IMG/VR virus record: IMGVR_UViG_3300038451_000187
Coordinates: 1 to 55,815 of that record
Length of the DNA stretch: 55,815 nucleotides
Source of the DNA: a virus
Strand: one strand, 5' to 3'
Shown here: positions 1 through 55,815 of the stretch, one piece after another
Position numbering within the stretch: position 1 is the stretch's first letter
Layout of the letters: each line of letters begins with the position of its first letter
Notes under the pieces: generated by a model
Databases searched by the model: none
Told to the model about the DNA's origin: nothing
Seen by the model: the letters and a program-made list of their open reading frames with translations, nothing else
Program-made: the position numbers and the translations under genes

Positions 1-1
1 C

Positions 2-1933
2 ACCGCCACTGCCATCACGAGCCTTCTGGCTACCCGAGGGGTGCAAAAGGACAGCGGGCAGGCTACGGCAGCCTACGCAACTCCAACTTGGGATTCCACT
101 GGCGACGCTATCATAGCGGGGAACCTCACAGTTTCGACGCTGACCTCGGGCAAATGCGTGCAGGCTGGCACGGGTGGTATTCTAACTTCGACGGCCGCAG
201 CGTGCGGTTCTGGTGGAGGTGGAGGCGGCGGAAACGTCCTGAGTTCTGGGACTCCCACAAACGGGCAAATCGCGCAATGGACTAACTCGACCACCATTCA
301 GGGAATCTCGACCCTGCCGGCTGCGGTGCTGCCCGTGCCCACAGCCTCGACGCTTGGCGGCATCGAGTCGATCGCGCAGGTTCCCAACAATTGGGTGCAA
401 TACATCGACACCTCGGGGGTTCCGTGGCTCGCGCAGCCAGCCTTCACGGATATCTCGGGGATTGCCGATGCCTCGCAATTACCGCTGGCCACGTTACCGA
501 TTGGAGTGGTACTGGGTTCCCTGGATACTGGCTTTCCCAGCTTGACCTATGGCGTGAACTCGATTACGGCAAATCAGCCCGTCACGGCGCCGGCGTTTGT
601 TTCGAGCGACACGCATAACACAAATCAGAGTTTTGTCTGGGGTGTAGGCGGAGCCTATGCCGTCGTCGCCTCGACGATTCAAGACCAAGCTCCGAGTTCT
701 ATCCAAGCTGCGGGGTACAATGAAGTCCGACCTGGAAACGAGCCGACGGCTGCGTCACTTCTGATCTATGGGAATCCGACGGCGCACGTCACGACGAAGT
801 CTTTTCTGCCAGGAGCTACGGCAGGCGACATCGCTTACTTTAACGGGTCCGCTTGGGCCAAGTTTGCAGGTAATACGGTTGGAACAAAGTACCTTTCGGA
901 AACTGCGGCTGGCGTGCTTGGCTGGGGATCTGGTGGCGCAGGCGGCAGCCCTTCGCTGGACCTTGTTACTGGGGCAGCGGCCCTCGCCACCGCAACTGAG
1001 GTGGGGGCGGGCGACATCTACACATACAATGGTGTCGAGACAGCGGCACTGACTTATCCCTTTGTCATCCAGAACACCAGCGCATCAAACAATACTTCTG
1101 GTGCCCTGATTATCAACACCGCCGGCGCGGGAACCGGTCAAGTGCCTTTGGTCATCAACGAGACGACGGCGGCCGGCAACTTCTTGAATTTGGTAAAAGG
1201 GGGAACCGTCACCAATGGAGTTCTGGCGGGTGGGACAAGTGAATTCTCCGTTGACAAAAATGGAAATGTTACAGTGAACGGAGATACGACGCTTACCACT
1301 GGCAGTGTAAAGGGAAGCGTTTATGAGGGTTCTGCTTCTACGGTCGCCACCTATTTTATAGGCGGGCAGGATGCTTCTTCCACGGGCGGCATAACCACGG
1401 GAACCGCTCTTGTAAAGACTGGGAACGAAACTGGCGCTACGGGAGCAAATGGCACAGGAGCGCTCACCCTGCACGCAGGCGACCTCACTACAAACAATGC
1501 CGGGGGCTCAGTCGGTGCGACTGTCATTCGTGCCGGCCGGGAACTCGCTGGCGTGAAGACCGGGCCTCTGCCGGGGTTCCTGGTAATCGCCCAGGAGTTC
1601 ATCAAGGGAGCCCAAAACACCGTGGGGCTACTTCAGTGCCTCAGCGATGACTACACCGTAACGGACTGCACGGTAGCCAATACCAACCCAATTGGGATAA
1701 ACATCGGCGTGAACACTAACGCCGTTGACGTGCAGACATCGGGAATCGTGAGTGTGAACTTCGCATCCGCAACCCCGTCTGCGGGATGGTATGCGTGCTC
1801 GACGACAATCAGCGGCGCCTCGTACAACATCATTGTTCAGGCAGGCGCTTGCACCGCTGGCCAGCAAGTGGGCATCGTGGTGAAGGGTGGCGGCCCCGTC
1901 ACCTCGACGAACATTATGATGCAGGTGAAATAA
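2..1933 (+). CDS. Phage tail fibre/spike-like protein, 5' end cut by window edge
   Basis: The reading frame is open from base 2 with no start in sight, so the N-terminus lies outside the window. The visible ~643 residues are rich in Gly, Ser, Thr and Ala, with a poly-Gly hinge near nt 215-230 and short beta-prone repeats, the composition of trimeric phage fibres. The C-terminal part (nt ~1560-1930) is more compact and contains several Cys. It is probably a structural receptor-binding or decoration protein. It ends in TAATG, overlapping the next gene and implying translational coupling. No enzymatic motif was recognised. The fibre assignment rests on composition and on neighbouring spike and lysis genes. 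Confidence 0.6.
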   Translation, partial: TATAITSLLATRGVQKDSGQATAAYATPTWDSTGDAIIAGNLTVSTLTSGKCVQAGTGGILTSTAAACGSGGGGGGGNVLSSGTPTNGQIAQWTNSTTIQGISTLPAAVLPVPTASTLGGIESIAQVPNNWVQYIDTSGVPWLAQPAFTDISGIADASQLPLATLPIGVVLGSLDTGFPSLTYGVNSITANQPVTAPAFVSSDTHNTNQSFVWGVGGAYAVVASTIQDQAPSSIQAAGYNEVRPGNEPTAASLLIYGNPTAHVTTKSFLPGATAGDIAYFNGSAWAKFAGNTVGTKYLSETAAGVLGWGSGGAGGSPSLDLVTGAAALATATEVGAGDIYTYNGVETAALTYPFVIQNTSASNNTSGALIINTAGAGTGQVPLVINETTAAGNFLNLVKGGTVTNGVLAGGTSEFSVDKNGNVTVNGDTTLTTGSVKGSVYEGSASTVATYFIGGQDASSTGGITTGTALVKTGNETGATGANGTGALTLHAGDLTTNNAGGSVGATVIRAGRELAGVKTGPLPGFLVIAQEFIKGAQNTVGLLQCLSDDYTVTDCTVANTNPIGINIGVNTNAVDVQTSGIVSVNFASATPSAGWYACSTTISGASYNIIVQAGACTAGQQVGIVVKGGGPVTSTNIMMQVK

Positions 1934-4092
1934 TGCGGAAGGCTTTTATCCTCGTCGCGTTGATTGCTTTCGCGCCAGCTTTGTGCGTCGCGGCGATCCA
2001 CTGCGTCCGCGTTCCAGCCGACTGCCCCCCACACCTGACCTACAATGGAGACGGCACGACCTGGAATTGTGCGATAAGCGCTGGAGGAAGTGGAGCCTTT
2101 CTGGACTTTCCTGCCAATCTGATACGTGGGGACACCTACCTTGTGGGAGGATCTGCGACGAGCTATCCCAATCATTTATTCAACGATGCAGATTCCGGCA
2201 CAAAGTACATCTATATTTACAAAGCCGTGGATTGCTCAACTCACTTGACTGCTACCTATTGCTCTGGAGGGAGCAACCCGCTCTATACAGGAAGTGATGG
2301 CCCTCAGAATATCACTGGATGGAGTTCCACCTTTGGTACTACTACGGCGGATTGGGTCGAACCGGCAGGACATGACCCCGGTAACACTTCCACAACGGTC
2401 TTGCAATTCTGCCCTGGAGACTATTACGTGATGGATGGCATCACCGGATCGGCGCTGCCTGCATCCGGCCCGATTACAACTCCAACCGGCCAGGGATTCG
2501 TCGTAGGTTCGTACAGCACGGGCTCAAGGATCAAGTTTTGTAATAATAGCCAGGCTCAAACTGGCTTTATCTTTAATCACATCGACAGTGGAGGCACCGG
2601 ACTTGCTCCCTATTGGCCTGCGGCAGTCACAGGATGTGTCTGGAACGGAACCACCGATACCATCACGACAGACAGCGACATCGGCGGCGACGGAACCCAT
2701 GATAAAGTGGACGGATGGACAACCGCGTCCGCTCAAATTTACTTTGGAGGGGGCACCAACCCAGGGATAGCCGCCACCTCGATTACTCCAACCACGGTCG
2801 TTATCACCCCTGCCTCCGATAAGTGCAGTGGGTTAGCCTACATCGCCTTGGATTTCTCTCCGCCCAGTTCGTTTTTTAATGGCGACAGCACGGGGTCGCT
2901 TACGAATCTCACCATCGAAAACTCCTACCTGCATGACGGGAACGTTCTCATCTGGCTCCAAAATTCGTACAGCGCGAATTTTCTTCATAACTACATTGCC
3001 CGCAACCGTTCAACGCCCGCGCAGCACGGCTCGCCTATTGAGTTCACGAACTCCAGCGCCTCGGTAAGCTCTGGTCCCGCAACTATTGCCTATAATTTCC
3101 TGTCGGACAACGGAGGAACCGGCTGGATTACTTTACTGAATAAAGCAGGCTCGACCTTCAATGGGCTCGCCGTTTACAGCAACATCCTATCATGCTCGAG
3201 TGCTGCGCTTGGATTCCCGTCTGCAAGAGGAAGATGCAATAGTGCGATGGTCATTGATAACGGTTCAGTCTATGCCACTAATTCTGTATTCTACAACAAC
3301 ACGGTAGCGAATGTGAATGCGAAGGCGGGCTACTATGTGTATAGCAACGGGTCAACTGGCGGCATCGCCCAAAACAACCTGTTTTGGAATGCGAGCAGCT
3401 ATGTTGCTTTGCAAAGCGGGGCAGGCCGTGGTATCGCCTACCATGATTACAACACCCTTCTGGACTCTGCTGAACAATATGGAACTCGGCCTTGCACGAC
3501 ACACGAAACCTGCATCACCTCTGGAGCGCTGGACCCGTTCGTCAATGATGCGACTTTTGACTTCACCCCAGCGAATGAGTTCAACGTGTTGAGTAATGGT
3601 GATCCTTGGTCGCAGGGGCACACGCTTGGCGCACCTTACGACAAGGACTTCTACGGGACCACGTTTGGCAGCACGGTGGGATACGCTCGCGGTGCTATAG
3701 AATTTCCACTCGGTGGCGGGCCAACATCCAACGCTACCCTAACCCCGACTTCGATGTCTTTCACTTCGCAGGCAGTTGGCGTCCTATCTTCGGCGAAGGT
3801 GGCGACCTTAACGAATATCGGCAGCGCAACCCTGAACATTGCAAACATTGGGGTATCAGGCTCTTTTAGCGTGTCTGCTACGACGTGTGGTTTGACGCTG
3901 GCCCCATTGGCGGCTTGCACGATTTCCGTAAAGTTCACACCAGCAATTAAGGGTGAGTCGGACAGCGTGCTAACTGTTACCGATGATAGCGGAGGCATCC
4001 CCGGCAGCCAGCAGACAGCCGTACTCGTCGGCATCGGCGTTGCCTCAGTGATGGCAGGCGGAACATTCAAGGGTGGAGGGAGCCTTCAATAA
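1933..4092 (+). CDS. Secreted right-handed beta-helix protein with C-terminal SPD-2/HYDIN-like domain
   Basis: The start is the ATG in TAATG. Residues 1-21 form a classical Sec signal peptide (MRK, hydrophobic core, A-A cleavage region). Residues ~280-590 carry the Asn/Ser-rich N-x-I/F-x-x-N periodicity of parallel beta-helix (pectate-lyase-like) proteins. Residues ~615-715 form an Ig-like choice-of-anchor D / SPD-2 domain, typical of bacterial secreted proteins and common in Acidobacteriota. The domain order suggests polysaccharide binding or depolymerisation at the host envelope. A signal peptide is unusual for a virion spike, so the protein may instead be exported from the infected cell. 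Overlapping stop and start codons on both sides place it in the fibre-lysis operon. Confidence 0.65.
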   Translation: MRKAFILVALIAFAPALCVAAIHCVRVPADCPPHLTYNGDGTTWNCAISAGGSGAFLDFPANLIRGDTYLVGGSATSYPNHLFNDADSGTKYIYIYKAVDCSTHLTATYCSGGSNPLYTGSDGPQNITGWSSTFGTTTADWVEPAGHDPGNTSTTVLQFCPGDYYVMDGITGSALPASGPITTPTGQGFVVGSYSTGSRIKFCNNSQAQTGFIFNHIDSGGTGLAPYWPAAVTGCVWNGTTDTITTDSDIGGDGTHDKVDGWTTASAQIYFGGGTNPGIAATSITPTTVVITPASDKCSGLAYIALDFSPPSSFFNGDSTGSLTNLTIENSYLHDGNVLIWLQNSYSANFLHNYIARNRSTPAQHGSPIEFTNSSASVSSGPATIAYNFLSDNGGTGWITLLNKAGSTFNGLAVYSNILSCSSAALGFPSARGRCNSAMVIDNGSVYATNSVFYNNTVANVNAKAGYYVYSNGSTGGIAQNNLFWNASSYVALQSGAGRGIAYHDYNTLLDSAEQYGTRPCTTHETCITSGALDPFVNDATFDFTPANEFNVLSNGDPWSQGHTLGAPYDKDFYGTTFGSTVGYARGAIEFPLGGGPTSNATLTPTSMSFTSQAVGVLSSAKVATLTNIGSATLNIANIGVSGSFSVSATTCGLTLAPLAACTISVKFTPAIKGESDSVLTVTDDSGGIPGSQQTAVLVGIGVASVMAGGTFKGGGSLQ

Positions 4093-4619
4093 TGGCTGAC
4101 CTTTCAAAAGCTGCGGCGTTCGTGCTCAACAACGAGGATGAAGGGCTGACTGGAAAAATTACAGTTGATTTGGGATCAACCACCCGCTGGGGCATTGCCG
4201 AGCGGTACAACCCACCGGAGGAAATCGCCCGGATTCTCAGCGAGCCGGTCGCCATTCAGGACTTGACGGTCGAGCAAGCTGCCACCATCTACGTAGCGAA
4301 GTACGGCAGGCCCTTCTTACTCGACCAAATTCTTGACCAGGACGTGGCGAACCGGTCGATGGACGTGCTGGTAAATCCGGGTCCCGGTGACGGCGCAAAG
4401 ATCATCCAGCGTGCGGTGAATCGGTATTACGGCCGGCCCGTGCTTGCGGAGGATGGAAGAATCGGGCCGCAGACGATCTCGCGGATCAACGGCATTCCGA
4501 CGATGAATTTTCTGGCCTGCCTGCGTGCGCAACGGTGCGTGTATTATCTCGCGGATTGCCAGGTCCACCCGGACAGGTTGCCAGACTTGATCGGTTGGAT
4601 GGATCGTGCGTGTCTATGA
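4092..4619 (+). CDS. GH108-like endolysin (N-acetylmuramidase)
   Basis: The 175-residue length fits the GH108/phage lysozyme family. The N-terminal FVLNNEDEGL followed by GSTTRWGIAE resembles the family EGG...T.WGI motif, with Glu in NEDEGL as the likely catalytic acid. The C-terminal half has the DGRIGPQT signature of the family's peptidoglycan-binding region. The enzyme should hydrolyse the glycan backbone of peptidoglycan at lysis. No signal peptide is seen, so a holin is expected; the membrane protein encoded next is a candidate partner. It starts by TAATG overlap with the spike gene. Confidence 0.75.
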   Translation: MADLSKAAAFVLNNEDEGLTGKITVDLGSTTRWGIAERYNPPEEIARILSEPVAIQDLTVEQAATIYVAKYGRPFLLDQILDQDVANRSMDVLVNPGPGDGAKIIQRAVNRYYGRPVLAEDGRIGPQTISRINGIPTMNFLACLRAQRCVYYLADCQVHPDRLPDLIGWMDRACL

Positions 4620-4626
4620 GGAGGCT

Positions 4627-5043
4627 ATGGGACCCACTAAGGTTAAAGCACAAATTGATTGGACAAATATCATCATCCAAGCCTTGTTCCTTTTTGTTCC
4701 ACTTTTTGGAACTGCCTTTGTCTGGGGTTGCCGAGAGCGGGATGCTCTACGGGACATTGAATCGTGGCAGGTAAAACAATTGCAGGAAGTTCAGACCATC
4801 AAAGACTCGATTCGCGAGAATGGCAAGAAACAGGATTCCCTGCACGATACTCTCAAGGATTTGGTGAACGTCATGCGGCTCTATCCGCCGCACAAGCACT
4901 TGGGAGCCCGTATCGACTACCCCACAGAGATGCCTGCACCTCCTCCCGCGAGTAGCGAAGGGGCTGGAAGCGTGGTACTCAAGGAAAAGTCGGTAGGCGA
5001 TCCCCAAGACTTCCGACCGGATAAGGTGCCGACTGCGAAGTGA
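4627..5043 (+). CDS. Single-pass membrane protein with coiled coil (holin or inner spanin candidate)
   Basis: ATG 4627 is preceded by a perfect AGGAGG and lies directly after the endolysin. The 138-residue product has a transmembrane segment at residues ~14-33 (hydrophobic, Ile/Leu/Phe/Val-rich), then a charged helical stretch (~40-85) predicted to coil, then a Pro-rich C-terminal tail. This N-in membrane-anchor topology plus the lysis-gene position fits a spanin (Rz-like) or holin-associated protein. No sequence family is recognised with certainty. Confidence 0.55.
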   Translation: MGPTKVKAQIDWTNIIIQALFLFVPLFGTAFVWGCRERDALRDIESWQVKQLQEVQTIKDSIRENGKKQDSLHDTLKDLVNVMRLYPPHKHLGARIDYPTEMPAPPPASSEGAGSVVLKEKSVGDPQDFRPDKVPTAK

Positions 5044-5065
5044 GCAAAGGTGGTAGAATTCATCC

Positions 5066-5821
5066 GTGCCTTACACGAATATCAGCTTCGCGAACTTGAA
5101 GACCCTTCTTAGGGCGAGGCTACAGAACTCCCTGTTTTACACTGACATTGAGATAGCTGAGTTCTTGAATGAATGTTTTTCGCTCCTACAGATCGGGAGC
5201 CTGTATTGGAAATCGCGGTTCCAAGCGCAGTCTGTTGCGGGCCTTGTCTTTTATGACCTCTCAAGTTTGGCTGGAACTCTCGACGACAATGGAAATCCCC
5301 AAATCCTGATGCCGTTGCGCGTAGCGTTCAATCAATCTCCACTCGACTTCTGTGCGATAAGCGATCTTGACAATGGGGGAATCAGCAATTGGCAGACGCA
5401 AACCACGGCTACCGCCGGCGCTCCCGATGTTCCGCAGCTTTGGGGGACCGTTGGATTGAACTTCTTATATCTTTGGCCTTCCGATGCCGTTGGAGGGAAC
5501 GACCTCCAGCTTGATTGCGCTGTACGTGCGCCGCACTTCGCGACGGACGGGTCTGACGACGCCCTCAAAGTCAACATCGAGTCGGGCATGATACCGGCGA
5601 TGCTTGACTACTGCCAGCACATCGCGCAGATTAAGCGAGGAGCGGGGCAGATAGCGGCCACGATGCCGAAACTCAAGAGCTTTTTCAGGCTTATCGCCCA
5701 GACGAACTCGATGTTCGCTGCTTCTTCAATTTTCAAGGAAAGCTACGCTCTCCAGACGGAGAGAAAGGCTCGCACACGGGGAGACATAACCGGCGTTCCT
5801 ACCCCTGCGAGATTTCGGTAG
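5066..5821 (+). CDS. Head-tail adaptor-like protein
   Basis: GTG start at 5066, 251 residues. The N-terminus (LKTLLRARLQNSLFYTD.EIAEFLNECF...YW) matches the pattern of helical podovirus adaptor/connector proteins that sit beneath the portal, where R/L-rich and EI..(F/Y)LNE helices are followed by a YDLSS strand. It precedes a second adaptor-like gene and the nozzle-like gene, the usual order for short-tailed phages. Its TAG stop is completed by a copy of the dispersed palindrome, followed immediately by a Shine-Dalgarno sequence for the next small gene. Confidence 0.5.
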   Translation: MPYTNISFANLKTLLRARLQNSLFYTDIEIAEFLNECFSLLQIGSLYWKSRFQAQSVAGLVFYDLSSLAGTLDDNGNPQILMPLRVAFNQSPLDFCAISDLDNGGISNWQTQTTATAGAPDVPQLWGTVGLNFLYLWPSDAVGGNDLQLDCAVRAPHFATDGSDDALKVNIESGMIPAMLDYCQHIAQIKRGAGQIAATMPKLKSFFRLIAQTNSMFAASSIFKESYALQTERKARTRGDITGVPTPARFR

Positions 5822-5835
5822 TGCAGGACTGCACT
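5820..5835 (+). repeat. Dispersed palindrome copy 1 (perfect 7-2-7)
   Basis: AGTGCAGGACTGCACT, all 14 arm bases matching. The first AG completes the TAG stop of the adaptor-like gene, and GAAAGGAG follows at once as the ribosome-binding site of the next gene. Confidence 0.9.
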
Positions 5836-5849
5836 GAAAGGAGATGGTT

Positions 5850-5951
5850 ATGCAATTCAAAGCAATAGGTGGAAAGGCTCGACGCAAACAGAAGCGTATC
5901 AGGGGTAAGAAACTCAAAAGATTGCCGAATCAACGCAGAGGTGGAAGGTGA
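5850..5951 (+). CDS. Very basic 33-residue peptide
   Basis: ATG 5850 sits 6 nt after GAAAGGAG (5836-5843). The product is 33 residues with roughly half Lys/Arg and two Gly pairs near its ends, ending in GGR. Its TGA overlaps the GTG start of the next gene (GTGA). Clean ribosome-binding site spacing and stop/start overlap support translation. A nucleic-acid-binding or virion-packaged basic peptide is inferred from composition alone. Confidence 0.55.
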   Translation: MQFKAIGGKARRKQKRIRGKKLKRLPNQRRGGR

Positions 5952-6691
5952 CGACGCCAGGGCAGCCTCCCACCTACCCCACGACTAGCGATTTCGCTCT
6001 CCTGCAACGAGCGCAAGATTTTCTTCTCGAACCTCGGTCGGCGGTTGCTCCCATCACCATTGCGAGCACCATGTGGTCAGTGCAAACTTTGGTCGATATG
6101 CTCAATTACAAATGCAAAAGGTTCCTTCGGGAAACCGGTTTAGTTGTGGCGAGGCTAGGGTATGACGGGATAGGAAGCGACCACTCTATTGCCCTGACGC
6201 CGGGGCTTGAGTCGGTGACGCTCCCTCAAAATCTTGTCGATCCGCTCCGGCTTGCCTTCGTCAACTACGACACCTCGGTTAATCGTAATGTCGTATCGGT
6301 CCAAGACGTTCCGCGCGAGGACTTCCTGAGCCTCGACGCTGGAGATCAGGACTGGGAGAGTACGCCAGCGCCCCAGCCGACGGGCTATACGCAGTCGATT
6401 ACGCAAACCTTGGAAGCGTTCCTCGCGCATCCGCCCAGCGACATAGCGGCGATCGACCTGACGTTCGTTGCGTTCAGCGGGACGCTGACCGGGCTCGGCG
6501 TGGCATTGGGGATTCCGCCAGAGTTCGTTCAGTACCCACTCTACGGGATGTTGCAGGACGCTTACAGTGTCGAAGGGGAAGCGTACAACCAAGCGCTCTC
6601 AGACTATTGCGGGCTCAGGTGGTCGGAAGGCGTAATGCTTGCAAAGTGTCTACTTGAGGCCCCGTCGTTCCAGGACCCGGAGGCAGTCTGA
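5948..6691 (+). CDS. Second adaptor/connector-like structural protein
   Basis: GTG start in a GTGA overlap, 247 residues. The segment MWSVQTLVDMLNYKCKRFLRETG followed by a beta-rich part (LTPGLESVTLPQNLVDPLRL) resembles phage connector proteins with an N-terminal helical bundle and a beta insertion. It lies between another adaptor-like protein and the nozzle-like protein and shares stop/start bases with the latter (TGATG). It may be a second ring of the tail connector, or a paralogue of the upstream protein; I infer this mostly from context. Confidence 0.45.
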   Translation: MTTPGQPPTYPTTSDFALLQRAQDFLLEPRSAVAPITIASTMWSVQTLVDMLNYKCKRFLRETGLVVARLGYDGIGSDHSIALTPGLESVTLPQNLVDPLRLAFVNYDTSVNRNVVSVQDVPREDFLSLDAGDQDWESTPAPQPTGYTQSITQTLEAFLAHPPSDIAAIDLTFVAFSGTLTGLGVALGIPPEFVQYPLYGMLQDAYSVEGEAYNQALSDYCGLRWSEGVMLAKCLLEAPSFQDPEAV

Positions 6692-9600
6692 TGTCTGTAC
6701 CGCTACTGCCGTATCAAACGAAGTACGAGAACGCTGGTCTCATCCTCCGGCGCCCGTCGGATCTCGTTCCTCGCGGTCAGTACATCATCCTCAAGAACCT
6801 ATTCTCTGCCCAAGAAGGCTCACTCCGCCCGCGCTTCGGAACGAAGAAAGTCAACGCGAACGTTCTTTCCGACCTTGCCATCCACAGCCTCGGCTACCTC
6901 AACGATCCTGTGCTCAAGAAGGCCCTACTCATGGCAGGCGCAGGGAAGAAGCTCTACCGACTCGACACTTCGGCGCAAATCGATGCTGGCTATTCTGGCG
7001 ACCCGATCTCGATGGTTGCCTACCGGATGAACCAGAGTTCGTCACCATTCATGATCGTCGGTGACTCGGCGCAAATGCGGCTCATCGACTCTTCGGGGAA
7101 CGCGAAGAAACTCGGCCTGAGCTTTCCTACGGTTGCTACGAATTCGATTGTCCAAGGGCCTCCCATCAACGAAATCCACGAATTCGAGACAGATCCGCCG
7201 TTCATTCTGGCGAACATGGCCAGCCACAGCGTAGCGGCAACTTTCGCGAATGGGGTTGCCGCGCAGAGTGGGAAAGCGTTGCAGGTCACGACGAATGCGG
7301 GCGTTGTGGCGACCATCAGCCTCGTCGCTTCACTCAACTTGGGAGTGCTATCTGGGGTTGCCGTGGGGGATTCGGACTACATCCACATCTGGATCAACGT
7401 GGACAATCCACTCAACATCTCGCAAATTCGCCTCTTGTTCGACGTGGACCCCAACAGCGTCTCGGCGGGAACCTTCACCGCGACGGCATTCAAGAACAAC
7501 TTCTATTGGGCGAGCATTCTGGGGTCCGACTTGCAAGCGGCCACACAGGGCACGACGACGACCATAGCGGGATTGCAGGCTCAATTGGCGAACTTGCAGG
7601 CGCAGTTACAGACAGCGGAAGCCAGCGGATGGTTCCAGCAGATACAGGCCCTACAACAGCAAATCTCCCGGCTCGAACAGACGATAAACAACCAGACTTT
7701 TGCCGGCCAGTTGCAGTGGACCGAATTCAAAATCCCCATCAATAATTTCTTTAGAGCCGGCGGGAACCAAGCCGTGAACTGGTCGAATGTTGTGGGATGG
7801 AGAATCGAAATCACCACCGTGGCAGCGGTCGCCGCAGTATGCACCTTCGACGCGATGTACGAATTCGGAGGCTTGGGGCCAGACTCAAGCGTTGGCGTGG
7901 GATACGATTGGCGGTACACCGACTACGATGACACGACGGGTTCCGAGGGGAACCCCTCACCGCTTCAAGCGAACGCACCGCCAACTGGAACCGGAACTGC
8001 TGTTGTGCGCAGCGCCGTCGCTCTCTTTCCGGCAGTATCGACGAACACGCGATGCACTCGACGTTACCACTACCGCCGCGGAGGAACCCTCTCCGCATCG
8101 TGGCAACGGTTGGGATACCAGTTGAACGTCGCGCCAGCGGCAATCACAACAGTCGTTATCAATGGTGCAGGGCTCTGTACGGTCACTACGGCTGCGCCCC
8201 ACGGATTCCCAAACGGCTCCGCCGTGCTGGTTTCCTGCCCAAGCGGTGGAGTTGTCAGCGGCGTCGTCAGTGGGATGGTGCTCTCGAATTCCCCACCTGG
8301 AAGCTGGACACCAGGACTTACGGGCGGGACACTTTACGCGCAATCGACCTTCATCACGTTGGCAGGAGCACAGAATCCCGGTCCAGCACCTTTCCCAACA
8401 TTCGGCTCGAAAGTCAGTTGGTTATTCTACAACTCGATTTCAGGGTATTATTATTCACTCACGTCGACGCCGACAGCATTCGATGACTGCTTGATTGGCG
8501 TGGTTCGGGCCTCGCTGCGTGGCGGCACAACGATAGTCTCCCAGGCCGCTGCTTTCTACCAAATCTTTGAAACCATCACCGTGACCGGCCTGAGCACATT
8601 CACGGCTCCACTGACTGGAACGGCGGTCACTTACACTGGCGGCACGGCGACACTCGGTTTCTTGGACTTCTACGCCGATGCCGACATCGCTTCGGCGCCA
8701 TCGCTGCTCTTGACCAATGATGTGCCCGTTACTACAGTTGATTCGACTGGGGCAACCGTTTACGAGCAACCGTTGAAGCGAATCTGGGGACCTTATCTCG
8801 GCAGCGTCATCTTCGGCTGCGGCGACCCGAACCGGCCGGGATACCTCTACTGGCTGAACGCGGGGAATCCCGACGGAGCCTCGTCGATCAACAATGTCGA
8901 AACGACGCAGCCCAGCGACCCCCTGCAGAACGGCTTCTTCTGGGGCGGCTTTACGTGGGTCTTCAGCAAGGAAAACCTGTTCACCATCTATCCCGCGCAG
9001 TTGGGGATCCCCAACCAGTATCAACCTCTTCCGTCCGCCTGCGCGCGTGGGCTTTCTTGGTCCGACTTGTGCTTCGCTGCGGGGCCAGACACGCCGGCAA
9101 TCTGGTTCCTGTCGAAGGACGGCATCTACGAGACCATGGGCGGGCCGGCAGTCCCCATCACTGAAGACGACCTCTGGCCAATTTTCCATGGCCTTGCGTC
9201 CGGGCCTTACGTGCCCATCGACTTCACGCAGACCGAAATGCTCAGGATGGCGTACCGGGACAATGAGCTTTTCTTCCAGTACCAAGACATCAACCAGGGC
9301 ATCCAAGTCCTTGTCTGGAACCGACTCAAACGTAGATGGCGCCACGCGACGTACCCATGGGGACCGCTTTGCCTCTATGCCCAACCCGAGGTTGGAAACA
9401 TCTTGCTACTGGGCGGGAATAATGGTTTGTGCTACCAAGAGGACCCCTCCGTCGGCGGCGACGACAGCCAGCCGATTGCCTGCCAAGTGCGCAGCGGGTC
9501 ATACGACCAGGGGTTGGCGCTGCGCGCGAAGGAGTACGTGCATTTCATCCTCGACGCGGACCCCCAAGGCGCAAGCATTTCGGCGAGCCTGCTGTACAAC

Positions 9601-10119
9601 GACCAGACGGTTAGTGCAGGCCTGCAGTGCGGGCCATTCGTTTCGTCGGGAAGTGGCCGCCAGCCGTTGCCGTTCGGGCTCAATGACTACTACGCGCTCA
9701 ACGCGATGGTGGATGTCAGCTTCACGACGGTCGCCGTGCCCGTGCTTTACGGGTTCGAGTTGGACTACCGCATCGATCGGCTGGCGATGGTCCATATCGA
9801 GACGCCCGAGGATTCCTTGGGAATCGACGGCTGGAAGCACGTCTATGACGGGTACATCACGGTGCGGTCCAATGCCGACGTGAGCCTGATTCTGATGGGC
9901 GACGGCACGGCGATTGGCGCGACGACAGTCATCCCCTCGACGGCTGGGCAGAAGAAAAAGACGCTTCTGCAATTTGGGACGAATAAGTTCAAGCTGCTGC
10001 GGAGAAGGCTCGACAGCACGCAGCCGTTTCAGGTGTATGCTGAGGATAGCGTGCTGCACGTCGGCGGGTGGGCCGACGGCCAATACCGCAACGTACCACT
10101 CGTCGAAAACGTGGAGTGA
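6691..10119 (+). CDS. Tail nozzle-like protein (large tail tubular protein)
   Basis: 1142 residues, ATG overlapping the upstream stop. The N-terminus (LPYQTKYENAGLILRRPSDLVPRGQYIILKN) is typical of podoviral nozzle proteins, where it binds the adaptor ring. A Gln/Leu-rich coiled coil occupies residues ~293-340. The second half (WVFSKENLFTI, IWFLSKDGIYE, GNILLLGGNNGLCY) has repeated W/F-x-S-x-x-x-L/I blades consistent with a beta-propeller platform, as in T7 gp12-type or P22 gp10-type nozzles. It would form the distal DNA-ejection tube. A palindrome copy with one mismatch lies at residue ~975, giving SAGLQ. Confidence 0.6.
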   Translation: MSVPLLPYQTKYENAGLILRRPSDLVPRGQYIILKNLFSAQEGSLRPRFGTKKVNANVLSDLAIHSLGYLNDPVLKKALLMAGAGKKLYRLDTSAQIDAGYSGDPISMVAYRMNQSSSPFMIVGDSAQMRLIDSSGNAKKLGLSFPTVATNSIVQGPPINEIHEFETDPPFILANMASHSVAATFANGVAAQSGKALQVTTNAGVVATISLVASLNLGVLSGVAVGDSDYIHIWINVDNPLNISQIRLLFDVDPNSVSAGTFTATAFKNNFYWASILGSDLQAATQGTTTTIAGLQAQLANLQAQLQTAEASGWFQQIQALQQQISRLEQTINNQTFAGQLQWTEFKIPINNFFRAGGNQAVNWSNVVGWRIEITTVAAVAAVCTFDAMYEFGGLGPDSSVGVGYDWRYTDYDDTTGSEGNPSPLQANAPPTGTGTAVVRSAVALFPAVSTNTRCTRRYHYRRGGTLSASWQRLGYQLNVAPAAITTVVINGAGLCTVTTAAPHGFPNGSAVLVSCPSGGVVSGVVSGMVLSNSPPGSWTPGLTGGTLYAQSTFITLAGAQNPGPAPFPTFGSKVSWLFYNSISGYYYSLTSTPTAFDDCLIGVVRASLRGGTTIVSQAAAFYQIFETITVTGLSTFTAPLTGTAVTYTGGTATLGFLDFYADADIASAPSLLLTNDVPVTTVDSTGATVYEQPLKRIWGPYLGSVIFGCGDPNRPGYLYWLNAGNPDGASSINNVETTQPSDPLQNGFFWGGFTWVFSKENLFTIYPAQLGIPNQYQPLPSACARGLSWSDLCFAAGPDTPAIWFLSKDGIYETMGGPAVPITEDDLWPIFHGLASGPYVPIDFTQTEMLRMAYRDNELFFQYQDINQGIQVLVWNRLKRRWRHATYPWGPLCLYAQPEVGNILLLGGNNGLCYQEDPSVGGDDSQPIACQVRSGSYDQGLALRAKEYVHFILDADPQGASISASLLYNDQTVSAGLQCGPFVSSGSGRQPLPFGLNDYYALNAMVDVSFTTVAVPVLYGFELDYRIDRLAMVHIETPEDSLGIDGWKHVYDGYITVRSNADVSLILMGDGTAIGATTVIPSTAGQKKKTLLQFGTNKFKLLRRRLDSTQPFQVYAEDSVLHVGGWADGQYRNVPLVENVE
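9613..9628 (+). repeat. Dispersed palindrome copy 2 (in coding sequence)
   Basis: AGTGCAGGCCTGCAGT, one arm mismatch, in frame within the nozzle-like protein where it encodes SAGLQ. Confidence 0.75.
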
Positions 10120-10121
10120 CA

Positions 10122-10760
10122 ATGGCTCTGACGCAACAAGACTATGCCATGCCCGCAGAGGTTGAGATTCCAGTAAACGGCTCTCGCCACAGAGTCGTCG
10201 AAGCCGCGAGCCTGCGGATGGTCCTGTTCAGGATGTACAACCTTCTCTACAAGGCTGCTGGCTTGGCACCTGGGGGAGCGACGATTCAGGGGCCGCTAAC
10301 GATTCTCGACCCATCGCCAGGTTCTTTCGTCGGCCTTTCGACGGCGAAGGGTTCGAACAGCGCCAACCCCGAAGCAAATGAGTTTGTCACCATCGAATAC
10401 TTGCTTGCCAATTTCTCTCCTGACGAGATTCGAGCCATGCTTGAGGCTGATGGGCCAGCGCCGTTGAACCTTGAGGGTTTAACGGGAGCGCCAGCCGTGT
10501 TCAGCATTACCCTCGTAACGGCCAACTACGCCGTCAAACCTTCAGACTGCACCATTCTTGCCAGCGGAACTTTGAACGTGATTTTGCCGATTGCCGCAAT
10601 CGAAGCTGGGCAGCAATTCCAAGTGAAGAATATCGGTGTGGGAGTTGTGACCGTTTCGGCGGGGGGAGTGAACATCGACGGAGCGGCGAGCTTTGTGCTC
10701 AACGTCCAGTACCAAGCCATCGACGTAAAATGGGACGGATCTCAATTTTGGATATTCTGA
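10122..10760 (+). CDS. Phage structural protein, probably tail-associated
   Basis: ATG 10122 (weak GGAG at 10112-10116) follows the nozzle gene by 2 nt; 212 residues. An N-terminal helical part (RHRVVEAASLRMVLFRMYNLLYKAAG) is followed by a Gly/Ala-rich middle and a C-terminal beta part (GVVTVSAGG...IDGAASFVLN) ending in WDGSQFWIF. The C-terminal pattern resembles the beta-sandwich ends of phage fibre or tail proteins that scaffold non-contractile fibres. Placement between nozzle and fibre suggests a tail-fibre attachment role. No firm family was recognised. Confidence 0.45.
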   Translation: MALTQQDYAMPAEVEIPVNGSRHRVVEAASLRMVLFRMYNLLYKAAGLAPGGATIQGPLTILDPSPGSFVGLSTAKGSNSANPEANEFVTIEYLLANFSPDEIRAMLEADGPAPLNLEGLTGAPAVFSITLVTANYAVKPSDCTILASGTLNVILPIAAIEAGQQFQVKNIGVGVVTVSAGGVNIDGAASFVLNVQYQAIDVKWDGSQFWIF

Positions 10761-10775
10761 ACTGAAGAACGTGAA

Positions 10776-13274
10776 GTGGCCTACCTAACCCTCGGAATCT
10801 CGATAGCAAGCAACACCTCCGGGGCAACCTCGCTCGTTTCTGCCGGAACACTGATACTCGCTGGCGGAAGCAACATCACCCTCTCGCAGTCGGGAAAAAC
10901 CATTTCCATTATTGGCGCGTCGGGCGGTTCGGGCGCAGCCGGGAAGATCAGTTTTACCCAAAACGCACTCTTGCAACAAGTGGGAGTGATTCTCGCTGGC
11001 AGCGTGACGACAACCGGAGCGACTGCGGCAGTCCAGCCGTTTAATAGCTCCCTGTTCTTGCAGCGCATTTATGTGCCTGGTTCAATGAGTCTTTCGGAAG
11101 TGGACGTGGCAATAGGCTTAGCCTTCCCCAACGCTACCGCATCGGGGCAGGGCACCCTCAGCCAGACTTTCGTGATGTATTCGTTTGGGAATAGCACGTC
11201 GCTGGCTTCCGTCCTGAGCGCTTCGGGATCGAGTTCGTGGACCAGCGGGTCGGCGACCAATGCTGGGAGTTCGATCAGCCAGTTGCAGGTTGGGTGGTCT
11301 GGACAGAACGTGAAACCGTTCACGTTTGCCAGTTCAACGCTTGCGGCCGGCGAATACGTTGTCGGCCACATCATCGCCTTCGCGGGCCAGAGCACGAGTT
11401 GGACGGTATCGCTATTCGGCCCGAATGCCATAGGCTCGTCAATGGGGGCGGCCGCCACGGGAATCACCTCCGCATCGCTTGCTGCGGCGGCAAGTTTCAC
11501 GACGGCGACGGTCGGTTTGACGGCGTTCACCGCAGCACCAACCAGTGCGGCGGTATTCCTCACGGCCAACGGCACCAGCGTAGCCCTCGCAGCGGCTTCT
11601 GCCTTTAGTGCATCGACTTCGGGAGCGCTAACCGCTTTCAGTGCGGCACCAACGAGTGCGGGAGTGTTTTTGACTGCGACTGGAACCAGCGCGGCCTTGG
11701 TCGCCATCTCTGGATTCTCTAGTTCTAGCTCGGTTGCGATTACCGCCTTTAGTGCTGCGCCGACCTCAGCAGCCGTCTTCCTCACGATCACCGGGACCAG
11801 CGTGGCCCTCGCGGCGGCATCGGCTTATTCGGCAAGCACCTCAACCGTTGCGACGTTGTTCACCGCTTCTCCAACGAGTGCGGGGGTGTTCCTCACCGCC
11901 ACTGGCACAAGTGTGGCACTAGCAGCGGCCACAGCCTACTCATCGACTGGAACTTCCGCAGCGACGATCTTCACTGCCGCACCCACTTCGGCGGGAGTGT
12001 TCCTCACGGCTACCGGCACCAGCGTAGCACTCGCGGGGGCCTCAGCCTATTCGGCGAGCACGTCAACCGTCGCTACTTTATTCACGGCAACTCCCGTCAG
12101 CGCGGCCGTTTTCCTCACTGCTACGGGCACCAGCGTAGCGCTTGCGGCTGCCTCGGCCCACTCTGCGAGCACCTCGACGGTAGCCACGATCTTTACCGCC
12201 TCCCCCACCGTGGCGAGTGCCATGCAGACTGCTGGCCTATCGGCCTTCCCTGTAACCTATAGTTGGGTAAGCGCCTCGGCTGCGGCGATGGCAATTACGA
12301 TGGCGGCAAGCGCTTCGGGTGTGTCGATTGCTGGATTCAGCAAGGCCGCCACCGTTACCCTGACCTCCATCGCTGGTTCTTATCATTCAGCCTCGGGTGT
12401 CGTGAACGCCATATCAAATGCTGGAACCTTGGCATGGCCTCTGCTTAGTACTGGAGGGTTGGTGGGTGGCTCCCATTTCACGACTTCTGGTTCAGCCAAC
12501 GTTTTGAGCAATGCCGGTACGCTGGCTTGGCCGGTTCTGAGTACTGGCGGACTGGTTGGGGGTTCCCACTTCACAACCTCCGGTTCGGCGAATGTCCTCA
12601 GTAACCTGGGCACTGCGGCTGGTACCTTCCTGACTGGCGCTGGACTGACGGCAGGGTCTTTCTTCACGACTTCTGGTTCAGCCAACGTTTTGAGCAATGC
12701 CGGTACGCTGGCTTGGCCGGTTCTGAGTACCGGCGGACTGGTTGGGGGCTCTCACTTCACGACGAGCGGCATCGCCAGCGTGTTGAGCAATTCTGGAACG
12801 GGGGCCTCTTCCTTCCTGAGCACTGGAGGGCTCCTAGTTGGTTCGTTCTTTACCACCTCGGGATCCGCGAACGTGCTCAGCAACGTGGGTACGGCGGGCG
12901 TGAGTTTCCTGAGCACCGGGGGCCTCGTCGCAGGGTCGCACTTTACCGCCTCGGCCTCCGCAAATGTCTTGTCGAATTCTGGCACCGCTGGTGTTACCCT
13001 AGCAGGGACATTTGCCACCGGATCGCTGGGAGCGGTTACGGCTGTTGGGCTGGCGGCGCTCGGGTCATCGACTTTCGGAACAAGCACGACGCCGACCTTC
13101 GGGTTCATTGGCACGCAGAGTGGCTCGACACTGACCGGCCAGCCATTCGCCTTCAGCGCGGGAGTGATGTCCACGGGCGCCGCGCCGGCGAGCATTGCGC
13201 TGACCAACGCAGCGCTGACCATCACCGGGCCGGTGGCGATCGCCCAGCCGTGGTTTGCGCTGTGTGGAGCATAG
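10776..13274 (+). CDS. Tail fibre with two tandem-repeat arrays
   Basis: GTG start, 832 residues. The N-terminus (GISIASNTSGATSLVSAGTLILAGGSNITLSQSGKT) is a motif often seen at the start of environmental phage fibres. A beta-rich domain (residues ~60-235) is followed by six 37-residue repeats (F(T/S)AAPTSAGVFLTATGTSVAL type), a transition, then about seven 31-residue repeats (ANVLSNAGTLAWPVLSTGGL type), and a C-terminal domain ending in PWFALCGA. Such repeats form elongated fibrous shafts. Copy-number change would alter fibre length without frameshift. The role in host binding is inferred. Confidence 0.65.
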   Translation: MAYLTLGISIASNTSGATSLVSAGTLILAGGSNITLSQSGKTISIIGASGGSGAAGKISFTQNALLQQVGVILAGSVTTTGATAAVQPFNSSLFLQRIYVPGSMSLSEVDVAIGLAFPNATASGQGTLSQTFVMYSFGNSTSLASVLSASGSSSWTSGSATNAGSSISQLQVGWSGQNVKPFTFASSTLAAGEYVVGHIIAFAGQSTSWTVSLFGPNAIGSSMGAAATGITSASLAAAASFTTATVGLTAFTAAPTSAAVFLTANGTSVALAAASAFSASTSGALTAFSAAPTSAGVFLTATGTSAALVAISGFSSSSSVAITAFSAAPTSAAVFLTITGTSVALAAASAYSASTSTVATLFTASPTSAGVFLTATGTSVALAAATAYSSTGTSAATIFTAAPTSAGVFLTATGTSVALAGASAYSASTSTVATLFTATPVSAAVFLTATGTSVALAAASAHSASTSTVATIFTASPTVASAMQTAGLSAFPVTYSWVSASAAAMAITMAASASGVSIAGFSKAATVTLTSIAGSYHSASGVVNAISNAGTLAWPLLSTGGLVGGSHFTTSGSANVLSNAGTLAWPVLSTGGLVGGSHFTTSGSANVLSNLGTAAGTFLTGAGLTAGSFFTTSGSANVLSNAGTLAWPVLSTGGLVGGSHFTTSGIASVLSNSGTGASSFLSTGGLLVGSFFTTSGSANVLSNVGTAGVSFLSTGGLVAGSHFTASASANVLSNSGTAGVTLAGTFATGSLGAVTAVGLAALGSSTFGTSTTPTFGFIGTQSGSTLTGQPFAFSAGVMSTGAAPASIALTNAALTITGPVAIAQPWFALCGA
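11519..12200 (+). repeat. Six tandem 111-bp (37-residue) coding repeats in the fibre
   Basis: Six consecutive units share the core PTSA(A/G)VFLT.(T/N)GTS.AL and end in Ser/Thr-rich segments. The DNA copies have diverged at third positions, so this array is older than the downstream one. Confidence 0.75.
12390..12990 (+). repeat. About seven tandem 93-bp (31-residue) coding repeats in the fibre
   Basis: Units follow the pattern ANVLSN.GT......LSTGGL..GS.FTTSGS. Two copies, 12477-12573 and 12663-12759, are almost identical over about 97 bp with an offset of exactly 186 bp (two units), indicating a recent internal duplication. Confidence 0.75.
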
Positions 13275-13275
13275 A

Positions 13276-13986
13276 ATGAGGAAGAAAGAACTCGAAAGCG
13301 TCTTCGCAGGAATGCACAACGCCAACCTTTTGGCCGCACACGAGAGAGTTGTTAAGGGAGGCGGATATCGTGACCTTTCGACGGTGTGGATGACGGTAAC
13401 GCGCGGAGTGATCCCTGCCAAGGTTGTTTCCTACTGGTTCTCTCTCATCCGACCTATGAATCAGCCGTTCGTAGGGCCAATTTTCATTGAGGGAATGGAA
13501 GTTGGAGAGGGCTACAACCGTGCCGTAGAGATGATTTTCGAAAACCCTCAAATCGCAAAGTTTAAGTATCTGCTTACGATCGAAGAAGATAATTGTCCGC
13601 CAGCCGAAGGGCTTTTGAAGCTGTATGAAAGCATGGACAAATTCGATGCGGTGAGCGGACTTTACTGGACTAAGGGAATCGGGACATCGCAGCCAATGTG
13701 TTATGGTGACCCTTCCGTCATGCCTCGCAACTATTTTCCGCAACCTCCTCCGCTCGACTGTGTGAAGGAGTACAACGGAATCGGGCAAGGGTTTGCTTTA
13801 TTCGACCTGAAAATGTTTCGCAAGATAGAGAAGCCATGGTTCAGAACTGTTCAGTCTGTCACCGAGGGAGTTGGTACGCAGGACCTCTATTTTTGTGCAA
13901 AAGCATCAAAGGCAGGATTTAGGTTTGCTGTTGATGGTCGGGTTCGGGTTGGACACTGGGATCAGGCTTCTCAGACGATGTACTGA
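13276..13986 (+). CDS. Glycosyltransferase-like (GT-A/GT2-like) protein
   Basis: ATG 13276 begins 1 nt after the fibre stop, giving 236 residues. IAKFKYLLTIEEDNCPP resembles the metal-binding acidic motif of GT-A glycosyltransferases (I/L-x-x-D/E-D-D/N at a strand end). The middle part around YWTKGIGTSQPMCYG and the later GTQDLYFCAKASKAGFRFAVDGRVRVGH match the C-terminal E/QD..F..K....G motif of phage glycosyltransferase-like proteins. Next to fibre genes, such proteins could modify virion or host surface glycans. Substrate and activity are unknown. Confidence 0.55.
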   Translation: MRKKELESVFAGMHNANLLAAHERVVKGGGYRDLSTVWMTVTRGVIPAKVVSYWFSLIRPMNQPFVGPIFIEGMEVGEGYNRAVEMIFENPQIAKFKYLLTIEEDNCPPAEGLLKLYESMDKFDAVSGLYWTKGIGTSQPMCYGDPSVMPRNYFPQPPPLDCVKEYNGIGQGFALFDLKMFRKIEKPWFRTVQSVTEGVGTQDLYFCAKASKAGFRFAVDGRVRVGHWDQASQTMY

Positions 13987-14005
13987 CTACGGAGAAAGGC
14001 AATCT

Positions 14006-14488
14006 ATGAAAAAAAAGAAAACCGAGAAACCACTGACTCTTGACTTAGGCTACGATGATCGCTCCAAGCTCATGAAGTATCCTTGGCCGTGGAAAGATGC
14101 CTCCGTCGCAGAAATGAAAATCACCGACGTGATGCCGTTTGTGCCGGGGAAGGAACGGCCCCACTTCATGGACGAACTCTACCGCGTGCTGCGCGACGGC
14201 GCGAAGGCCGAAATCATCATGATCTACTACACGGCGATGGGCGCGAGTGCGGACTTCCGCGTCGAGTGGCCGCCACTCTCGGAAGCGAGTTTCATGTATT
14301 TCAACAAGGAGTGGCGCACAGCGAACAAGGTCGATACGCCGATGAAGGCTGACTACGACTTCGTCTACGGATACTCGCTTTCGCCCGACGTGGCCGTCAA
14401 GGCGCAAGAGGTTCAGGCGCTTCAAGTGAAGACCGACTTCAACGCCGTCCAGCGATTGCATGTGACGTTGACGAAGCGGAAGCCTTAA
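14006..14488 (+). CDS. Class I methyltransferase-like remnant lacking the SAM-binding motif I
   Basis: ATG 14006 follows GGAGAAAGG; 160 residues. The region KYPWPWKDASVAEMKI...HFMDELYRVLRDGAKAEIIMIYY...SEASFMYFNKEWRTANK is the second half of a common phage SAM-dependent methyltransferase family. The first half, which should hold the Gly-rich SAM-binding loop, is reduced to about 20 residues (LTLDLGYDDRSKLM). The protein therefore looks internally deleted. It may be inactive, a partner of another subunit, or a binding protein. It follows the glycosyltransferase-like gene in the same operon. Confidence 0.55.
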   Translation: MKKKKTEKPLTLDLGYDDRSKLMKYPWPWKDASVAEMKITDVMPFVPGKERPHFMDELYRVLRDGAKAEIIMIYYTAMGASADFRVEWPPLSEASFMYFNKEWRTANKVDTPMKADYDFVYGYSLSPDVAVKAQEVQALQVKTDFNAVQRLHVTLTKRKP

Positions 14489-14539
14489 CGTAGTGGTATT
14501 TGACGGTTTATTTTGATACAGTTCATCGTGGAGGATGTC

Positions 14540-15223
14540 ATGGCAGCATCACCTGCCCCGGTACCGAGCGGCTACGACTATAATTTGAACCCAGCCAACG
14601 CCCAAGTCCCTCAGTCAGAGCAAGCCCCGTCGCCATATGGGACGCTGGCGGGATACCCCACGACGGCCTCTGGCGGGCCAGCGGCGGGCGGGACTTTCGG
14701 CTACATGACGCTCGCTTCGACAGGCGTTGAGGCCATCAATACCGGCCGGCAGGCCGATGTGCTGGGACAAGAACTCTCCGCAGCGGGCGGGAAAGAACTC
14801 ACTGACTACCAGAAGTACCTCGACAAGATGACGAGTACAGACCCCTCGACGCGCATGGCGGCACAGGCAACCAACATTCAGACCGAAGAAAAGCAGCAGA
14901 CTGCGGCGAGGGCGGCGATTTCGACTCTTCCCCGCGGCGGGGCGCAGGACTACCTCTCAGGGCAGTCGTACATTCAGCAAGCCTCTGACATCGGGACGTT
15001 GCTCGATCAAGCGTGGAACCAAGCTGAAACGGCGAAGGGGCAATTGGGGCTCACGGAAGAACAGTTGGCGTTACAGAGTCTCTCAACGGCGCAATCCGGC
15101 TTCAGCGTTGGCGGAAGCATTCAGGGCGGAGCCCTGGATATAAAGAACAACATGGCAGCGGCGAACCAAGCGTCGATTGCTAACGATATCGGAATGCTGG
15201 CGTCTCTGGCAGCGGGATTGTAG
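14540..15223 (+). CDS. Probable internal/virion-associated protein
   Basis: The chosen ATG 14540 has GGAGG (14530-14534) 5 nt upstream and gives 227 residues. After a Pro/Gly-rich N-terminus (~1-55) the protein is mainly alpha-helical and Ala/Gln-rich (SAAGGKELTDYQKYLDKM, AARAAISTLPRGGAQDYL, QAWNQAETAKGQL), like podoviral internal or ejection proteins. The C-terminal segment (SIQGGALDIKNNM) resembles the first gene of short cassettes that precede giant internal proteins. No enzymatic motif was seen. Confidence 0.45.
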   Translation: MAASPAPVPSGYDYNLNPANAQVPQSEQAPSPYGTLAGYPTTASGGPAAGGTFGYMTLASTGVEAINTGRQADVLGQELSAAGGKELTDYQKYLDKMTSTDPSTRMAAQATNIQTEEKQQTAARAAISTLPRGGAQDYLSGQSYIQQASDIGTLLDQAWNQAETAKGQLGLTEEQLALQSLSTAQSGFSVGGSIQGGALDIKNNMAAANQASIANDIGMLASLAAGL

Positions 15224-15233
15224 GAGGGGTGCC

Positions 15234-15533
15234 ATGGGATCAGGACCGGGACTTTACAATCCAGGTGCGTATGGCGGGCGGACGGCTGCAAGTGGAGGGC
15301 TTGCCGCATCGCAAGCAGCGATTGGTGGAATCAAAACCTACGTGGATGAGCGCAAGAAGAAAAAGGGTAATGCGCTAAGGTTGAAGGGTCCTTCCGACTA
15401 CCCTGACACGCCAAGTTTCAACCGTGGTGGGGAGGTTCACAGAACTGGAATTTATAAGCTTCACGCCGGCGAGAGGGTCGTTCCAGCGGGAAAGCGCAAA
15501 ACTCGCAAGCGAGGGCGGGGTTCTCGTCGTTAG
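15234..15533 (+). CDS. Small Gly/Lys-rich virion-associated protein
   Basis: ATG 15234 follows GGAGGGG; 99 residues. The N-terminus (MGSGPGLYNPGAYGG) resembles that of the next protein (MGGYDPRAYGG), suggesting a shared short signal. The C-terminal half contains NRGGEVHRTGIYKLHAGERVVP, a small motif seen repeatedly in phage virion proteins, and ends in a very basic tail (KRKTRKRGRGSRR). Its TAG stop is completed by a palindrome copy. The function is unknown; a virion or DNA-contacting role is inferred. Confidence 0.5.
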   Translation: MGSGPGLYNPGAYGGRTAASGGLAASQAAIGGIKTYVDERKKKKGNALRLKGPSDYPDTPSFNRGGEVHRTGIYKLHAGERVVPAGKRKTRKRGRGSRR

Positions 15534-15547
15534 TGCAGGACTGCATT
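15532..15547 (+). repeat. Dispersed palindrome copy 3
   Basis: AGTGCAGGACTGCATT, one arm mismatch. It starts inside the TAG stop of the upstream gene and is followed by GGGAGG, the ribosome-binding site of the next. Confidence 0.85.
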
Positions 15548-15558
15548 GGGAGGTTGTC

Positions 15559-16866
15559 ATGGGCGGATACGATCCGAGAGCATACGGTGGCAGAGGTCCG
15601 GTGAGCGGACCCGTCGCCGGGATGAATTACCTCACTTCGCTTCTCTCTGGACTCAAGCAGGGCTTCCACCAAAAGCGGGACAACACGGAAATGAAATTCG
15701 GCGAACGTGTCAAAATCATCGAGGCTCAACGCGCCGAAGCGCGCGCACGGATTGAAGCTGGTGACACGTCTCCCGAGGCGGTGCAGGCTGCGGCGAATGC
15801 CGACAAAGCCTACGCCGACATGCTCAAAGAGGCCGAGAAGCTTTACCAACCCGACAAGACCATTTGGGGTGCCCTCAAGAATCGCATTTCGGGAGGGAAA
15901 AAGGCTGATGCGGGTGGTCCGCAACCGGCGCCTGTGCCAAAGGCTCAAGGCGCTCCAGCGGCAGCTAGACCTCCAGAGGCTTCGCCGAACCCCTACGGCG
16001 CAATGGAAGCGTCGAGGGCCAAAGCAACGGCGACCGTCAGAGACATAAATGAACTTAAGGCGTCCGTCGAGAAGGGAACCTTAGAGGACGACGCCAAGCA
16101 GCGTGATGTTATCAAGACATCTCAGCAAACCTACATCGACACGATTCAGAAAATGAAGACTGGCGCAATCTCTCCCGGAGAAGCGGCACAAACAATTACC
16201 TTGGCGATGAATCAAGCCTTTCCAAAAGAAAGGCCAGGAGAGAAGGAAGCGATTTCCGCACTTTCTATGGGACTGGCAAATACCAAGGACCCACAGAAGC
16301 GAGCGGAATACCAACAAGCGATCATCGACATCGCGCAGGGCATAAAGTTGGAAGCGGGAAAAGCGCTTACGGGACCAGTCAAGTACCCGACCGGAAAAGT
16401 TGCCGAGTCGATTCAACGCGCGGGGCTCCCCATCAAACCTCTGAGCGAATACACTACAGAGGAATGGAATCTGGCCGACAGCGTCTCGCAAAAAGAACAC
16501 AAGGAAGTCATGCGCAAGGCTGCTGCGACGGCTGGGGCGCATGATCATCGCTACCAGCAGTTCCAAGCGAGAACAGCGGGAGACACGCAACTGATTGGAA
16601 GGCTTGAAACCCGCATCGGACAACTCCAATCGCTTACAGCTAGTGATATGAACAGGCTTTCTGACGATGAGAAGAAGGCCAATAAGGAAGAAGTCTCCGC
16701 TACTCGTTCGCAAATCATCGAACTACGACAGAAAGATTCATCGGCCTATGACGAAATCTACGGTGCAGCGCCGAGGCTCGTAGCGACCCCTCCGGCAGCC
16801 GCAACGCCTGCGCCTCCGCCGACGGCTGGCGTGAGTCCCGCCGAGGCCCAAGCCGACCAGTTCTAG
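15559..16866 (+). CDS. Large helical internal/ejection protein candidate
   Basis: ATG 15559 lies 5 nt after GGGAGG, which directly follows a palindrome copy; 435 residues. The sequence is almost wholly alpha-helical and rich in Ala, Lys, Glu and Gln, with a Pro/Ala linker at residues ~115-150 and another at the C-terminus. Long coiled segments (e.g. around EMKFGERVKIIEAQRAEARAR) fit podoviral internal core proteins. It lies immediately upstream of the 3022-residue polyvalent protein and probably accompanies it into the virion. Confidence 0.45.
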   Translation: MGGYDPRAYGGRGPVSGPVAGMNYLTSLLSGLKQGFHQKRDNTEMKFGERVKIIEAQRAEARARIEAGDTSPEAVQAAANADKAYADMLKEAEKLYQPDKTIWGALKNRISGGKKADAGGPQPAPVPKAQGAPAAARPPEASPNPYGAMEASRAKATATVRDINELKASVEKGTLEDDAKQRDVIKTSQQTYIDTIQKMKTGAISPGEAAQTITLAMNQAFPKERPGEKEAISALSMGLANTKDPQKRAEYQQAIIDIAQGIKLEAGKALTGPVKYPTGKVAESIQRAGLPIKPLSEYTTEEWNLADSVSQKEHKEVMRKAAATAGAHDHRYQQFQARTAGDTQLIGRLETRIGQLQSLTASDMNRLSDDEKKANKEEVSATRSQIIELRQKDSSAYDEIYGAAPRLVATPPAAATPAPPPTAGVSPAEAQADQF

Positions 16867-16875
16867 TGACCACTC

Positions 16876-19800
16876 ATGGGCGGATTCAAACCACTGTCGC
16901 CGGAAGATGTCACCTCCATCAAAAAGGTGACTGAATCTCCCGACTACATTTCTCAACCCAACCAAGCGAAAGTCAGCCAAATTTGGAAGGCGTCGAAGAC
17001 CTTCCAGCGGTGGTCGCCGAACGACCAAATGGCGTTCGTCAGGGCATTGGACAAGAAGGTGCGCGCGAGGAAGCCCAAGGCTGCGCCAGCACCGACCGCT
17101 GCGGCCCCTACCGCCGTGCCTCCGCCGAAGCCTCAAGCCGCGCCAGCGCAACCCGTCGCGGCGCACGCGCCGGTCGTCCCGACCGCCGCATCGACGCCCA
17201 GTGCAGCCCTGCACCAAGAAGCGCCGAAGCCTTACGCCAAGGAACGCTTACTGGCTACGCCAGCCACAAGCCAGCCCTCTATGATTGGGCCGCGGGAACC
17301 CGGATTCTGGCAAAGGATGTGGGAAACGGTACGTGGTAGCCCAAATTACCCCACGGCGATGAGCAAAGCGCTCGGCGAGCCAAGCGAAGAGACCTTCCCG
17401 CCCCTGATCCAGCCAGCAGCCCTGTTCACGAATATGGGCTACAAGCCCACGACGGCTTCTCGAATGGCTGGAGGCCTTCGTGATGCGGCTGAATTTATGG
17501 GTTCGTTGACCGAAGTACCGAACATCGAACTGATCGCCGCAGGTGGCGGTGCCGGAACGATTGCTGGCAAGATATTCGGGAAGATTGGTGGGTCCGTCGT
17601 TTCCCGACTCGTAAGTGCTGGATTTGGAACGCAGTTACTCTACGGACTTTGGAAGTCGCTACCAGAATTCAAGAAAGCCCTCCAACGGGGCGACGAAGTG
17701 TCCGCAAGGAACATCGCCATCGGTGCGGGTCTGAGCGGCTATTTCGGGGTTACAGCGCTTGCCCACGCAGCGGGGATGGTAGGGATGGAGGCGACAAAGG
17801 AGCAAGCACCGAAGGAAACACCTCCAGAAGCCCCTAAACCAGCCACGGCAGCGCACGCGCCCACCGCAGAAGCCCCTACACCCCCACCTGCCCCGACAGC
17901 GCAATCTCTGACCCCCTTGGAGCCTTCCCCTGTGGGTTTTACGGTGCCCTCTGACCGTCCGCATCTTGAAAACAGCATTGGAAGCCCTACGGGAGAAAGA
18001 TGGTCGAAATTCCTTCTTTCCGAAACCGTTCAACACGTAGATTCTAAAGCTGGAATCGACCATTACCGGTCTGGGACAGACCACTACATCGTCGTCAATG
18101 GGGAAGTTCACACTCGGAAAGGAGCCGCTGGCAACAAGTTTTACAACACTCTCGTCAAAGCGACAAAACTTCGGGCTGTAGAGCCCGCCTTCGAGACCCC
18201 CCGACCGATGACCAAAGGCCTAGAGGGTCACCGTGTTGTTCCGAACGACCGTCCACACCTGGATAACGCCGTAGAATCGCCCGTAAAGGGCCAGAAATGG
18301 TCAACCTATCTGTTAGAAAAGGCGGAACTTGTTGAAGACAAAGAGGGAATCTCGACGTGGAAAGTTGGCGACAAGTGGTTTACGGTCGATGAGAAGGGCA
18401 ATATTACCGTCCAGAAGGGCGTTGTGGCGCCGGTGCCCCGCGGCGAGCGGCGAAAGGCGGGAAGGCCAAACTTGGAGGTGATGGACACCCCGTCGATTCA
18501 GGCTTATGTTACCGGCCTGACGCGCAGGACCAAGTTAGGCCCCGAACTCTCTGCGAGAGAACAGAGGATGTTGGCTGAAGGGAAGACTATCCTCGCCAGC
18601 CGGGAGAAAGCGGCTCCCGTCGAGGCCCCCAAACCGACCGCCGCGCCTCCCCCATCGGCCACCGCGCCTAGCGGCGAACGGCGTCTTCCACATGACCTTG
18701 TGGGAAGCAAGCCGCGTTACGGCTATCGCGATAAAGTATTCGAATTGGACTTCGAGAACGATGTCGACAAGGCGCTCTTCACGATTGGGCAGAAGAAGCC
18801 CAACAAGGCTCACGACAGGTTCATGGCGTTCCTGCGAGGGATATTCCCTGACGAAACCGACAGCCAACTGGTGGCGAGAAGCCAAACCGTCAGGGATTCA
18901 ATCAAGGGAATGGCGAAGACCGCCGACCCTTCGGAAGGGCCGTTGCGGGTTCGTTCGACTCAGGGGCCGTCCCCGGTCGTCGAGGCTCCGCGTCCCAGTG
19001 CAGGCCTGCACGAAGCGCCGAAGCCGTCCGAACCCCCGCCGCAGGTTCCGACGCTCGCTGGTATCTCGCCAGACCCAACGGGTCATCGTATTGTCACCGA
19101 CCCCACAGCGTTCATCCTATCGTTGAGCCAAGGCGCAGAGGTACCGAAGGGCACCCTCGTCATGCCATTGAAGGCGATCACCCTCGCGTCGGCGGAAATG
19201 CAGTTCCGCACCGAAGAGGGCAGGCTGTCCCGCGCCATCGCCCGAGGGACCATAAACACTTGGGAACCGAACTTCGCGGGGGCCATCGACGTTTGGTTTG
19301 ACCCCACGAAGGACAAAGTCAAAGTCGTCAACGGCCATCACCGCTATGAGGGTGCCGAGAAGCTGAAAATCGACAGTATCGACACCCACTTTATCGAAGC
19401 TGAAACGTCGAAAGACGCCATGATTTGGGGTGCGATGAAGAACATCGCCGAGGGCGGGGCTACCCCGTTCGACGCCGCTGTCTTCTTCCGCGAAACTGGC
19501 CTCGCCGCCGATGATCTTGCGAAGAGGGGCTTGTCTGTGACTGGGAGTCTCGCCCGCGACGGCGCTTCATTGGCTCGACTCGCACCCGACCTCTTCGAGC
19601 GCGTCCGCAAGGGCGAAATGAGCGAGCGCACAGGCGTCGCCATTGGCGCAGCCTTGGAGTCCCATACCCTGCAACGCGGCTTGGCGCAAATTGTCGAGCG
19701 GGAAGCAAAGCAGAACAAGCGCTTGAGTTCCGAAGAGATTGCCGCCCTCGCCGAGGGGAGGGTTCGTCGTGCTGGGCAGACGATTTCGGAGATGCAGACC

Positions 19801-22800
19801 CTCTTCGGGACGGAAACGATTTCAGAATCCAATGCCGTCGAAGCGGCGCGGCTGGAAGCGTGGATAAAGAAGCGGCTGGCGAGCGACCGTAAGCTATTCA
19901 AGTACGTGTCGAACGAGGCGCGGGCCGCAGCACTCGCGAAGGCTGGAAACAAGATCGTCGTCGATGAGAACAAGAAAATCGCCGCAACCGCCAGCGCCAT
20001 CGAGGAAGCTTTTGGACGCTTGCTCTACAAGGCGGGCGACGTAGAAGATGCCATCGTTGATGGTGCAGCGCGTTTGAAACGCGGGGAGGATTCCGATGCC
20101 GTTAGAGAAAACACCTACGACCGAATCGCCGCAGCGGTTCAGAAAGCTCTCGCCGGCGGAGAAGGACAGGCTCCTGTCGTCGGTGCAGGAATCGCTAGAG
20201 CAAAACCAGAGGGAGCGCAAGGACAAGGGGGCTTACCTGGATTCGAACCCGCCAAGCCGCCCGACCGTGGAGGAGCAGCGGCTAATGTCCCTCTGCCGGG
20301 TGAACAGCCTGGACGACTTGGAGTTGGCAATGTCGTCCCCGCTGAGCAAGGAGTGGCTGGACCGCCAGCACCCGGAGGACCGCCAAGCGCTGGAGGATTG
20401 GTACGAGAAGCTGGTGGAGAAGGACAGCCAATAGACCCGCCGAACTACGCCAACAAAAACAAGCTGTTTAACAAAGAGCAAGCGCCAACGCGACGGGCAC
20501 GTTTACTGGCGAAGCTAAACCAACCCAAAATTGGCATTGATCCCGAGATGTTGGCCGACGTAGCTTGGCTCGCCGGATACCACTTTGAGGCTGGCGCGCG
20601 GACCTTCGGCACGTGGTCAGGGAAGATGATCGAGGAACTGGGCGAGTGGATAAAACCATCACTCGACCGGCTCTGGTCATTCGTATCCCACCGTGTTGCG
20701 ACACATGAGGCGCTCGCCAACGTCAAGCCCGCCACAATCCACGTTCCGATCGATGAACGGCCACCGCTGCGGGAAGCCAGCGAATGGTCGCTTGCCATCG
20801 ACGAAGCGAACATCCAGAGCACAGCGCCAGCGCCGAAGGTGAGGCTCTCTGAAGAGAACGCGAAGAAGCTGATTTATTACGGCCAGCGCGAACTTGCGGA
20901 GATGGCGATTTCGGCTTTGACGCGGCCTTCACTTGACCGTCCTGGATTCGTGCTGGCGGCCTCAACAGGTTCAGGCAAGGGCTACATGGGTACGGCGATA
21001 GTTGCCGAACTCAAGCCGAAATCCGTTCTCCACCTGACGACAAATCAAGGACTCATTGACAAAGCTATAGCAGTGGGTAAGGAGTTCGGGCTCGACATCC
21101 AAAGACTGCCACCTACCACCAAGGGCATCCCGCCAGAGGGCCACTTTATTTCGACTTACTCGGCTGCCATAGGCCGTTCGGAGTTGGTGGACCATCCGTG
21201 GAACTTCTTGCTTGCCGATGAGTCCGGTGCTGGCCGGCGCTGGTGGGTTTCGAAAACCGGGGCGCTACTCCGCAACATCAGCCAGAAAGCTGATCGCACA
21301 CTGTATATGTCGGCAACGCCGTTCCACACCCCCGTCGAACTGGGGTATGCCGACAATCTGGGGCTCTGGAAGCCAGCAGAGTTTGAGCATTGGGTCTCGC
21401 AATTCGGTGTCTTCCAAGACGAAAACGGCGATTGGGTTGCCCCGGCGAACCCGAAGCGGTTCGCGAAGTTGCGCCTGCAAATGACGGATGCGGGCGTGTT
21501 CGTGAATCTCACGCCAAACCTCGACGGTTACACGACATCCTTCGGGGTTGTCCCGTTGACCCCAGAACAGCGCGGCAAAGTTGGAGACATCAAGAAAGCG
21601 TTCGACCTCGCTGTCCTCTACTTTACGAATCGCGGTCGGTCGCAGATGGCGCGTGCGGCGAAAGCTGGCCGCGTAGTCTATTCGAAGGCGTTCCTCGAAC
21701 GCAGCCGGTTGCCAGAAGCCATCGAGATTGCGAAGAAGGGCAGAGCAAAGGGTTGGAGCGTCGGCATCTTCACGGAAACCCGAAGTGGAAGCAACGAAAT
21801 CTACAACTTCCTCAAGGAAGCAGACGCCGCGACGCATGGGCAGATTAGCAAACTCCTGCCTCCGTTGCCAGACGTGATTGAGACGCTGCGCACCGCCTTC
21901 GGCGGAGACTTCGCTAACTTCTCAGGAAGCTATTCCGAGATGCGCCAGGGCGAACTTGAAGCGTTCAATAAGGGCGAGAAGCCCGTGCTGGCCTCGACAT
22001 ATGCCGCAGGCGGCATGGGCGTCGATATGGACGACAAGAGTGGCGTGCGCCCGCGACTCGCTATCTTCCTCGGTCCCCCGTGGTCTGGCGTGATGCTCGA
22101 TCAAGCTCTCGGGCGCTTCTGGCGCTTCGGAACGAAGTCCGACGTGTTTGCGGTGTTCCTGTCGAGCGATTCCCGGGCCGAATTCCAGTTGGTTCACGGC
22201 AAGGTTATCCCAAGGCTCGCATCGTTGCGTGCGCTCATCAAGGGAGTTCACTCCGACGAGTTCGTCAAGTCGTTTCAGAACATCGAAGCGGCGCTTGCAT
22301 ACTCGCAAGGTGGTGGTGAGGACTTCGACCCTGACGACTTCATGGTCAAGGTGCAGTCGAATTCCATCAACCTTCATGACCGCATCGAAATCCCCGATGC
22401 GACGACGGCCCACAACAAGGGCCTCGCCATCCCGCGCATCGACGATGTAAAGACTACAGAGCCGGGGTTCCGCGACAAGAACACGGTCTTCACGAAGGAA
22501 GGCGCAGAGAAGCACGAAGAGAATTTGACCGACCACATGGGCGAGTTGCGGGGTGGCATCGACCCGTCGATGATTACCGACTTGCTCTACATTGGCGGTT
22601 CCTACGTCGAGGGAGGAATCCGAGAGTTTGGCCGATGGTCAACGGCGATGACCGAGCGGTTCGGCGAAGGCGTTCGGGAGTACCTGCCGCAGATATGGGA
22701 CGCGGTGGGCAAGAAGCTGGCCAAGAAGAAACTGCCGAAGGTGAAGGCCGAGGAGCCCGTCCTTCTGGGGTTCGAAGCGCCGGTGCAGGAACAAAAGGCG

Positions 22801-25800
22801 GCTGCCGCTGCGGAAGTTGGCCGGAAGTTGACCGAGAAGGTCAACGAAGGTCCAATGTCGATTGACTTCTCGGCCGGCCAGATGGAGCGCGAGTCACCGC
22901 TATTCCGAGGTACGGAGGGGTCACCACAGACAGAGCTATTCTCTGCCGTCCCAGCGCCCGCACCGGGCGCAACGACCCCTCCTCCAGTCCCCAGTGCAGG
23001 CCTGCACCAGACTCCCGAAGTGCGCCAGTCGCTCGACGAATACAAGAACCTTGAAGCCCAAATCCAGCAGGGCCACGGTAGCGCCGACATGGTCCTCGTA
23101 GCGGCGGCGCGCGCCAAAGGCGCCAACATTCGCAAAGAAGCCTTCCGCATGGCCATGCAGCGGGCAGGGGTGACGAAGGGGACCATCGACAACGCCGTGC
23201 GCAAGACATGGGAAGCGCTCCACGCGGAGACTCTTGATTCTGAACTGCGGTACCCCGGTCGCCATGAATTGCCCGCGCCGGGGCCAGGAGCGCAGACTGC
23301 AGGGTCGGTCGAGATGGAAGGCACTCCCGTCGAGCAGTTGACAGCGGCGATGCGGGCGCAAAGGGAAGTGGCCAGTCGCGTTCGGCAGCCGAAAGTTGAG
23401 ATGCCCGACCCCCCCGAGGTCCAGGGGACCAGCGAAACGAGTCGCGTCCTCAAGGAAATCGGTGGGACTGTGGCTGATGTGTGGAAAATGTACTCGGCGA
23501 GCCCGCCGTCGGGGAGCTTCGTCGATGCCCTTGGCCGGTTTCAGGGAAACCTCCAGAGGAACACGTTGGGTCTTGAGCGCTACGTCAAGGAGATGATGAA
23601 GCAGTTCCCCAACAAATTGCGGCGAGAGGCGATAACGAATTGGGTACAGGCCGAAGGCAATGAGGAAACCCTGCGTCGCTGGGCGAGCCTGTCGAAGGGC
23701 AGGACTCGGAAAGGTTACGCCGAGGCGTTGACCCTGTCCGACGCCGAAAAACTCGAAGCGGCGAATATCCGCAATATGTTCGATTCCTACTGGGAAGTCG
23801 CGCATGAGGCGGGAGTACTCGAAGGTTTTATCGAGAACTACCTGCCGCAGATTCGCAAGCCCGGGTCGAAGTTCACCAGCCGCGTCCTCGCCGAAATCAT
23901 GGGTGGGATCCTGCGCACTGACTTCAAGTTTGCGAAGAAGCGGGCATTCGAAACCTACTTCGAAGGCGAACAGGCTGGCTATCCAGCGCTCAACAAGGAC
24001 ATTGGGTTTCTCGTCACGACCTACGTGAAGGCGCTCGTTAAGGCCATTGAAGGACGCGCCCTGGTTCGCAATCTGTTAGAGACATATGCGAAGGACGGCA
24101 AGCCCCTAGCGACGGTGTCGGGTTCTGGCCGGGTTGTGGGAAACCCCCTGACGGGTCAGCGTCGCCACTTCATCAATCCGAATATCAGGCCCGAGGAAGC
24201 TATGGACGCCGAGGGGCATCCTTACCGGTCAATCTCTCACCCCGCTCTACGCAAGTGGATTTGGGCCGGGAAGGACGCCAAGGGCAACGCCATCTTCCTG
24301 CAGGGCGATATCATCGTCCATCCTTCGATTTTCAAGCACTTGCGGAACGTACTCTCACAATCAGCTTTCCGCCGACCAGACGCCGAATGGTATCTCCGCG
24401 CCGGCAGGATGGCGCTCTCTGGCAGTTCCTTTCTGAAGCAGAGCTTCCTTGGACCGTTTTCGACATTCCACCAGGCGCAGGTCGCCTTGCACGGTGTCAT
24501 GCACCGCGTCAATCCCTTAACGCTGCCCGAAATCAAGGCCGCTGACCCTGACCAGATGGGGCTCATGAACGGGGGCCTACTCGTTGCAAACCCCGACGGT
24601 GCCGTGGATTTCGAAGAGGGGCTTGTCGCGGGTGGGATTTGGGACATGATCCCCGGCTTCGGCCGATACCTCCGCGCCTACAAGGACTACCTCTTCAAGG
24701 ACTACATTCCCCGACTCAAGATGTCGATGGCGCTCGAATCCCTAAAGAGGAACAAAGACCGGTACGGAAAGACAATGTCGCTCGCACAGATTTACCGGCT
24801 GACGGGAAGCCAGGGAAACGCTGCCTTCGGTGAGCAGAATTACATCATGATGGGCCGCAACAAGACACTTCAGGATTGCTTGCGGCTCGTGATGCTCTCG
24901 CCCGACTTCACGGAATCGCGTGCCCGTTTCGTCGGCCAAGCATTAAGGCCTTACGGTCGAGAGCAACTAACAGCCCTTGCTCTGGGCGCTGGCTTGCTCA
25001 TCGTGTCGGCCTACAGTGTTTCGAAGGTGCTCAAAGCAGCCATGCCCGACACTAAGGTCGAATGGAACCCCGACGAGCCATTCCAAGTCCGCGTCGGAAA
25101 GTACGAGTTTGATATGCGCAGTATCCAGGGCGACATTCAAAGCCTGCTGAAAGACTGGGGTGCCTTCTTTGAAGCCAGGGCGAATCCAGCGACAATGAAG
25201 CCTGCCCTCGAAGCTATCCGCGGCAAAGACTGGCGGGGGATGCCGCGAACGTGGAAAGAGCAGGTCCACGATTACTTCTACGGGTTAGTGCCAATCACGT
25301 TCCAAGGCGTTTCTCAGGAAGGTCGGCATTTCTGGGAGTCGGCTCTTGGTGGCTTCGGCATCCGAGTGCGGAAGTTCTACAGCCCCGCCGGCAAGCTGGC
25401 GCTTCAGTACCACCTCGACGACATTGCGGCGAAGCCGCGCCGCCACGAGACGCCCGAACTCCTGAAAGACCGCCAGGAAGTGTCGAAGCTCTTGCACGAT
25501 GTCAACGACGGGAAGCCGATCCCGCCCGGAAAGATCGACGAACTCGAAAAGGCTGGAAGCCTGTCGCGGTACTCGGCCCATCGCCTGCGCATGGCGAAGC
25601 CTGGTGAGGACCCGTTCTTGAACCTGTTCGCTGGGTTGGGGCTTCAGGATAAGCTCGACGTGTGGGACAAGGCCAGTGACGAAGAGCGGGTGAAGTTGCG
25701 CGATGAACTTACGGTTACCCCAAGGGATCGTCGTGAACTGCGTGCCATGCCCGAGGCCGAAATGCGGAAGGTACTCGATCGATACCACGCGATAAAGGAC

Positions 25801-25944
25801 AAGGCGGGAGCCATCGAGCCGCCGAAGCCGACCGGGATGCTAGACGAATTCTTCAAGACATTCGGCGGAGCCAAGCCTGCGCCGACGCCGAGGGCATCCG
25901 TCGCTCCAGTTCCGCAGGCTGACATAGGAGGGACAGCAACATGA
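16876..25944 (+). CDS. Giant phage polyvalent protein: ParB-like + strawberry-notch-like SF2 helicase + membrane module
   Basis: 3022 residues from ATG 16876 (no clear Shine-Dalgarno). Layout: Pro/Ala linker ~70-130; helical Gly/Ala module ~215-310; two ~55-residue repeats with DRPHL.N at ~360 and ~460; YGYRDK.FELDFE.DVDKAL module ~615-690; ParB-like domain ~745-1000 (VNGHHRYEGA at ~819); Gly/Pro linker 1073-1186; GIDP...W repeat ~1225; SF2 helicase with Walker A STGSGKG ~1363, DESG ~1448, SATPF ~1478 and QALGRFWRFGT ~1743; second GIDP repeat ~1890; AGQMERESPLF motif ~2001; long helical region with a membrane helix ~2700. This is the polyvalent-protein architecture known for virion-delivered anti-defence proteins. 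Three palindrome copies fall in its linkers. Delivery with the DNA is inferred. Confidence 0.75.
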   Translation: MGGFKPLSPEDVTSIKKVTESPDYISQPNQAKVSQIWKASKTFQRWSPNDQMAFVRALDKKVRARKPKAAPAPTAAAPTAVPPPKPQAAPAQPVAAHAPVVPTAASTPSAALHQEAPKPYAKERLLATPATSQPSMIGPREPGFWQRMWETVRGSPNYPTAMSKALGEPSEETFPPLIQPAALFTNMGYKPTTASRMAGGLRDAAEFMGSLTEVPNIELIAAGGGAGTIAGKIFGKIGGSVVSRLVSAGFGTQLLYGLWKSLPEFKKALQRGDEVSARNIAIGAGLSGYFGVTALAHAAGMVGMEATKEQAPKETPPEAPKPATAAHAPTAEAPTPPPAPTAQSLTPLEPSPVGFTVPSDRPHLENSIGSPTGERWSKFLLSETVQHVDSKAGIDHYRSGTDHYIVVNGEVHTRKGAAGNKFYNTLVKATKLRAVEPAFETPRPMTKGLEGHRVVPNDRPHLDNAVESPVKGQKWSTYLLEKAELVEDKEGISTWKVGDKWFTVDEKGNITVQKGVVAPVPRGERRKAGRPNLEVMDTPSIQAYVTGLTRRTKLGPELSAREQRMLAEGKTILASREKAAPVEAPKPTAAPPPSATAPSGERRLPHDLVGSKPRYGYRDKVFELDFENDVDKALFTIGQKKPNKAHDRFMAFLRGIFPDETDSQLVARSQTVRDSIKGMAKTADPSEGPLRVRSTQGPSPVVEAPRPSAGLHEAPKPSEPPPQVPTLAGISPDPTGHRIVTDPTAFILSLSQGAEVPKGTLVMPLKAITLASAEMQFRTEEGRLSRAIARGTINTWEPNFAGAIDVWFDPTKDKVKVVNGHHRYEGAEKLKIDSIDTHFIEAETSKDAMIWGAMKNIAEGGATPFDAAVFFRETGLAADDLAKRGLSVTGSLARDGASLARLAPDLFERVRKGEMSERTGVAIGAALESHTLQRGLAQIVEREAKQNKRLSSEEIAALAEGRVRRAGQTISEMQTLFGTETISESNAVEAARLEAWIKKRLASDRKLFKYVSNEARAAALAKAGNKIVVDENKKIAATASAIEEAFGRLLYKAGDVEDAIVDGAARLKRGEDSDAVRENTYDRIAAAVQKALAGGEGQAPVVGAGIARAKPEGAQGQGGLPGFEPAKPPDRGGAAANVPLPGEQPGRLGVGNVVPAEQGVAGPPAPGGPPSAGGLVREAGGEGQPIDPPNYANKNKLFNKEQAPTRRARLLAKLNQPKIGIDPEMLADVAWLAGYHFEAGARTFGTWSGKMIEELGEWIKPSLDRLWSFVSHRVATHEALANVKPATIHVPIDERPPLREASEWSLAIDEANIQSTAPAPKVRLSEENAKKLIYYGQRELAEMAISALTRPSLDRPGFVLAASTGSGKGYMGTAIVAELKPKSVLHLTTNQGLIDKAIAVGKEFGLDIQRLPPTTKGIPPEGHFISTYSAAIGRSELVDHPWNFLLADESGAGRRWWVSKTGALLRNISQKADRTLYMSATPFHTPVELGYADNLGLWKPAEFEHWVSQFGVFQDENGDWVAPANPKRFAKLRLQMTDAGVFVNLTPNLDGYTTSFGVVPLTPEQRGKVGDIKKAFDLAVLYFTNRGRSQMARAAKAGRVVYSKAFLERSRLPEAIEIAKKGRAKGWSVGIFTETRSGSNEIYNFLKEADAATHGQISKLLPPLPDVIETLRTAFGGDFANFSGSYSEMRQGELEAFNKGEKPVLASTYAAGGMGVDMDDKSGVRPRLAIFLGPPWSGVMLDQALGRFWRFGTKSDVFAVFLSSDSRAEFQLVHGKVIPRLASLRALIKGVHSDEFVKSFQNIEAALAYSQGGGEDFDPDDFMVKVQSNSINLHDRIEIPDATTAHNKGLAIPRIDDVKTTEPGFRDKNTVFTKEGAEKHEENLTDHMGELRGGIDPSMITDLLYIGGSYVEGGIREFGRWSTAMTERFGEGVREYLPQIWDAVGKKLAKKKLPKVKAEEPVLLGFEAPVQEQKAAAAAEVGRKLTEKVNEGPMSIDFSAGQMERESPLFRGTEGSPQTELFSAVPAPAPGATTPPPVPSAGLHQTPEVRQSLDEYKNLEAQIQQGHGSADMVLVAAARAKGANIRKEAFRMAMQRAGVTKGTIDNAVRKTWEALHAETLDSELRYPGRHELPAPGPGAQTAGSVEMEGTPVEQLTAAMRAQREVASRVRQPKVEMPDPPEVQGTSETSRVLKEIGGTVADVWKMYSASPPSGSFVDALGRFQGNLQRNTLGLERYVKEMMKQFPNKLRREAITNWVQAEGNEETLRRWASLSKGRTRKGYAEALTLSDAEKLEAANIRNMFDSYWEVAHEAGVLEGFIENYLPQIRKPGSKFTSRVLAEIMGGILRTDFKFAKKRAFETYFEGEQAGYPALNKDIGFLVTTYVKALVKAIEGRALVRNLLETYAKDGKPLATVSGSGRVVGNPLTGQRRHFINPNIRPEEAMDAEGHPYRSISHPALRKWIWAGKDAKGNAIFLQGDIIVHPSIFKHLRNVLSQSAFRRPDAEWYLRAGRMALSGSSFLKQSFLGPFSTFHQAQVALHGVMHRVNPLTLPEIKAADPDQMGLMNGGLLVANPDGAVDFEEGLVAGGIWDMIPGFGRYLRAYKDYLFKDYIPRLKMSMALESLKRNKDRYGKTMSLAQIYRLTGSQGNAAFGEQNYIMMGRNKTLQDCLRLVMLSPDFTESRARFVGQALRPYGREQLTALALGAGLLIVSAYSVSKVLKAAMPDTKVEWNPDEPFQVRVGKYEFDMRSIQGDIQSLLKDWGAFFEARANPATMKPALEAIRGKDWRGMPRTWKEQVHDYFYGLVPITFQGVSQEGRHFWESALGGFGIRVRKFYSPAGKLALQYHLDDIAAKPRRHETPELLKDRQEVSKLLHDVNDGKPIPPGKIDELEKAGSLSRYSAHRLRMAKPGEDPFLNLFAGLGLQDKLDVWDKASDEERVKLRDELTVTPRDRRELRAMPEAEMRKVLDRYHAIKDKAGAIEPPKPTGMLDEFFKTFGGAKPAPTPRASVAPVPQADIGGTAT
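17200..17215 (+). repeat. Dispersed palindrome copy 4 (in polyvalent-protein linker)
   Basis: AGTGCAGCCCTGCACC, one arm mismatch, in frame within a Pro/Ala linker, encoding SAALH. Confidence 0.8.
18997..19012 (+). repeat. Dispersed palindrome copy 5 (in polyvalent-protein linker)
   Basis: AGTGCAGGCCTGCACG, one arm mismatch, in frame in the linker before the ParB-like domain, encoding PSAGLHE. Confidence 0.85.
20096..20434 (+). CDS. Overprinted 112-residue gene inside the polyvalent-protein linker
   Basis: ATG 20096 is preceded by GGGGAGGA (20083-20090) at 5-nt spacing and runs in the +1 frame relative to the giant gene to TAG 20432. The product is acidic/basic-balanced and helical (SPAEKDRLLSSVQESLEQ, PEDRQALEDWYEKLVEKD), with normal amino-acid composition and mostly G or C at third codon positions. 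The giant protein's frame here encodes only a Gly/Pro/Ala-rich linker dominated by GGA and similar codons. The pattern implies that the embedded frame is the constrained one. The function is unknown; no family was recognised. Confidence 0.65.
   Translation: MPLEKTPTTESPQRFRKLSPAEKDRLLSSVQESLEQNQRERKDKGAYLDSNPPSRPTVEEQRLMSLCRVNSLDDLELAMSSPLSKEWLDRQHPEDRQALEDWYEKLVEKDSQ
22993..23008 (+). repeat. Dispersed palindrome copy 6 (in polyvalent-protein linker)
   Basis: AGTGCAGGCCTGCACC, one arm mismatch, in frame in a Pro-rich linker, encoding PSAGLHQ. Confidence 0.85.
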
Positions 25945-26147
25945 AGACTTCAGAACTGATTGAATTCCTTTCGACGAAGGACTTCACCAACATGCAAGCG
26001 TACGACCTAATCGTCGCGGACTTGTTCGAGATGGTCAGCACGGAAGAAGTAGCAAATGCTCAGCGACTTGGCGAGTATTTTGAATACAAGATTAAAGAAG
26101 TCCTACTGCCGACGATCAACAAATTGAAGGCTGCAAAGTCTCTTTGA
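25941..26147 (+). CDS. Small helical phage protein
   Basis: Starts in an ATGA overlap with the end of the giant gene; GGAGGGACAGCAAC lies upstream. The 68-residue acidic helical protein (MKTSELIEFLSTKDFTNMQAYD...KIKEVLLPTINKLKAAKSL) has no recognised domain. Translational coupling suggests stoichiometric production with the polyvalent protein. It is the last + strand gene before a convergent junction. Confidence 0.6.
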   Translation: MKTSELIEFLSTKDFTNMQAYDLIVADLFEMVSTEEVANAQRLGEYFEYKIKEVLLPTINKLKAAKSL

Positions 26148-26152
26148 GTTTG

Positions 26153-26249
26153 GAGGGGGAGTTCTTCAGACGATCCGCAAGTCGATCCTACCTAATCAAG
26201 CCTTATCGCCCTGACCTTCAAGCCGACACTCCCCCTCTGCGTCGAGGGG
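26153..26249. other. Convergent-gene junction with nested inverted repeats
   Basis: GAGGGGGAGT (26153-26162) is exactly complementary to ACTCCCCCTC (26228-26237). The right arm can alternatively form a local hairpin, CCCCTC (26232-26237) with GAGGGG (26244-26249), loop 6, which abuts the stop codon of the minus-strand MazG-like gene. No T-tract follows, so this is not a classical intrinsic terminator. A role in ending convergent transcripts is an inference from position. Confidence 0.4.
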
Positions 26250-26564
26250 TCATATCGCCTTTCCTCCATGCCGGTATCCCCGCGTGCGGTTGTACTCCAG
26301 CTTGCGTAGAACCTCTAGTTCCAGGTCGATGCAGAGTGCCTCGCAGTAGTGTAGCAACCGAATCAGCAAGTCGGCATATTCTGAGGCTACCCCTTGAGGC
26401 TTCCCGGCAGCGGTCCACGATATGGGGTCATGGTTCCTGAAAGATTCCAACGCTTCGCTTACTTCGGAATGGAGTAGAGCGACCTGCTCGACGATGCCGG
26501 GGTCATCCCACCCGGATTCTTTCGCAGATTTGTAGCAGAGTTTTTGGAGTTCGTCGAGGGTCAT
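26250..26564 (-). CDS. MazG-like nucleotide pyrophosphohydrolase
   Basis: 104 residues. LLHSEVSEALESFRNH and EYADLLIRLLHYCEAL give the helix pair with acidic metal-binding residues (E..E...and E..D) of the MazG/all-alpha NTP-pyrophosphatase fold. It should hydrolyse NTPs or dNTPs to monophosphates, and in phages may alter nucleotide pools or alarmone signalling. ATG 26564 overlaps the stop of the upstream small gene, and AAGGAG plus a palindrome copy lie just upstream. It is the last gene of the minus block. Confidence 0.75.
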   Translation of the reverse strand: MTLDELQKLCYKSAKESGWDDPGIVEQVALLHSEVSEALESFRNHDPISWTAAGKPQGVASEYADLLIRLLHYCEALCIDLELEVLRKLEYNRTRGYRHGGKAI

Positions 26565-26722
26565 ACTTTTCTCCTTAGTGCAGGCCTACACTGGCAATGC
26601 TTCAAAAGCGTGATCCGCCAGAAGTACAAATCCCCGTGGACCGCTCGTCGGATTTCCCTGCGGTCCCTCCCCGTCATGAGGCCAGCGGCGAGGTGGGTCC
26701 TCGTCTTATTGATTCGCCGCAT
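26561..26722 (-). CDS. Small basic protein of unknown function
   Basis: The 53-residue frame from ATG 26722 is Arg-rich (MRRINKTRTHL...RDRREIRRAVHG). It ends in an ATGA overlap with the MazG-like start and overlaps the end of the upstream gene. Its last codons contain a palindrome copy and the MazG ribosome-binding site. Coupling favours translation, but the overlaps leave little independent support. An upstream in-frame ATG at 26770 is possible. Confidence 0.4.
   Translation of the reverse strand: MRRINKTRTHLAAGLMTGRDRREIRRAVHGDLYFWRITLLKHCQCRPALRRKV
26577..26592 (-). repeat. Dispersed palindrome copy 7
   Basis: AGTGCAGGCCTACACT on the + strand, one arm mismatch. Read on the minus strand it is followed by AAGGAG, the ribosome-binding site of the MazG-like gene, so the palindrome/Shine-Dalgarno arrangement holds on this strand too. 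Confidence 0.85.
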
Positions 26723-26954
26723 CAGGATTTCCGAGCGCTTCACGTCGAGCGGTGGGAACTTGTGTCTCATCGTTTGCCTCGTAATCAGAAGGAACCTCAA
26801 TGTCGAAAAATTCAAAACCTGAATTCGGACGCGTCAACTCTAGGTTTGCCATATCCGACAGGAGGGCGACGTATTCTTCAAGGGTAAGAATATGCAGGTT
26901 CATCACCTTGAAGTCAGAAAAGAACCGCTTTATGTGGCGTTTGCCCTTGTTCAT
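26706..26954 (-). CDS. Hypothetical 82-residue protein
   Basis: ATG 26954 has GAGGA upstream. The N-terminus is basic (MNKGKRHIKRFFSDFKVMN), the middle helical and hydrophobic (ILTLEEYVALLSDMANLEL) and the C-terminus acidic and Asn/Glu-rich. No domain is recognised. It lies between the metallo-beta-lactamase-fold gene and the small basic gene in an apparent operon. Confidence 0.55.
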   Translation of the reverse strand: MNKGKRHIKRFFSDFKVMNLHILTLEEYVALLSDMANLELTRPNSGFEFFDIEVPSDYEANDETQVPTARREALGNPDAANQ

Positions 26955-26966
26955 CGAAGAGTTCCT

Positions 26967-27740
26967 CTATAAGTTGACGGTCAACGGCAAATTCCCCTCC
27001 GACACCGCGCACACCTTCACGCTCGGCGGGACCGCCGCACGAATCTTTGCCTCAGACAAGAAGGCGATATTACATTGGGTACTGAGATGCAAAAGTACGA
27101 GGTCGTGCAAGCCCGTCGCGTCGAACCCGTTCCGAAGGAACCGCGCCAAAGTCTCCGTCGCCATATGCGTCATCCGAATCCGCTGCTTTAGGTCATCAAC
27201 GTAATCCGATGTGGCGAGCATCGCCTCGATGTAGTCCGCCTCGATCGCGACAACCCCGCAGCCTTCCAGTGCCTTGCCGATAGGCTCCGTGATTTCGGGC
27301 AGGTCGGTGAAGATGGCCGTCGAGCCCTCGAAGGTCTCGATGCGGAACCCCACGGCGCCGGGGACGTGGTAGGTTTCGACGGGCAGGATGCGGAACGCCC
27401 CCACGACGAACCGCTCGCCGGGGGTGAACACCTGGACGTTCTCCGCCTTACTGATGACCTTCTGCGCGGCGGCTTCGACGGTTTCGCTCGACGCGAAGAG
27501 GGGGACGTGGAGCGCCCCCGAGAGTTCTCCAGACCGACCGGCGTGGTCAGCGTGGTGGTGGCTGATGACGATCCCCTTCAACGCCGAGAGGCAGTGGTCC
27601 TTTACGTTGGGGAAGAGGGTCCGTAGGTGTCCGAGGAAGGCTTTGACGGGCAGGCCCGCATCGACGACGAGGAGTTCGCCGCGAGCCTCGATGAGGGTGC
27701 AGTTCGCGCGAGAAGAAGAGGCTAAGAAGTGAATTTTCAT
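26967..27740 (-). CDS. Metallo-beta-lactamase-fold hydrolase
   Basis: 257 residues. The N-terminal FLASSSRANCTLI and LLVVDAG strands, the SHHHADHAG metal motif (HxHxDH), a later TDLPEITEP and a C-terminal LHLSTQCN match the YycJ/WalJ-like branch of the fold. The family hydrolyses phosphodiesters or related substrates using two zinc ions. Phage members may act on nucleic acids or on cyclic nucleotide signals, but the substrate cannot be read from sequence. GGAG lies ~11 nt upstream of ATG 27740. Confidence 0.75.
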   Translation of the reverse strand: MKIHFLASSSRANCTLIEARGELLVVDAGLPVKAFLGHLRTLFPNVKDHCLSALKGIVISHHHADHAGRSGELSGALHVPLFASSETVEAAAQKVISKAENVQVFTPGERFVVGAFRILPVETYHVPGAVGFRIETFEGSTAIFTDLPEITEPIGKALEGCGVVAIEADYIEAMLATSDYVDDLKQRIRMTHMATETLARFLRNGFDATGLHDLVLLHLSTQCNIAFLSEAKIRAAVPPSVKVCAVSEGNLPLTVNL

Positions 27741-27743
27741 AAG

Positions 27744-27938
27744 TCATGACTCCAAGCGTTTATGGGGACAATATCCGTAGTGTCCATGAGAAAAGTTGCA
27801 GTTTGAGCACAAGACCCTGAATCCAGAAGGGAAACCGTTGCGTATCAACCACAGGAAGATACTAGTGCTTCCCACCTTCATTTCGCGCCTGTGCTTGCCG
27901 CATTTGCAACCAATTTCAGAACCGGGGTTGATGACCAT
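27744..27938 (-). CDS. Small zinc-binding protein with HNH-like GYCPH motif
   Basis: The start at 27938 is chosen because GGAGGGAG precedes it; an alternative ATG at 27953 overlaps that site. The 64-residue product contains C-x-C...H, then VLCSNCN...HYGYCPH, a Cys/His arrangement known from phage HNH-like and zinc-ribbon proteins. A full HNH catalytic core is not visible. A zinc-stabilised DNA- or protein-binding role is likely. Confidence 0.55.
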   Translation of the reverse strand: MVINPGSEIGCKCGKHRREMKVGSTSIFLWLIRNGFPSGFRVLCSNCNFSHGHYGYCPHKRLES

Positions 27939-28317
27939 AGCTACTCCCTCCACCCTTGATTTGAATGAGGCAGTTCGCTAGCCTCGCCACCAACGACTCT
28001 TCGGCGGTCATTGCTTCTTCTTGAGACTTGTATTTCGCCAAGGCAATCGTAGTGAAATCTGCACACAATAAGTGCGCAACTTCATGTAGAGCCGTTCTCC
28101 TTATCTCTTCCGGCGATGGCTTCACGTCCTGCCAAAACCGCCCTAACACCATCGTGGCAACCCGATGAGCGGAATCGTGTTTGCACATTGCCATCATCTC
28201 AGGGAGGTTCCTTTGCTGAAAATAAATACGCCAGTCGGAAAGCCCAAAAAGAGAAATCCAGCGGTTTACTTCACGCTTGAATTCATCGAAGTGCTTGTTC
28301 GTGACGGGGTGCTTCAT
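27916..28317 (-). CDS. SprT-like zinc metalloprotein
   Basis: ATG 28317 follows GGGAGGTTT and overlaps the upstream stop (ATGA); 133 residues. TALHEVAHLL supplies the HExxH zinc motif of minimal metallopeptidases, followed by helices (EEAMTAEESLVARLANCLI) that could give the third ligand. Phage proteins of this size and architecture are common and lack a known substrate. It overlaps the start of the small zinc protein downstream by 23 bp, consistent with coupled expression. Confidence 0.6.
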   Translation of the reverse strand: MKHPVTNKHFDEFKREVNRWISLFGLSDWRIYFQQRNLPEMMAMCKHDSAHRVATMVLGRFWQDVKPSPEEIRRTALHEVAHLLCADFTTIALAKYKSQEEAMTAEESLVARLANCLIQIKGGGSSYGHQPRF

Positions 28318-29699
28318 TGAAACCTCCCGGCGCGGATACCCCCGCATTTATGCGTGGGAAGGAGCGCTGATTTTTCTTGATTTAAGGATTGAATCTCTCC
28401 TATACTAGAACCATGAAGCTGACTATCCAATTCCCCCTTCGGTCGGACCTCGACGATGGTCCTCGGAGCCTCCCAATCGCGGTCCAAGGAAACGTGCAAC
28501 TCGTTGACCTTCGAGTCGGTGTCGATGGCCCCGCAGCGCACAAGTGCGTCGATCGGGATTTTGCAAAAATTGTCAATGTCGCCACGGTCTCTCTTGCCAA
28601 GCCAAATCCGCATGCTCACATCGTAGTGCTCAGCGCGGATCTTCCACGCTCCTGCCTGCTTCCACGCAAGGGCGAACGCCTGCATGAAAGCCTCCGTCTC
28701 GGCGGTCTTGTAGTGCCTACCAGCGCGAGTATGACGGACGTAAGCATTCACGCTGGGCGGGATCATTCGAACGACGAGGGCATAGGATTCAGGCATGGTC
28801 TTTCGCCCCTTCAGCGTTATTTGCTTCATGAAGAATGAAGTTCCAGCCACTTTGCATTGATCGCGCATTGACCGAAACCATTCAAGATCGTAGCGTCGTG
28901 CTTCTGGCCCTGACTCAGAACCAGCAATAACCCAATCAACGCCAATCCCCCTTTGTCCTTCTTCCCATTCGTGGTCGGGGCACGATGCGCAGCAACAATT
29001 GCTCCCATCAGCCAAGTGCTGGCTTGCTGCGTGACCGCATACGGCACACCAGCGACCGGGGAAGGAAGCGCACATATATTCTGGGTTGCATTCGCAATCG
29101 GGGTCATGAATGACGGGAACCTTCTGAAAGTCGAGGGGGCCGAGAGTTGGTTCGTAACTGACGAAGCGAACCTTCGCAGGCGTCTTGAGTAGGAGTGGAA
29201 TGCGCTCATCGGCGGTTTTCTGGTCCTCGACGGACACGCCAAGCCAGACGTTCGGAAGAGGCCAGTTTTCATCATCGCCCATAATTGCCGCATTCCCCCT
29301 GTATCCCTTTGGTTCTTCTCCATCGAGCGTGTACCAGCCTTCCCAACGCTTCACACGAGCAAGAAGTTCGTGCATCTGTGCTGGTCGCTTGGTGAGAATT
29401 TGGAAGGTATGCTGAGGAGAGCCCCGCATGGCTTGGAAGATTTCCGTAATAAAACGATCAGGAATCACTTCATGGAACAGGTCGCTTATACTATTTACGA
29501 AGATACGGCACGGTTTACGCCAGTGACGTGGCTGGTCAAGTCGTTCGGGATGACACTGCACATCCGTAAACGCTCGCCCCGGATAAGGCCGATGGAACAT
29601 CCTCTCCGCATAGCAGTTCTTGCAACCGGCGCTGACCTTAGTGCAACCGGTTACACAATTCCAGACTTTGTCCGTCCATTCGATATTCGTGTCACCCAT
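28314..29699 (-). CDS. DUF5131 (Gp37/Gp68-like) - RusA fusion protein
   Basis: 461 residues. Residues ~1-300 contain IEWTDKVWNCVTGCTKVSAGCKNCYAE (C-x6-C-x2-C), ILTKRP and WVIAGSESG, hallmarks of the phage Gp37/Gp68 DUF5131 family, with a Cys-rich insert at ~200-245. From residue 302 (MPESYALVVRMIPPSVN) to ~425 the sequence is RusA-like, with RDRGDIDNFCKIPIDALVRCGAIDTDS holding the conserved acidic residues of Holliday-junction resolvases. The usual DUF5131 ending is absent at the junction. An internal ATG at 28796 with a weak GAAGGGG could also yield RusA alone. A role in phage recombination is likely for the second half. Confidence 0.7.
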   Translation of the reverse strand: MGDTNIEWTDKVWNCVTGCTKVSAGCKNCYAERMFHRPYPGRAFTDVQCHPERLDQPRHWRKPCRIFVNSISDLFHEVIPDRFITEIFQAMRGSPQHTFQILTKRPAQMHELLARVKRWEGWYTLDGEEPKGYRGNAAIMGDDENWPLPNVWLGVSVEDQKTADERIPLLLKTPAKVRFVSYEPTLGPLDFQKVPVIHDPDCECNPEYMCASFPGRWCAVCGHAASQHLADGSNCCCASCPDHEWEEGQRGIGVDWVIAGSESGPEARRYDLEWFRSMRDQCKVAGTSFFMKQITLKGRKTMPESYALVVRMIPPSVNAYVRHTRAGRHYKTAETEAFMQAFALAWKQAGAWKIRAEHYDVSMRIWLGKRDRGDIDNFCKIPIDALVRCGAIDTDSKVNELHVSLDRDWEAPRTIVEVRPKGELDSQLHGSSIGEIQSLNQEKSALLPTHKCGGIRAGRFQ

Positions 29700-29880
29700 T
29701 GGTTTTCACCCTCCGCAGCGCGTTGCCGCTGACGATGGCCCGGAAGCCATCCTCGAATTCAACCATGACGCTGCCCATCCGTCCACGCGAGAGGATTCGG
29801 CAAAGTTGCCCTTTGCGGTCGAGCGTCCGCATGGCGTTCGCCTTCCAGACGTAGCGGTAGGGGTAAGCGACGGCAGTCAT
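29692..29880 (-). CDS. Small beta-rich phage protein
   Basis: 62 residues, overlapping the next gene by 8 bp. The sequence (AYPYRYVWKANAMRTLDRKGQLCRILSRGRMGSVMVEFEDGFRAIVSGNALRRV) resembles small SH3-like barrel proteins that regulate or bind nucleic acids (G-x-V-x-V-x-F-x-D-G). No precise family could be named. A GGAGGCCCG lies upstream of ATG 29880. Confidence 0.55.
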   Translation of the reverse strand: MTAVAYPYRYVWKANAMRTLDRKGQLCRILSRGRMGSVMVEFEDGFRAIVSGNALRRVKTNG

Positions 29881-29895
29881 CGGGCCTCCAGCACG

Positions 29896-30882
29896 TCAAA
29901 ACTCCCCCGGTTTGGGAAGTCTGCATTCAGGCTTGTGCGACTGATCTTCCGACCCTCCGCTCATTTCCCCTTGCTTAGAGGCGCTCATTACGCTAACGTC
30001 TGAACCGTCTGAACTCACCACCACCTGAACGTAGCCCACTGGACACTGCCAGAATCCTGGCATCGGATACTGATCCCAGTAAGGATGCGCTATCCAGATA
30101 GGCTCAGGGTTCTTTCCTGTGGCATGTGGAACGGGAAAAGTACCATGGGTTTGCGTTTCAGCGCATGTCACCGCTGCCGCCCCAACGAACGCCGCACAGG
30201 GAATGGTGGCTGCGGTGGTCGCCCAGGCTTGTGCGACTGATCTTCCGACCCTCCGCGCGGTACTCACGATTGTCGATGCCCCGGCTCCGAAGACTTGATG
30301 GGCGGAGTCTGCCGTGCATGGAGCCGTGGACGCCGCCCCCATCGCTCCACAGGGAGGCTTGTCTGCGGTGCTGACGGTAGGCCCCATGAGGCCGCAGTGC
30401 TTTGGGCCATGGATGGACCGTTCCAGTGGAGGTTCTGGTGGGGAAGGGGCATCACGATGCCGCGGATGCGCATTCGGTTCGCCGTCGAGCAATTGCAAAG
30501 CTCCATTCACAGCTTCTTCCTTGGTTCGGAACCTTTCTGGGTATCCATCGGTTTGGTAAAATTCGACTCCTCCATCCTCGACGTTAGCTTCAGCCTGATC
30601 CCAAGTCATGTGCTCAGGCCAAGCAAACACGACAAAGTAGGACAATTTGCTTTCCGTGTCGTACTGATTGTCTATATCGTATTGGAGGTGCATTCTGCAA
30701 ACCTTCGCGTCGAGTTGTACAAGAAGTTGCGCGAGCGTGGGCTTCGCTGAGGGAGCCGCGTTCTCCGCAGGCTTGAATACCGCGTCCCAATACACAAACT
30801 TGTGGTTGTCTGACTTCGGGGCACTCTTGCACGATGCCAGAATCAGAACAGCCGCAATCAACCAACTGGTTTTACGGTTCAT
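29896..30882 (-). CDS. Phage-encoded lipoprotein
   Basis: ATG 30882 follows AAAGGAG. Residues 1-18 form a lipoprotein signal peptide with an LASC lipobox. The N-terminal domain (~20-125) appears folded (FVYWDAVFKP, SYFVVFAWPEHMTWDQAEANV). The middle (~135-225) is Pro, Ala and Cys-rich and low in regular structure, and the end (~240-290) is again compact (PIWIAHPYWDQYPMPGFWQCPVGYVQVVV). A 33-bp direct repeat occurs in the gene in two different frames, so the middle may have been rearranged. Surface exclusion or host-envelope interaction is possible but unproven. Confidence 0.55.
   Translation of the reverse strand: MNRKTSWLIAAVLILASCKSAPKSDNHKFVYWDAVFKPAENAAPSAKPTLAQLLVQLDAKVCRMHLQYDIDNQYDTESKLSYFVVFAWPEHMTWDQAEANVEDGGVEFYQTDGYPERFRTKEEAVNGALQLLDGEPNAHPRHRDAPSPPEPPLERSIHGPKHCGLMGPTVSTADKPPCGAMGAASTAPCTADSAHQVFGAGASTIVSTARRVGRSVAQAWATTAATIPCAAFVGAAAVTCAETQTHGTFPVPHATGKNPEPIWIAHPYWDQYPMPGFWQCPVGYVQVVVSSDGSDVSVMSASKQGEMSGGSEDQSHKPECRLPKPGEF
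29928..30256. repeat. 33-bp direct repeat pair within the lipoprotein gene
   Basis: The same 33 bases (beginning caggcttgtgcgactgatct) occur at 29928-29960 and 30224-30256. The offset is 296 bp, not a multiple of three, so the two copies are read in different frames by the lipoprotein gene. Confidence 0.8.
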
Positions 30883-30900
30883 AGCGTTTTCTCCTTTGTG

Positions 30901-31255
30901 AACAACCCTGTCTGGATTTCCGTCCCCTGCACCGCACCCAAAATCTTCTTCAGCGCCTCCGAGTTCGGCGCGTGGGGTTAGAAGATTGCATCTTTCCTTG
31001 AACCCACATCCGGCAGGCTTGCCGGACGATAGTAACTAAACATCTAATCGTTTCGTTGGGCATCTTCATAATAGCTTCAGCCGTAATTGGGTCTTCAAAT
31101 GACAGGAGTTTAGCTAGAGCCAATCCCTCCCCTGTTATGCCTATTAGCATCTTATTTTCTGCGTCAGTCATTTCATCCCTCCTTAAACAGCCCTGTCTGG
31201 ACCTCTGTCCCTTGCACTGCGCCCAGAATCTTCTTTAGCGCCTCCGAGTTCGGCG
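30901..31255. repeat. 70-bp imperfect direct repeat: remnant of the helicase 3' end
   Basis: 30901-30970 and 31186-31255 match at 61 of 70 positions. The right copy encodes the C-terminus of the SF2 helicase (SEALKKILGAVQGTE). The left copy retains the same reading frame with a TGA overlapping the lipoprotein ATG. A 73-residue gene lies between them. Confidence 0.85.
30950..31171 (-). CDS. 73-residue hypothetical protein inserted between helicase and lipoprotein genes
   Basis: ATG 31171 follows AAGGAGGGATG. Most of the protein is helical (LIGITGEGLALAKLLSFEDPITAEAIMKMPNETIRCLVTIVRQACRMW). The last ~6 codons (TRRTRRR region) are an out-of-frame reading of the duplicated helicase tail, so the gene apparently arrived with, or caused, that duplication. 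No family is recognised. Confidence 0.6.
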   Translation of the reverse strand: MTDAENKMLIGITGEGLALAKLLSFEDPITAEAIMKMPNETIRCLVTIVRQACRMWVQGKMQSSNPTRRTRRR

Positions 31256-32909
31256 AGCGGTCGCTCCCCGTGGTAACTTTCGAGATATCAAGCGCCTTCT
31301 CGTACAACGTCTCGATGACTTCGACTTGGACGGTTCGCCGCGCAATCACGACGACCACCTCGACGGGATACCGCTGGCCCTGCCGGTGGCACCGGCCATA
31401 AGCCTGCTCGAAGGATTTCGGGCTCCACGGCAGCGACATGAACACGACGGTATGCGCTGCGACGAGGTTCGACGACTCCCCGCCGGCCTCCGTCGTGCAG
31501 AGGCACAGGTACGTCGAGGGGTCATTCTGGAACTTCTGAATCGACTCTTCTTTCTCCTTCGCCGATTCGTCGCCAGTGATTTTGACTGAGCAATCGTGAA
31601 ATGCGTTGAGGACCTCCAGGAGGGGCTCCTTGTACGACGAGAATACTACCACCTTTTCCTTGGCATCAACATAGGAACCCAGAAGATCGATCACGCTCGA
31701 TGTGACCCCTTTCGCCGCGAGGCGAAGCAGGACGCCGAGTTTCACAATCGCCTGCGCCCGCTGCGCCTTAGCCATGGCTTCGGTCCCGCGCTCGCGCTCC
31801 ACCCATCCGAGGAAGTCGATGCAGGCTTCACGGTACTCGCCAGCGTTCGTGATGTCAACCGGCGTGGGGGTAAAGTACTCGTCGGGCAAGTCGGGAAGGA
31901 TTTCCTTCTTCGAGACGGAGAATGTGAACGGCGCAATGGAGGCGTACAATTCCTCGGAATTTGAACTTCCTCCAAAATCCCATTTCATCGTACCTCGCCG
32001 GTTGATCTTTATTTTCTTCGCGACATGGTTTATCACGGTCCCATCGGGACGCCGCTCCGTCGAGCCGCAGAAGTGGAAGTGCCACCAGAAAAAGTCCTCT
32101 TCGGTGAGGTAACCCAATATGCACAGTTGCGGGAAGGCCTCCGCGTTCCGGTTCGGTGTGAACGACGCTGTCTCCAGCAGGATGTTTGGGATCTCCGCCG
32201 CGACATTCAAACCCGCCTTCGTGCGTAACGTCGTGCGGCCTTTCATTTTGTGGCTTTCGGAGAAGATAGCCGCGGCGAACCCGAAGGCTTTGATTTGCTC
32301 TGCGCGATGCGGGAAAATATCCCAGTTCAAAATCAGAAAGTCCACGCTCCCCGGAGGCGGGAATGGCCCGTCGCGGCCCTCGATGATAGCGACCCTCGCA
32401 CCCGGCACGGCCGCAAGAATCTCGCCCTGATAGGTGTACTTGCCGACGGACTTCGTGACGACGAGCACCCCTCGACGCTCTTGGTGCAGGCCTGCACTGG
32501 CGTACTTCGTCGCCCAAGCGATGCCACAGCGGCTCTTCCCACTCCCCACTGGATTCAAGAGAAGCGCCCTGTTCAGCGTCAAGAGGAAGTTCGTCGTCAC
32601 CCTCTGGATGCGGTTGAAAGGCACCATGATGCCCAGTGGCGCCGACGCATCGGGGAGAGCCTTGAGTTTGACAGCGTTCTTCGCAGCCTCGACGTATGCG
32701 GAGAGCCCCTTGCCGTGCCAGCCATCCGGGAAGGCTCGCAGGACCGCCTTGAGGCGGGTCAACGGGTAGTGGTGGTGCTTGCCGATGACCGGATCGTCCT
32801 TGAACCGCCCACCGCCGATGGCCTTCGCCGTGGCGAGGTTGTCGTTGAAGTAGTGGTCCAGCGGAATATGGACGCAGACGCGGTTGTTTGAGATGTCGAG
32901 GGTTACCAT
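31173..32909 (-). CDS. SF2 (SNF2-like) helicase with altered motifs II and III
   Basis: 578 residues. Motif I is NPVGSGKS (~residue 117), a second RecA domain has VVFSSYKEPLLEVL, CTTEAGGESSNL (motif V) and QAYGRCHRQGQ (motif VI). The expected DEAH-box motif II reads FSESHKMKG and the expected TGTP motif III reads ETASFTP, so the first acidic residue and the threonine-glycine are lost while Walker A and motif VI remain. Such a protein might translocate poorly or serve as a nucleic-acid clamp. A palindrome copy lies in frame just after motif I (SAGLHQ). TAATG overlap couples it to the upstream gene. Confidence 0.7.
   Translation of the reverse strand: MVTLDISNNRVCVHIPLDHYFNDNLATAKAIGGGRFKDDPVIGKHHHYPLTRLKAVLRAFPDGWHGKGLSAYVEAAKNAVKLKALPDASAPLGIMVPFNRIQRVTTNFLLTLNRALLLNPVGSGKSRCGIAWATKYASAGLHQERRGVLVVTKSVGKYTYQGEILAAVPGARVAIIEGRDGPFPPPGSVDFLILNWDIFPHRAEQIKAFGFAAAIFSESHKMKGRTTLRTKAGLNVAAEIPNILLETASFTPNRNAEAFPQLCILGYLTEEDFFWWHFHFCGSTERRPDGTVINHVAKKIKINRRGTMKWDFGGSSNSEELYASIAPFTFSVSKKEILPDLPDEYFTPTPVDITNAGEYREACIDFLGWVERERGTEAMAKAQRAQAIVKLGVLLRLAAKGVTSSVIDLLGSYVDAKEKVVVFSSYKEPLLEVLNAFHDCSVKITGDESAKEKEESIQKFQNDPSTYLCLCTTEAGGESSNLVAAHTVVFMSLPWSPKSFEQAYGRCHRQGQRYPVEVVVVIARRTVQVEVIETLYEKALDISKVTTGSDRSPNSEALKKILGAVQGTEVQTGLFKEG
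32483..32498 (-). repeat. Dispersed palindrome copy 8 (in helicase gene)
   Basis: GGTGCAGGCCTGCACT on +, one arm mismatch. On the minus strand it encodes SAGLH in a loop after helicase motif I. Confidence 0.85.
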
Positions 32910-33367
32910 TACTTCTCCGTGCTTTCGGGGAGTAACCGTGAAGGGTTTCCTGCAATCGCTCCCGCCAGTTTCGGCAGAATATGCTCCGCCACCGTGTGGC
33001 CATCATGGGTAACGATGTAAGGCAGCATCAACTCACGGAACTCCATGACACCGCTATTTGCGGCCTCGTAAACGCTCTTGAGATGGTAGAACAAAACGCG
33101 CCACACGCGCCGAGCCTCTTCTTCCATAGGGTCACGGGAAGTCTTATTGCCATAGCGGTAAGACCTCCGCCGCTTCCTCTCTTTGGGAACACACTCGGCC
33201 ACGATGCGAATACGGTATGTCTTACCTTCGATGACCACCTGCGCTTCAAATCCCTCTTTGGGAGGTTGAGAGATAAAAGCGACGGCCGTCCCCCCGTTTC
33301 CGAGGATGAGCTTTCGGATGTAGTCCTGAGACTTCGACACAGCGACGGAAGTATGCTCGTAGGCCAT
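32909..33367 (-). CDS. Conserved-type phage protein of unknown function
   Basis: ATG 33367 follows GGAGGGG; 152 residues. The N-terminus (VAVSKSQDYIRKLILGNGGTAVAFISQPP) plus FEAQVVIEGKTYRIRIVAE forms an alpha-beta module seen in many phage hypothetical proteins. It continues with a basic stretch (KERKRRRSYRYG) and a helical half (RRVWRVLFYHLKSVYEAANSGVMEFRELMLPYI). Its TAA overlaps the helicase start. Translational coupling implies a partner or regulator of the helicase, but this is an inference. Confidence 0.55.
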   Translation of the reverse strand: MAYEHTSVAVSKSQDYIRKLILGNGGTAVAFISQPPKEGFEAQVVIEGKTYRIRIVAECVPKERKRRRSYRYGNKTSRDPMEEEARRVWRVLFYHLKSVYEAANSGVMEFRELMLPYIVTHDGHTVAEHILPKLAGAIAGNPSRLLPESTEK

Positions 33368-33379
33368 GACCCCTCCAAA

Positions 33380-33697
33380 CTAATCTGGGACTTTTGCGAT
33401 GAGCCGGTTCCTCTCTTGCCACTCGCGGAACATTTCGGCGATGTTTCTCGCGTTGTCGCAGAGTACGACCTTCGCCCCTAAGTTCTCGGCGTACCGCGCC
33501 CAAGTGCGGATCGTCGGTACCGCCACCTTGTCTCGTCCACGCAAGCAAAACACTGGCTCGTCCTCAGCGAGATGGGCATCCTCGACGGCTCGGACGAGAA
33601 TTTGAAGCTCCAGACCAGCCTGGGCTCGCTGCTCTGGGTCGAGATGCTCGACGAGATTGCGGGCTGCGTAAACTATGCGATCTACCTTGTCAGACAT
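33380..33697 (-). CDS. First gene of the minus-strand operon, hypothetical
   Basis: ATG 33697 follows AAGGAGGG and lies downstream of promoter B; 105 residues. VDRIVYAARNLVEHLDPEQRAQAGLELQILVRAV is helical, followed by a PVFCLRGRDKVAVPTIRTWARYAENLGAKVVLCDNARNIAEMF alpha-beta part. This resembles small phage proteins with a Rossmann-like half, but no family was named. As the promoter-proximal gene next to an operator, a regulatory role is possible. Confidence 0.55.
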   Translation of the reverse strand: MSDKVDRIVYAARNLVEHLDPEQRAQAGLELQILVRAVEDAHLAEDEPVFCLRGRDKVAVPTIRTWARYAENLGAKVVLCDNARNIAEMFREWQERNRLIAKVPD

Positions 33698-33721
33698 AAG
33701 CCCTCCTTCAAGTGCGACCCG

Positions 33722-33750
33722 GTTGTAACACCGCAAGCCGCTTATGTCAA
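33722..33750 (-). promoter_or_regulatory. Sigma70-type promoter B with embedded operator (minus strand)
   Basis: Read on the minus strand: -35 TTGACA (33750-33745), 17-nt spacer, -10 TACAAC (33727-33722). The spacer starts with the palindrome GCAAGC-C-GCTTAT (written on +, 33733-33745; one arm mismatch), the same operator found at promoters A and C. It drives the leftward gene block. Confidence 0.7.
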
Positions 33751-33783
33751 GCTAAATCTTCCGACGATCCTCTATAATTGTAC

Positions 33784-33813
33784 TTGACAAGCGGCTTGTA
33801 GGTTCGTTAGGAT
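33784..33813 (+). promoter_or_regulatory. Sigma70-type promoter A with embedded operator
   Basis: -35 TTGACA (33784-33789), 18-nt spacer, -10 TAGGAT (33808-33813), just upstream of the rightward block. A perfect 13-bp palindrome ACAAGC-G-GCTTGT (33787-33799) overlaps the -35 box. A consensus-like TATAAT at 33773-33778 lies upstream without a matching -35. Confidence 0.7.
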
Positions 33814-33831
33814 GCTCGCCGGGAGCAAACT

Positions 33832-34008
33832 ATGCCCAACGACACGAAATCCGTTGACCCGAAGGTCAGTGAGTACATGAAGGAAATAGGTCGTCGTGGA
33901 GGCCTTCGCCGAACGAAGGCGAAGCGCGAGTCGGGCCGGAAGAACGTCCGCAAGGCGCTCCGCGTGAGCCAAGCGCTGGCGAAGCAACGCAAAGAACCGA
34001 AGACGTAG
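33832..34008 (+). CDS. Small basic DNA-binding-like protein
   Basis: ATG 33832 is ~19 nt downstream of the promoter A -10, with GGGAG upstream. The 58-residue product is Lys/Arg-rich (YMKEIGRRGGLRRTKAKRESGRKNVRKALRVSQALAKQRKE). The GRRGG motif followed by a basic helix is frequent in small phage proteins that bind DNA. As the first gene after the operator-controlled promoter it is a candidate regulator. The TAG stop is completed by a perfect palindrome copy. Confidence 0.6.
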   Translation: MPNDTKSVDPKVSEYMKEIGRRGGLRRTKAKRESGRKNVRKALRVSQALAKQRKEPKT

Positions 34009-34022
34009 TGCAGGCCTGCACT
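34007..34022 (+). repeat. Dispersed palindrome copy 9 (perfect)
   Basis: AGTGCAGGCCTGCACT, all arm bases matching and fully symmetrical. It begins in the TAG stop of the small basic gene, and GGAAGGAG for the next gene follows directly. Confidence 0.9.
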
Positions 34023-34037
34023 GGAAGGAGACCCCCG

Positions 34038-34751
34038 TTGACCGACCACCTTCAGGCTGCGAACCTTCAGCGCCGCTTCGAATCGTTGAGCGGCAAGCTC
34101 CGCGACTTCCGCACCGAACTCGTTGCCCTCCAGAAGAAGATAGACCGCAAACTGGCGCAGACGCTTCGCGTCCTTCGCGACCTCGACATAACCTTCCGTT
34201 CGAAGCCTCCCGACCTCGCCTTCAAAGATAAGGATGGCGAGTACCGCACGATGGAGGCTTGGGTGGACAGCTTCGTCGCGCCGCTGATAGGCTACAAGCG
34301 GCGCCAAGTGTTCTACAACCTCCATGTTGCGCGGAACCTCGTCGATAAGGTGACCGACGATGAACTGGAGCGCATGGGCATCGAGAAGGCAAAGCAGTTG
34401 TCCCGGTTCGCCGAAGTCAAGGGCAGGGTGACGAAGGAACTCGTCGAGCGGGCACTCACCGTCGAGAGCGCGGACATCTTCAAGCGGGAAATCGACCAAG
34501 CGATTTTCAAGGGCAACCCAGACCACGAGGATCGGTCGGGATGGGCGACCATCGAAATCGAGGGTCCGCGATCGTACACCACAAGGCTGCAAAACTATCT
34601 TCAACTGCGGCGACGGACGGAGGGGCACAAGCCCTCCGACGCGGAACTGCTGTGGCTCGCCGTCGCAGTGGACTTTGAGGAACTAAAGCAGGCCGAGGAA
34701 GAGCGGCGGGCGAAGATCGCTCAACTCCCGGCAGCGACGAAAGCTTCATAG
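34038..34751 (+). CDS. HTH-like protein with N-terminal coiled coil
   Basis: The TTG start at 34038 is chosen because GGAAGGAG lies 7 nt upstream and earlier codons fall inside the palindrome; 237 residues. Residues ~5-55 form a coiled coil. The region YKRRQVFYNLHVARNLVDKVTDDELERMGIEKAKQLSRFAE resembles a helix-turn-helix module of phage proteins (R..(V/A)Y.L...........L..(I/M)G..KA..L). The C-terminus is helical and charged. A DNA-binding role in early regulation or replication is plausible. Confidence 0.55.
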   Translation: MTDHLQAANLQRRFESLSGKLRDFRTELVALQKKIDRKLAQTLRVLRDLDITFRSKPPDLAFKDKDGEYRTMEAWVDSFVAPLIGYKRRQVFYNLHVARNLVDKVTDDELERMGIEKAKQLSRFAEVKGRVTKELVERALTVESADIFKREIDQAIFKGNPDHEDRSGWATIEIEGPRSYTTRLQNYLQLRRRTEGHKPSDAELLWLAVAVDFEELKQAEEERRAKIAQLPAATKAS

Positions 34752-34758
34752 GAGGGTT

Positions 34759-34971
34759 ATGACCATTGAATCTGAGAAAGAAGCCAAACTCGTAGTGCAG
34801 GCCTGCATCGCCACGGCGATGATTTGCACCGACCACCCCGTCCTGGGGCTTCTGGCGCTCGCCATCATGCTGCCGTGGGCGGTCATTGGCCGCGTCGCGG
34901 CTTGGCTTGCCAAGCCCGTCGTCGAGTGGCGCACGAAGAAGAAGGTGCCCGCTAATGCGGTCCCGGCGTGA
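34759..34971 (+). CDS. Small membrane protein
   Basis: ATG 34759 follows AGGAGGG; 70 residues. Two hydrophobic segments (VVQACIATAMICT, PVLGLLALAIMLPWAVIG) are followed by a basic cytoplasmic tail (RTKKKVPANAVPA). A palindrome copy with two arm mismatches falls in the first hydrophobic segment (encoding VQACI). Its TGA is followed at 1 nt by the HNH start. Function unknown. Confidence 0.5.
   Translation: MTIESEKEAKLVVQACIATAMICTDHPVLGLLALAIMLPWAVIGRVAAWLAKPVVEWRTKKKVPANAVPA
34794..34809 (+). repeat. Dispersed palindrome copy 10 (weakest)
   Basis: AGTGCAGGCCTGCATC, two arm mismatches, in frame inside a small membrane-protein gene. Confidence 0.65.
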
Positions 34972-34972
34972 A

Positions 34973-35350
34973 ATGAGCGTCAAGCAATTCGAGCGGCGAC
35001 ACCCAGACCTGCGCCTCCACTATGTTCGGCCGAGCGAATCTCCCAACCCAAGAGGCTTTATCGCGCTGATTACTAGGGGCGGGGAGGACTACGTGCTTGG
35101 GCAGGGAAAGACGCCAAAAAAGGCTATCTATGATGCCTCAGAGCGGTGTTACAAACTCGCCAGTTTGGAGGCCATGGATCGGGCAGATTGGAAAGATCAG
35201 AGAACGGGGCAAACGGGAATCCCCTTGCAGGCTCATCATAAGAAACACCGTGCCCACGGGCGCAACGACTCGCCCAAGAACCTTGAGGCTTTGTCCGTTG
35301 AGAGCCATCGGCGCGAGCATGAGAAAACACCTTCGCCGAGCGAAGCCTAA
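34973..35350 (+). CDS. HNH endonuclease
   Basis: 125 residues from ATG 34973 (alternative 34955). The motif LQAHHKKHRAHGRNDSPKNLEALSVESHRREH contains the HH metal/catalytic pair, the N of the middle turn and the final H of the beta-beta-alpha HNH nuclease fold. An N-terminal part (KQFERRHPDLRLHYV) may bind DNA. The enzyme would nick or cut DNA. It could be a free-standing homing endonuclease or a phage DNA-processing nuclease. A structured-looking non-coding segment follows immediately. Confidence 0.7.
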   Translation: MSVKQFERRHPDLRLHYVRPSESPNPRGFIALITRGGEDYVLGQGKTPKKAIYDASERCYKLASLEAMDRADWKDQRTGQTGIPLQAHHKKHRAHGRNDSPKNLEALSVESHRREHEKTPSPSEA

Positions 35351-35612
35351 CTCGTAGTGTAGAACGGGGTTAGGGAAACGGCGTGGCCTGCGCCATAAAT
35401 GCTTGCGAGGTGGCGAGAGCGCACGTCGAAGCAAGCAGCAGGGTTAGCCAGAAGGCGGTCCCCGCCGGCAGGCGGGTTTCTGGCAGAGACACCATGTAGG
35501 CTAAGGTCACGTCGAAATGAAGGGGGTGGGAACCATGCACCGGCAGGATGTACAAGATCGTTTAGACCGGAGAACGTTGTAGCGGGGGAGCACCGAGCCG
35601 CTGGAAGTAACG
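35351..35612 (+). ncRNA. Candidate structured non-coding region after the HNH gene
   Basis: No convincing ORF covers these ~260 bp. Successive hairpins are visible: GGCG 35380-35383 / CGCC 35391-35394; TGCTTGC 35400-35406 / GCAAGCA 35431-35437; GCCAGAA 35447-35453 / TTCTGGC 35478-35484 enclosing CCCGCC 35461-35466 / GGCGGG 35471-35476; AGCGG 35581-35585 / CCGCT 35598-35602. It ends at a perfect palindrome copy. This may be an RNA element linked to the HNH gene, or a decayed gene; no known RNA family was recognised. Confidence 0.4.
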
Positions 35613-35628
35613 AGTGCAGTCCTGCACT
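35613..35628 (+). repeat. Dispersed palindrome copy 11 (perfect arms)
   Basis: AGTGCAGTCCTGCACT; centre TC. It lies 20 nt upstream of the next ATG, with a poly-G Shine-Dalgarno (GAGGGGGGGGG) directly after it. Confidence 0.9.
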
Positions 35629-35647
35629 GAGGGGGGGGGCACGCAAA

Positions 35648-35929
35648 ATGAGGAAAATCGACGAAAGGCCATTGGCAGAGCGCGACCGAGACGTGATGTC
35701 AACGCTACTTGATCGCCGGTGGTGGAGAGAGTTGTGTCGTTACCTTCCGTGGAAACTCTTCGGATGGAGTTTCAGAGATGGCGCGACCTTCGTCACGCGC
35801 GATACACCGCGTTCGCAGATTGAGATTACTGGTGATCAGCGGAACCAATTGATGTCGGCATTCCGGCGGCTGGAAAGGGGTTCAACATGCGACGAAGGGA
35901 AAAGAAGCGGTTCTTCAGAAACCAAGTGA
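35648..35929 (+). CDS. Hypothetical protein
   Basis: ATG 35648 follows GAGGGGGGGGGC; 93 residues. The N-terminal half (RDVMSTLLDRRWWRELCRYLPWKLFGWSFRDGATFVTR) is Trp/Arg-rich and could bind nucleic acid or membrane. The C-terminal part is helical and polar. Its last 43 bp overlap the next gene in another frame. No family is recognised. Confidence 0.5.
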   Translation: MRKIDERPLAERDRDVMSTLLDRRWWRELCRYLPWKLFGWSFRDGATFVTRDTPRSQIEITGDQRNQLMSAFRRLERGSTCDEGKRSGSSETK

Positions 35930-36093
35930 ATTCACTGGTAGATGATATCGAGCGGATGCTCATGCCGAGAGTCAAGTTTTCGCTTATGGAAGAGAAACAA
36001 CTGCAAGGGTTGGTTCAACGCCTCGTCAACAAAGCCTACCGTCACGGTTTCGGACGCGGACTGCGGGACGGGATAGACAACCCTCGGGCCTAG
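35887..36093 (+). CDS. Small basic helical protein
   Basis: ATG 35887 with AAGGGG upstream, overlapping the previous gene by 43 bp; 68 residues. Basic N-terminus (MRRREKKRFFRNQ) then helices (SLVDDIERMLMPRVKFSLMEEKQLQGLVQRLVNKAYRHGFGRGLRDG). Overlap and coupling support expression. Function unknown. Confidence 0.5.
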   Translation: MRRREKKRFFRNQVNSLVDDIERMLMPRVKFSLMEEKQLQGLVQRLVNKAYRHGFGRGLRDGIDNPRA

Positions 36094-36127
36094 CCAGAAT
36101 TATTTTCACCCACCTTGAAGAATTATC

Positions 36128-36156
36128 TTGACATAAGCCGCTTATAGTGATAAACA
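36128..36156 (+). promoter_or_regulatory. Promoter C with embedded operator
   Basis: -35 TTGACA (36128-36133), 17-nt spacer, weak -10 TAAACA (36151-36156). The perfect 13-bp palindrome ATAAGC-C-GCTTAT (36133-36145) overlaps the -35 edge exactly as at promoters A and B. The downstream gene starts at 36178 with GAGGTG in its leader. Confidence 0.65.
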
Positions 36157-36177
36157 CTATGTCCGTGAGGTGTAGGT

Positions 36178-36921
36178 ATGAAGGAACGCCCAATTATTTT
36201 CACCGGCGAATCCGTGAAGGCCATTCTGGAGGGTCGGAAGACCATGACGCGAAGGGTGGCGAAAATAATCTGTGATATTGCGGCACGGCATGAAAACATT
36301 CGCGTGCGAAAACTGTCAGGCCGAGAAGTATGGAGCATCAATCGTGACGCCATGTACACTCCAGCCTTGCGCGAGCCATTTGAAGTGGCGTGTCGCTACG
36401 GAGTTCCCGGCGACCGGCTGTGGGTGCGGGAGACTTTTGTTCTTGAACCAGAAGTTGACGGAGAACCGCCGACCTTCGGTGACGGACGCCCCACGCTTTG
36501 GGAAGGGGAAAATGGCAAGACATGGGTGCAGGCTCACTACCGAGCAACTGATCCTACACCGGAACTTTCATGTACGGGCGGTCACAAGTGCGACGGAAGT
36601 ACACCATGCTGTCATTGGCGTCCATCAATCTTCATGCCCCGCTGGGCCTCGCGGCTGACGCTAGAGATTACTGATCTGGGGGTCGAGCGGGTGCAGGACA
36701 TCAGCAAACAGGATGCGCTTGCTGAGGGGATCGAAGCTCTCAAAGATCAATTTAACGGTTGCTTTGTTGTCGCCGAAGAGATTGGAAAGGGCGGAGGGAT
36801 GAGTGGGACAACCGCTAAGGAATGCTTTCAAAGAATTTGGGACTCCATCAACGCAAAGCGCGGCTACGGCTGGGATGTGAATCCGTGGGTATGGGTTATC
36901 AGTTTTAAGCAGCTAAAATGA
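36178..36921 (+). CDS. ASCH-like phage protein
   Basis: 247 residues, directly after promoter C. ERPIIFTGESVKAILEGRKTMTRRV at the N-terminus is the typical opening of phage ASCH-domain-like proteins (K-T-x-T-R-R). The later GDRLWVRETFVLEPE, SIFMPRWASRLTLEITDLGVERVQDIS and DVNPWVWVISFK also fit. The fold is thought to bind RNA or modified bases. It is the promoter-proximal gene, so it is probably expressed early. Confidence 0.7.
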   Translation: MKERPIIFTGESVKAILEGRKTMTRRVAKIICDIAARHENIRVRKLSGREVWSINRDAMYTPALREPFEVACRYGVPGDRLWVRETFVLEPEVDGEPPTFGDGRPTLWEGENGKTWVQAHYRATDPTPELSCTGGHKCDGSTPCCHWRPSIFMPRWASRLTLEITDLGVERVQDISKQDALAEGIEALKDQFNGCFVVAEEIGKGGGMSGTTAKECFQRIWDSINAKRGYGWDVNPWVWVISFKQLK

Positions 36922-37202
36922 GGTTGTCCGTGCCCAGAGGCACAGCGCTAATCTTCCGCTTCAACTGTCCGACGTGCGGCGCCGAGAACACGGCGACCTG
37001 CCGCAAGTGCAGGGCGGTTTACCGCTTTGACCCAACGCGGGGGCCGGGGGAGAAGCTATTGACGCGCCACCTGAAGTTCTCGTCGGGGCAGTGGGCGCGG
37101 ATCGTCGGCAGGGCGAAGATTCTGAACATCTCGCCGGCAGAGTACGTGCGGCTGAGTTGCGCCGACACCTTGGCGATGCCGCCCGAGCGGCTGATTAGCT
37201 GA
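36918..37202 (+). CDS. Zinc-finger protein with ribbon-helix-helix-like tail
   Basis: ATGA overlap with the ASCH-like gene; 94 residues. FNCPTCGAENTATCRKC is a zinc ribbon (CxxC...CxxC). The C-terminal stretch (LKFSSGQWARIVGRAKILNISPAEYVRLSCAD) has a strand plus two helices, as in ribbon-helix-helix DNA-binding proteins. It could bind the operators described here, but nothing in the sequence proves that. Confidence 0.55.
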   Translation: MRLSVPRGTALIFRFNCPTCGAENTATCRKCRAVYRFDPTRGPGEKLLTRHLKFSSGQWARIVGRAKILNISPAEYVRLSCADTLAMPPERLIS

Positions 37203-37214
37203 GAGAGGTGAACC

Positions 37215-37523
37215 ATGGGGAAGTTGGCACGACGGGTACCTCGCGGTGGGAAAGCTCTATTCCAAAACCTGATGGTAAACACGAAGGAACTGCGCTGCAT
37301 GGATTGTGGCGGGTTCGCTCTTGATGGTGGCTCGATATTCTTTGGAGCTTTCAAGGTGGAAAATGGTTGGGCGAAACTTGGAGCCATTTGTGAACTTTGC
37401 ACACTTCGACGCCTTGCACGTCGTGGAGAATTCGTCAACTCCTCATCCAGCGAATGCTGCCAAGTTGAATTGCCTCATTTGGGTATCAGAAAGCAACAAC
37501 TTGATGTTCCGTGGAAACGGTAG
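37215..37523 (+). CDS. Small Cys-rich protein
   Basis: ATG 37215 follows GAGAGAGGTG; 102 residues. ELRCMDCGGFALDGGSIFFGAF...WAKLGAICELCTLRRLARRGEF contains two CxxC pairs, suggesting one zinc site. The basic N-terminus and helical C-terminus have no recognised family. It is followed by a palindrome copy 10 bp after the stop. Confidence 0.5.
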   Translation: MGKLARRVPRGGKALFQNLMVNTKELRCMDCGGFALDGGSIFFGAFKVENGWAKLGAICELCTLRRLARRGEFVNSSSSECCQVELPHLGIRKQQLDVPWKR

Positions 37524-37533
37524 GTTTCATCTA

Positions 37534-37549
37534 AGTGTAGTCCTGCACT
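37534..37549 (+). repeat. Dispersed palindrome copy 12
   Basis: AGTGTAGTCCTGCACT, one arm mismatch, between the Cys-rich gene and the RecT-like gene; AAGGAGG follows immediately. Confidence 0.85.
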
Positions 37550-37561
37550 AAGGAGGATTTC

Positions 37562-38881
37562 ATGGGAATGGATGATGTACAAGGAATAACTTTGAAGTTG
37601 ACCGAAGAGGACATCCGGCTGGCCTGCACGGAGAGCCGCGTCCCCTTCGCGGGGCTCGTCGCAATCTGGCGCCGTTTCCGCAGCCAGGACGAAGCCATCC
37701 AGATGGCCGATGTGCTCTACCTGATGGCGCTCGCCAAGTCGAAGAACCTCAATCCCCTCGACAACAATTACTCGCTGATCCCGCGTAGCGGAAACAAGGG
37801 TTTCAGCCTGACGTTCACCAAGGACGCTGCCCTACAGGTCATCACGAACCATCCTCGCGTGAAGCCGGGGAGCTTGAAGCGGTTCTTCATAAGCAAAGGG
37901 CAACGCCTGGAGTGGTCGAAGTCCCCGGGGCACAAGAACATTGGGCCAGAGTTCGACTGGGAACTTGAAGCCCACATCACTGTGGAAGACAGGGAAGGTC
38001 TGGTATTGGAGGGGGTGGCGAAGTTCCGCAACGTTTATTCCTCCGGTAACGACGGGAATCCAAAACCCCTTTGGGTCAAGGACCAAGGGGGCATGACGAT
38101 GAAGCAGGCGTACAAGGACTTGGCGAACACGCAGTTCGGCGGGGGCCTGCCCGACGAAGAGGATTTGCGCGAAGGGGCCATCGACACCTCGGCGACCGTC
38201 GAGCCGCAGCGCAGCCTCCCCGCCACGACGAACGGCAAGCCCCAACCTACCCCCGAGCAGCCGCAGGCTGCGCCGGGGCCTGACATGACGAGCATCGTCG
38301 CCAAGGGCGAGCAGTTGGGCATGACCGCCGAGACGACGTTGGCAGCTTTCACCGAAGCCGTGAAGGTGGGCGTTGAACGCGAAGCGTTCGAGCGGAAGCT
38401 CGACGAAGAGATTGCGACGCGGGGGAAGAAAGCGGAGAAGAAGCCTGGGCGGGCGCGGAAGGCTGCGGAGCCGGTCATCACCATCGTCGGGACTATCGAT
38501 GGCATCTCGGAGCGGCGAAGGACCGTCGAGCGGAAGGAAGGGGAACCCGAGAAGCCGGGGCAGAAATATCTGGTCCTCGCCGTCGGCCAGCAGGAATTCT
38601 TCATGTGGGATAGTAAATGGTTTGAGGTGGCATTCGACTGTTTGGGATTCAATGGGAAGCCTCAGCCGAAGGTCAAGATCGGTTACACCACTTCGCAGAA
38701 GGACGACAAGGTGTTCTACGAAGTGAAGGAGTTCGAAGTGCTCGCCGACGAGCCGCAGGCTCAACCAGAGCCCGAGCCGCCGAAGGCGGAGGAATCGCCT
38801 GCGCCCACACCAGAACCTCCGAAGGAGAAAGCCGCAGAGCCTTCGCCGAAGCCGGTCGAGCAAAGCTCATTCTTGTTCTAG
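37562..38881 (+). CDS. RecT/Bet-like single-strand annealing protein
   Basis: 439 residues, ATG 37562 after AAGGAGG. MADVLYLMALAKSKNLNPLDNNYSLIPRSGNKGFSLTFTKDAALQVITNHP matches the RecT/Bet pattern (helix, N-P-L/F, a strand over substrate, KDA..). It should anneal complementary single strands during phage recombination. The C-terminal third is Pro/Glu-rich, followed by the hydrophobic end SFLF, recalling SSB-like tail interaction motifs. The TAG stop is completed by a palindrome copy. It heads a cluster containing the RAMP-like gene and the SbcC-like gene. Confidence 0.65.
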   Translation: MGMDDVQGITLKLTEEDIRLACTESRVPFAGLVAIWRRFRSQDEAIQMADVLYLMALAKSKNLNPLDNNYSLIPRSGNKGFSLTFTKDAALQVITNHPRVKPGSLKRFFISKGQRLEWSKSPGHKNIGPEFDWELEAHITVEDREGLVLEGVAKFRNVYSSGNDGNPKPLWVKDQGGMTMKQAYKDLANTQFGGGLPDEEDLREGAIDTSATVEPQRSLPATTNGKPQPTPEQPQAAPGPDMTSIVAKGEQLGMTAETTLAAFTEAVKVGVEREAFERKLDEEIATRGKKAEKKPGRARKAAEPVITIVGTIDGISERRRTVERKEGEPEKPGQKYLVLAVGQQEFFMWDSKWFEVAFDCLGFNGKPQPKVKIGYTTSQKDDKVFYEVKEFEVLADEPQAQPEPEPPKAEESPAPTPEPPKEKAAEPSPKPVEQSSFLF

Positions 38882-38895
38882 TGCAGGACTGCACG
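38880..38895 (+). repeat. Dispersed palindrome copy 13
   Basis: AGTGCAGGACTGCACG, one arm mismatch, starting in the TAG stop of the RecT-like gene and followed by AAGGAG. Confidence 0.85.
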
Positions 38896-38906
38896 AAGGA
38901 GCGTCG

Positions 38907-39146
38907 ATGGCAGGAGAATATACAGCGGATTGTGGATGCAAAATCCACGTCATCCAGTGGACTTCCAAGCGGAAGGTCGTAACTCAGGAGAGTTGCCCGC
39001 TGCATAAGCACGCCAAGGAAGTGTTGGAGGTTCTGAAAGAACTGAGTGCTGGCATGTGGGCTGGGGAAGGTTCCTCACTCCCCTGTGTTCTTGGCAGCCA
39101 AGTAGCGAAGGCGCGTGCTGCCATCTCCAAATCTGAAGGGAAGTAA
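38907..39146 (+). CDS. Small Cys/His protein
   Basis: ATG 38907 after GAAGGAG; 79 residues. YTADCGCKIHVIQ...SCPLHKHAKEV contains a C-x-C and C-x-x-H arrangement that could hold zinc. The C-terminus is helical. No family is recognised. Confidence 0.5.
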   Translation: MAGEYTADCGCKIHVIQWTSKRKVVTQESCPLHKHAKEVLEVLKELSAGMWAGEGSSLPCVLGSQVAKARAAISKSEGK

Positions 39147-39147
39147 C

Positions 39148-39366
39148 ATGCCATTATTCCAGGACTCCGGGCAAACTCCCGACCGCCGCCGCGAAGAGGC
39201 GAAGGAACTCCTCGCGCAGGTCATCGACGCCGTGGAGGCGATGACGGATAAGGATCGCAGGCTCGTCGAGAAGATTTCGGGGCGCTTCCAGAAGTACGGC
39301 GACGAAGCGTTTGTCAACGCCAATGATGTGTTTTGGCTGCGCGACATACGCGACCGCTACGTCTAA
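39148..39366 (+). CDS. Small acidic helical protein
   Basis: ATG 39148 after AAGGGAAG, 1 nt from the preceding stop; 72 residues, almost entirely helical and charged (RRREEAKELLAQVIDAVEAMTDKDRRLVEKISGRF). Function unknown. Tight spacing fits operon translation. Confidence 0.5.
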   Translation: MPLFQDSGQTPDRRREEAKELLAQVIDAVEAMTDKDRRLVEKISGRFQKYGDEAFVNANDVFWLRDIRDRYV

Positions 39367-39374
39367 GGAGAAAC

Positions 39375-39599
39375 ATGAAAATCACCATTGAGAGCACAAG
39401 CAAGATTGTCGATTTGGACGGAGTCCCTGGCCGAGTTTGGGAAGGCGTGAGCGAAGGTGGAGTCAAGGTAATCTGCTTCATCACGCGCATCGTAGCTCAG
39501 ACGACGGGCCAAGACTTGAAGCAGTTAGAAGCGGAACTCCAGGAGCAGCGGGTGCCTTCGGAGGAAGCCAAGGCTATCCCTCTTCGCCTGATTTTGTAG
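39375..39599 (+). CDS. Small phage protein
   Basis: ATG 39375 after AAGGAGAA; 74 residues. The N-terminal strands (MKITIESTSKIVDLDGVPGRVWEGVSEGGVKVICFITRIV) resemble small phage proteins that form compact beta folds. The C-terminus is helical. Its TAG is completed by a perfect palindrome copy. Function unknown. Confidence 0.55.
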   Translation: MKITIESTSKIVDLDGVPGRVWEGVSEGGVKVICFITRIVAQTTGQDLKQLEAELQEQRVPSEEAKAIPLRLIL

Positions 39600-39613
39600 T
39601 GCAGGACTGCACT
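39598..39613 (+). repeat. Dispersed palindrome copy 14 (perfect arms)
   Basis: AGTGCAGGACTGCACT, starting in a TAG stop and followed by GAGG and a GTG start. Confidence 0.9.
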
Positions 39614-39623
39614 GAGGTTCGAC

Positions 39624-39872
39624 GTGAAGAGAATCCTGTATCGTGAAGTCCTCGTCAAGGTGCTGGCCAAGAAGCACGGGCAGGCTTACGCCTGCTGGTG
39701 GTCGAGGCCTCACGTTGCAAAGTGTGGGAAGTGCAGGCGCGGAGTCCTCATCGCTGACGACCCGAAATGCAAGGTCTGTGGCGCTGAAATCGAGTGGCTA
39801 TACGACGCGGTTTCGGGCCTCGTCGAATATCAGAGGCAGATAGTAGCGAGATACCGAAGGGGGACGGAATGA
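39624..39872 (+). CDS. Zinc-ribbon protein
   Basis: GTG start; 82 residues. HVAKCGKCRRGVLIADDPKCKVCGAEIEW is a CxxC...CxxC zinc ribbon after a basic N-terminal helix (YREVLVKVLAKKHGQAY). It overlaps the next gene (ATGA). A nucleic-acid-binding role is likely. Confidence 0.5.
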   Translation: MKRILYREVLVKVLAKKHGQAYACWWSRPHVAKCGKCRRGVLIADDPKCKVCGAEIEWLYDAVSGLVEYQRQIVARYRRGTE

Positions 39873-40135
39873 GAGCCAAGTGGATTCGCTTCGTCGAGAT
39901 TCCAAACAGCCCAGAGCGAAAAACGAAGGTATGGCAGGTTGTAGCGAAGCAGAACGGTATGGGGGTAGGAGTTATTCGTTGGTTCACAAGCTGGCGTTGC
40001 TACACTTTTTTACCCGATTCTACGACAATCTTCGAGGAAGACTGCCTCCGCGACATCGCGGAGTTCGTCGAGAGCGAAACACGCAAGCACCGAGAGGCTA
40101 ACAAGGCGGCGAAGGCCGCTAAAGGAGCGGAATGA
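39869..40135 (+). CDS. Hypothetical phage protein
   Basis: The start at 39869 is set by ATGA overlap; 88 residues. It has a beta-rich front (KWIRFVEIPNSPERKTKVWQVVAKQNGMGVGVIRWFTSWRCYTFLP) and a Lys/Ala-rich helical end. This layout is frequent in small phage proteins of unknown function. It overlaps the next gene by ATGA. Confidence 0.55.
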   Translation: MRAKWIRFVEIPNSPERKTKVWQVVAKQNGMGVGVIRWFTSWRCYTFLPDSTTIFEEDCLRDIAEFVESETRKHREANKAAKAAKGAE

Positions 40136-40524
40136 GCGCGACAGGGGCAGTCTTATTCCCGACCGGGAAAATCGGATGGTTCGAAATGCACACCATCGTG
40201 CCGGGCTGGTACTCGACGGTCTATGCCGACTATCGCACGGCGAACGAGCACTGGTACGACAAAGCTCCGCGCACCGAATGTCACTGTGGAGAGGCTCAAC
40301 GGATTACCCTTGTACAGTTAACCGATGGCTATTGGTACTGGCCTGCCGTTGCGTGCGAGACTTGCCTCCAATTCTTAGGAGCGTGCAGCATGGAAGGCCA
40401 GGAAGAGGTGGTTTGGGACTTCAAGCGCGATGGGGTTCCAGACTGGTTTGAGAAGGCTCTGCGACGGGCCTTAGAAAAGGAGAAACATGAAAACAGCGAC
40501 GGAAATATCCAACGTCAGCAATGA
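40132..40524 (+). CDS. Hypothetical protein with Cys pairs
   Basis: 130 residues. W-rich strands (GWFEMHTIVPGWYSTVYADYRTANEHWYD) are followed by ECHCGEAQ and ACETCLQFLGAC, possible zinc ligands. Its 3' end overlaps the RAMP-like gene by 38 bp. Function unknown. Confidence 0.5.
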   Translation: MSATGAVLFPTGKIGWFEMHTIVPGWYSTVYADYRTANEHWYDKAPRTECHCGEAQRITLVQLTDGYWYWPAVACETCLQFLGACSMEGQEEVVWDFKRDGVPDWFEKALRRALEKEKHENSDGNIQRQQ

Positions 40525-41089
40525 TGCGGAATCGACAATCATGGTTCCGTACCAAGCTGAAGTCGAAGTTGTCGGGACCGCAGCACTTCTCTTTCACCGC
40601 TGGAGCGTGGACGGGGTGGAAGCGAAGTCCAAGGCGGCGAAGGGTTCCAAGGCCAAAAAGGAAGATGACCTTGAGAGCTACGTGTACCGTGACTCGAAAG
40701 GCATCCTATGTGTTCCTGGTGAGTACTTCCGCATGGCCATCGTCAACGCTGCGAAGTACCGGCAGGATCCCCGGTCGCCACGCAAGTCGGCGATGGACAT
40801 CACGAAGGCTGGCGTTGTCGCGATGAGTCCGCTTTGCTCCCTCGGCGTGAAGGATTGGGATGAGGTGGACCGTCGTCGTGTGACGATCCAGAGGAACGCA
40901 ATCACTCGCTCCCGGCCAGCGATGAAGGAAGGTTGGAAGTGTCGCTTCACCCTCCAAGTGCTTTTGCCGGAGTATATCAACTCGGCAATGCTGAATGATC
41001 TCATCCAGCAAGCGGGTAGGCTCATCGGGGTCGGAGATTTTCGTCCGACTTTTGGTCGCTTTCAGGTCGTCGGGTTCAAGGTTTTGTAG
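40487..41089 (+). CDS. RAMP/Cas7-like phage protein
   Basis: ATG 40487 after AAAAGGAG; 200 residues. Motif order fits a RAMP (Cas7-like) fold: VEVVGTAALLFHR near the N-terminus (G..pLLf.r), LCVPGEYFRMAIVNAAKY (PG...R.A), a middle RRVTIQRNAITRSRPAMKEGWKCRFTLQVL, and a Gly-rich C-terminal LIGVGDFRPTFGRFQVV (GxGdxRPxfGrf). The family resemblance is my pattern inference. Cas7-type proteins bind single-stranded nucleic acid at regular spacing. A 5-nt-periodic array begins 6 nt after its stop, which makes binding of that array (as RNA or ssDNA) an attractive idea. Confidence 0.5.
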   Translation: MKTATEISNVSNDAESTIMVPYQAEVEVVGTAALLFHRWSVDGVEAKSKAAKGSKAKKEDDLESYVYRDSKGILCVPGEYFRMAIVNAAKYRQDPRSPRKSAMDITKAGVVAMSPLCSLGVKDWDEVDRRRVTIQRNAITRSRPAMKEGWKCRFTLQVLLPEYINSAMLNDLIQQAGRLIGVGDFRPTFGRFQVVGFKVL

Positions 41090-41094
41090 TGACA

Positions 41095-41403
41095 CGGCTC
41101 GATGCGGTTGGATATGTTCGGGCCGGGCTGGGTGTGCTTTGGTGAGGTCGGGTAAGCCATGATGAGTTGAGGTAGGGCAAGCTGGGTTGTGGTGATGTCC
41201 GGTGCGGCAGGGTAGGATTCGGCAAGGTATGCAGTGGATGGGCGAGGTTTGGTCGATTCAGGCTTGTAACGCCTTGGCGGGGTGAGACGAGTTCAGGTTG
41301 GGCAAGTTCGGGTAGGCTGTGGCTCAGAATGGTTGGATGGGGTCCGATAGGGTTTTTGTGGTGGGGTCAGTTGTGCTGAGGTGAGTCCTGGCATGGCATG
41401 GGT
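41095..41403 (+). repeat. Degenerate pentamer array, period 5 nt, consensus N-G-N-Y-N
   Basis: Splitting 41095-41354 into 52 consecutive pentamers puts G at position 2 in 49 (exceptions at 41195, 41255, 41325) and a pyrimidine at position 4 in nearly all; position 3 is usually G. After a one-nucleotide phase shift, nine more pentamers (41359-41403) all have G at position 2. Units differ in the other positions, so this is not a simple microsatellite, and period 5 excludes a coding frame. The + strand is strongly G-rich. The region sits between the RAMP-like and SbcC-like genes and has no ORF. Confidence 0.85.
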
Positions 41404-41423
41404 TCTATGAAAAGGAGAAACCG

Positions 41424-43253
41424 ATGATAGAACAAATCCAATTGGCTGACTATAGGTCGCACAAGGCGACGAACATTTTCCTCTCAGCTTTCAACCTTTT
41501 TTTGGGAGCGATGGGAAGCGGTAAGTCGTCCGTTCTGCACGCACTGAGTTTACTTTTGTGCGGAGAAAATCCAATCATAAACAGAAAGGGAGAAGGTTTG
41601 AGGATGGAAATCAGACTAGGCTCTGATTCATTCCGCATCGCTTGCCGAATGTCTGGAGGGATTGTAATTGACCAAGCGGTCAACGCGAAAACTAACCGTA
41701 TCGGGATCAACGGTGATTACTCAGATGTTCGTTTGCAACGAGGCACTATCAAGACATTGTTGAAGTGCAGTCCAGAAATTGTGCAATTACTTTTGGATCC
41801 TTCTCCAATCTGGAATCGCAAAGAGGAAGACCAGCGTAAGGTTTTGTTGCAGTTGATGAGCCAAGCAGAATTAGAGGCTCCGCCGCTGGTGAAAAAAATG
41901 AACCTTGCGACGAGTTTCCGATCTGTTGGCGTAGTTGACGAAATGATAAAGTCTCTCAAAGAGGTTCGCATTCGCGACCTGAACCGGGAAGTTGATAAGT
42001 TGCAGGCGCAGATTCCCGAGGCCGTCGAACTGGCTGGCGGCAAGGTTGTGGACGTGGCGCCGTTGAAGGCTCGCCGGGATACGGCGATCGCCAAGCAAGC
42101 GGCCCACGAGGAATGGAAGCGGACGTTGGAGAGCCTCCAGAAAGAAGCCGCTGGCGCCGAAGGGGTGGCGACGCTCAAGGCCAAGCTCACTTCCACTGAG
42201 GAGCAATGGCGCGTTGCGCAGCAAGCGCTTGAAAACCTTCGCGCCGAGTACCACAAGAAGCTATCTGGGCTCAACGAAGGCAAGGAGAAGGTCTCTGCAA
42301 CGAATCAGAATGTCATCAAACTCAGGGCGACTCTCAAGAGCATGTCGGGCATGGGGGCGAAGTGCGGGGTGGTGGACATCTTCAAGTGCCCTCTCACGGT
42401 TGCCGACATGAAGAAGATGCACGGCGAGGTCACCATACAACTGCAAGACGCAGAGGCAGACTTGGAGGCCCTTTCGTCGGGCGTCAAGGGCCTGCAAGGG
42501 GATGTCACCGGCCTCGAAACCAAGGGGGCGGAACAGAAGAAAGAATACGAGCGGCTGACTGGGGAAGTTGCCACCGTCAAGCAGGCCATCACGCACGCCG
42601 AGGATCTTGCGGCCCGTCTTGCCAAGCACCAATCTTCGTCGCTGGAGACTGGCAACTGGCCCGACGAACTGGCGAAGGCCAGCGAGGCGCTCACCGCCGC
42701 CGAGATCAAGAACTTGGATATCCAGAAAGCGCAAGACATCAATGCATCGCGCTCCCTCCAAGTGACCGCTGTGCGGTCGAAGCAATCCGAGGCCGAGGAA
42801 CTGAAGGCGGCCGTCGAGGAACTTGCGGCCCTCAAGGAAACCCTGCTGAAGGCGGGTTCGTCGCACTTCGTCGAGGAAATGCAGGCCATCCTCAGCGAGT
42901 TTGGCTTCGAGCAGGTCGAATACTCCAATGAACCCTTCGGGTTCTTCGCCGATGGGCTCGGCGCCGAGCAACTCTCTGGTGGCCAGAAGGTGCTCTTGGA
43001 AGCGGCGTTGCGGCTCGCCGCGGCGAAGGCGTCGGGGCTGAACATCATGGCGCTCGACGACGCGAACAAGTTGGGCGAGAAGGCTCGCAACAAACTGGCA
43101 GGGATCCTGCTGAAGGCTGGCGTGCAGGTCATCATCTGTAGCACAACTGAAATCCGCCCGGAACCACAGAAATTGCCAGAAGGATTCAAGATACTTTGGT
43201 TTACCAATGAGAGCCCAATTGGGCCGACAGTCGTGGATAACATCCATGCGTAA
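41424..43253 (+). CDS. SbcC/Rad50-like ATPase
   Basis: ATG 41424 after AAAAGGAGAA; 609 residues. IQLADYRSHKATNIFLSAFNLFLGAMGSGKSS gives the N-terminal strand and Walker A; a long coiled coil (~190-460) is interrupted by KCGVVDIFKC, a possible hook. The C-terminus has the ABC signature EQLSGGQKVLLEAALRLA and Walker B LNIMALDDA, where Asp replaces the usual catalytic Glu. SbcC/Rad50-like proteins process DNA ends. The first ~190 codons are AT-rich while the rest is GC-rich, suggesting a mosaic gene. Confidence 0.7.
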   Translation: MIEQIQLADYRSHKATNIFLSAFNLFLGAMGSGKSSVLHALSLLLCGENPIINRKGEGLRMEIRLGSDSFRIACRMSGGIVIDQAVNAKTNRIGINGDYSDVRLQRGTIKTLLKCSPEIVQLLLDPSPIWNRKEEDQRKVLLQLMSQAELEAPPLVKKMNLATSFRSVGVVDEMIKSLKEVRIRDLNREVDKLQAQIPEAVELAGGKVVDVAPLKARRDTAIAKQAAHEEWKRTLESLQKEAAGAEGVATLKAKLTSTEEQWRVAQQALENLRAEYHKKLSGLNEGKEKVSATNQNVIKLRATLKSMSGMGAKCGVVDIFKCPLTVADMKKMHGEVTIQLQDAEADLEALSSGVKGLQGDVTGLETKGAEQKKEYERLTGEVATVKQAITHAEDLAARLAKHQSSSLETGNWPDELAKASEALTAAEIKNLDIQKAQDINASRSLQVTAVRSKQSEAEELKAAVEELAALKETLLKAGSSHFVEEMQAILSEFGFEQVEYSNEPFGFFADGLGAEQLSGGQKVLLEAALRLAAAKASGLNIMALDDANKLGEKARNKLAGILLKAGVQVIICSTTEIRPEPQKLPEGFKILWFTNESPIGPTVVDNIHA

Positions 43254-43282
43254 TTTGTTGTTGTGACAAAGCAGAGGAAGCT

Positions 43283-43627
43283 ATGAAGCGCAAAAGCTAC
43301 AACGACGTGGCAACTCTTGGCCCCAGCGACCTTGTGCCGTTTCAGGTCGGGGAAGGGGCGAAGGACCGCCACGCGACAAGGCTCTCCATCGCCCTGAGCC
43401 TCCAGGGCGTTGTCGAGGACTGGGCGAAGCGTAACGGCTTTACGCTGAGGATTTCGAATGGTGGCCATCATTGGAAGCTGACCGGCCCATTTATCGCGCA
43501 GTGGTGGCCTTCTTCCGCGAAGCTGGTTTTCGGGAACGGCTGGCCAGACGGTGTGCATTGCCACGACGTGGAGCAACTCGCTACCCTCGTCGGGAAGAAA
43601 CTGGAGTATAATCGAGCCCGAATTTAG
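43283..43627 (+). CDS. Hypothetical phage protein
   Basis: ATG 43283 after GAGGAAG; 114 residues. RLSIALSLQGVVEDWAKRNGFTLRISNGGHHWKLTGPFIAQWWPSSAKLVF is a common small phage alpha-beta module. Position after the SbcC-like ATPase suggests a role in DNA metabolism. No enzyme motif was seen. Confidence 0.6.
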   Translation: MKRKSYNDVATLGPSDLVPFQVGEGAKDRHATRLSIALSLQGVVEDWAKRNGFTLRISNGGHHWKLTGPFIAQWWPSSAKLVFGNGWPDGVHCHDVEQLATLVGKKLEYNRARI

Positions 43628-43636
43628 GAGGCATCT

Positions 43637-43933
43637 GTGGACACACCGAACACCGTTGACTTGGGCAAGTTGCTTGCGAATCATCGGCTGGACGGCATGA
43701 CCGCCGAACTCGTTGAACCCAAACGGCTCGCCGCCGAAGGGTGCATCATCGTGTGCATGAGGGCGGATCTAGCGATGATGCCCGTCAAGGGGTCTGTGGA
43801 GGTAGCTTGCTATGGATGCGGGGAGAAAGTCATAATGAGTCCTTCGACCCAAGTGGTCGTCGCACTGAATCCGGCAAACCCCGTGCTGTGCTTTGAATGC
43901 CTCGTCGTGTTGTATCAGAACGAAAAGACGTAG
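43637..43933 (+). CDS. Small Cys-containing protein
   Basis: GTG start after AGGAGGCATCT; 98 residues. VACYGCGEKVIMSP and NPVLCFECLVVL provide two CxxC pairs for a zinc site. The TAG stop is completed by a palindrome copy. Function unknown. Confidence 0.55.
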   Translation: MDTPNTVDLGKLLANHRLDGMTAELVEPKRLAAEGCIIVCMRADLAMMPVKGSVEVACYGCGEKVIMSPSTQVVVALNPANPVLCFECLVVLYQNEKT

Positions 43934-43947
43934 TGCAGTACTGCACA
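43932..43947 (+). repeat. Dispersed palindrome copy 15
   Basis: AGTGCAGTACTGCACA, one arm mismatch, beginning in a TAG stop and followed by AAAGGAG. Confidence 0.85.
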
Positions 43948-43960
43948 AAGGAGAGTGGCT

Positions 43961-44215
43961 ATGCCACAAACGATCATCGTCGGCGCAGCGGTCTATATTG
44001 ACCCTTTAACCGGAATTACGAAGTGCTCGTACTGCGACCAGCCGGTCGCAGCGAGTGCAGTCGAACGCAGTCGCCTAAGCACCCAAGCCCAAGCGCCGCA
44101 GATTTGGTGCGCCAACAAAGAGTGCAAGGCGTACAACGTCATGGGCGATGTCGAGATCACGACGCTGCCGGGGACGAAGCACCAGAGCCGACCGCCGTTC
44201 AAAATTGGTTCTTGA
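43961..44215 (+). CDS. Zinc-binding hypothetical protein
   Basis: ATG 43961 (AAAGGAG 8 nt upstream); 84 residues. TKCSYCDQPV and IWCANKECKAYN supply Cys pairs. The stop codon overlaps the -35 region of the next promoter. Function unknown. Confidence 0.5.
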   Translation: MPQTIIVGAAVYIDPLTGITKCSYCDQPVAASAVERSRLSTQAQAPQIWCANKECKAYNVMGDVEITTLPGTKHQSRPPFKIGS

Positions 44216-44240
44216 CACACAGTTCGATAGAGGGTATATT
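44212..44240 (+). promoter_or_regulatory. Strong sigma70-type promoter of the replication cluster
   Basis: TTGACA (44212-44217), 17-nt spacer, TATATT (44235-44240), upstream of the replication initiator-like gene. It lacks the AYAAGC-S-GCTTRT operator seen at promoters A-C. Confidence 0.75.
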
Positions 44241-44281
44241 CTGGCCATCGAGCCGTGTGGGCTCTCTTCACGGGGATACCT

Positions 44282-44324
44282 GGAGGCGGCGCCGGCACGT
44301 CGCCTCCGCTCCCTTGCCGGAGGG
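44282..44324 (+). promoter_or_regulatory. Leader with two mutually exclusive hairpins controlling the Shine-Dalgarno
   Basis: GGAGGCG (44282-44288) can pair with CGCCTCC (44301-44307). The same CCTCCG (44303-44308) can pair instead with CGGAGG (44318-44323), the Shine-Dalgarno of the gene starting at 44330. The two stems share bases, so only one can form. Confidence 0.6.
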
Positions 44325-44329
44325 TTAGA

Positions 44330-45310
<981 letters not shown>

Positions 45311-45313
45311 GCG

Positions 45314-45496
45314 CTGACGTATAAAAAGTGGGCGACTAGATTCATCGGTGACCTACTCTACGAGGTCAACGAGCACAAATGCCCGTTGCACAAGAGCCAT
45401 GAAACCGCGCGGCGGCATTTCAGGAAGGAAATCGAGCGCCTAACGAGAGTCCTAAACCGAGTTTACAACGACGGATCGAAGAATCCCTCCTACTGA
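45314..45496 (+). CDS. Small basic protein with probable CTG start
   Basis: The frame runs directly after the TGA of the replication gene, in the same phase. CTG 45314 lies 6 nt after GGAGG within GGAGGTGA (45303-45310), a full match to the anti-Shine-Dalgarno. No ATG, GTG or TTG with a ribosome-binding site exists. The 60-residue product (TYKKWATRFIGDLLYEVNEHKCPLHKSHETARRHFRKEIERLTRVLNRVY) is helical with CxxxH and basic residues. Alternatives are stop-codon readthrough or a non-coding spacer. Confidence 0.55.
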   Translation: MTYKKWATRFIGDLLYEVNEHKCPLHKSHETARRHFRKEIERLTRVLNRVYNDGSKNPSY

Positions 45497-45509
45497 AAGG
45501 AAGTGAGCG

Positions 45510-45749
45510 ATGAAGGTAAACCTAAAGAAACCCGATGGAAGCGTTGCGGAAGGGGAGACGGTGCCGTTCAACGTCGACGACGAACGGTTTGGCACCTACA
45601 GCCCCAATGTCCCGCCCGAGCATCCACTCGCTGGGAAGACCATCAAGTTCAAGGCAGTGGTGCATACCATCGTCTTCGCAGGGGTCAACCCAGAAACCGG
45701 CATCCCTGAAATTCAGGTGATGTACCAAGCGGTCGCTGGCGTTGAGTAG
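45510..45749 (+). CDS. Small phage protein
   Basis: ATG 45510 after GAAAGGAAGTGAG; 79 residues. KVNLKKPDGSVAEGETVPFNV...GKTIKFKAVVHTIVFAG...IPEIQVMYQ is beta-rich, perhaps an OB- or Ig-like fold. Function unknown. Confidence 0.5.
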   Translation: MKVNLKKPDGSVAEGETVPFNVDDERFGTYSPNVPPEHPLAGKTIKFKAVVHTIVFAGVNPETGIPEIQVMYQAVAGVE

Positions 45750-45763
45750 CGAGGAGGTGAGAA

Positions 45764-45994
45764 ATGTCAATGATTTGCCTTACTTGCAATGGAGATCGAG
45801 GCGGGAACTTCTGCTCGAAATGTGGGTCGAAACTTATTGAAGACCCAAACACTCGCCGATGCCCAGCCTGTGGCGTTGAGGTGTATCAAGGCGACTTCTG
45901 TTTCATCTGCGGATGGGAATTAGCGAAGCCCGTACCTCCAATATTCGTCCGATTTTGGCAATCGCTAAAATTTTTGTTTCGTGGGTTTTCATGA
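45764..45994 (+). CDS. Double zinc-ribbon protein with hydrophobic tail
   Basis: ATG 45764 after GGAGGTGAG; 76 residues. Four CxxC pairs (CLTC, CSKC, CPAC, CFIC) build two zinc ribbons; the C-terminus (FVRFWQSLKFLFRGFS) is amphipathic or hydrophobic. ATGA overlap with the next gene. Adapter or nucleic-acid contacts are possible. Confidence 0.6.
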   Translation: MSMICLTCNGDRGGNFCSKCGSKLIEDPNTRRCPACGVEVYQGDFCFICGWELAKPVPPIFVRFWQSLKFLFRGFS

Positions 45995-46542
45995 TGACCG
46001 ACGCGGAATGCCTGAAAGAAGTAAAAAAACTCGAATCAGCCCTACTTCGCTTCCCGCCGCACACCCACGACGACCAGGAGTTTTGGGATCGGCGTAGGAT
46101 GGCCATCTTCGAGGCCGTCGAGCGCTTCGGTGTGGACACGCTTCGCCAAGCCTTCCGACGCTTCGCTGAGGCTGGCGGCGAGCAGGGGTACGGATTCCCT
46201 ACGGTTCCCGAGATCGTCGCGGAGTGTACGGCCGTCGCCAGCGACGGGGAGCCTGCGGAGCAGGCTCGTCGAACCTTCCCACGCTTCGCGCACGCCTGCG
46301 CAAAGCAAGCCGCGCAATGCAGTCCTGCACTACTGACCCTCGCCGCACTGTGGCCGTATGAATCCGCCCACATTTTATGTGCGGGCGAGATCCCTGCGAC
46401 GTGTCCAGAGTGCGGCGTGCGGCACGTCGAACTGGGGGCGTTCGACGCTCTCATCGACGCGCATCCGGGGGACACGGGGGGGTGGACGCGGTACTTTAAG
46501 GGGTATTTGCTCTGCGCCGCTTGTGCGAAGAAGGGAAAGTGA
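45991..46542 (+). CDS. Hypothetical protein near the methyltransferase
   Basis: ATG 45991 in an ATGA overlap; 183 residues. A helical N-terminal half (ECLKEVKKLESALLRFPPHTHDDQEFWDRRRMAIFEAVERFGVDTLRQAFRRF) is followed by a C-terminal zinc ribbon (ATCPECGVRHVELG, LLCAACAKK). A palindrome copy lies in the middle of the gene (encoding QCSPAL). Coupling to the methyltransferase is by GTGA overlap. Function unknown. Confidence 0.5.
   Translation: MMTDAECLKEVKKLESALLRFPPHTHDDQEFWDRRRMAIFEAVERFGVDTLRQAFRRFAEAGGEQGYGFPTVPEIVAECTAVASDGEPAEQARRTFPRFAHACAKQAAQCSPALLTLAALWPYESAHILCAGEIPATCPECGVRHVELGAFDALIDAHPGDTGGWTRYFKGYLLCAACAKKGK
46316..46331 (+). repeat. Dispersed palindrome copy 17 (in coding sequence)
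   Basis: AATGCAGTCCTGCACT, one arm mismatch, inside the gene upstream of the methyltransferase. Confidence 0.8.
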
Positions 46543-47606
46543 GTGCCTACTACAACGAAATCGATCCGTTCGCGGCGGCATGGCTGCGCGAGTTAATCAA
46601 GGCTGGGCAGATCGGCTCAGGGGAAGTTGATGAACGAAGTATTACCGAAGTCCAACCCGCAGACCTCCGAGGCTTCACGCAATGCCACTTCTTCGCCGGC
46701 ATCGGGGTGTGGAGTTACGCCCTTAGAGCGGCTGGATGGCCAAACGATACTCCCGTTTGGACAGGCTCCTGCCCCTGCCAGAGTTTCAGTGCAAGCGGGA
46801 AGCGGGGAGGCTTCTCAGATAGTCGTCACTTATGGCCCGCATGGTTCCGGCTCATACGCGAGTGCCGCCCTGACACAATGTTTGGCGAGCAGGTTGCGTC
46901 CAAAGACGGACTTACTTGGCTCGACGTTGTTTCGGCTGACTTGGAAGGAGCGGGTTACGCCGTCGGGGCGGCGGATTTGTGCGCTGCGGGCTTCGGCGCG
47001 CCGCATATCCGGCAGCGACTGTACTTCGTGGCCAACGCCGAACGCAATGGAAGGCAGCCAGACGAGCCGGGGCGGGGATCGCTACGACGAGAAGTTGATG
47101 GGCGGGATTGCGAAGCTGGTCGGATGGCCGACGCCGCAAGTTCACGACGACAAGGAACGCGGGAACACGGAAGCGGAGCATTACCACTTCCCGCACGACC
47201 TAAGCAATGCGGCGACCTGGGCGACCCCGCGCAGCGAGGACTCGGAATGCGCGGGAGCGCATCGGGGCAACGCGGACGGGCTGCACAGTCAGGCGAATCT
47301 CACTGCTTGGGCCACACCCTCGGCGCGGGATTGGAAGAACGGTCAAGCCAGCGAAGAAACTCTTCAGAAGAATTCCAGGCCGCTGAACGAACAAGCCGTG
47401 GCTTCACTAACGGCTTCTGGGCGGACGCCGAATGGCTTTGGTGCCGGGACGAAAAGTACCGGGCAGTTGAACCCGGCACATCCCCGCTGGTTGCAGGGGC
47501 TCCCAACCGCATGGGACGACTGCGCGGTTATGGTAACGCGCTGTGCGCGGAAGTCGCCAAAGGCTTCATCGAAGCCTACATAGAAGTCAGAGCCTTGAAA
47601 AAATAG
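46539..47606 (+). CDS. dcm: C5-cytosine DNA methyltransferase
   Basis: GTG start at 46539 overlapping the previous TGA; 355 residues. HFFAGIG (motif I, ~50), GSCPCQSFS (motif IV with catalytic Cys, ~77-85), MFGEQV in place of ENV (motif VI), PHIRQRLYFVA (motif VIII) and GYGNALCAEVAKGFIEAY (motif X) define a full-length C5 methyltransferase. The target-recognition region (nt ~47029-47330) contains four ~93-bp in-frame repeats. It probably methylates phage DNA to evade restriction. A second ORF is overprinted on most of the gene. Confidence 0.85.
   Translation: MSAYYNEIDPFAAAWLRELIKAGQIGSGEVDERSITEVQPADLRGFTQCHFFAGIGVWSYALRAAGWPNDTPVWTGSCPCQSFSASGKRGGFSDSRHLWPAWFRLIRECRPDTMFGEQVASKDGLTWLDVVSADLEGAGYAVGAADLCAAGFGAPHIRQRLYFVANAERNGRQPDEPGRGSLRREVDGRDCEAGRMADAASSRRQGTREHGSGALPLPARPKQCGDLGDPAQRGLGMRGSASGQRGRAAQSGESHCLGHTLGAGLEERSSQRRNSSEEFQAAERTSRGFTNGFWADAEWLWCRDEKYRAVEPGTSPLVAGAPNRMGRLRGYGNALCAEVAKGFIEAYIEVRALKK
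46630..47583 (+). CDS. Overprinted W(P/A)TP-repeat gene in the methyltransferase coding region
   Basis: ATG 46630 has AGGGG upstream; the 317-residue frame is out of phase with dcm. It contains STLFRLTWKERVTPSGRRI, then four repeats (SWPTPNAMEG, GWPTPQVHDD, TWATPRSEDS, AWATPSARDW) and a C-terminal LTASGRTPNG...GQLNPAHPRWLQGLP. I recall very similar proteins as conserved phage ORFs, sometimes annotated as methyltransferase-related. The repeat motif and the unbroken frame argue for real coding. The product's role is unknown; a methyltransferase partner or anti-restriction protein is inferred. Confidence 0.6.
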   Translation: MNEVLPKSNPQTSEASRNATSSPASGCGVTPLERLDGQTILPFGQAPAPARVSVQAGSGEASQIVVTYGPHGSGSYASAALTQCLASRLRPKTDLLGSTLFRLTWKERVTPSGRRICALRASARRISGSDCTSWPTPNAMEGSQTSRGGDRYDEKLMGGIAKLVGWPTPQVHDDKERGNTEAEHYHFPHDLSNAATWATPRSEDSECAGAHRGNADGLHSQANLTAWATPSARDWKNGQASEETLQKNSRPLNEQAVASLTASGRTPNGFGAGTKSTGQLNPAHPRWLQGLPTAWDDCAVMVTRCARKSPKASSKPT

Positions 47607-47608
47607 TT

Positions 47609-48985
47609 ATGCCTAGCGCAACAGCCAGTGAGAGAACAATGCCGCATAACACCGAGGCGGAGCGTGCGCTCTTGGGTAGCGTCCTTTTGGACAACGCTGC
47701 GCTTGCGATCTCGATAGAGATCGTCAGTGTCGGCGATTTCTACTCGACCGCTAATCGTCTATGCTTCGAAAAAATGCTCCAACTCTCCGAAAAGGGCACG
47801 ACGATAGACCTCGTCACCCTCTCCGACCAACTCACGAAAGACGGACTCTTCGATAAAGCCGGCGGAGGGGGATACATTGCGGGGCTAACCGAAGGGGTCC
47901 CGATTGGCACGACGGCGGCGGTCGGGGAATATTGCCATATCGTCAAGGAGAAATCTAAACTTCGCAGCATCATCAACGCTTCAAACAACGTACTGGCGAG
48001 GGCATTCGAAGGCATCGACGATTCGGCAACGCTCGCCGAACTGGGAATTGAAGCGCTCTACGACATCATCGGCGCCAAGCAGAAATCGGGCCTCGTCAAG
48101 CTCGATCAAGTATTTCGCGAGGAGATGGGAGCCTTCGGGACGCTGCTCGACGGCCGCACAGGGGCGGCCTACGGGATCCCGACGGGGTTTACAGACCTTG
48201 ACGCTATGTGCAGGGGGCTCCAGCCAGGTGAATTGACCATCATCGCGGCGCGGCCCAGCTTGGGCAAGACGGCGCTTGCGACGTGCATAGCGCTCAACAT
48301 GGCGGATCGCTACTCGATCCCCGTGGGATTCTTTAGCTTGGAAATGATGCGGGCGGCGCTGCTCACCCGGATGCTCTGCGTGAATTCCAGAATCAACATT
48401 CACCGTTTGTCGACGGGCTTCTCGACGCGAGACGATGTGGCGCGCGCCGTCAAAGGCATCGGCGAACTCGCCAAACTACCTATCTGGATTGATGATACCT
48501 CCGGTTTGACGCTGACCAGCTTCCGCGCCAAGGCGAAGCGGCTGATTCAGGAGCAAGGTGCCCGGGGGTTCATCGTTGATTACATCCAGTTGATGTCCTC
48601 GGGGAAGAAATTCGACAGCCGCAACGCCGAAGTAGGCTATTTATCGGCGGGGCTCAAGCAATTCGCGAAGGACGAGAAGGTCTTCGTCGTGGCGCTGTCG
48701 CAGTTGTCCCGCGAACCCGAGAAGGGCCGGAAGCGGAAGCCGCGGCTGAGCGATCTTCGGGAATCAGGCGCGCTTGAGCAAGACGCGGATGTCGTGATCT
48801 TCCTCTGGCGTCCGAAGCAGGACGAGTCCACCGCCGAAGGCGGGCAGGAAATGGTAACCATCATCATCGGCAAGCAGCGCAACGGCCCCACAGGGGAGTT
48901 GTGTTTGGGCTTCCAAAAGGAGTACACTCGGTTCGTCAACCTAGCTTCTGGCTCAGACGAACCGGAGATCGTGAGCGTTCCGTAA
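47609..48985 (+). CDS. dnaB: DnaB-type replicative helicase
   Basis: ATG 47609 (alternative 47639, giving MPHNTEAERALLGS); 458 residues. The N-terminal DnaB_N domain (EAERALLGSVLLDN) is followed by the RecA-like core: GLQPGELTIIAARPSLGKTALA (Walker A), GFFSLEMM, FIVDYIQLM (Walker B), ALSQLSREPEKG and LRESGALEQDADVVIFLWRP. It unwinds the phage fork and probably works with the initiator-like protein encoded at 44330. It starts 2 nt after the dcm stop. Confidence 0.9.
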   Translation: MPSATASERTMPHNTEAERALLGSVLLDNAALAISIEIVSVGDFYSTANRLCFEKMLQLSEKGTTIDLVTLSDQLTKDGLFDKAGGGGYIAGLTEGVPIGTTAAVGEYCHIVKEKSKLRSIINASNNVLARAFEGIDDSATLAELGIEALYDIIGAKQKSGLVKLDQVFREEMGAFGTLLDGRTGAAYGIPTGFTDLDAMCRGLQPGELTIIAARPSLGKTALATCIALNMADRYSIPVGFFSLEMMRAALLTRMLCVNSRINIHRLSTGFSTRDDVARAVKGIGELAKLPIWIDDTSGLTLTSFRAKAKRLIQEQGARGFIVDYIQLMSSGKKFDSRNAEVGYLSAGLKQFAKDEKVFVVALSQLSREPEKGRKRKPRLSDLRESGALEQDADVVIFLWRPKQDESTAEGGQEMVTIIIGKQRNGPTGELCLGFQKEYTRFVNLASGSDEPEIVSVP

Positions 48986-49013
48986 ATTCAAACGAAGAAG
49001 GAGAAACACCACC

Positions 49014-49706
49014 ATGAACATAATTCTAATTCTATTTGTAGTGGCCAGCTTCATCGCGGGCTTGGCTTGGGCGAAACCCTTCAAACGGTTTTCCAGCTTA
49101 TTTACACTAGCTGGCTTGCTTGTGCTTGTGCTATTCACAGCGGGGTGCTCTGCGGCCTGGATCACGAGCGTACAGGCTCTCTTGCCATCGCTTGCCACGA
49201 TCATCAGCAGCATCTTGGCGTTCGCTGCGGGCTTGGCTGGGAAAACGGTTTCAGCGGCCACACTGGCCAAAGTTCAGACTCTTGAGGGCGATATATCAAC
49301 TGAGTTAACCGACGCCTCGGCGGTCATCACGGCGTATAAGTCAAGCCAAGATCAATCGCTCCTGGGTAAGTTGGCTGCGGTGTTTTCGAATGTGGTGGGA
49401 AGCCTGCAAAGCATACTGAGGGGGCTCGACATCACCGACACCGCGACACTTTCCAAGCTTACGGAACTGATTGATCTGGCGATTGGCGTTGCGCAGGCGA
49501 TCATCGCGCTGATCCCGCAAGTCCTAGCGACCCTCGCACATCGCGTTTCACTCACCAGGGATGCGTTGACCGCGGCTGACAAGGCGGCGGCATTGCACAT
49601 CGACAACTTCCACAAGGCGGTGTGCCAGAATTACAACGACATCGTCAACGCGGAAACAGCGAATCCAGATGTCAATGGAGTTCTGAAGGCTTTACCAAGG
49701 CTGTAG
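49014..49706 (+). CDS. Membrane-anchored helical protein
   Basis: ATG 49014 after AAGGAGAAAC; 230 residues. Two hydrophobic N-terminal segments (IILILFVVASFIAGLAWA, LFTLAGLLVLVLFTAGC), with a lipobox-like FTAGC, are followed by an Ala/Leu-rich helical domain. A membrane or lipoprotein role is likely. A candidate intrinsic terminator follows the stop. Confidence 0.5.
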   Translation: MNIILILFVVASFIAGLAWAKPFKRFSSLFTLAGLLVLVLFTAGCSAAWITSVQALLPSLATIISSILAFAAGLAGKTVSAATLAKVQTLEGDISTELTDASAVITAYKSSQDQSLLGKLAAVFSNVVGSLQSILRGLDITDTATLSKLTELIDLAIGVAQAIIALIPQVLATLAHRVSLTRDALTAADKAAALHIDNFHKAVCQNYNDIVNAETANPDVNGVLKALPRL

Positions 49707-49750
49707 CAGCGACTTGGATTTCAAAGACGGGATAACAACACGACGCGACG

Positions 49751-49804
49751 GGGGGCGTTGGACTCACCGGAATGAGCGGGCAGTGGGCCACGCCCCCGAT
49801 TTTT
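49751..49804 (+). terminator. Probable intrinsic terminator
   Basis: GGGGGCGT (49751-49758) pairs with ACGCCCCC (49790-49797), with CTCA/TGAG inside the loop, followed by GATTTTTGG. It lies between the membrane protein and the next small gene. Confidence 0.6.
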
Positions 49805-49819
49805 GGTAGGAGGTAAGTC

Positions 49820-49987
49820 ATGCCCAGATTTGCGGTTGACCATCATCTGCAATTGAAATTCGCGCTTTCCTACGAGCGAGAAATGCTCGTCGCGCTTTAC
49901 AACCGCGACTGGGAAGCGTATCGTGATTGGGAGAAGAAGTTCGACCGCGCTCGCACGCAAATGAGAGAGCAACGAGCACCGCAGTAA
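49820..49987 (+). CDS. Small charged helical protein
   Basis: ATG 49820 after AGGAGGTAAG; 55 residues, helical and charged (LKFALSYEREMLVALYNRDWEAYRDWEKKFDRARTQMREQ). Short but with an excellent ribosome-binding site. Function unknown. Confidence 0.55.
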   Translation: MPRFAVDHHLQLKFALSYEREMLVALYNRDWEAYRDWEKKFDRARTQMREQRAPQ

Positions 49988-49996
49988 GAGGATACC

Positions 49997-50146
49997 ATGC
50001 CGTACAAGTGCCCAACGTGTAATGGTAAGAGATTCATTTTGCTTTATCCGTGGGCTGCAGGTTCAAACTGCCTTGAACTAAAGACTGAAGTTTTCTGCTC
50101 GGACTGCCACGGCACCGGCATCAAGTGGATGCCGAAGTTCCAGTAG
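49997..50146 (+). CDS. Small zinc-finger protein
   Basis: ATG 49997 after AGAGGAT; 49 residues. YKCPTCNGKRF and VFCSDCHGTG provide two CxxC pairs, as in DnaJ-like zinc repeats. Function unknown. Confidence 0.55.
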   Translation: MPYKCPTCNGKRFILLYPWAAGSNCLELKTEVFCSDCHGTGIKWMPKFQ

Positions 50147-50158
50147 GAGGGATTCACG

Positions 50159-50917
50159 ATGTCAGTCTTCCACGGCGACATGAAGCTTGGGAAGAAACCT
50201 CCCAAGATCGACCCGCGCACGTTCTGTTTGGGGAAATACCTGACGTCAGAGCTTCCCGCTGCGCCGGCTGAGGTATGCAACTCCAGAGATGTCCAGAACT
50301 GGGGCATGATGCTCAATGATACCCTTGGCACCTGCCCGATCGCCGGGGCTCTCCATACCATCCAAGGATGGGTTCTCTCGAACGTCGAGCCCGGGATTCA
50401 CGCCGATATCATCATGCCGTCCGATGACATTGTGCTTAGATATTACGAGCAATGGTGCGGGTACGAGCCGTCTGACCCATCGACTGACCACGGCGGAGTT
50501 CTTCTCGATGTGCTCAGAGCTTGGCATCGGTCGGACATGGCAGGCTACAAGCTGCTCGCCTACGCCGACCCAGACCCGATGAACAGCGAGCACGTCAAGC
50601 AGGCCATCAACCTATTCGGAGGCCTCTACACTGGCTTGCAGTTGCCGATTTCGGCGCAGAGACAAGACACATGGGATCTTAACGGCCATAGCAAAGCCGT
50701 GCCTGGATCGTGGGGTGGTCATTGTGTTGAAATCGTTGACTATGACTCTGAGATTCTCGTTTGCAAAACCTGGGGGAAGCTTAAAGCCATGACTTGGAGA
50801 TTCTTCGCCGCTTGTGTCGATGAATGCCATGCCCTACTCTCAGGGGGAGATTGGGTTCCGCCCGCCGGTTTCGATCTCGCGGGCTTGCAGCAGGATTTAC
50901 TGGCTTTGAGCACATAG
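50159..50917 (+). CDS. Papain/C39-like cysteine protease-like protein
   Basis: ATG 50159 after AGGAGG; 252 residues. LNDTLGTCPIAGALHTIQGW supplies a candidate catalytic Cys, GGHCVEIVDYD a His, and CKTWGKLKAMTW a third element, matching a phage and bacterial family of papain-fold proteins with near-identical motif spacing (DxxGxCxxA...GGHxV..V.YD...TWG). A peptidase or peptidoglycan-linked role is possible. It sits in a lysis- and membrane-related gene cluster. Confidence 0.6.
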   Translation: MSVFHGDMKLGKKPPKIDPRTFCLGKYLTSELPAAPAEVCNSRDVQNWGMMLNDTLGTCPIAGALHTIQGWVLSNVEPGIHADIIMPSDDIVLRYYEQWCGYEPSDPSTDHGGVLLDVLRAWHRSDMAGYKLLAYADPDPMNSEHVKQAINLFGGLYTGLQLPISAQRQDTWDLNGHSKAVPGSWGGHCVEIVDYDSEILVCKTWGKLKAMTWRFFAACVDECHALLSGGDWVPPAGFDLAGLQQDLLALST

Positions 50918-50927
50918 GAGGTGGAAC

Positions 50928-51083
50928 GTGTTTGGCATAGACAAGGGCAAGATAAAAGAGGCGTTTTCCGACTTCGAGGGGGCGCAAGAGGCGGCACTGG
51001 CCCTGGCCCCGCTCTCCCCGCGCGACCCCTTGCTGGTTGCGGTGGTCAATTTGCTCAACGCCTTGGCCAAGGCATTTTCGTAG
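50928..51083 (+). CDS. Small hydrophobic protein
   Basis: GTG 50928 after AGGAGGTGGAAC; 51 residues. A helical N-terminus (GIDKGKIKEAFSDFEGAQEAALALAP) precedes a hydrophobic end (PLLVAVVNLLNALAKAF). A membrane-active or virion-related peptide is possible. Not recognised further. Confidence 0.5.
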   Translation: MFGIDKGKIKEAFSDFEGAQEAALALAPLSPRDPLLVAVVNLLNALAKAFS

Positions 51084-51090
51084 GAGGTCT

Positions 51091-51609
51091 CTATTCGACA
51101 TGACTCCAAGTCCTTCGTTTCCTAACAAGATAGATTGCTGCCGGAGTCACTCTGTATTTCCTTGCCAAGGAAATTCCAGTCTCAGGACTTACTCGGATTT
51201 CTCTTACCACTTCATCTGTCAATTTAGATCCAAAACGATTTTCTCCAAGATGGATAAGACCGTTACGACGAGCATGGAGAACATTTTCGGAATGAGTAAG
51301 ATATTCAAGGTTATCTGCACGATTATCGGTTTTTGGTTCGTGAATGTGGTTAACCTCAAATCCATATGGGCACGGGCCAAGGAATGCTTTTGCCACGAGG
51401 ACGTGTACCCTCCTCGGGAAACTCCTCCCATCCCTTCTAAGAACAACGCCGAAGTATCCTCTGTCATCAGGGCTAGGTTTCAGAATTTTCCCAATCCTTG
51501 TAGTGGGGGCGGGACGAGATCGTCGTATTCTTCCCAAATTGGAAACCTCGTAGGAGTTGAAGCAAGGAATCTCCTTCCAGATTTCAGTGGTAGAATTGAT
51601 TTCAGGCAT
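51091..51609 (-). CDS. NUMOD4-HNH homing endonuclease, inverted in the + operon
   Basis: 172 residues on the opposite strand. EIWKEIPCFNSYEVSNLGRIRR is a NUMOD4 DNA-binding element; the EVNHIHEPKTDNRADNLEYLTHSEN core is HNH, and a C-terminal LTDEVVREIRVSPETGISLARKYRVTPAAIYLVRKRRTWSHV resembles a NUMOD helix-turn-helix. Such free-standing homing endonucleases cut allelic sites without the gene and spread by repair. It interrupts a co-oriented set of small genes, consistent with late insertion. Confidence 0.8.
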   Translation of the reverse strand: MPEINSTTEIWKEIPCFNSYEVSNLGRIRRSRPAPTTRIGKILKPSPDDRGYFGVVLRRDGRSFPRRVHVLVAKAFLGPCPYGFEVNHIHEPKTDNRADNLEYLTHSENVLHARRNGLIHLGENRFGSKLTDEVVREIRVSPETGISLARKYRVTPAAIYLVRKRRTWSHVE

Positions 51610-51701
51610 GATGGCTCCCAGTATGAGTCGTTGTGTTCAGGGCCGCAGGCGCGCGGAAACGCTTCTGCGGCTCGATTAGTATAACATTGAAAGGAGTTAA
51701 C

Positions 51702-52181
51702 ATGCACTATGCTGTAGCTGTTTTCTTATCTTTTTTGATTGGGCAACTGCTTCATGCTTGGCTTCGCGCACAGAGTTCAGTCCATTCCAACCTTAATGGA
51801 ATCCTCACCTATCGGCAGTACGTCGAAGTGAATGGAGCGAACCTGTGCGTTCGACTCTTCTTGGCGTGGCTCGTCGTATCTGCCTGGGCTTGGCATGGGC
51901 AAGAACTGATGACCCTGATCGCCAAGATATCGCCTGATAACCTTGGGTGGCTTTCGACGAATGCGATCCCGCTCAACCCGACCACGGCCGGCGTGTTTGG
52001 GTACTTTGGGGACTCCATCATTGACGGTGGGATAAGCTTGATTTCGCGGTGGATCCCCTCGTTGAAAAACGAAGTGCCCCCTACCAGTGGAGCGTCCAAA
52101 GCCGTCGTACAGGCCCAGCAGGCTGTAGCAGACGCAAAGGCTGCAGTTGCCGATGCCAAGAATGGGGCGGCGAAGCCCTGA
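51702..52181 (+). CDS. Membrane protein (holin-like) with Ala-rich tail
   Basis: ATG 51702 after AAAGGAGTTAAC; 159 residues. Hydrophobic segments at ~1-20 and ~45-65 (LCVRLFLAWLVVSAWAW), then a mixed part and an Ala/Val/Asp-rich coiled tail (VVQAQQAVADAKAAVADAK). The size and topology fit a holin or superinfection-exclusion protein, unproven. It is the last + gene before a ~300-bp intergenic region. Confidence 0.5.
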   Translation: MHYAVAVFLSFLIGQLLHAWLRAQSSVHSNLNGILTYRQYVEVNGANLCVRLFLAWLVVSAWAWHGQELMTLIAKISPDNLGWLSTNAIPLNPTTAGVFGYFGDSIIDGGISLISRWIPSLKNEVPPTSGASKAVVQAQQAVADAKAAVADAKNGAAKP

Positions 52182-52467
52182 CGCCCGCGTCGTCGCTGTA
52201 TGAATCCCTAATCTATCCATAGCTTTACGTGTCATAATCCCCATCCCCAAAAGCCGCTTGCTGAAGAACTGTGCAGAATGCACGCCTTCTTCCTCATCAA
52301 GGATCGGAATGTCCGATTCCTCAAGAAAAGGCTTTTCGAAACGTGTACACCTTTTCGAGTGTATCGAATATTGAATTTCTATGGGAATCAGTACTTTAGA
52401 TGTGGAAGTACAATTTCCAATATGTACACCGATCGTCGGTAAAGTTTAGTTTTGGCGGCTCCTCGGC
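52182..52467. other. AT-richer intergenic region between convergent gene blocks
   Basis: About 290 bp without a convincing gene. A 54-residue frame starting at 52278 exists but has no ribosome-binding site. A small hairpin ATCGGA-ATG-TCCGAT and a core match to the operator (AAGCCGCTT, 52251-52259) without a -35 box are the only signals noticed. Confidence 0.4.
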
Positions 52468-52483
52468 GGTGCAGGTCTGCACT
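52468..52483 (-). repeat. Dispersed palindrome copy 18
   Basis: GGTGCAGGTCTGCACT, one arm mismatch, 3 bp after the stop of the minus-strand zinc-ribbon gene. Confidence 0.8.
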
Positions 52484-52486
52484 GAA

Positions 52487-52852
52487 TCAGCTAAGGATCA
52501 TCAAACAGCGGGCGCACGGCGCCGGCAGGAGAGGCTTTTTCTGGCGGGCTCCGCAGAACGCGCAGATCATCACGTCGGCCTCGGTGACCCCCGTAATCGC
52601 CCGCGGCGTCCACTCGAAGTCGCAATCGGGGCAGTGATAAAGCCCGTTGGCATCGCGTCGCAGATGGACGATTTTCCGGCACAGGAGGCAAAGGCCGAAA
52701 GCAAAGTCTTCCATCTCTTGGACGGTGTGAAAGTGCGTTCCCTTGACGCGGCAGGGGAGACAAGTGGGCTCGCCGCAGAAGTTGCAGCGGGGCTGGCGAA
52801 CTTCGTTGTGGGTCTCGCAGGTAGAGCACTGGTACTCGTCGATTTGGGGCAT
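52487..52852 (-). CDS. Triple zinc-ribbon-like protein
   Basis: 121 residues. CSTCETHNEVRQPRCNFCGEPTCLPC, LCLLCRK...CPDCDFEW and MICAFCGARQ...CARC form successive zinc sites, an arrangement suited to protein or nucleic-acid scaffolding. It closely follows the next minus gene upstream (1 bp). Function unknown. Confidence 0.6.
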   Translation of the reverse strand: MPQIDEYQCSTCETHNEVRQPRCNFCGEPTCLPCRVKGTHFHTVQEMEDFAFGLCLLCRKIVHLRRDANGLYHCPDCDFEWTPRAITGVTEADVMICAFCGARQKKPLLPAPCARCLMILS

Positions 52853-52853
52853 G

Positions 52854-53135
52854 TCAGGATCCTTTCTTCGCGTCGAAGGTCTTCAGGTCGTCGATGATGG
52901 CCCACTTCTCGCGGCGCTGGCCCTGATCGGTCAGCTTGAGGCGGGCAATACGCAGAGCGATTTCCTCGAGTGCCGTGTCCTTCCAAGGCGCAGACATAGA
53001 GGTGATTGCTGACAGTTCAGTTCGCGTCGGAGCGTCAAAAATTTCCCGGATTTGTTCCACCATCGAAGCGGCACACGGGAATACCACTTCGACGAAGGTC
53101 GGCGGTCCAGGGTTAAACTGCTTTTGTTCTGGCAT
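52854..53135 (-). CDS. Hypothetical protein
   Basis: ATG 53135 after AGGAGGAA; 93 residues. PTFVEVVFPCAASMVEQIREIFDAPTRTELSAITSM and a C-terminal helix pair have no recognised family. It overlaps the upstream membrane gene by 23 bp. Confidence 0.55.
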   Translation of the reverse strand: MPEQKQFNPGPPTFVEVVFPCAASMVEQIREIFDAPTRTELSAITSMSAPWKDTALEEIALRIARLKLTDQGQRREKWAIIDDLKTFDAKKGS

Positions 53136-53394
53136 GGGTTCCTCCTGGCTCAGCATAGAGCCTCTCGATTTCGGTGATTTCCTTGCAGGCGATGCAGCAA
53201 TACCCGCCAGCGGGGTCGTCGGAAGACATCCGCGCGTAGACTCCTCGGCAGCCGGGGCACTTCGCCCAGCCTTCCCATATTTGAGGCTCGGCATGCTTCG
53301 CCGCTTTGCAGAGAGACCAAATAACAAGGATGACCACTGTGGCACCCGTGCTGCCCATTCCTGCGAAGAAACTGAGTAGGTCGAAGTGCGTCAT
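53113..53394 (-). CDS. Membrane protein with zinc-ribbon tail
   Basis: ATG 53394 after GGAGGCGAAGAG; 93 residues. One hydrophobic segment (LLSFFAGMGSTGATVVILVIWSLCKAA) then KCPGCRGVY...YCCIACKE zinc-binding pairs. A membrane-tethered regulatory or adapter protein is plausible. Confidence 0.55.
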   Translation of the reverse strand: MTHFDLLSFFAGMGSTGATVVILVIWSLCKAAKHAEPQIWEGWAKCPGCRGVYARMSSDDPAGGYCCIACKEITEIERLYAEPGGTHARTKAV

Positions 53395-53434
53395 GGTCTC
53401 TTCGCCTCCTTCTCGCAGTTTGTACCACAATACG

Positions 53435-53587
53435 TCAAGGGGAGCAAGGCTCCCGATCCGCGCAATCGTAGTGTCGACCGCAACCTGCGCAAATCGACGT
53501 TGCGGGGGCTCTACGGTGAAGGTAGGCCTCGACGGCTCGCAGAATGACGGCGATCCCCAGAACAGACAAAGCGATTTTGATGATCAT
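53435..53587 (-). CDS. Small membrane/zinc protein
   Basis: ATG 53587 after GAGGAGGCAC; 50 residues. A hydrophobic segment (IIKIALSVLGIAVILRAVEAYL) is followed by ICAGCGRHYDCAD with a CxxC pair. Likely expressed given the ribosome-binding site. Function unknown. Confidence 0.5.
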   Translation of the reverse strand: MIIKIALSVLGIAVILRAVEAYLHRRAPATSICAGCGRHYDCADREPCSP

Positions 53588-53671
53588 GTGCCTCCTCGTC
53601 GCGCTAATCGCGCTGCCCTACCCCTAACAGACCAGAGGCAGGGCGCCGGGGTTAGCGGCGTGGCATAGGCA
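53588..53671. other. Short intergenic stretch without recognisable features
   Basis: 84 bp between two minus-strand genes. No promoter, hairpin or ORF of note was seen. Confidence 0.4.
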
Positions 53672-54076
53672 TCACCTCCTGTTCCTGTTGCCCTCCTCTT
53701 CGATCCAAGCCTTAGCCTCGCTGATCGTGTTGAACCATCGCCTGCGGGGCGTCGCACAGTAGCAGACGGCGTGGACCTTTGGTCCCTCAGCGGAATAGTC
53801 CGGCCCGTGGCTGTAGGTGAGATAATTCCCCACACTTGAGCGCTCGCGCCAAGCTCCGAGGTTCTCGTCAAATATCGGCGTGTTGGTGTCGTTGTACTCT
53901 CCAGAAATCCACTTGCTGGCATTGTACTCCTCGCACAGTCTGAAGAGCCAGCCGCGATCACTGGAAGCCCATTCGTCGCTACCTTCTGGTGCAGCGGCTC
54001 GGAATTCCGCCCAAACGGTTTGACGCAAGTCTCCTTGAATCGGTCCTAACTCGATTTCGCGTTGCTCTGTGAACAT
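53672..54076 (-). CDS. Hypothetical protein
   Basis: ATG 54076 after GAGGAGGTTTG; 134 residues. Acidic N-terminal helices (GPIQGDLRQTVWAEFRAAAPEGSDEWASS), then WLFRLCEEYNASKWISGEYND and a C-terminal PRRRWFNTISEAKAWIEEEGN. The final WFNTISEAKAWIE unit is common in small phage proteins. Not otherwise recognised. Confidence 0.5.
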   Translation of the reverse strand: MFTEQREIELGPIQGDLRQTVWAEFRAAAPEGSDEWASSDRGWLFRLCEEYNASKWISGEYNDTNTPIFDENLGAWRERSSVGNYLTYSHGPDYSAEGPKVHAVCYCATPRRRWFNTISEAKAWIEEEGNRNRR

Positions 54077-54088
54077 AATCAAACCTCC

Positions 54089-55815
54089 TCAGAATAGGCG
54101 AGTTTGGCCGCTCGCCTCGGTGTCGTGGAATAGCGGCGCGCGGCGCTCGAGTTCGCCAGCCTTTGACGTGATGTCCTTCGGCGGTCGGTTGAACTGTTCG
54201 GTAAGGTTCTGGCCGGCGCGTTGCGCCGCGACCTTCTTCTGCTCCTCGATGTGCGGCGCCATGCTTGGAAGGGGCTGGGCGCGTTGGCCTATCGGCCGAT
54301 TGTCGACGTCTGGAGTAGCCAAGAAGATTCCCTTCCCAAAGTCGGGAGGCGCGGCGGTGGGCTGCGGGTCGGGCTCGTCGTCCTCGGGGTCGGCGTCCAT
54401 CACCAGGAGCACGGTATTAACTCCCGTACCAGACTCTTTGAACGTGTCGGGCGGTAGGACTTCCCATTCTCCGCCCGCCTCGTCGACGAGGGGTTTTAGC
54501 TGCTCGTTCTGGCGCGGACCATTGGCGCAGATGGCCACGAGGCGCCCGCCTGGGCGAAGCATGGTCAGGGCGTGCTTGATATGTTTTATGTCCTCGCCGT
54601 TGGCAAAGGGCGGATTCATCAAAATGAAGTCAAAACCCGTCTGGTCGACGCACTCGAGAAAATCAGAGCAACGAACCTTCACGGCTGGCCACCTTCGGCG
54701 CAACTCCTCGGCTAGGGTTGGGTTAATTTCTATGGCGTGGATCTCGCCCGCGTAGGTAAAAATCTCATTGATAATTGCGCCCGTGCCAGCGCTGGGCTCG
54801 AGGATTCTAAGGGAAGACTCAGCGAAAGGCATTCCAGCAAGTTCCACCATGCGGCGGGCGAGGGCGGGCGGGGTCGGGAATAACTGAGGCGCGCTTACCA
54901 CCTTAACCCCTGCTTTCAGGGTCTCGCGCATGGCGTCAAAGGCTTCGGCCTGCGGCTCTACGGTCGGTTCTTTCCATTCGCGCTCGACGGGCTCCCTGGT
55001 GGGTGCCTGTATCTTTGGCGCGGGCTCTGCGGGCGTCGCCTTCGGTGCTGGCGGGTCGACGCGCTTCGCGTCCTCGATGTAAACCAAAACGCTGTTATAG
55101 CCTCCAACAAACATCCCGGACCTTACGCGGTGCTCGCCGTACTTGTCGCTTGCGGGTACAATCCGACTGCCTTTCATGTCGTGATACTTCTTATCCCACG
55201 TCGCGCGACTGACGTGGTGAAAGCCTTCGCCGGGGTAATTGCACATTGGCGGAAGTTTGACAGCGGCCTTGACGGCCTGCGCTTGCTGCTCCGTCGGTGG
55301 CTGATAGTCTCGAATCTCCTCGATGCTGACGACTTTGCAATACCGCGCGTTCGTCGATACGCTGACGATTTTCCCGTCCTTCCGGTTGATGCGTAGGATC
55401 GTAACCCACTCGCCGCGGTCGCGCATGACGCGCCCGCCTAGCTGGATGTCGACCCGATCTGCGGCGAGCCCGCCGGCCTCCGCCAACATGGCGCGTTCGT
55501 ACTCTAGGCGGTTTCCGATATGCTGTAACCAGCGGTCGCACCATGCAATAGTGCCACGGTAGGAGGGCAAGGCAAGGTCGCGTGCCTGCTCCGGCGTTAT
55601 GATCCCATCGTGTAGTGCGCTCCATAGGCTCATTTCGCCTTCGTATTGGGACGCGGGCACCTCGCGCGGGTACTCGGCCAGCGTAAAGCATTTTGACAAG
55701 TGATTGTAATTGGCTATGAGTTCGGCGCGCTCTTGGGTGAGTCCCTCGGCGCTCCATTGCTTGATGCCCGTTTCGCATTTGGCTTTGTCGCGTTCGCGGC
55801 TGCGCTGGTCGGCAT
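54089..55815 (-). CDS. N6-adenine DNA methyltransferase with N-terminal DUF3560-like part, cut by window edge
   Basis: The frame remains open to the right edge, so the N-terminus is missing; ~574 residues are visible. The N-terminal half (RERDKAKCETGIKQWSAEGLTQERAELIANYNHLSKCFTLAEYPREVP) resembles DUF3560-like phage proteins. The methylase core has LEPSAGTGAIINEIF (SAM site), a catalytic MNPPFANG (NPPF) and LRPGGRLVAI. The C-terminus ends in AGELERRAPLFHDTEAS.QTRLF, a motif shared with the giant polyvalent protein. It probably modifies phage DNA; a co-delivery role is possible. Confidence 0.75.
   Translation of the reverse strand, partial: ADQRSRERDKAKCETGIKQWSAEGLTQERAELIANYNHLSKCFTLAEYPREVPASQYEGEMSLWSALHDGIITPEQARDLALPSYRGTIAWCDRWLQHIGNRLEYERAMLAEAGGLAADRVDIQLGGRVMRDRGEWVTILRINRKDGKIVSVSTNARYCKVVSIEEIRDYQPPTEQQAQAVKAAVKLPPMCNYPGEGFHHVSRATWDKKYHDMKGSRIVPASDKYGEHRVRSGMFVGGYNSVLVYIEDAKRVDPPAPKATPAEPAPKIQAPTREPVEREWKEPTVEPQAEAFDAMRETLKAGVKVVSAPQLFPTPPALARRMVELAGMPFAESSLRILEPSAGTGAIINEIFTYAGEIHAIEINPTLAEELRRRWPAVKVRCSDFLECVDQTGFDFILMNPPFANGEDIKHIKHALTMLRPGGRLVAICANGPRQNEQLKPLVDEAGGEWEVLPPDTFKESGTGVNTVLLVMDADPEDDEPDPQPTAAPPDFGKGIFLATPDVDNRPIGQRAQPLPSMAPHIEEQKKVAAQRAGQNLTEQFNRPPKDITSKAGELERRAPLFHDTEASGQTRLF

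Follow-up and report, generated by a model that had tools for sequence, protein, structure and literature searches.

A pentamer array adjoining a RAMP/Cas7-like gene in a virus genome: a probable VIPR locus and its predicted guide RNA

Results and discussion

A degenerate array of pentamers located at positions 41090-41403 of an IMG/VR virus record was analyzed together with its homologues; the window, as used below, is the whole stretch of 55,815 nucleotides of this record. With a probability of about 94%, we consider this locus to be a member of VIPR (Viral Interference Programmable Repeat), a relative of CRISPR serving RNA-guided recognition of DNA, which a preprint of 2026 (PMC13142463, bioRxiv 2026.04.26.720920) describes as composed of a phage-encoded RAMP protein and of vrRNA guides made of tandem YNNGG repeats (PMC13142463). 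The array itself is very probably a VIPR guide RNA (vrRNA). The evidence consists of the family and predicted fold of the adjoining protein, the motif of the array, a near-universal linkage between gene and array, and a one-base-skip code observed at the level of the clade. The original prediction had proposed that the array is a guide or periodic ligand of a Cas7-like protein, which is supported by the Vipr family membership and the published YNNGG guides; it had also spoken of an undescribed system, which no longer applies now that VIPR has been described (PMC13142463). Our literature search found no further paper on VIPR.

Layout and periodicity of the pentamer array

The array comprises 62 units with a single 4-nt slip and occupies the whole intergenic space, on the plus strand like both flanking genes. 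It begins at 41090 (TGACA), right behind the stop codon of the upstream gene, and is organized as follows: a first run of 53 pentamers N-G-G-Y-N (41090..41354), in which GGY is the scaffold and NN the variable part; the slip TTTG (41355..41358), read directly in the sequence, which shifts the pentamer register; and a second run of 9 pentamers (41359..41403). An extent of 41095-41403 had been announced, all of which was retained, the start being moved to 41090. Within 41095-41354, 49 of the 52 pentamers carry G as their second letter (G2) and 48 have a pyrimidine as their fourth, and all 9 pentamers of the second run carry G2; this agrees with the N-G-N-Y-N pattern initially reported for a non-coding gap, over which we found no ORF of at least 60 aa. 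G3 is present in 32/52 window pentamers, below the clade mean. The 20 nt between the array and the start codon of the next gene are filled by a short leader (TCTATGAAAAGGAGAAACCG, 41404..41423, plus strand) which contains the ribosome-binding site of that gene, and there is therefore no space for a structured 3' tail of the kind found in type II VIPR.

The autocorrelation of G at lag 5 is 0.64, versus 0.30-0.48 at lags which are not multiples of 5, and is detectable up to lag 30. The period-5 score reaches 133.6, versus a mean of 12.0 (SD 4.9, maximum 35) in 5000 first-order Markov shuffles, an excess of about 25 SD; the expected lag-5 signal is thus far above shuffled sequence. The array region gives the strongest period-5 signal of the whole 55.8-kb window, and a dynamic-programming detector applied to the whole window called one array (41080-41404, score 164) and no second one. 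The predicted RNA structure of the window array does not go beyond shuffles (fold z -1.0), no terminator-like site was found near the array, and Rfam gave no array-related match in the window and in selected loci. A weak promoter-like site (41089-41118, 9/12 matches) overlaps the start of the array.

The vipr gene and its neighbours

The upstream gene (vipr, 40487..41089, plus strand) encodes a 200-aa RAMP/Cas7-like protein with a C-terminal glycine-rich loop, GVGDFRPTFGRF. Its product belongs to phrog_4652, a family whose function is not known (2.9e-19), and a profile of 61 homologues strongly matches one solved chain, PDB 36pp, 'SUSP1 Vipr protein' (E 3.5e-38). Three residues, G181, P187 and G190, are invariant across these 61 homologues. 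The AlphaFold2 model (pLDDT 90.5) has as top Foldseek matches the Csm3/Cas7 subunits of CRISPR complexes of types III and VII (best E 2.4e-7, TM about 0.54), to which the identity is about 10-15%. Pfam, NCBIfam and PADLOC gave no family for this protein. By profile and model, the gene is a member of the Vipr family with a predicted RAMP/Cas7 fold, and the RAMP/Cas7-like character initially attributed to it is borne out.

The downstream gene (41424..43253, plus strand) encodes an SbcC/SMC-like ATPase (phrog_77, 6.3e-11; SMC_N, 7.3e-11). The original prediction had placed the array in a recombination cluster: SbcC-like and RecT neighbours are indeed present, but they are part of the surroundings only, since the clade has no conserved neighbour gene. 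Across 82 clade loci we found no conserved neighbour or accessory family beside vipr, and there is no sign that the SbcC-like gene belongs to the VIPR system, the neighbourhood of vipr not being shared in the clade. Distant Vipr homologues stand in other gene contexts, e.g. the tail genes of Medea1; phrog_5926 is found beside vipr in SUSP2, Medea1 and prophiBWHA-1. One sub-clade, formed by L072:3644-4132 and six related loci, carries a gene of RusA Holliday-junction resolvase immediately 3' of vipr (Pfam 4.4e-20), possibly an accessory gene.

Linkage between arrays and Vipr homologues

Loci of Vipr homologues were gathered from IMG/VR, GTDB genomes and phage records, and arrays were detected by dynamic programming with a pentamer profile taken from the window, linkage being retained for a score of at least 20 at no more than 1.5 kb from the homologue. 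A sense-strand array was present near the gene in 195/200 loci, which include near-identical relatives and are not all independent, and an opposite-strand array in 5/200. The five loci lacking a sense array include contigs which end near the gene (L115, L196 and L150). No control contig reaches a score of 25 (0/60, 522 kb; top score 21.2), these 60 viral contigs having been fetched for an unrelated purpose. The anticipated co-occurrence of such arrays with the RAMP-like family is therefore observed, and it extends to homologues of 27-31% identity: Suspvirus SUSP2, Pseudomonas phage Medea1 and a Mycobacterium abscessus prophage. The periodicity is kept among homologous loci despite unrelated sequences. 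Cultured relatives of the window's clade include phage DSL-LC04, and Thermomonas flagellata is among the carriers of a prophage.

Arrays of the window's clade are distributed as follows relative to vipr: downstream only in 29 loci, upstream only in 21 and on both sides in 60. They frequently start a few nt from the vipr stop codon, and their length has a median of 27 and goes up to about 148 pentamers. The clade profile (n=5764 pentamers) shows G2 at 0.93, G3 at 0.77 and Y4 at 0.91, positions 1 and 5 being almost unconstrained; it is partly circular, as the detector was trained on window pentamers, whereas the linkage, strand and shuffle controls are not. In terms of sequence composition, the clade arrays correspond to the published GGY/NN pattern.

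A one-base-skip code in the arrays

The vrRNA is reported to recognize double-stranded DNA by the NN dinucleotides only, with one unpaired target base between successive pairs (PMC13142463). Words of eight NN dinucleotides from all arrays were compared with the collected loci, arrays being masked, with skips of 0 to 4 bases. At skip 1 we obtained 74 distinct words and 228 hits, versus 1-7 hits in shuffled arrays (here and below, overlapping words are counted repeatedly and independent targets are fewer than the word counts); at skips 0, 2, 3 and 4 the 2-6 distinct words correspond to the shuffle level. Guides of the window's clade alone behave alike: at skip 1 they give 18 eight-dinucleotide words versus 0-3 after shuffling and seven nine-dinucleotide words versus 0-1, and the other skips are at background for both lengths. 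At the level of sequence matches, the one-base-skip rule of the preprint is reproduced on other data and extended to the window's clade.

Convincing individual targets, of 9-15 dinucleotides, are located in other VIPR phages. The array of L104 matches about 10 consecutive dinucleotides of L043 at skip 1, that of L114 about 14 of 15 dinucleotides of L072 at skip 1, and that of L077 a site lying 5' of vipr in six relatives. Where arrays count 19-30 dinucleotides, only about 8-15 are matched, which suggests that these arrays contain two or more guides. The skipped base falls at codon position 3 in 8/12 unambiguous sites, a sample too small for a claim. The array of L155 (near 4077), the guide of a Medea1-like prophage, matches at skip 1 the vipr gene of related prophages (L129:598-620, L130:3091-3113 and related loci), which on this match looks like VIPR aimed at VIPR; VIPR directed against VIPR is also described in the preprint (PMC13142463).

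The window's own array gave no 8-dinucleotide skip match in its own genome or in the collected loci, and a mismatch-tolerant search of these loci gave results equal to shuffled arrays. IMG/VR was scanned with four 8-dinucleotide patterns, i.e. 32/63 dinucleotides of the array, which returned 4, 1, 28 and 27 stretches. None of the matches of these 32/63 dinucleotides extends convincingly, the best gaining two dinucleotides, and the stretches were taken as chance on account of this poor extension into adjoining dinucleotides.

Diversity of arrays among related loci

Several features of the arrays were observed among the relatives. The arrays of L057:2441-3000 and L058:2581-3000, whose vipr genes share 94% nucleotide identity, differ by a single whole unit of about 140 nt; this block consists of an array segment flanked by the two halves of an inverted repeat (TTTCATTGGAAA/TTTTTCCAATGA), which suggests that guide units are gained or lost whole, as cassettes. 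Register slips in clade arrays are mostly +1 (160/239 non-pentamer steps), and only few target hits bear on whether a match can run across such a slip. Hairpin-forming inserts interrupt the pentamer arrays of L001:11800-11870 (e.g. TTCTTAGTGGGGC...GCCCCACTAAGAA) and L010:5810-5860, and inserts of this kind are absent from the window array. In SUSP2 (L016:4540-4770 and 5930-6130), the arrays, about 60 nt long, precede pseudoknot-looking tails (GTAGTTAGTCTCAGCTAC...GAGACT), which agree with the tail described for VIPR type II vrRNAs. Finally, GGY/NN arrays antisense to vipr are present in L021:2483-2744, L022:2784-2908 and L079:2587-2651, loci which also carry sense arrays; these antisense arrays argue for independently transcribed, trans-acting RNAs.

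Alternative explanations

The position of the arrays could also be read as that of a cis-acting leader or trailer RNA, Vipr binding its own transcript at the pentamers and regulating its own operon as TRAP does with NAGNN repeats, the NN being uninformative. Indeed, the arrays abut vipr, mostly lie on the same strand and span the interval from the stop codon to the next ribosome-binding site, with a regular spacing like that of TRAP sites. Against this, matches between the NN dinucleotides and foreign DNA at skip 1 far exceed those of shuffled arrays, and opposite-strand arrays exist (L021, L022, L079), which together make this explanation very improbable. Moreover, SUSP1 vrRNAs act in trans, a reporter with a skip-1 target being repressed by Vipr and an array (PMC13142463). 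A literature search on pentanucleotide repeats and TRAP-like proteins returned nothing relevant.

The location of the window locus inside a recombination and replication cluster would fit a DNA site, such as iterons or an origin, for the neighbouring RecT and SbcC-like proteins. The arrays nevertheless accompany vipr and not RecT/SbcC: no neighbour family is conserved in the 82 clade loci, arrays stay with vipr where RecT/SbcC are not near, as among the Medea1 tail genes, and the 60 control contigs contain no array of any kind, so that we regard a DNA site as extremely improbable. A functionless pentanucleotide microsatellite, decayed after replication slippage, would account for tandem, unbroken units between genes with one slip. 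Decay would however hit every position equally, whereas positions 1 and 5 are nearly free and position 2 is more than 90% fixed. Likewise, a comparison of 22 pairs of related arrays shows the lowest divergence at position 2 (0.021) and the highest at positions 1 and 5 (0.078 and 0.080), positions 3 and 4 diverging nearly as much (range of 0.06-0.08 outside position 2). Arrays of unrelated sequences recur at nearly all Vipr loci, and the skip-1 target matches also contradict a microsatellite, the chances of which are practically negligible. The units are degenerate and devoid of spacers; the initial statement had set aside a microsatellite and a CRISPR-like repeat on the ground that the units are not copies of each other.

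Proposed mechanism and significance

For a VIPR locus, the following scheme can be proposed. The array would be transcribed on the sense strand, and Vipr subunits would bind its RNA, one per pentamer, gripping the GGY triplets and exposing the NN pairs. About 10 or more pentamers would pair with DNA, with one unread base between consecutive NN pairs, and the Vipr-guide complex would repress or block this DNA, which would most likely belong to a rival phage or to a satellite. Several guides, either overlapping or placed one after another, are probably encoded by the 62-pentamer array. Biochemistry, sRNA-seq and repression have been reported for SUSP1 (PMC13142463), and transcription, RNP formation and repression would by analogy take place in the window phage. 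How many guides the window array holds, what it targets and the one-to-one ratio of subunits to pentamers are inferences of ours.

The window system is possibly a long-array variant. A broader reading, which we hold only tentatively and think rather unlikely, is that the window's clade represents a variant of VIPR whose very long arrays, lacking both tail and accessory gene, act as multi-guide RNAs, through processing into staggered overlapping guides or through end-to-end coating by Vipr; end-to-end coating would involve dozens of Vipr subunits, and any register of about 10 pentamers could read a target.

These results place a whole clade of environmental phages within VIPR, and the noncontiguous one-base-skip code is confirmed independently from sequence data, including a clade outside the tested type II systems. 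With long arrays that lack a tail, the question arises of how the limits of each guide are set. VIPR is proposed by its authors to be older than CRISPR (PMC13142463); if so, systems without accessory genes, such as this one, could represent RNA-guided recognition of DNA in a simple form.

Comparison with known systems

VIPR is carried primarily by phages, prophages or archaeal viruses (PMC13142463), and the window is a virus record of IMG/VR. A Vipr protein is a RAMP homologue built on an RRM core, with a glycine-rich loop, and the window's protein agrees with this by profile match and predicted fold. The window locus and its family resemble VIPR by a homologous, phage-encoded RAMP protein, Vipr, flanked by tandem GGY/NN arrays, and, at the family and clade level, by one-base-skip matching to the DNA of other phages. 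Seven VIPR types are described. Type II, that of SUSP1 and P. fulva, combines a vap gene next to vipr with vrRNAs whose 9-16 repeats lead into a structured tail which does not vary; other types include staggered arrays, ribozyme-interspersed arrays and single vrRNAs (PMC13142463). Unlike type II, the window has a single uninterrupted array of 62 pentamers, against 9-16 repeats in each vrRNA; a structured 3' tail is not detectable, and there is no vap gene, the SbcC-like ATPase gene being found downstream instead.

TRAP (trp RNA-binding attenuation protein) is a multimer which binds short, regularly spaced RNA repeats; its fold is unrelated to Vipr and its repeats carry no target information. 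The RAMP proteins of Class 1 CRISPR-Cas (Cas7/Csm3) form an oligomer along the guide RNA with a regular footprint, and share with Vipr the same predicted fold with a glycine-rich loop, according to Foldseek. Among the genes scanned around the window locus, no cas gene other than that of the RAMP-fold protein was found. The window differs from Class 1 CRISPR-Cas in that its units are degenerate rather than copies of one repeat and have no spacers, its RNA has a period of 5 nt versus 6 nt, the predicted pairing is noncontiguous, and a single small protein takes part.
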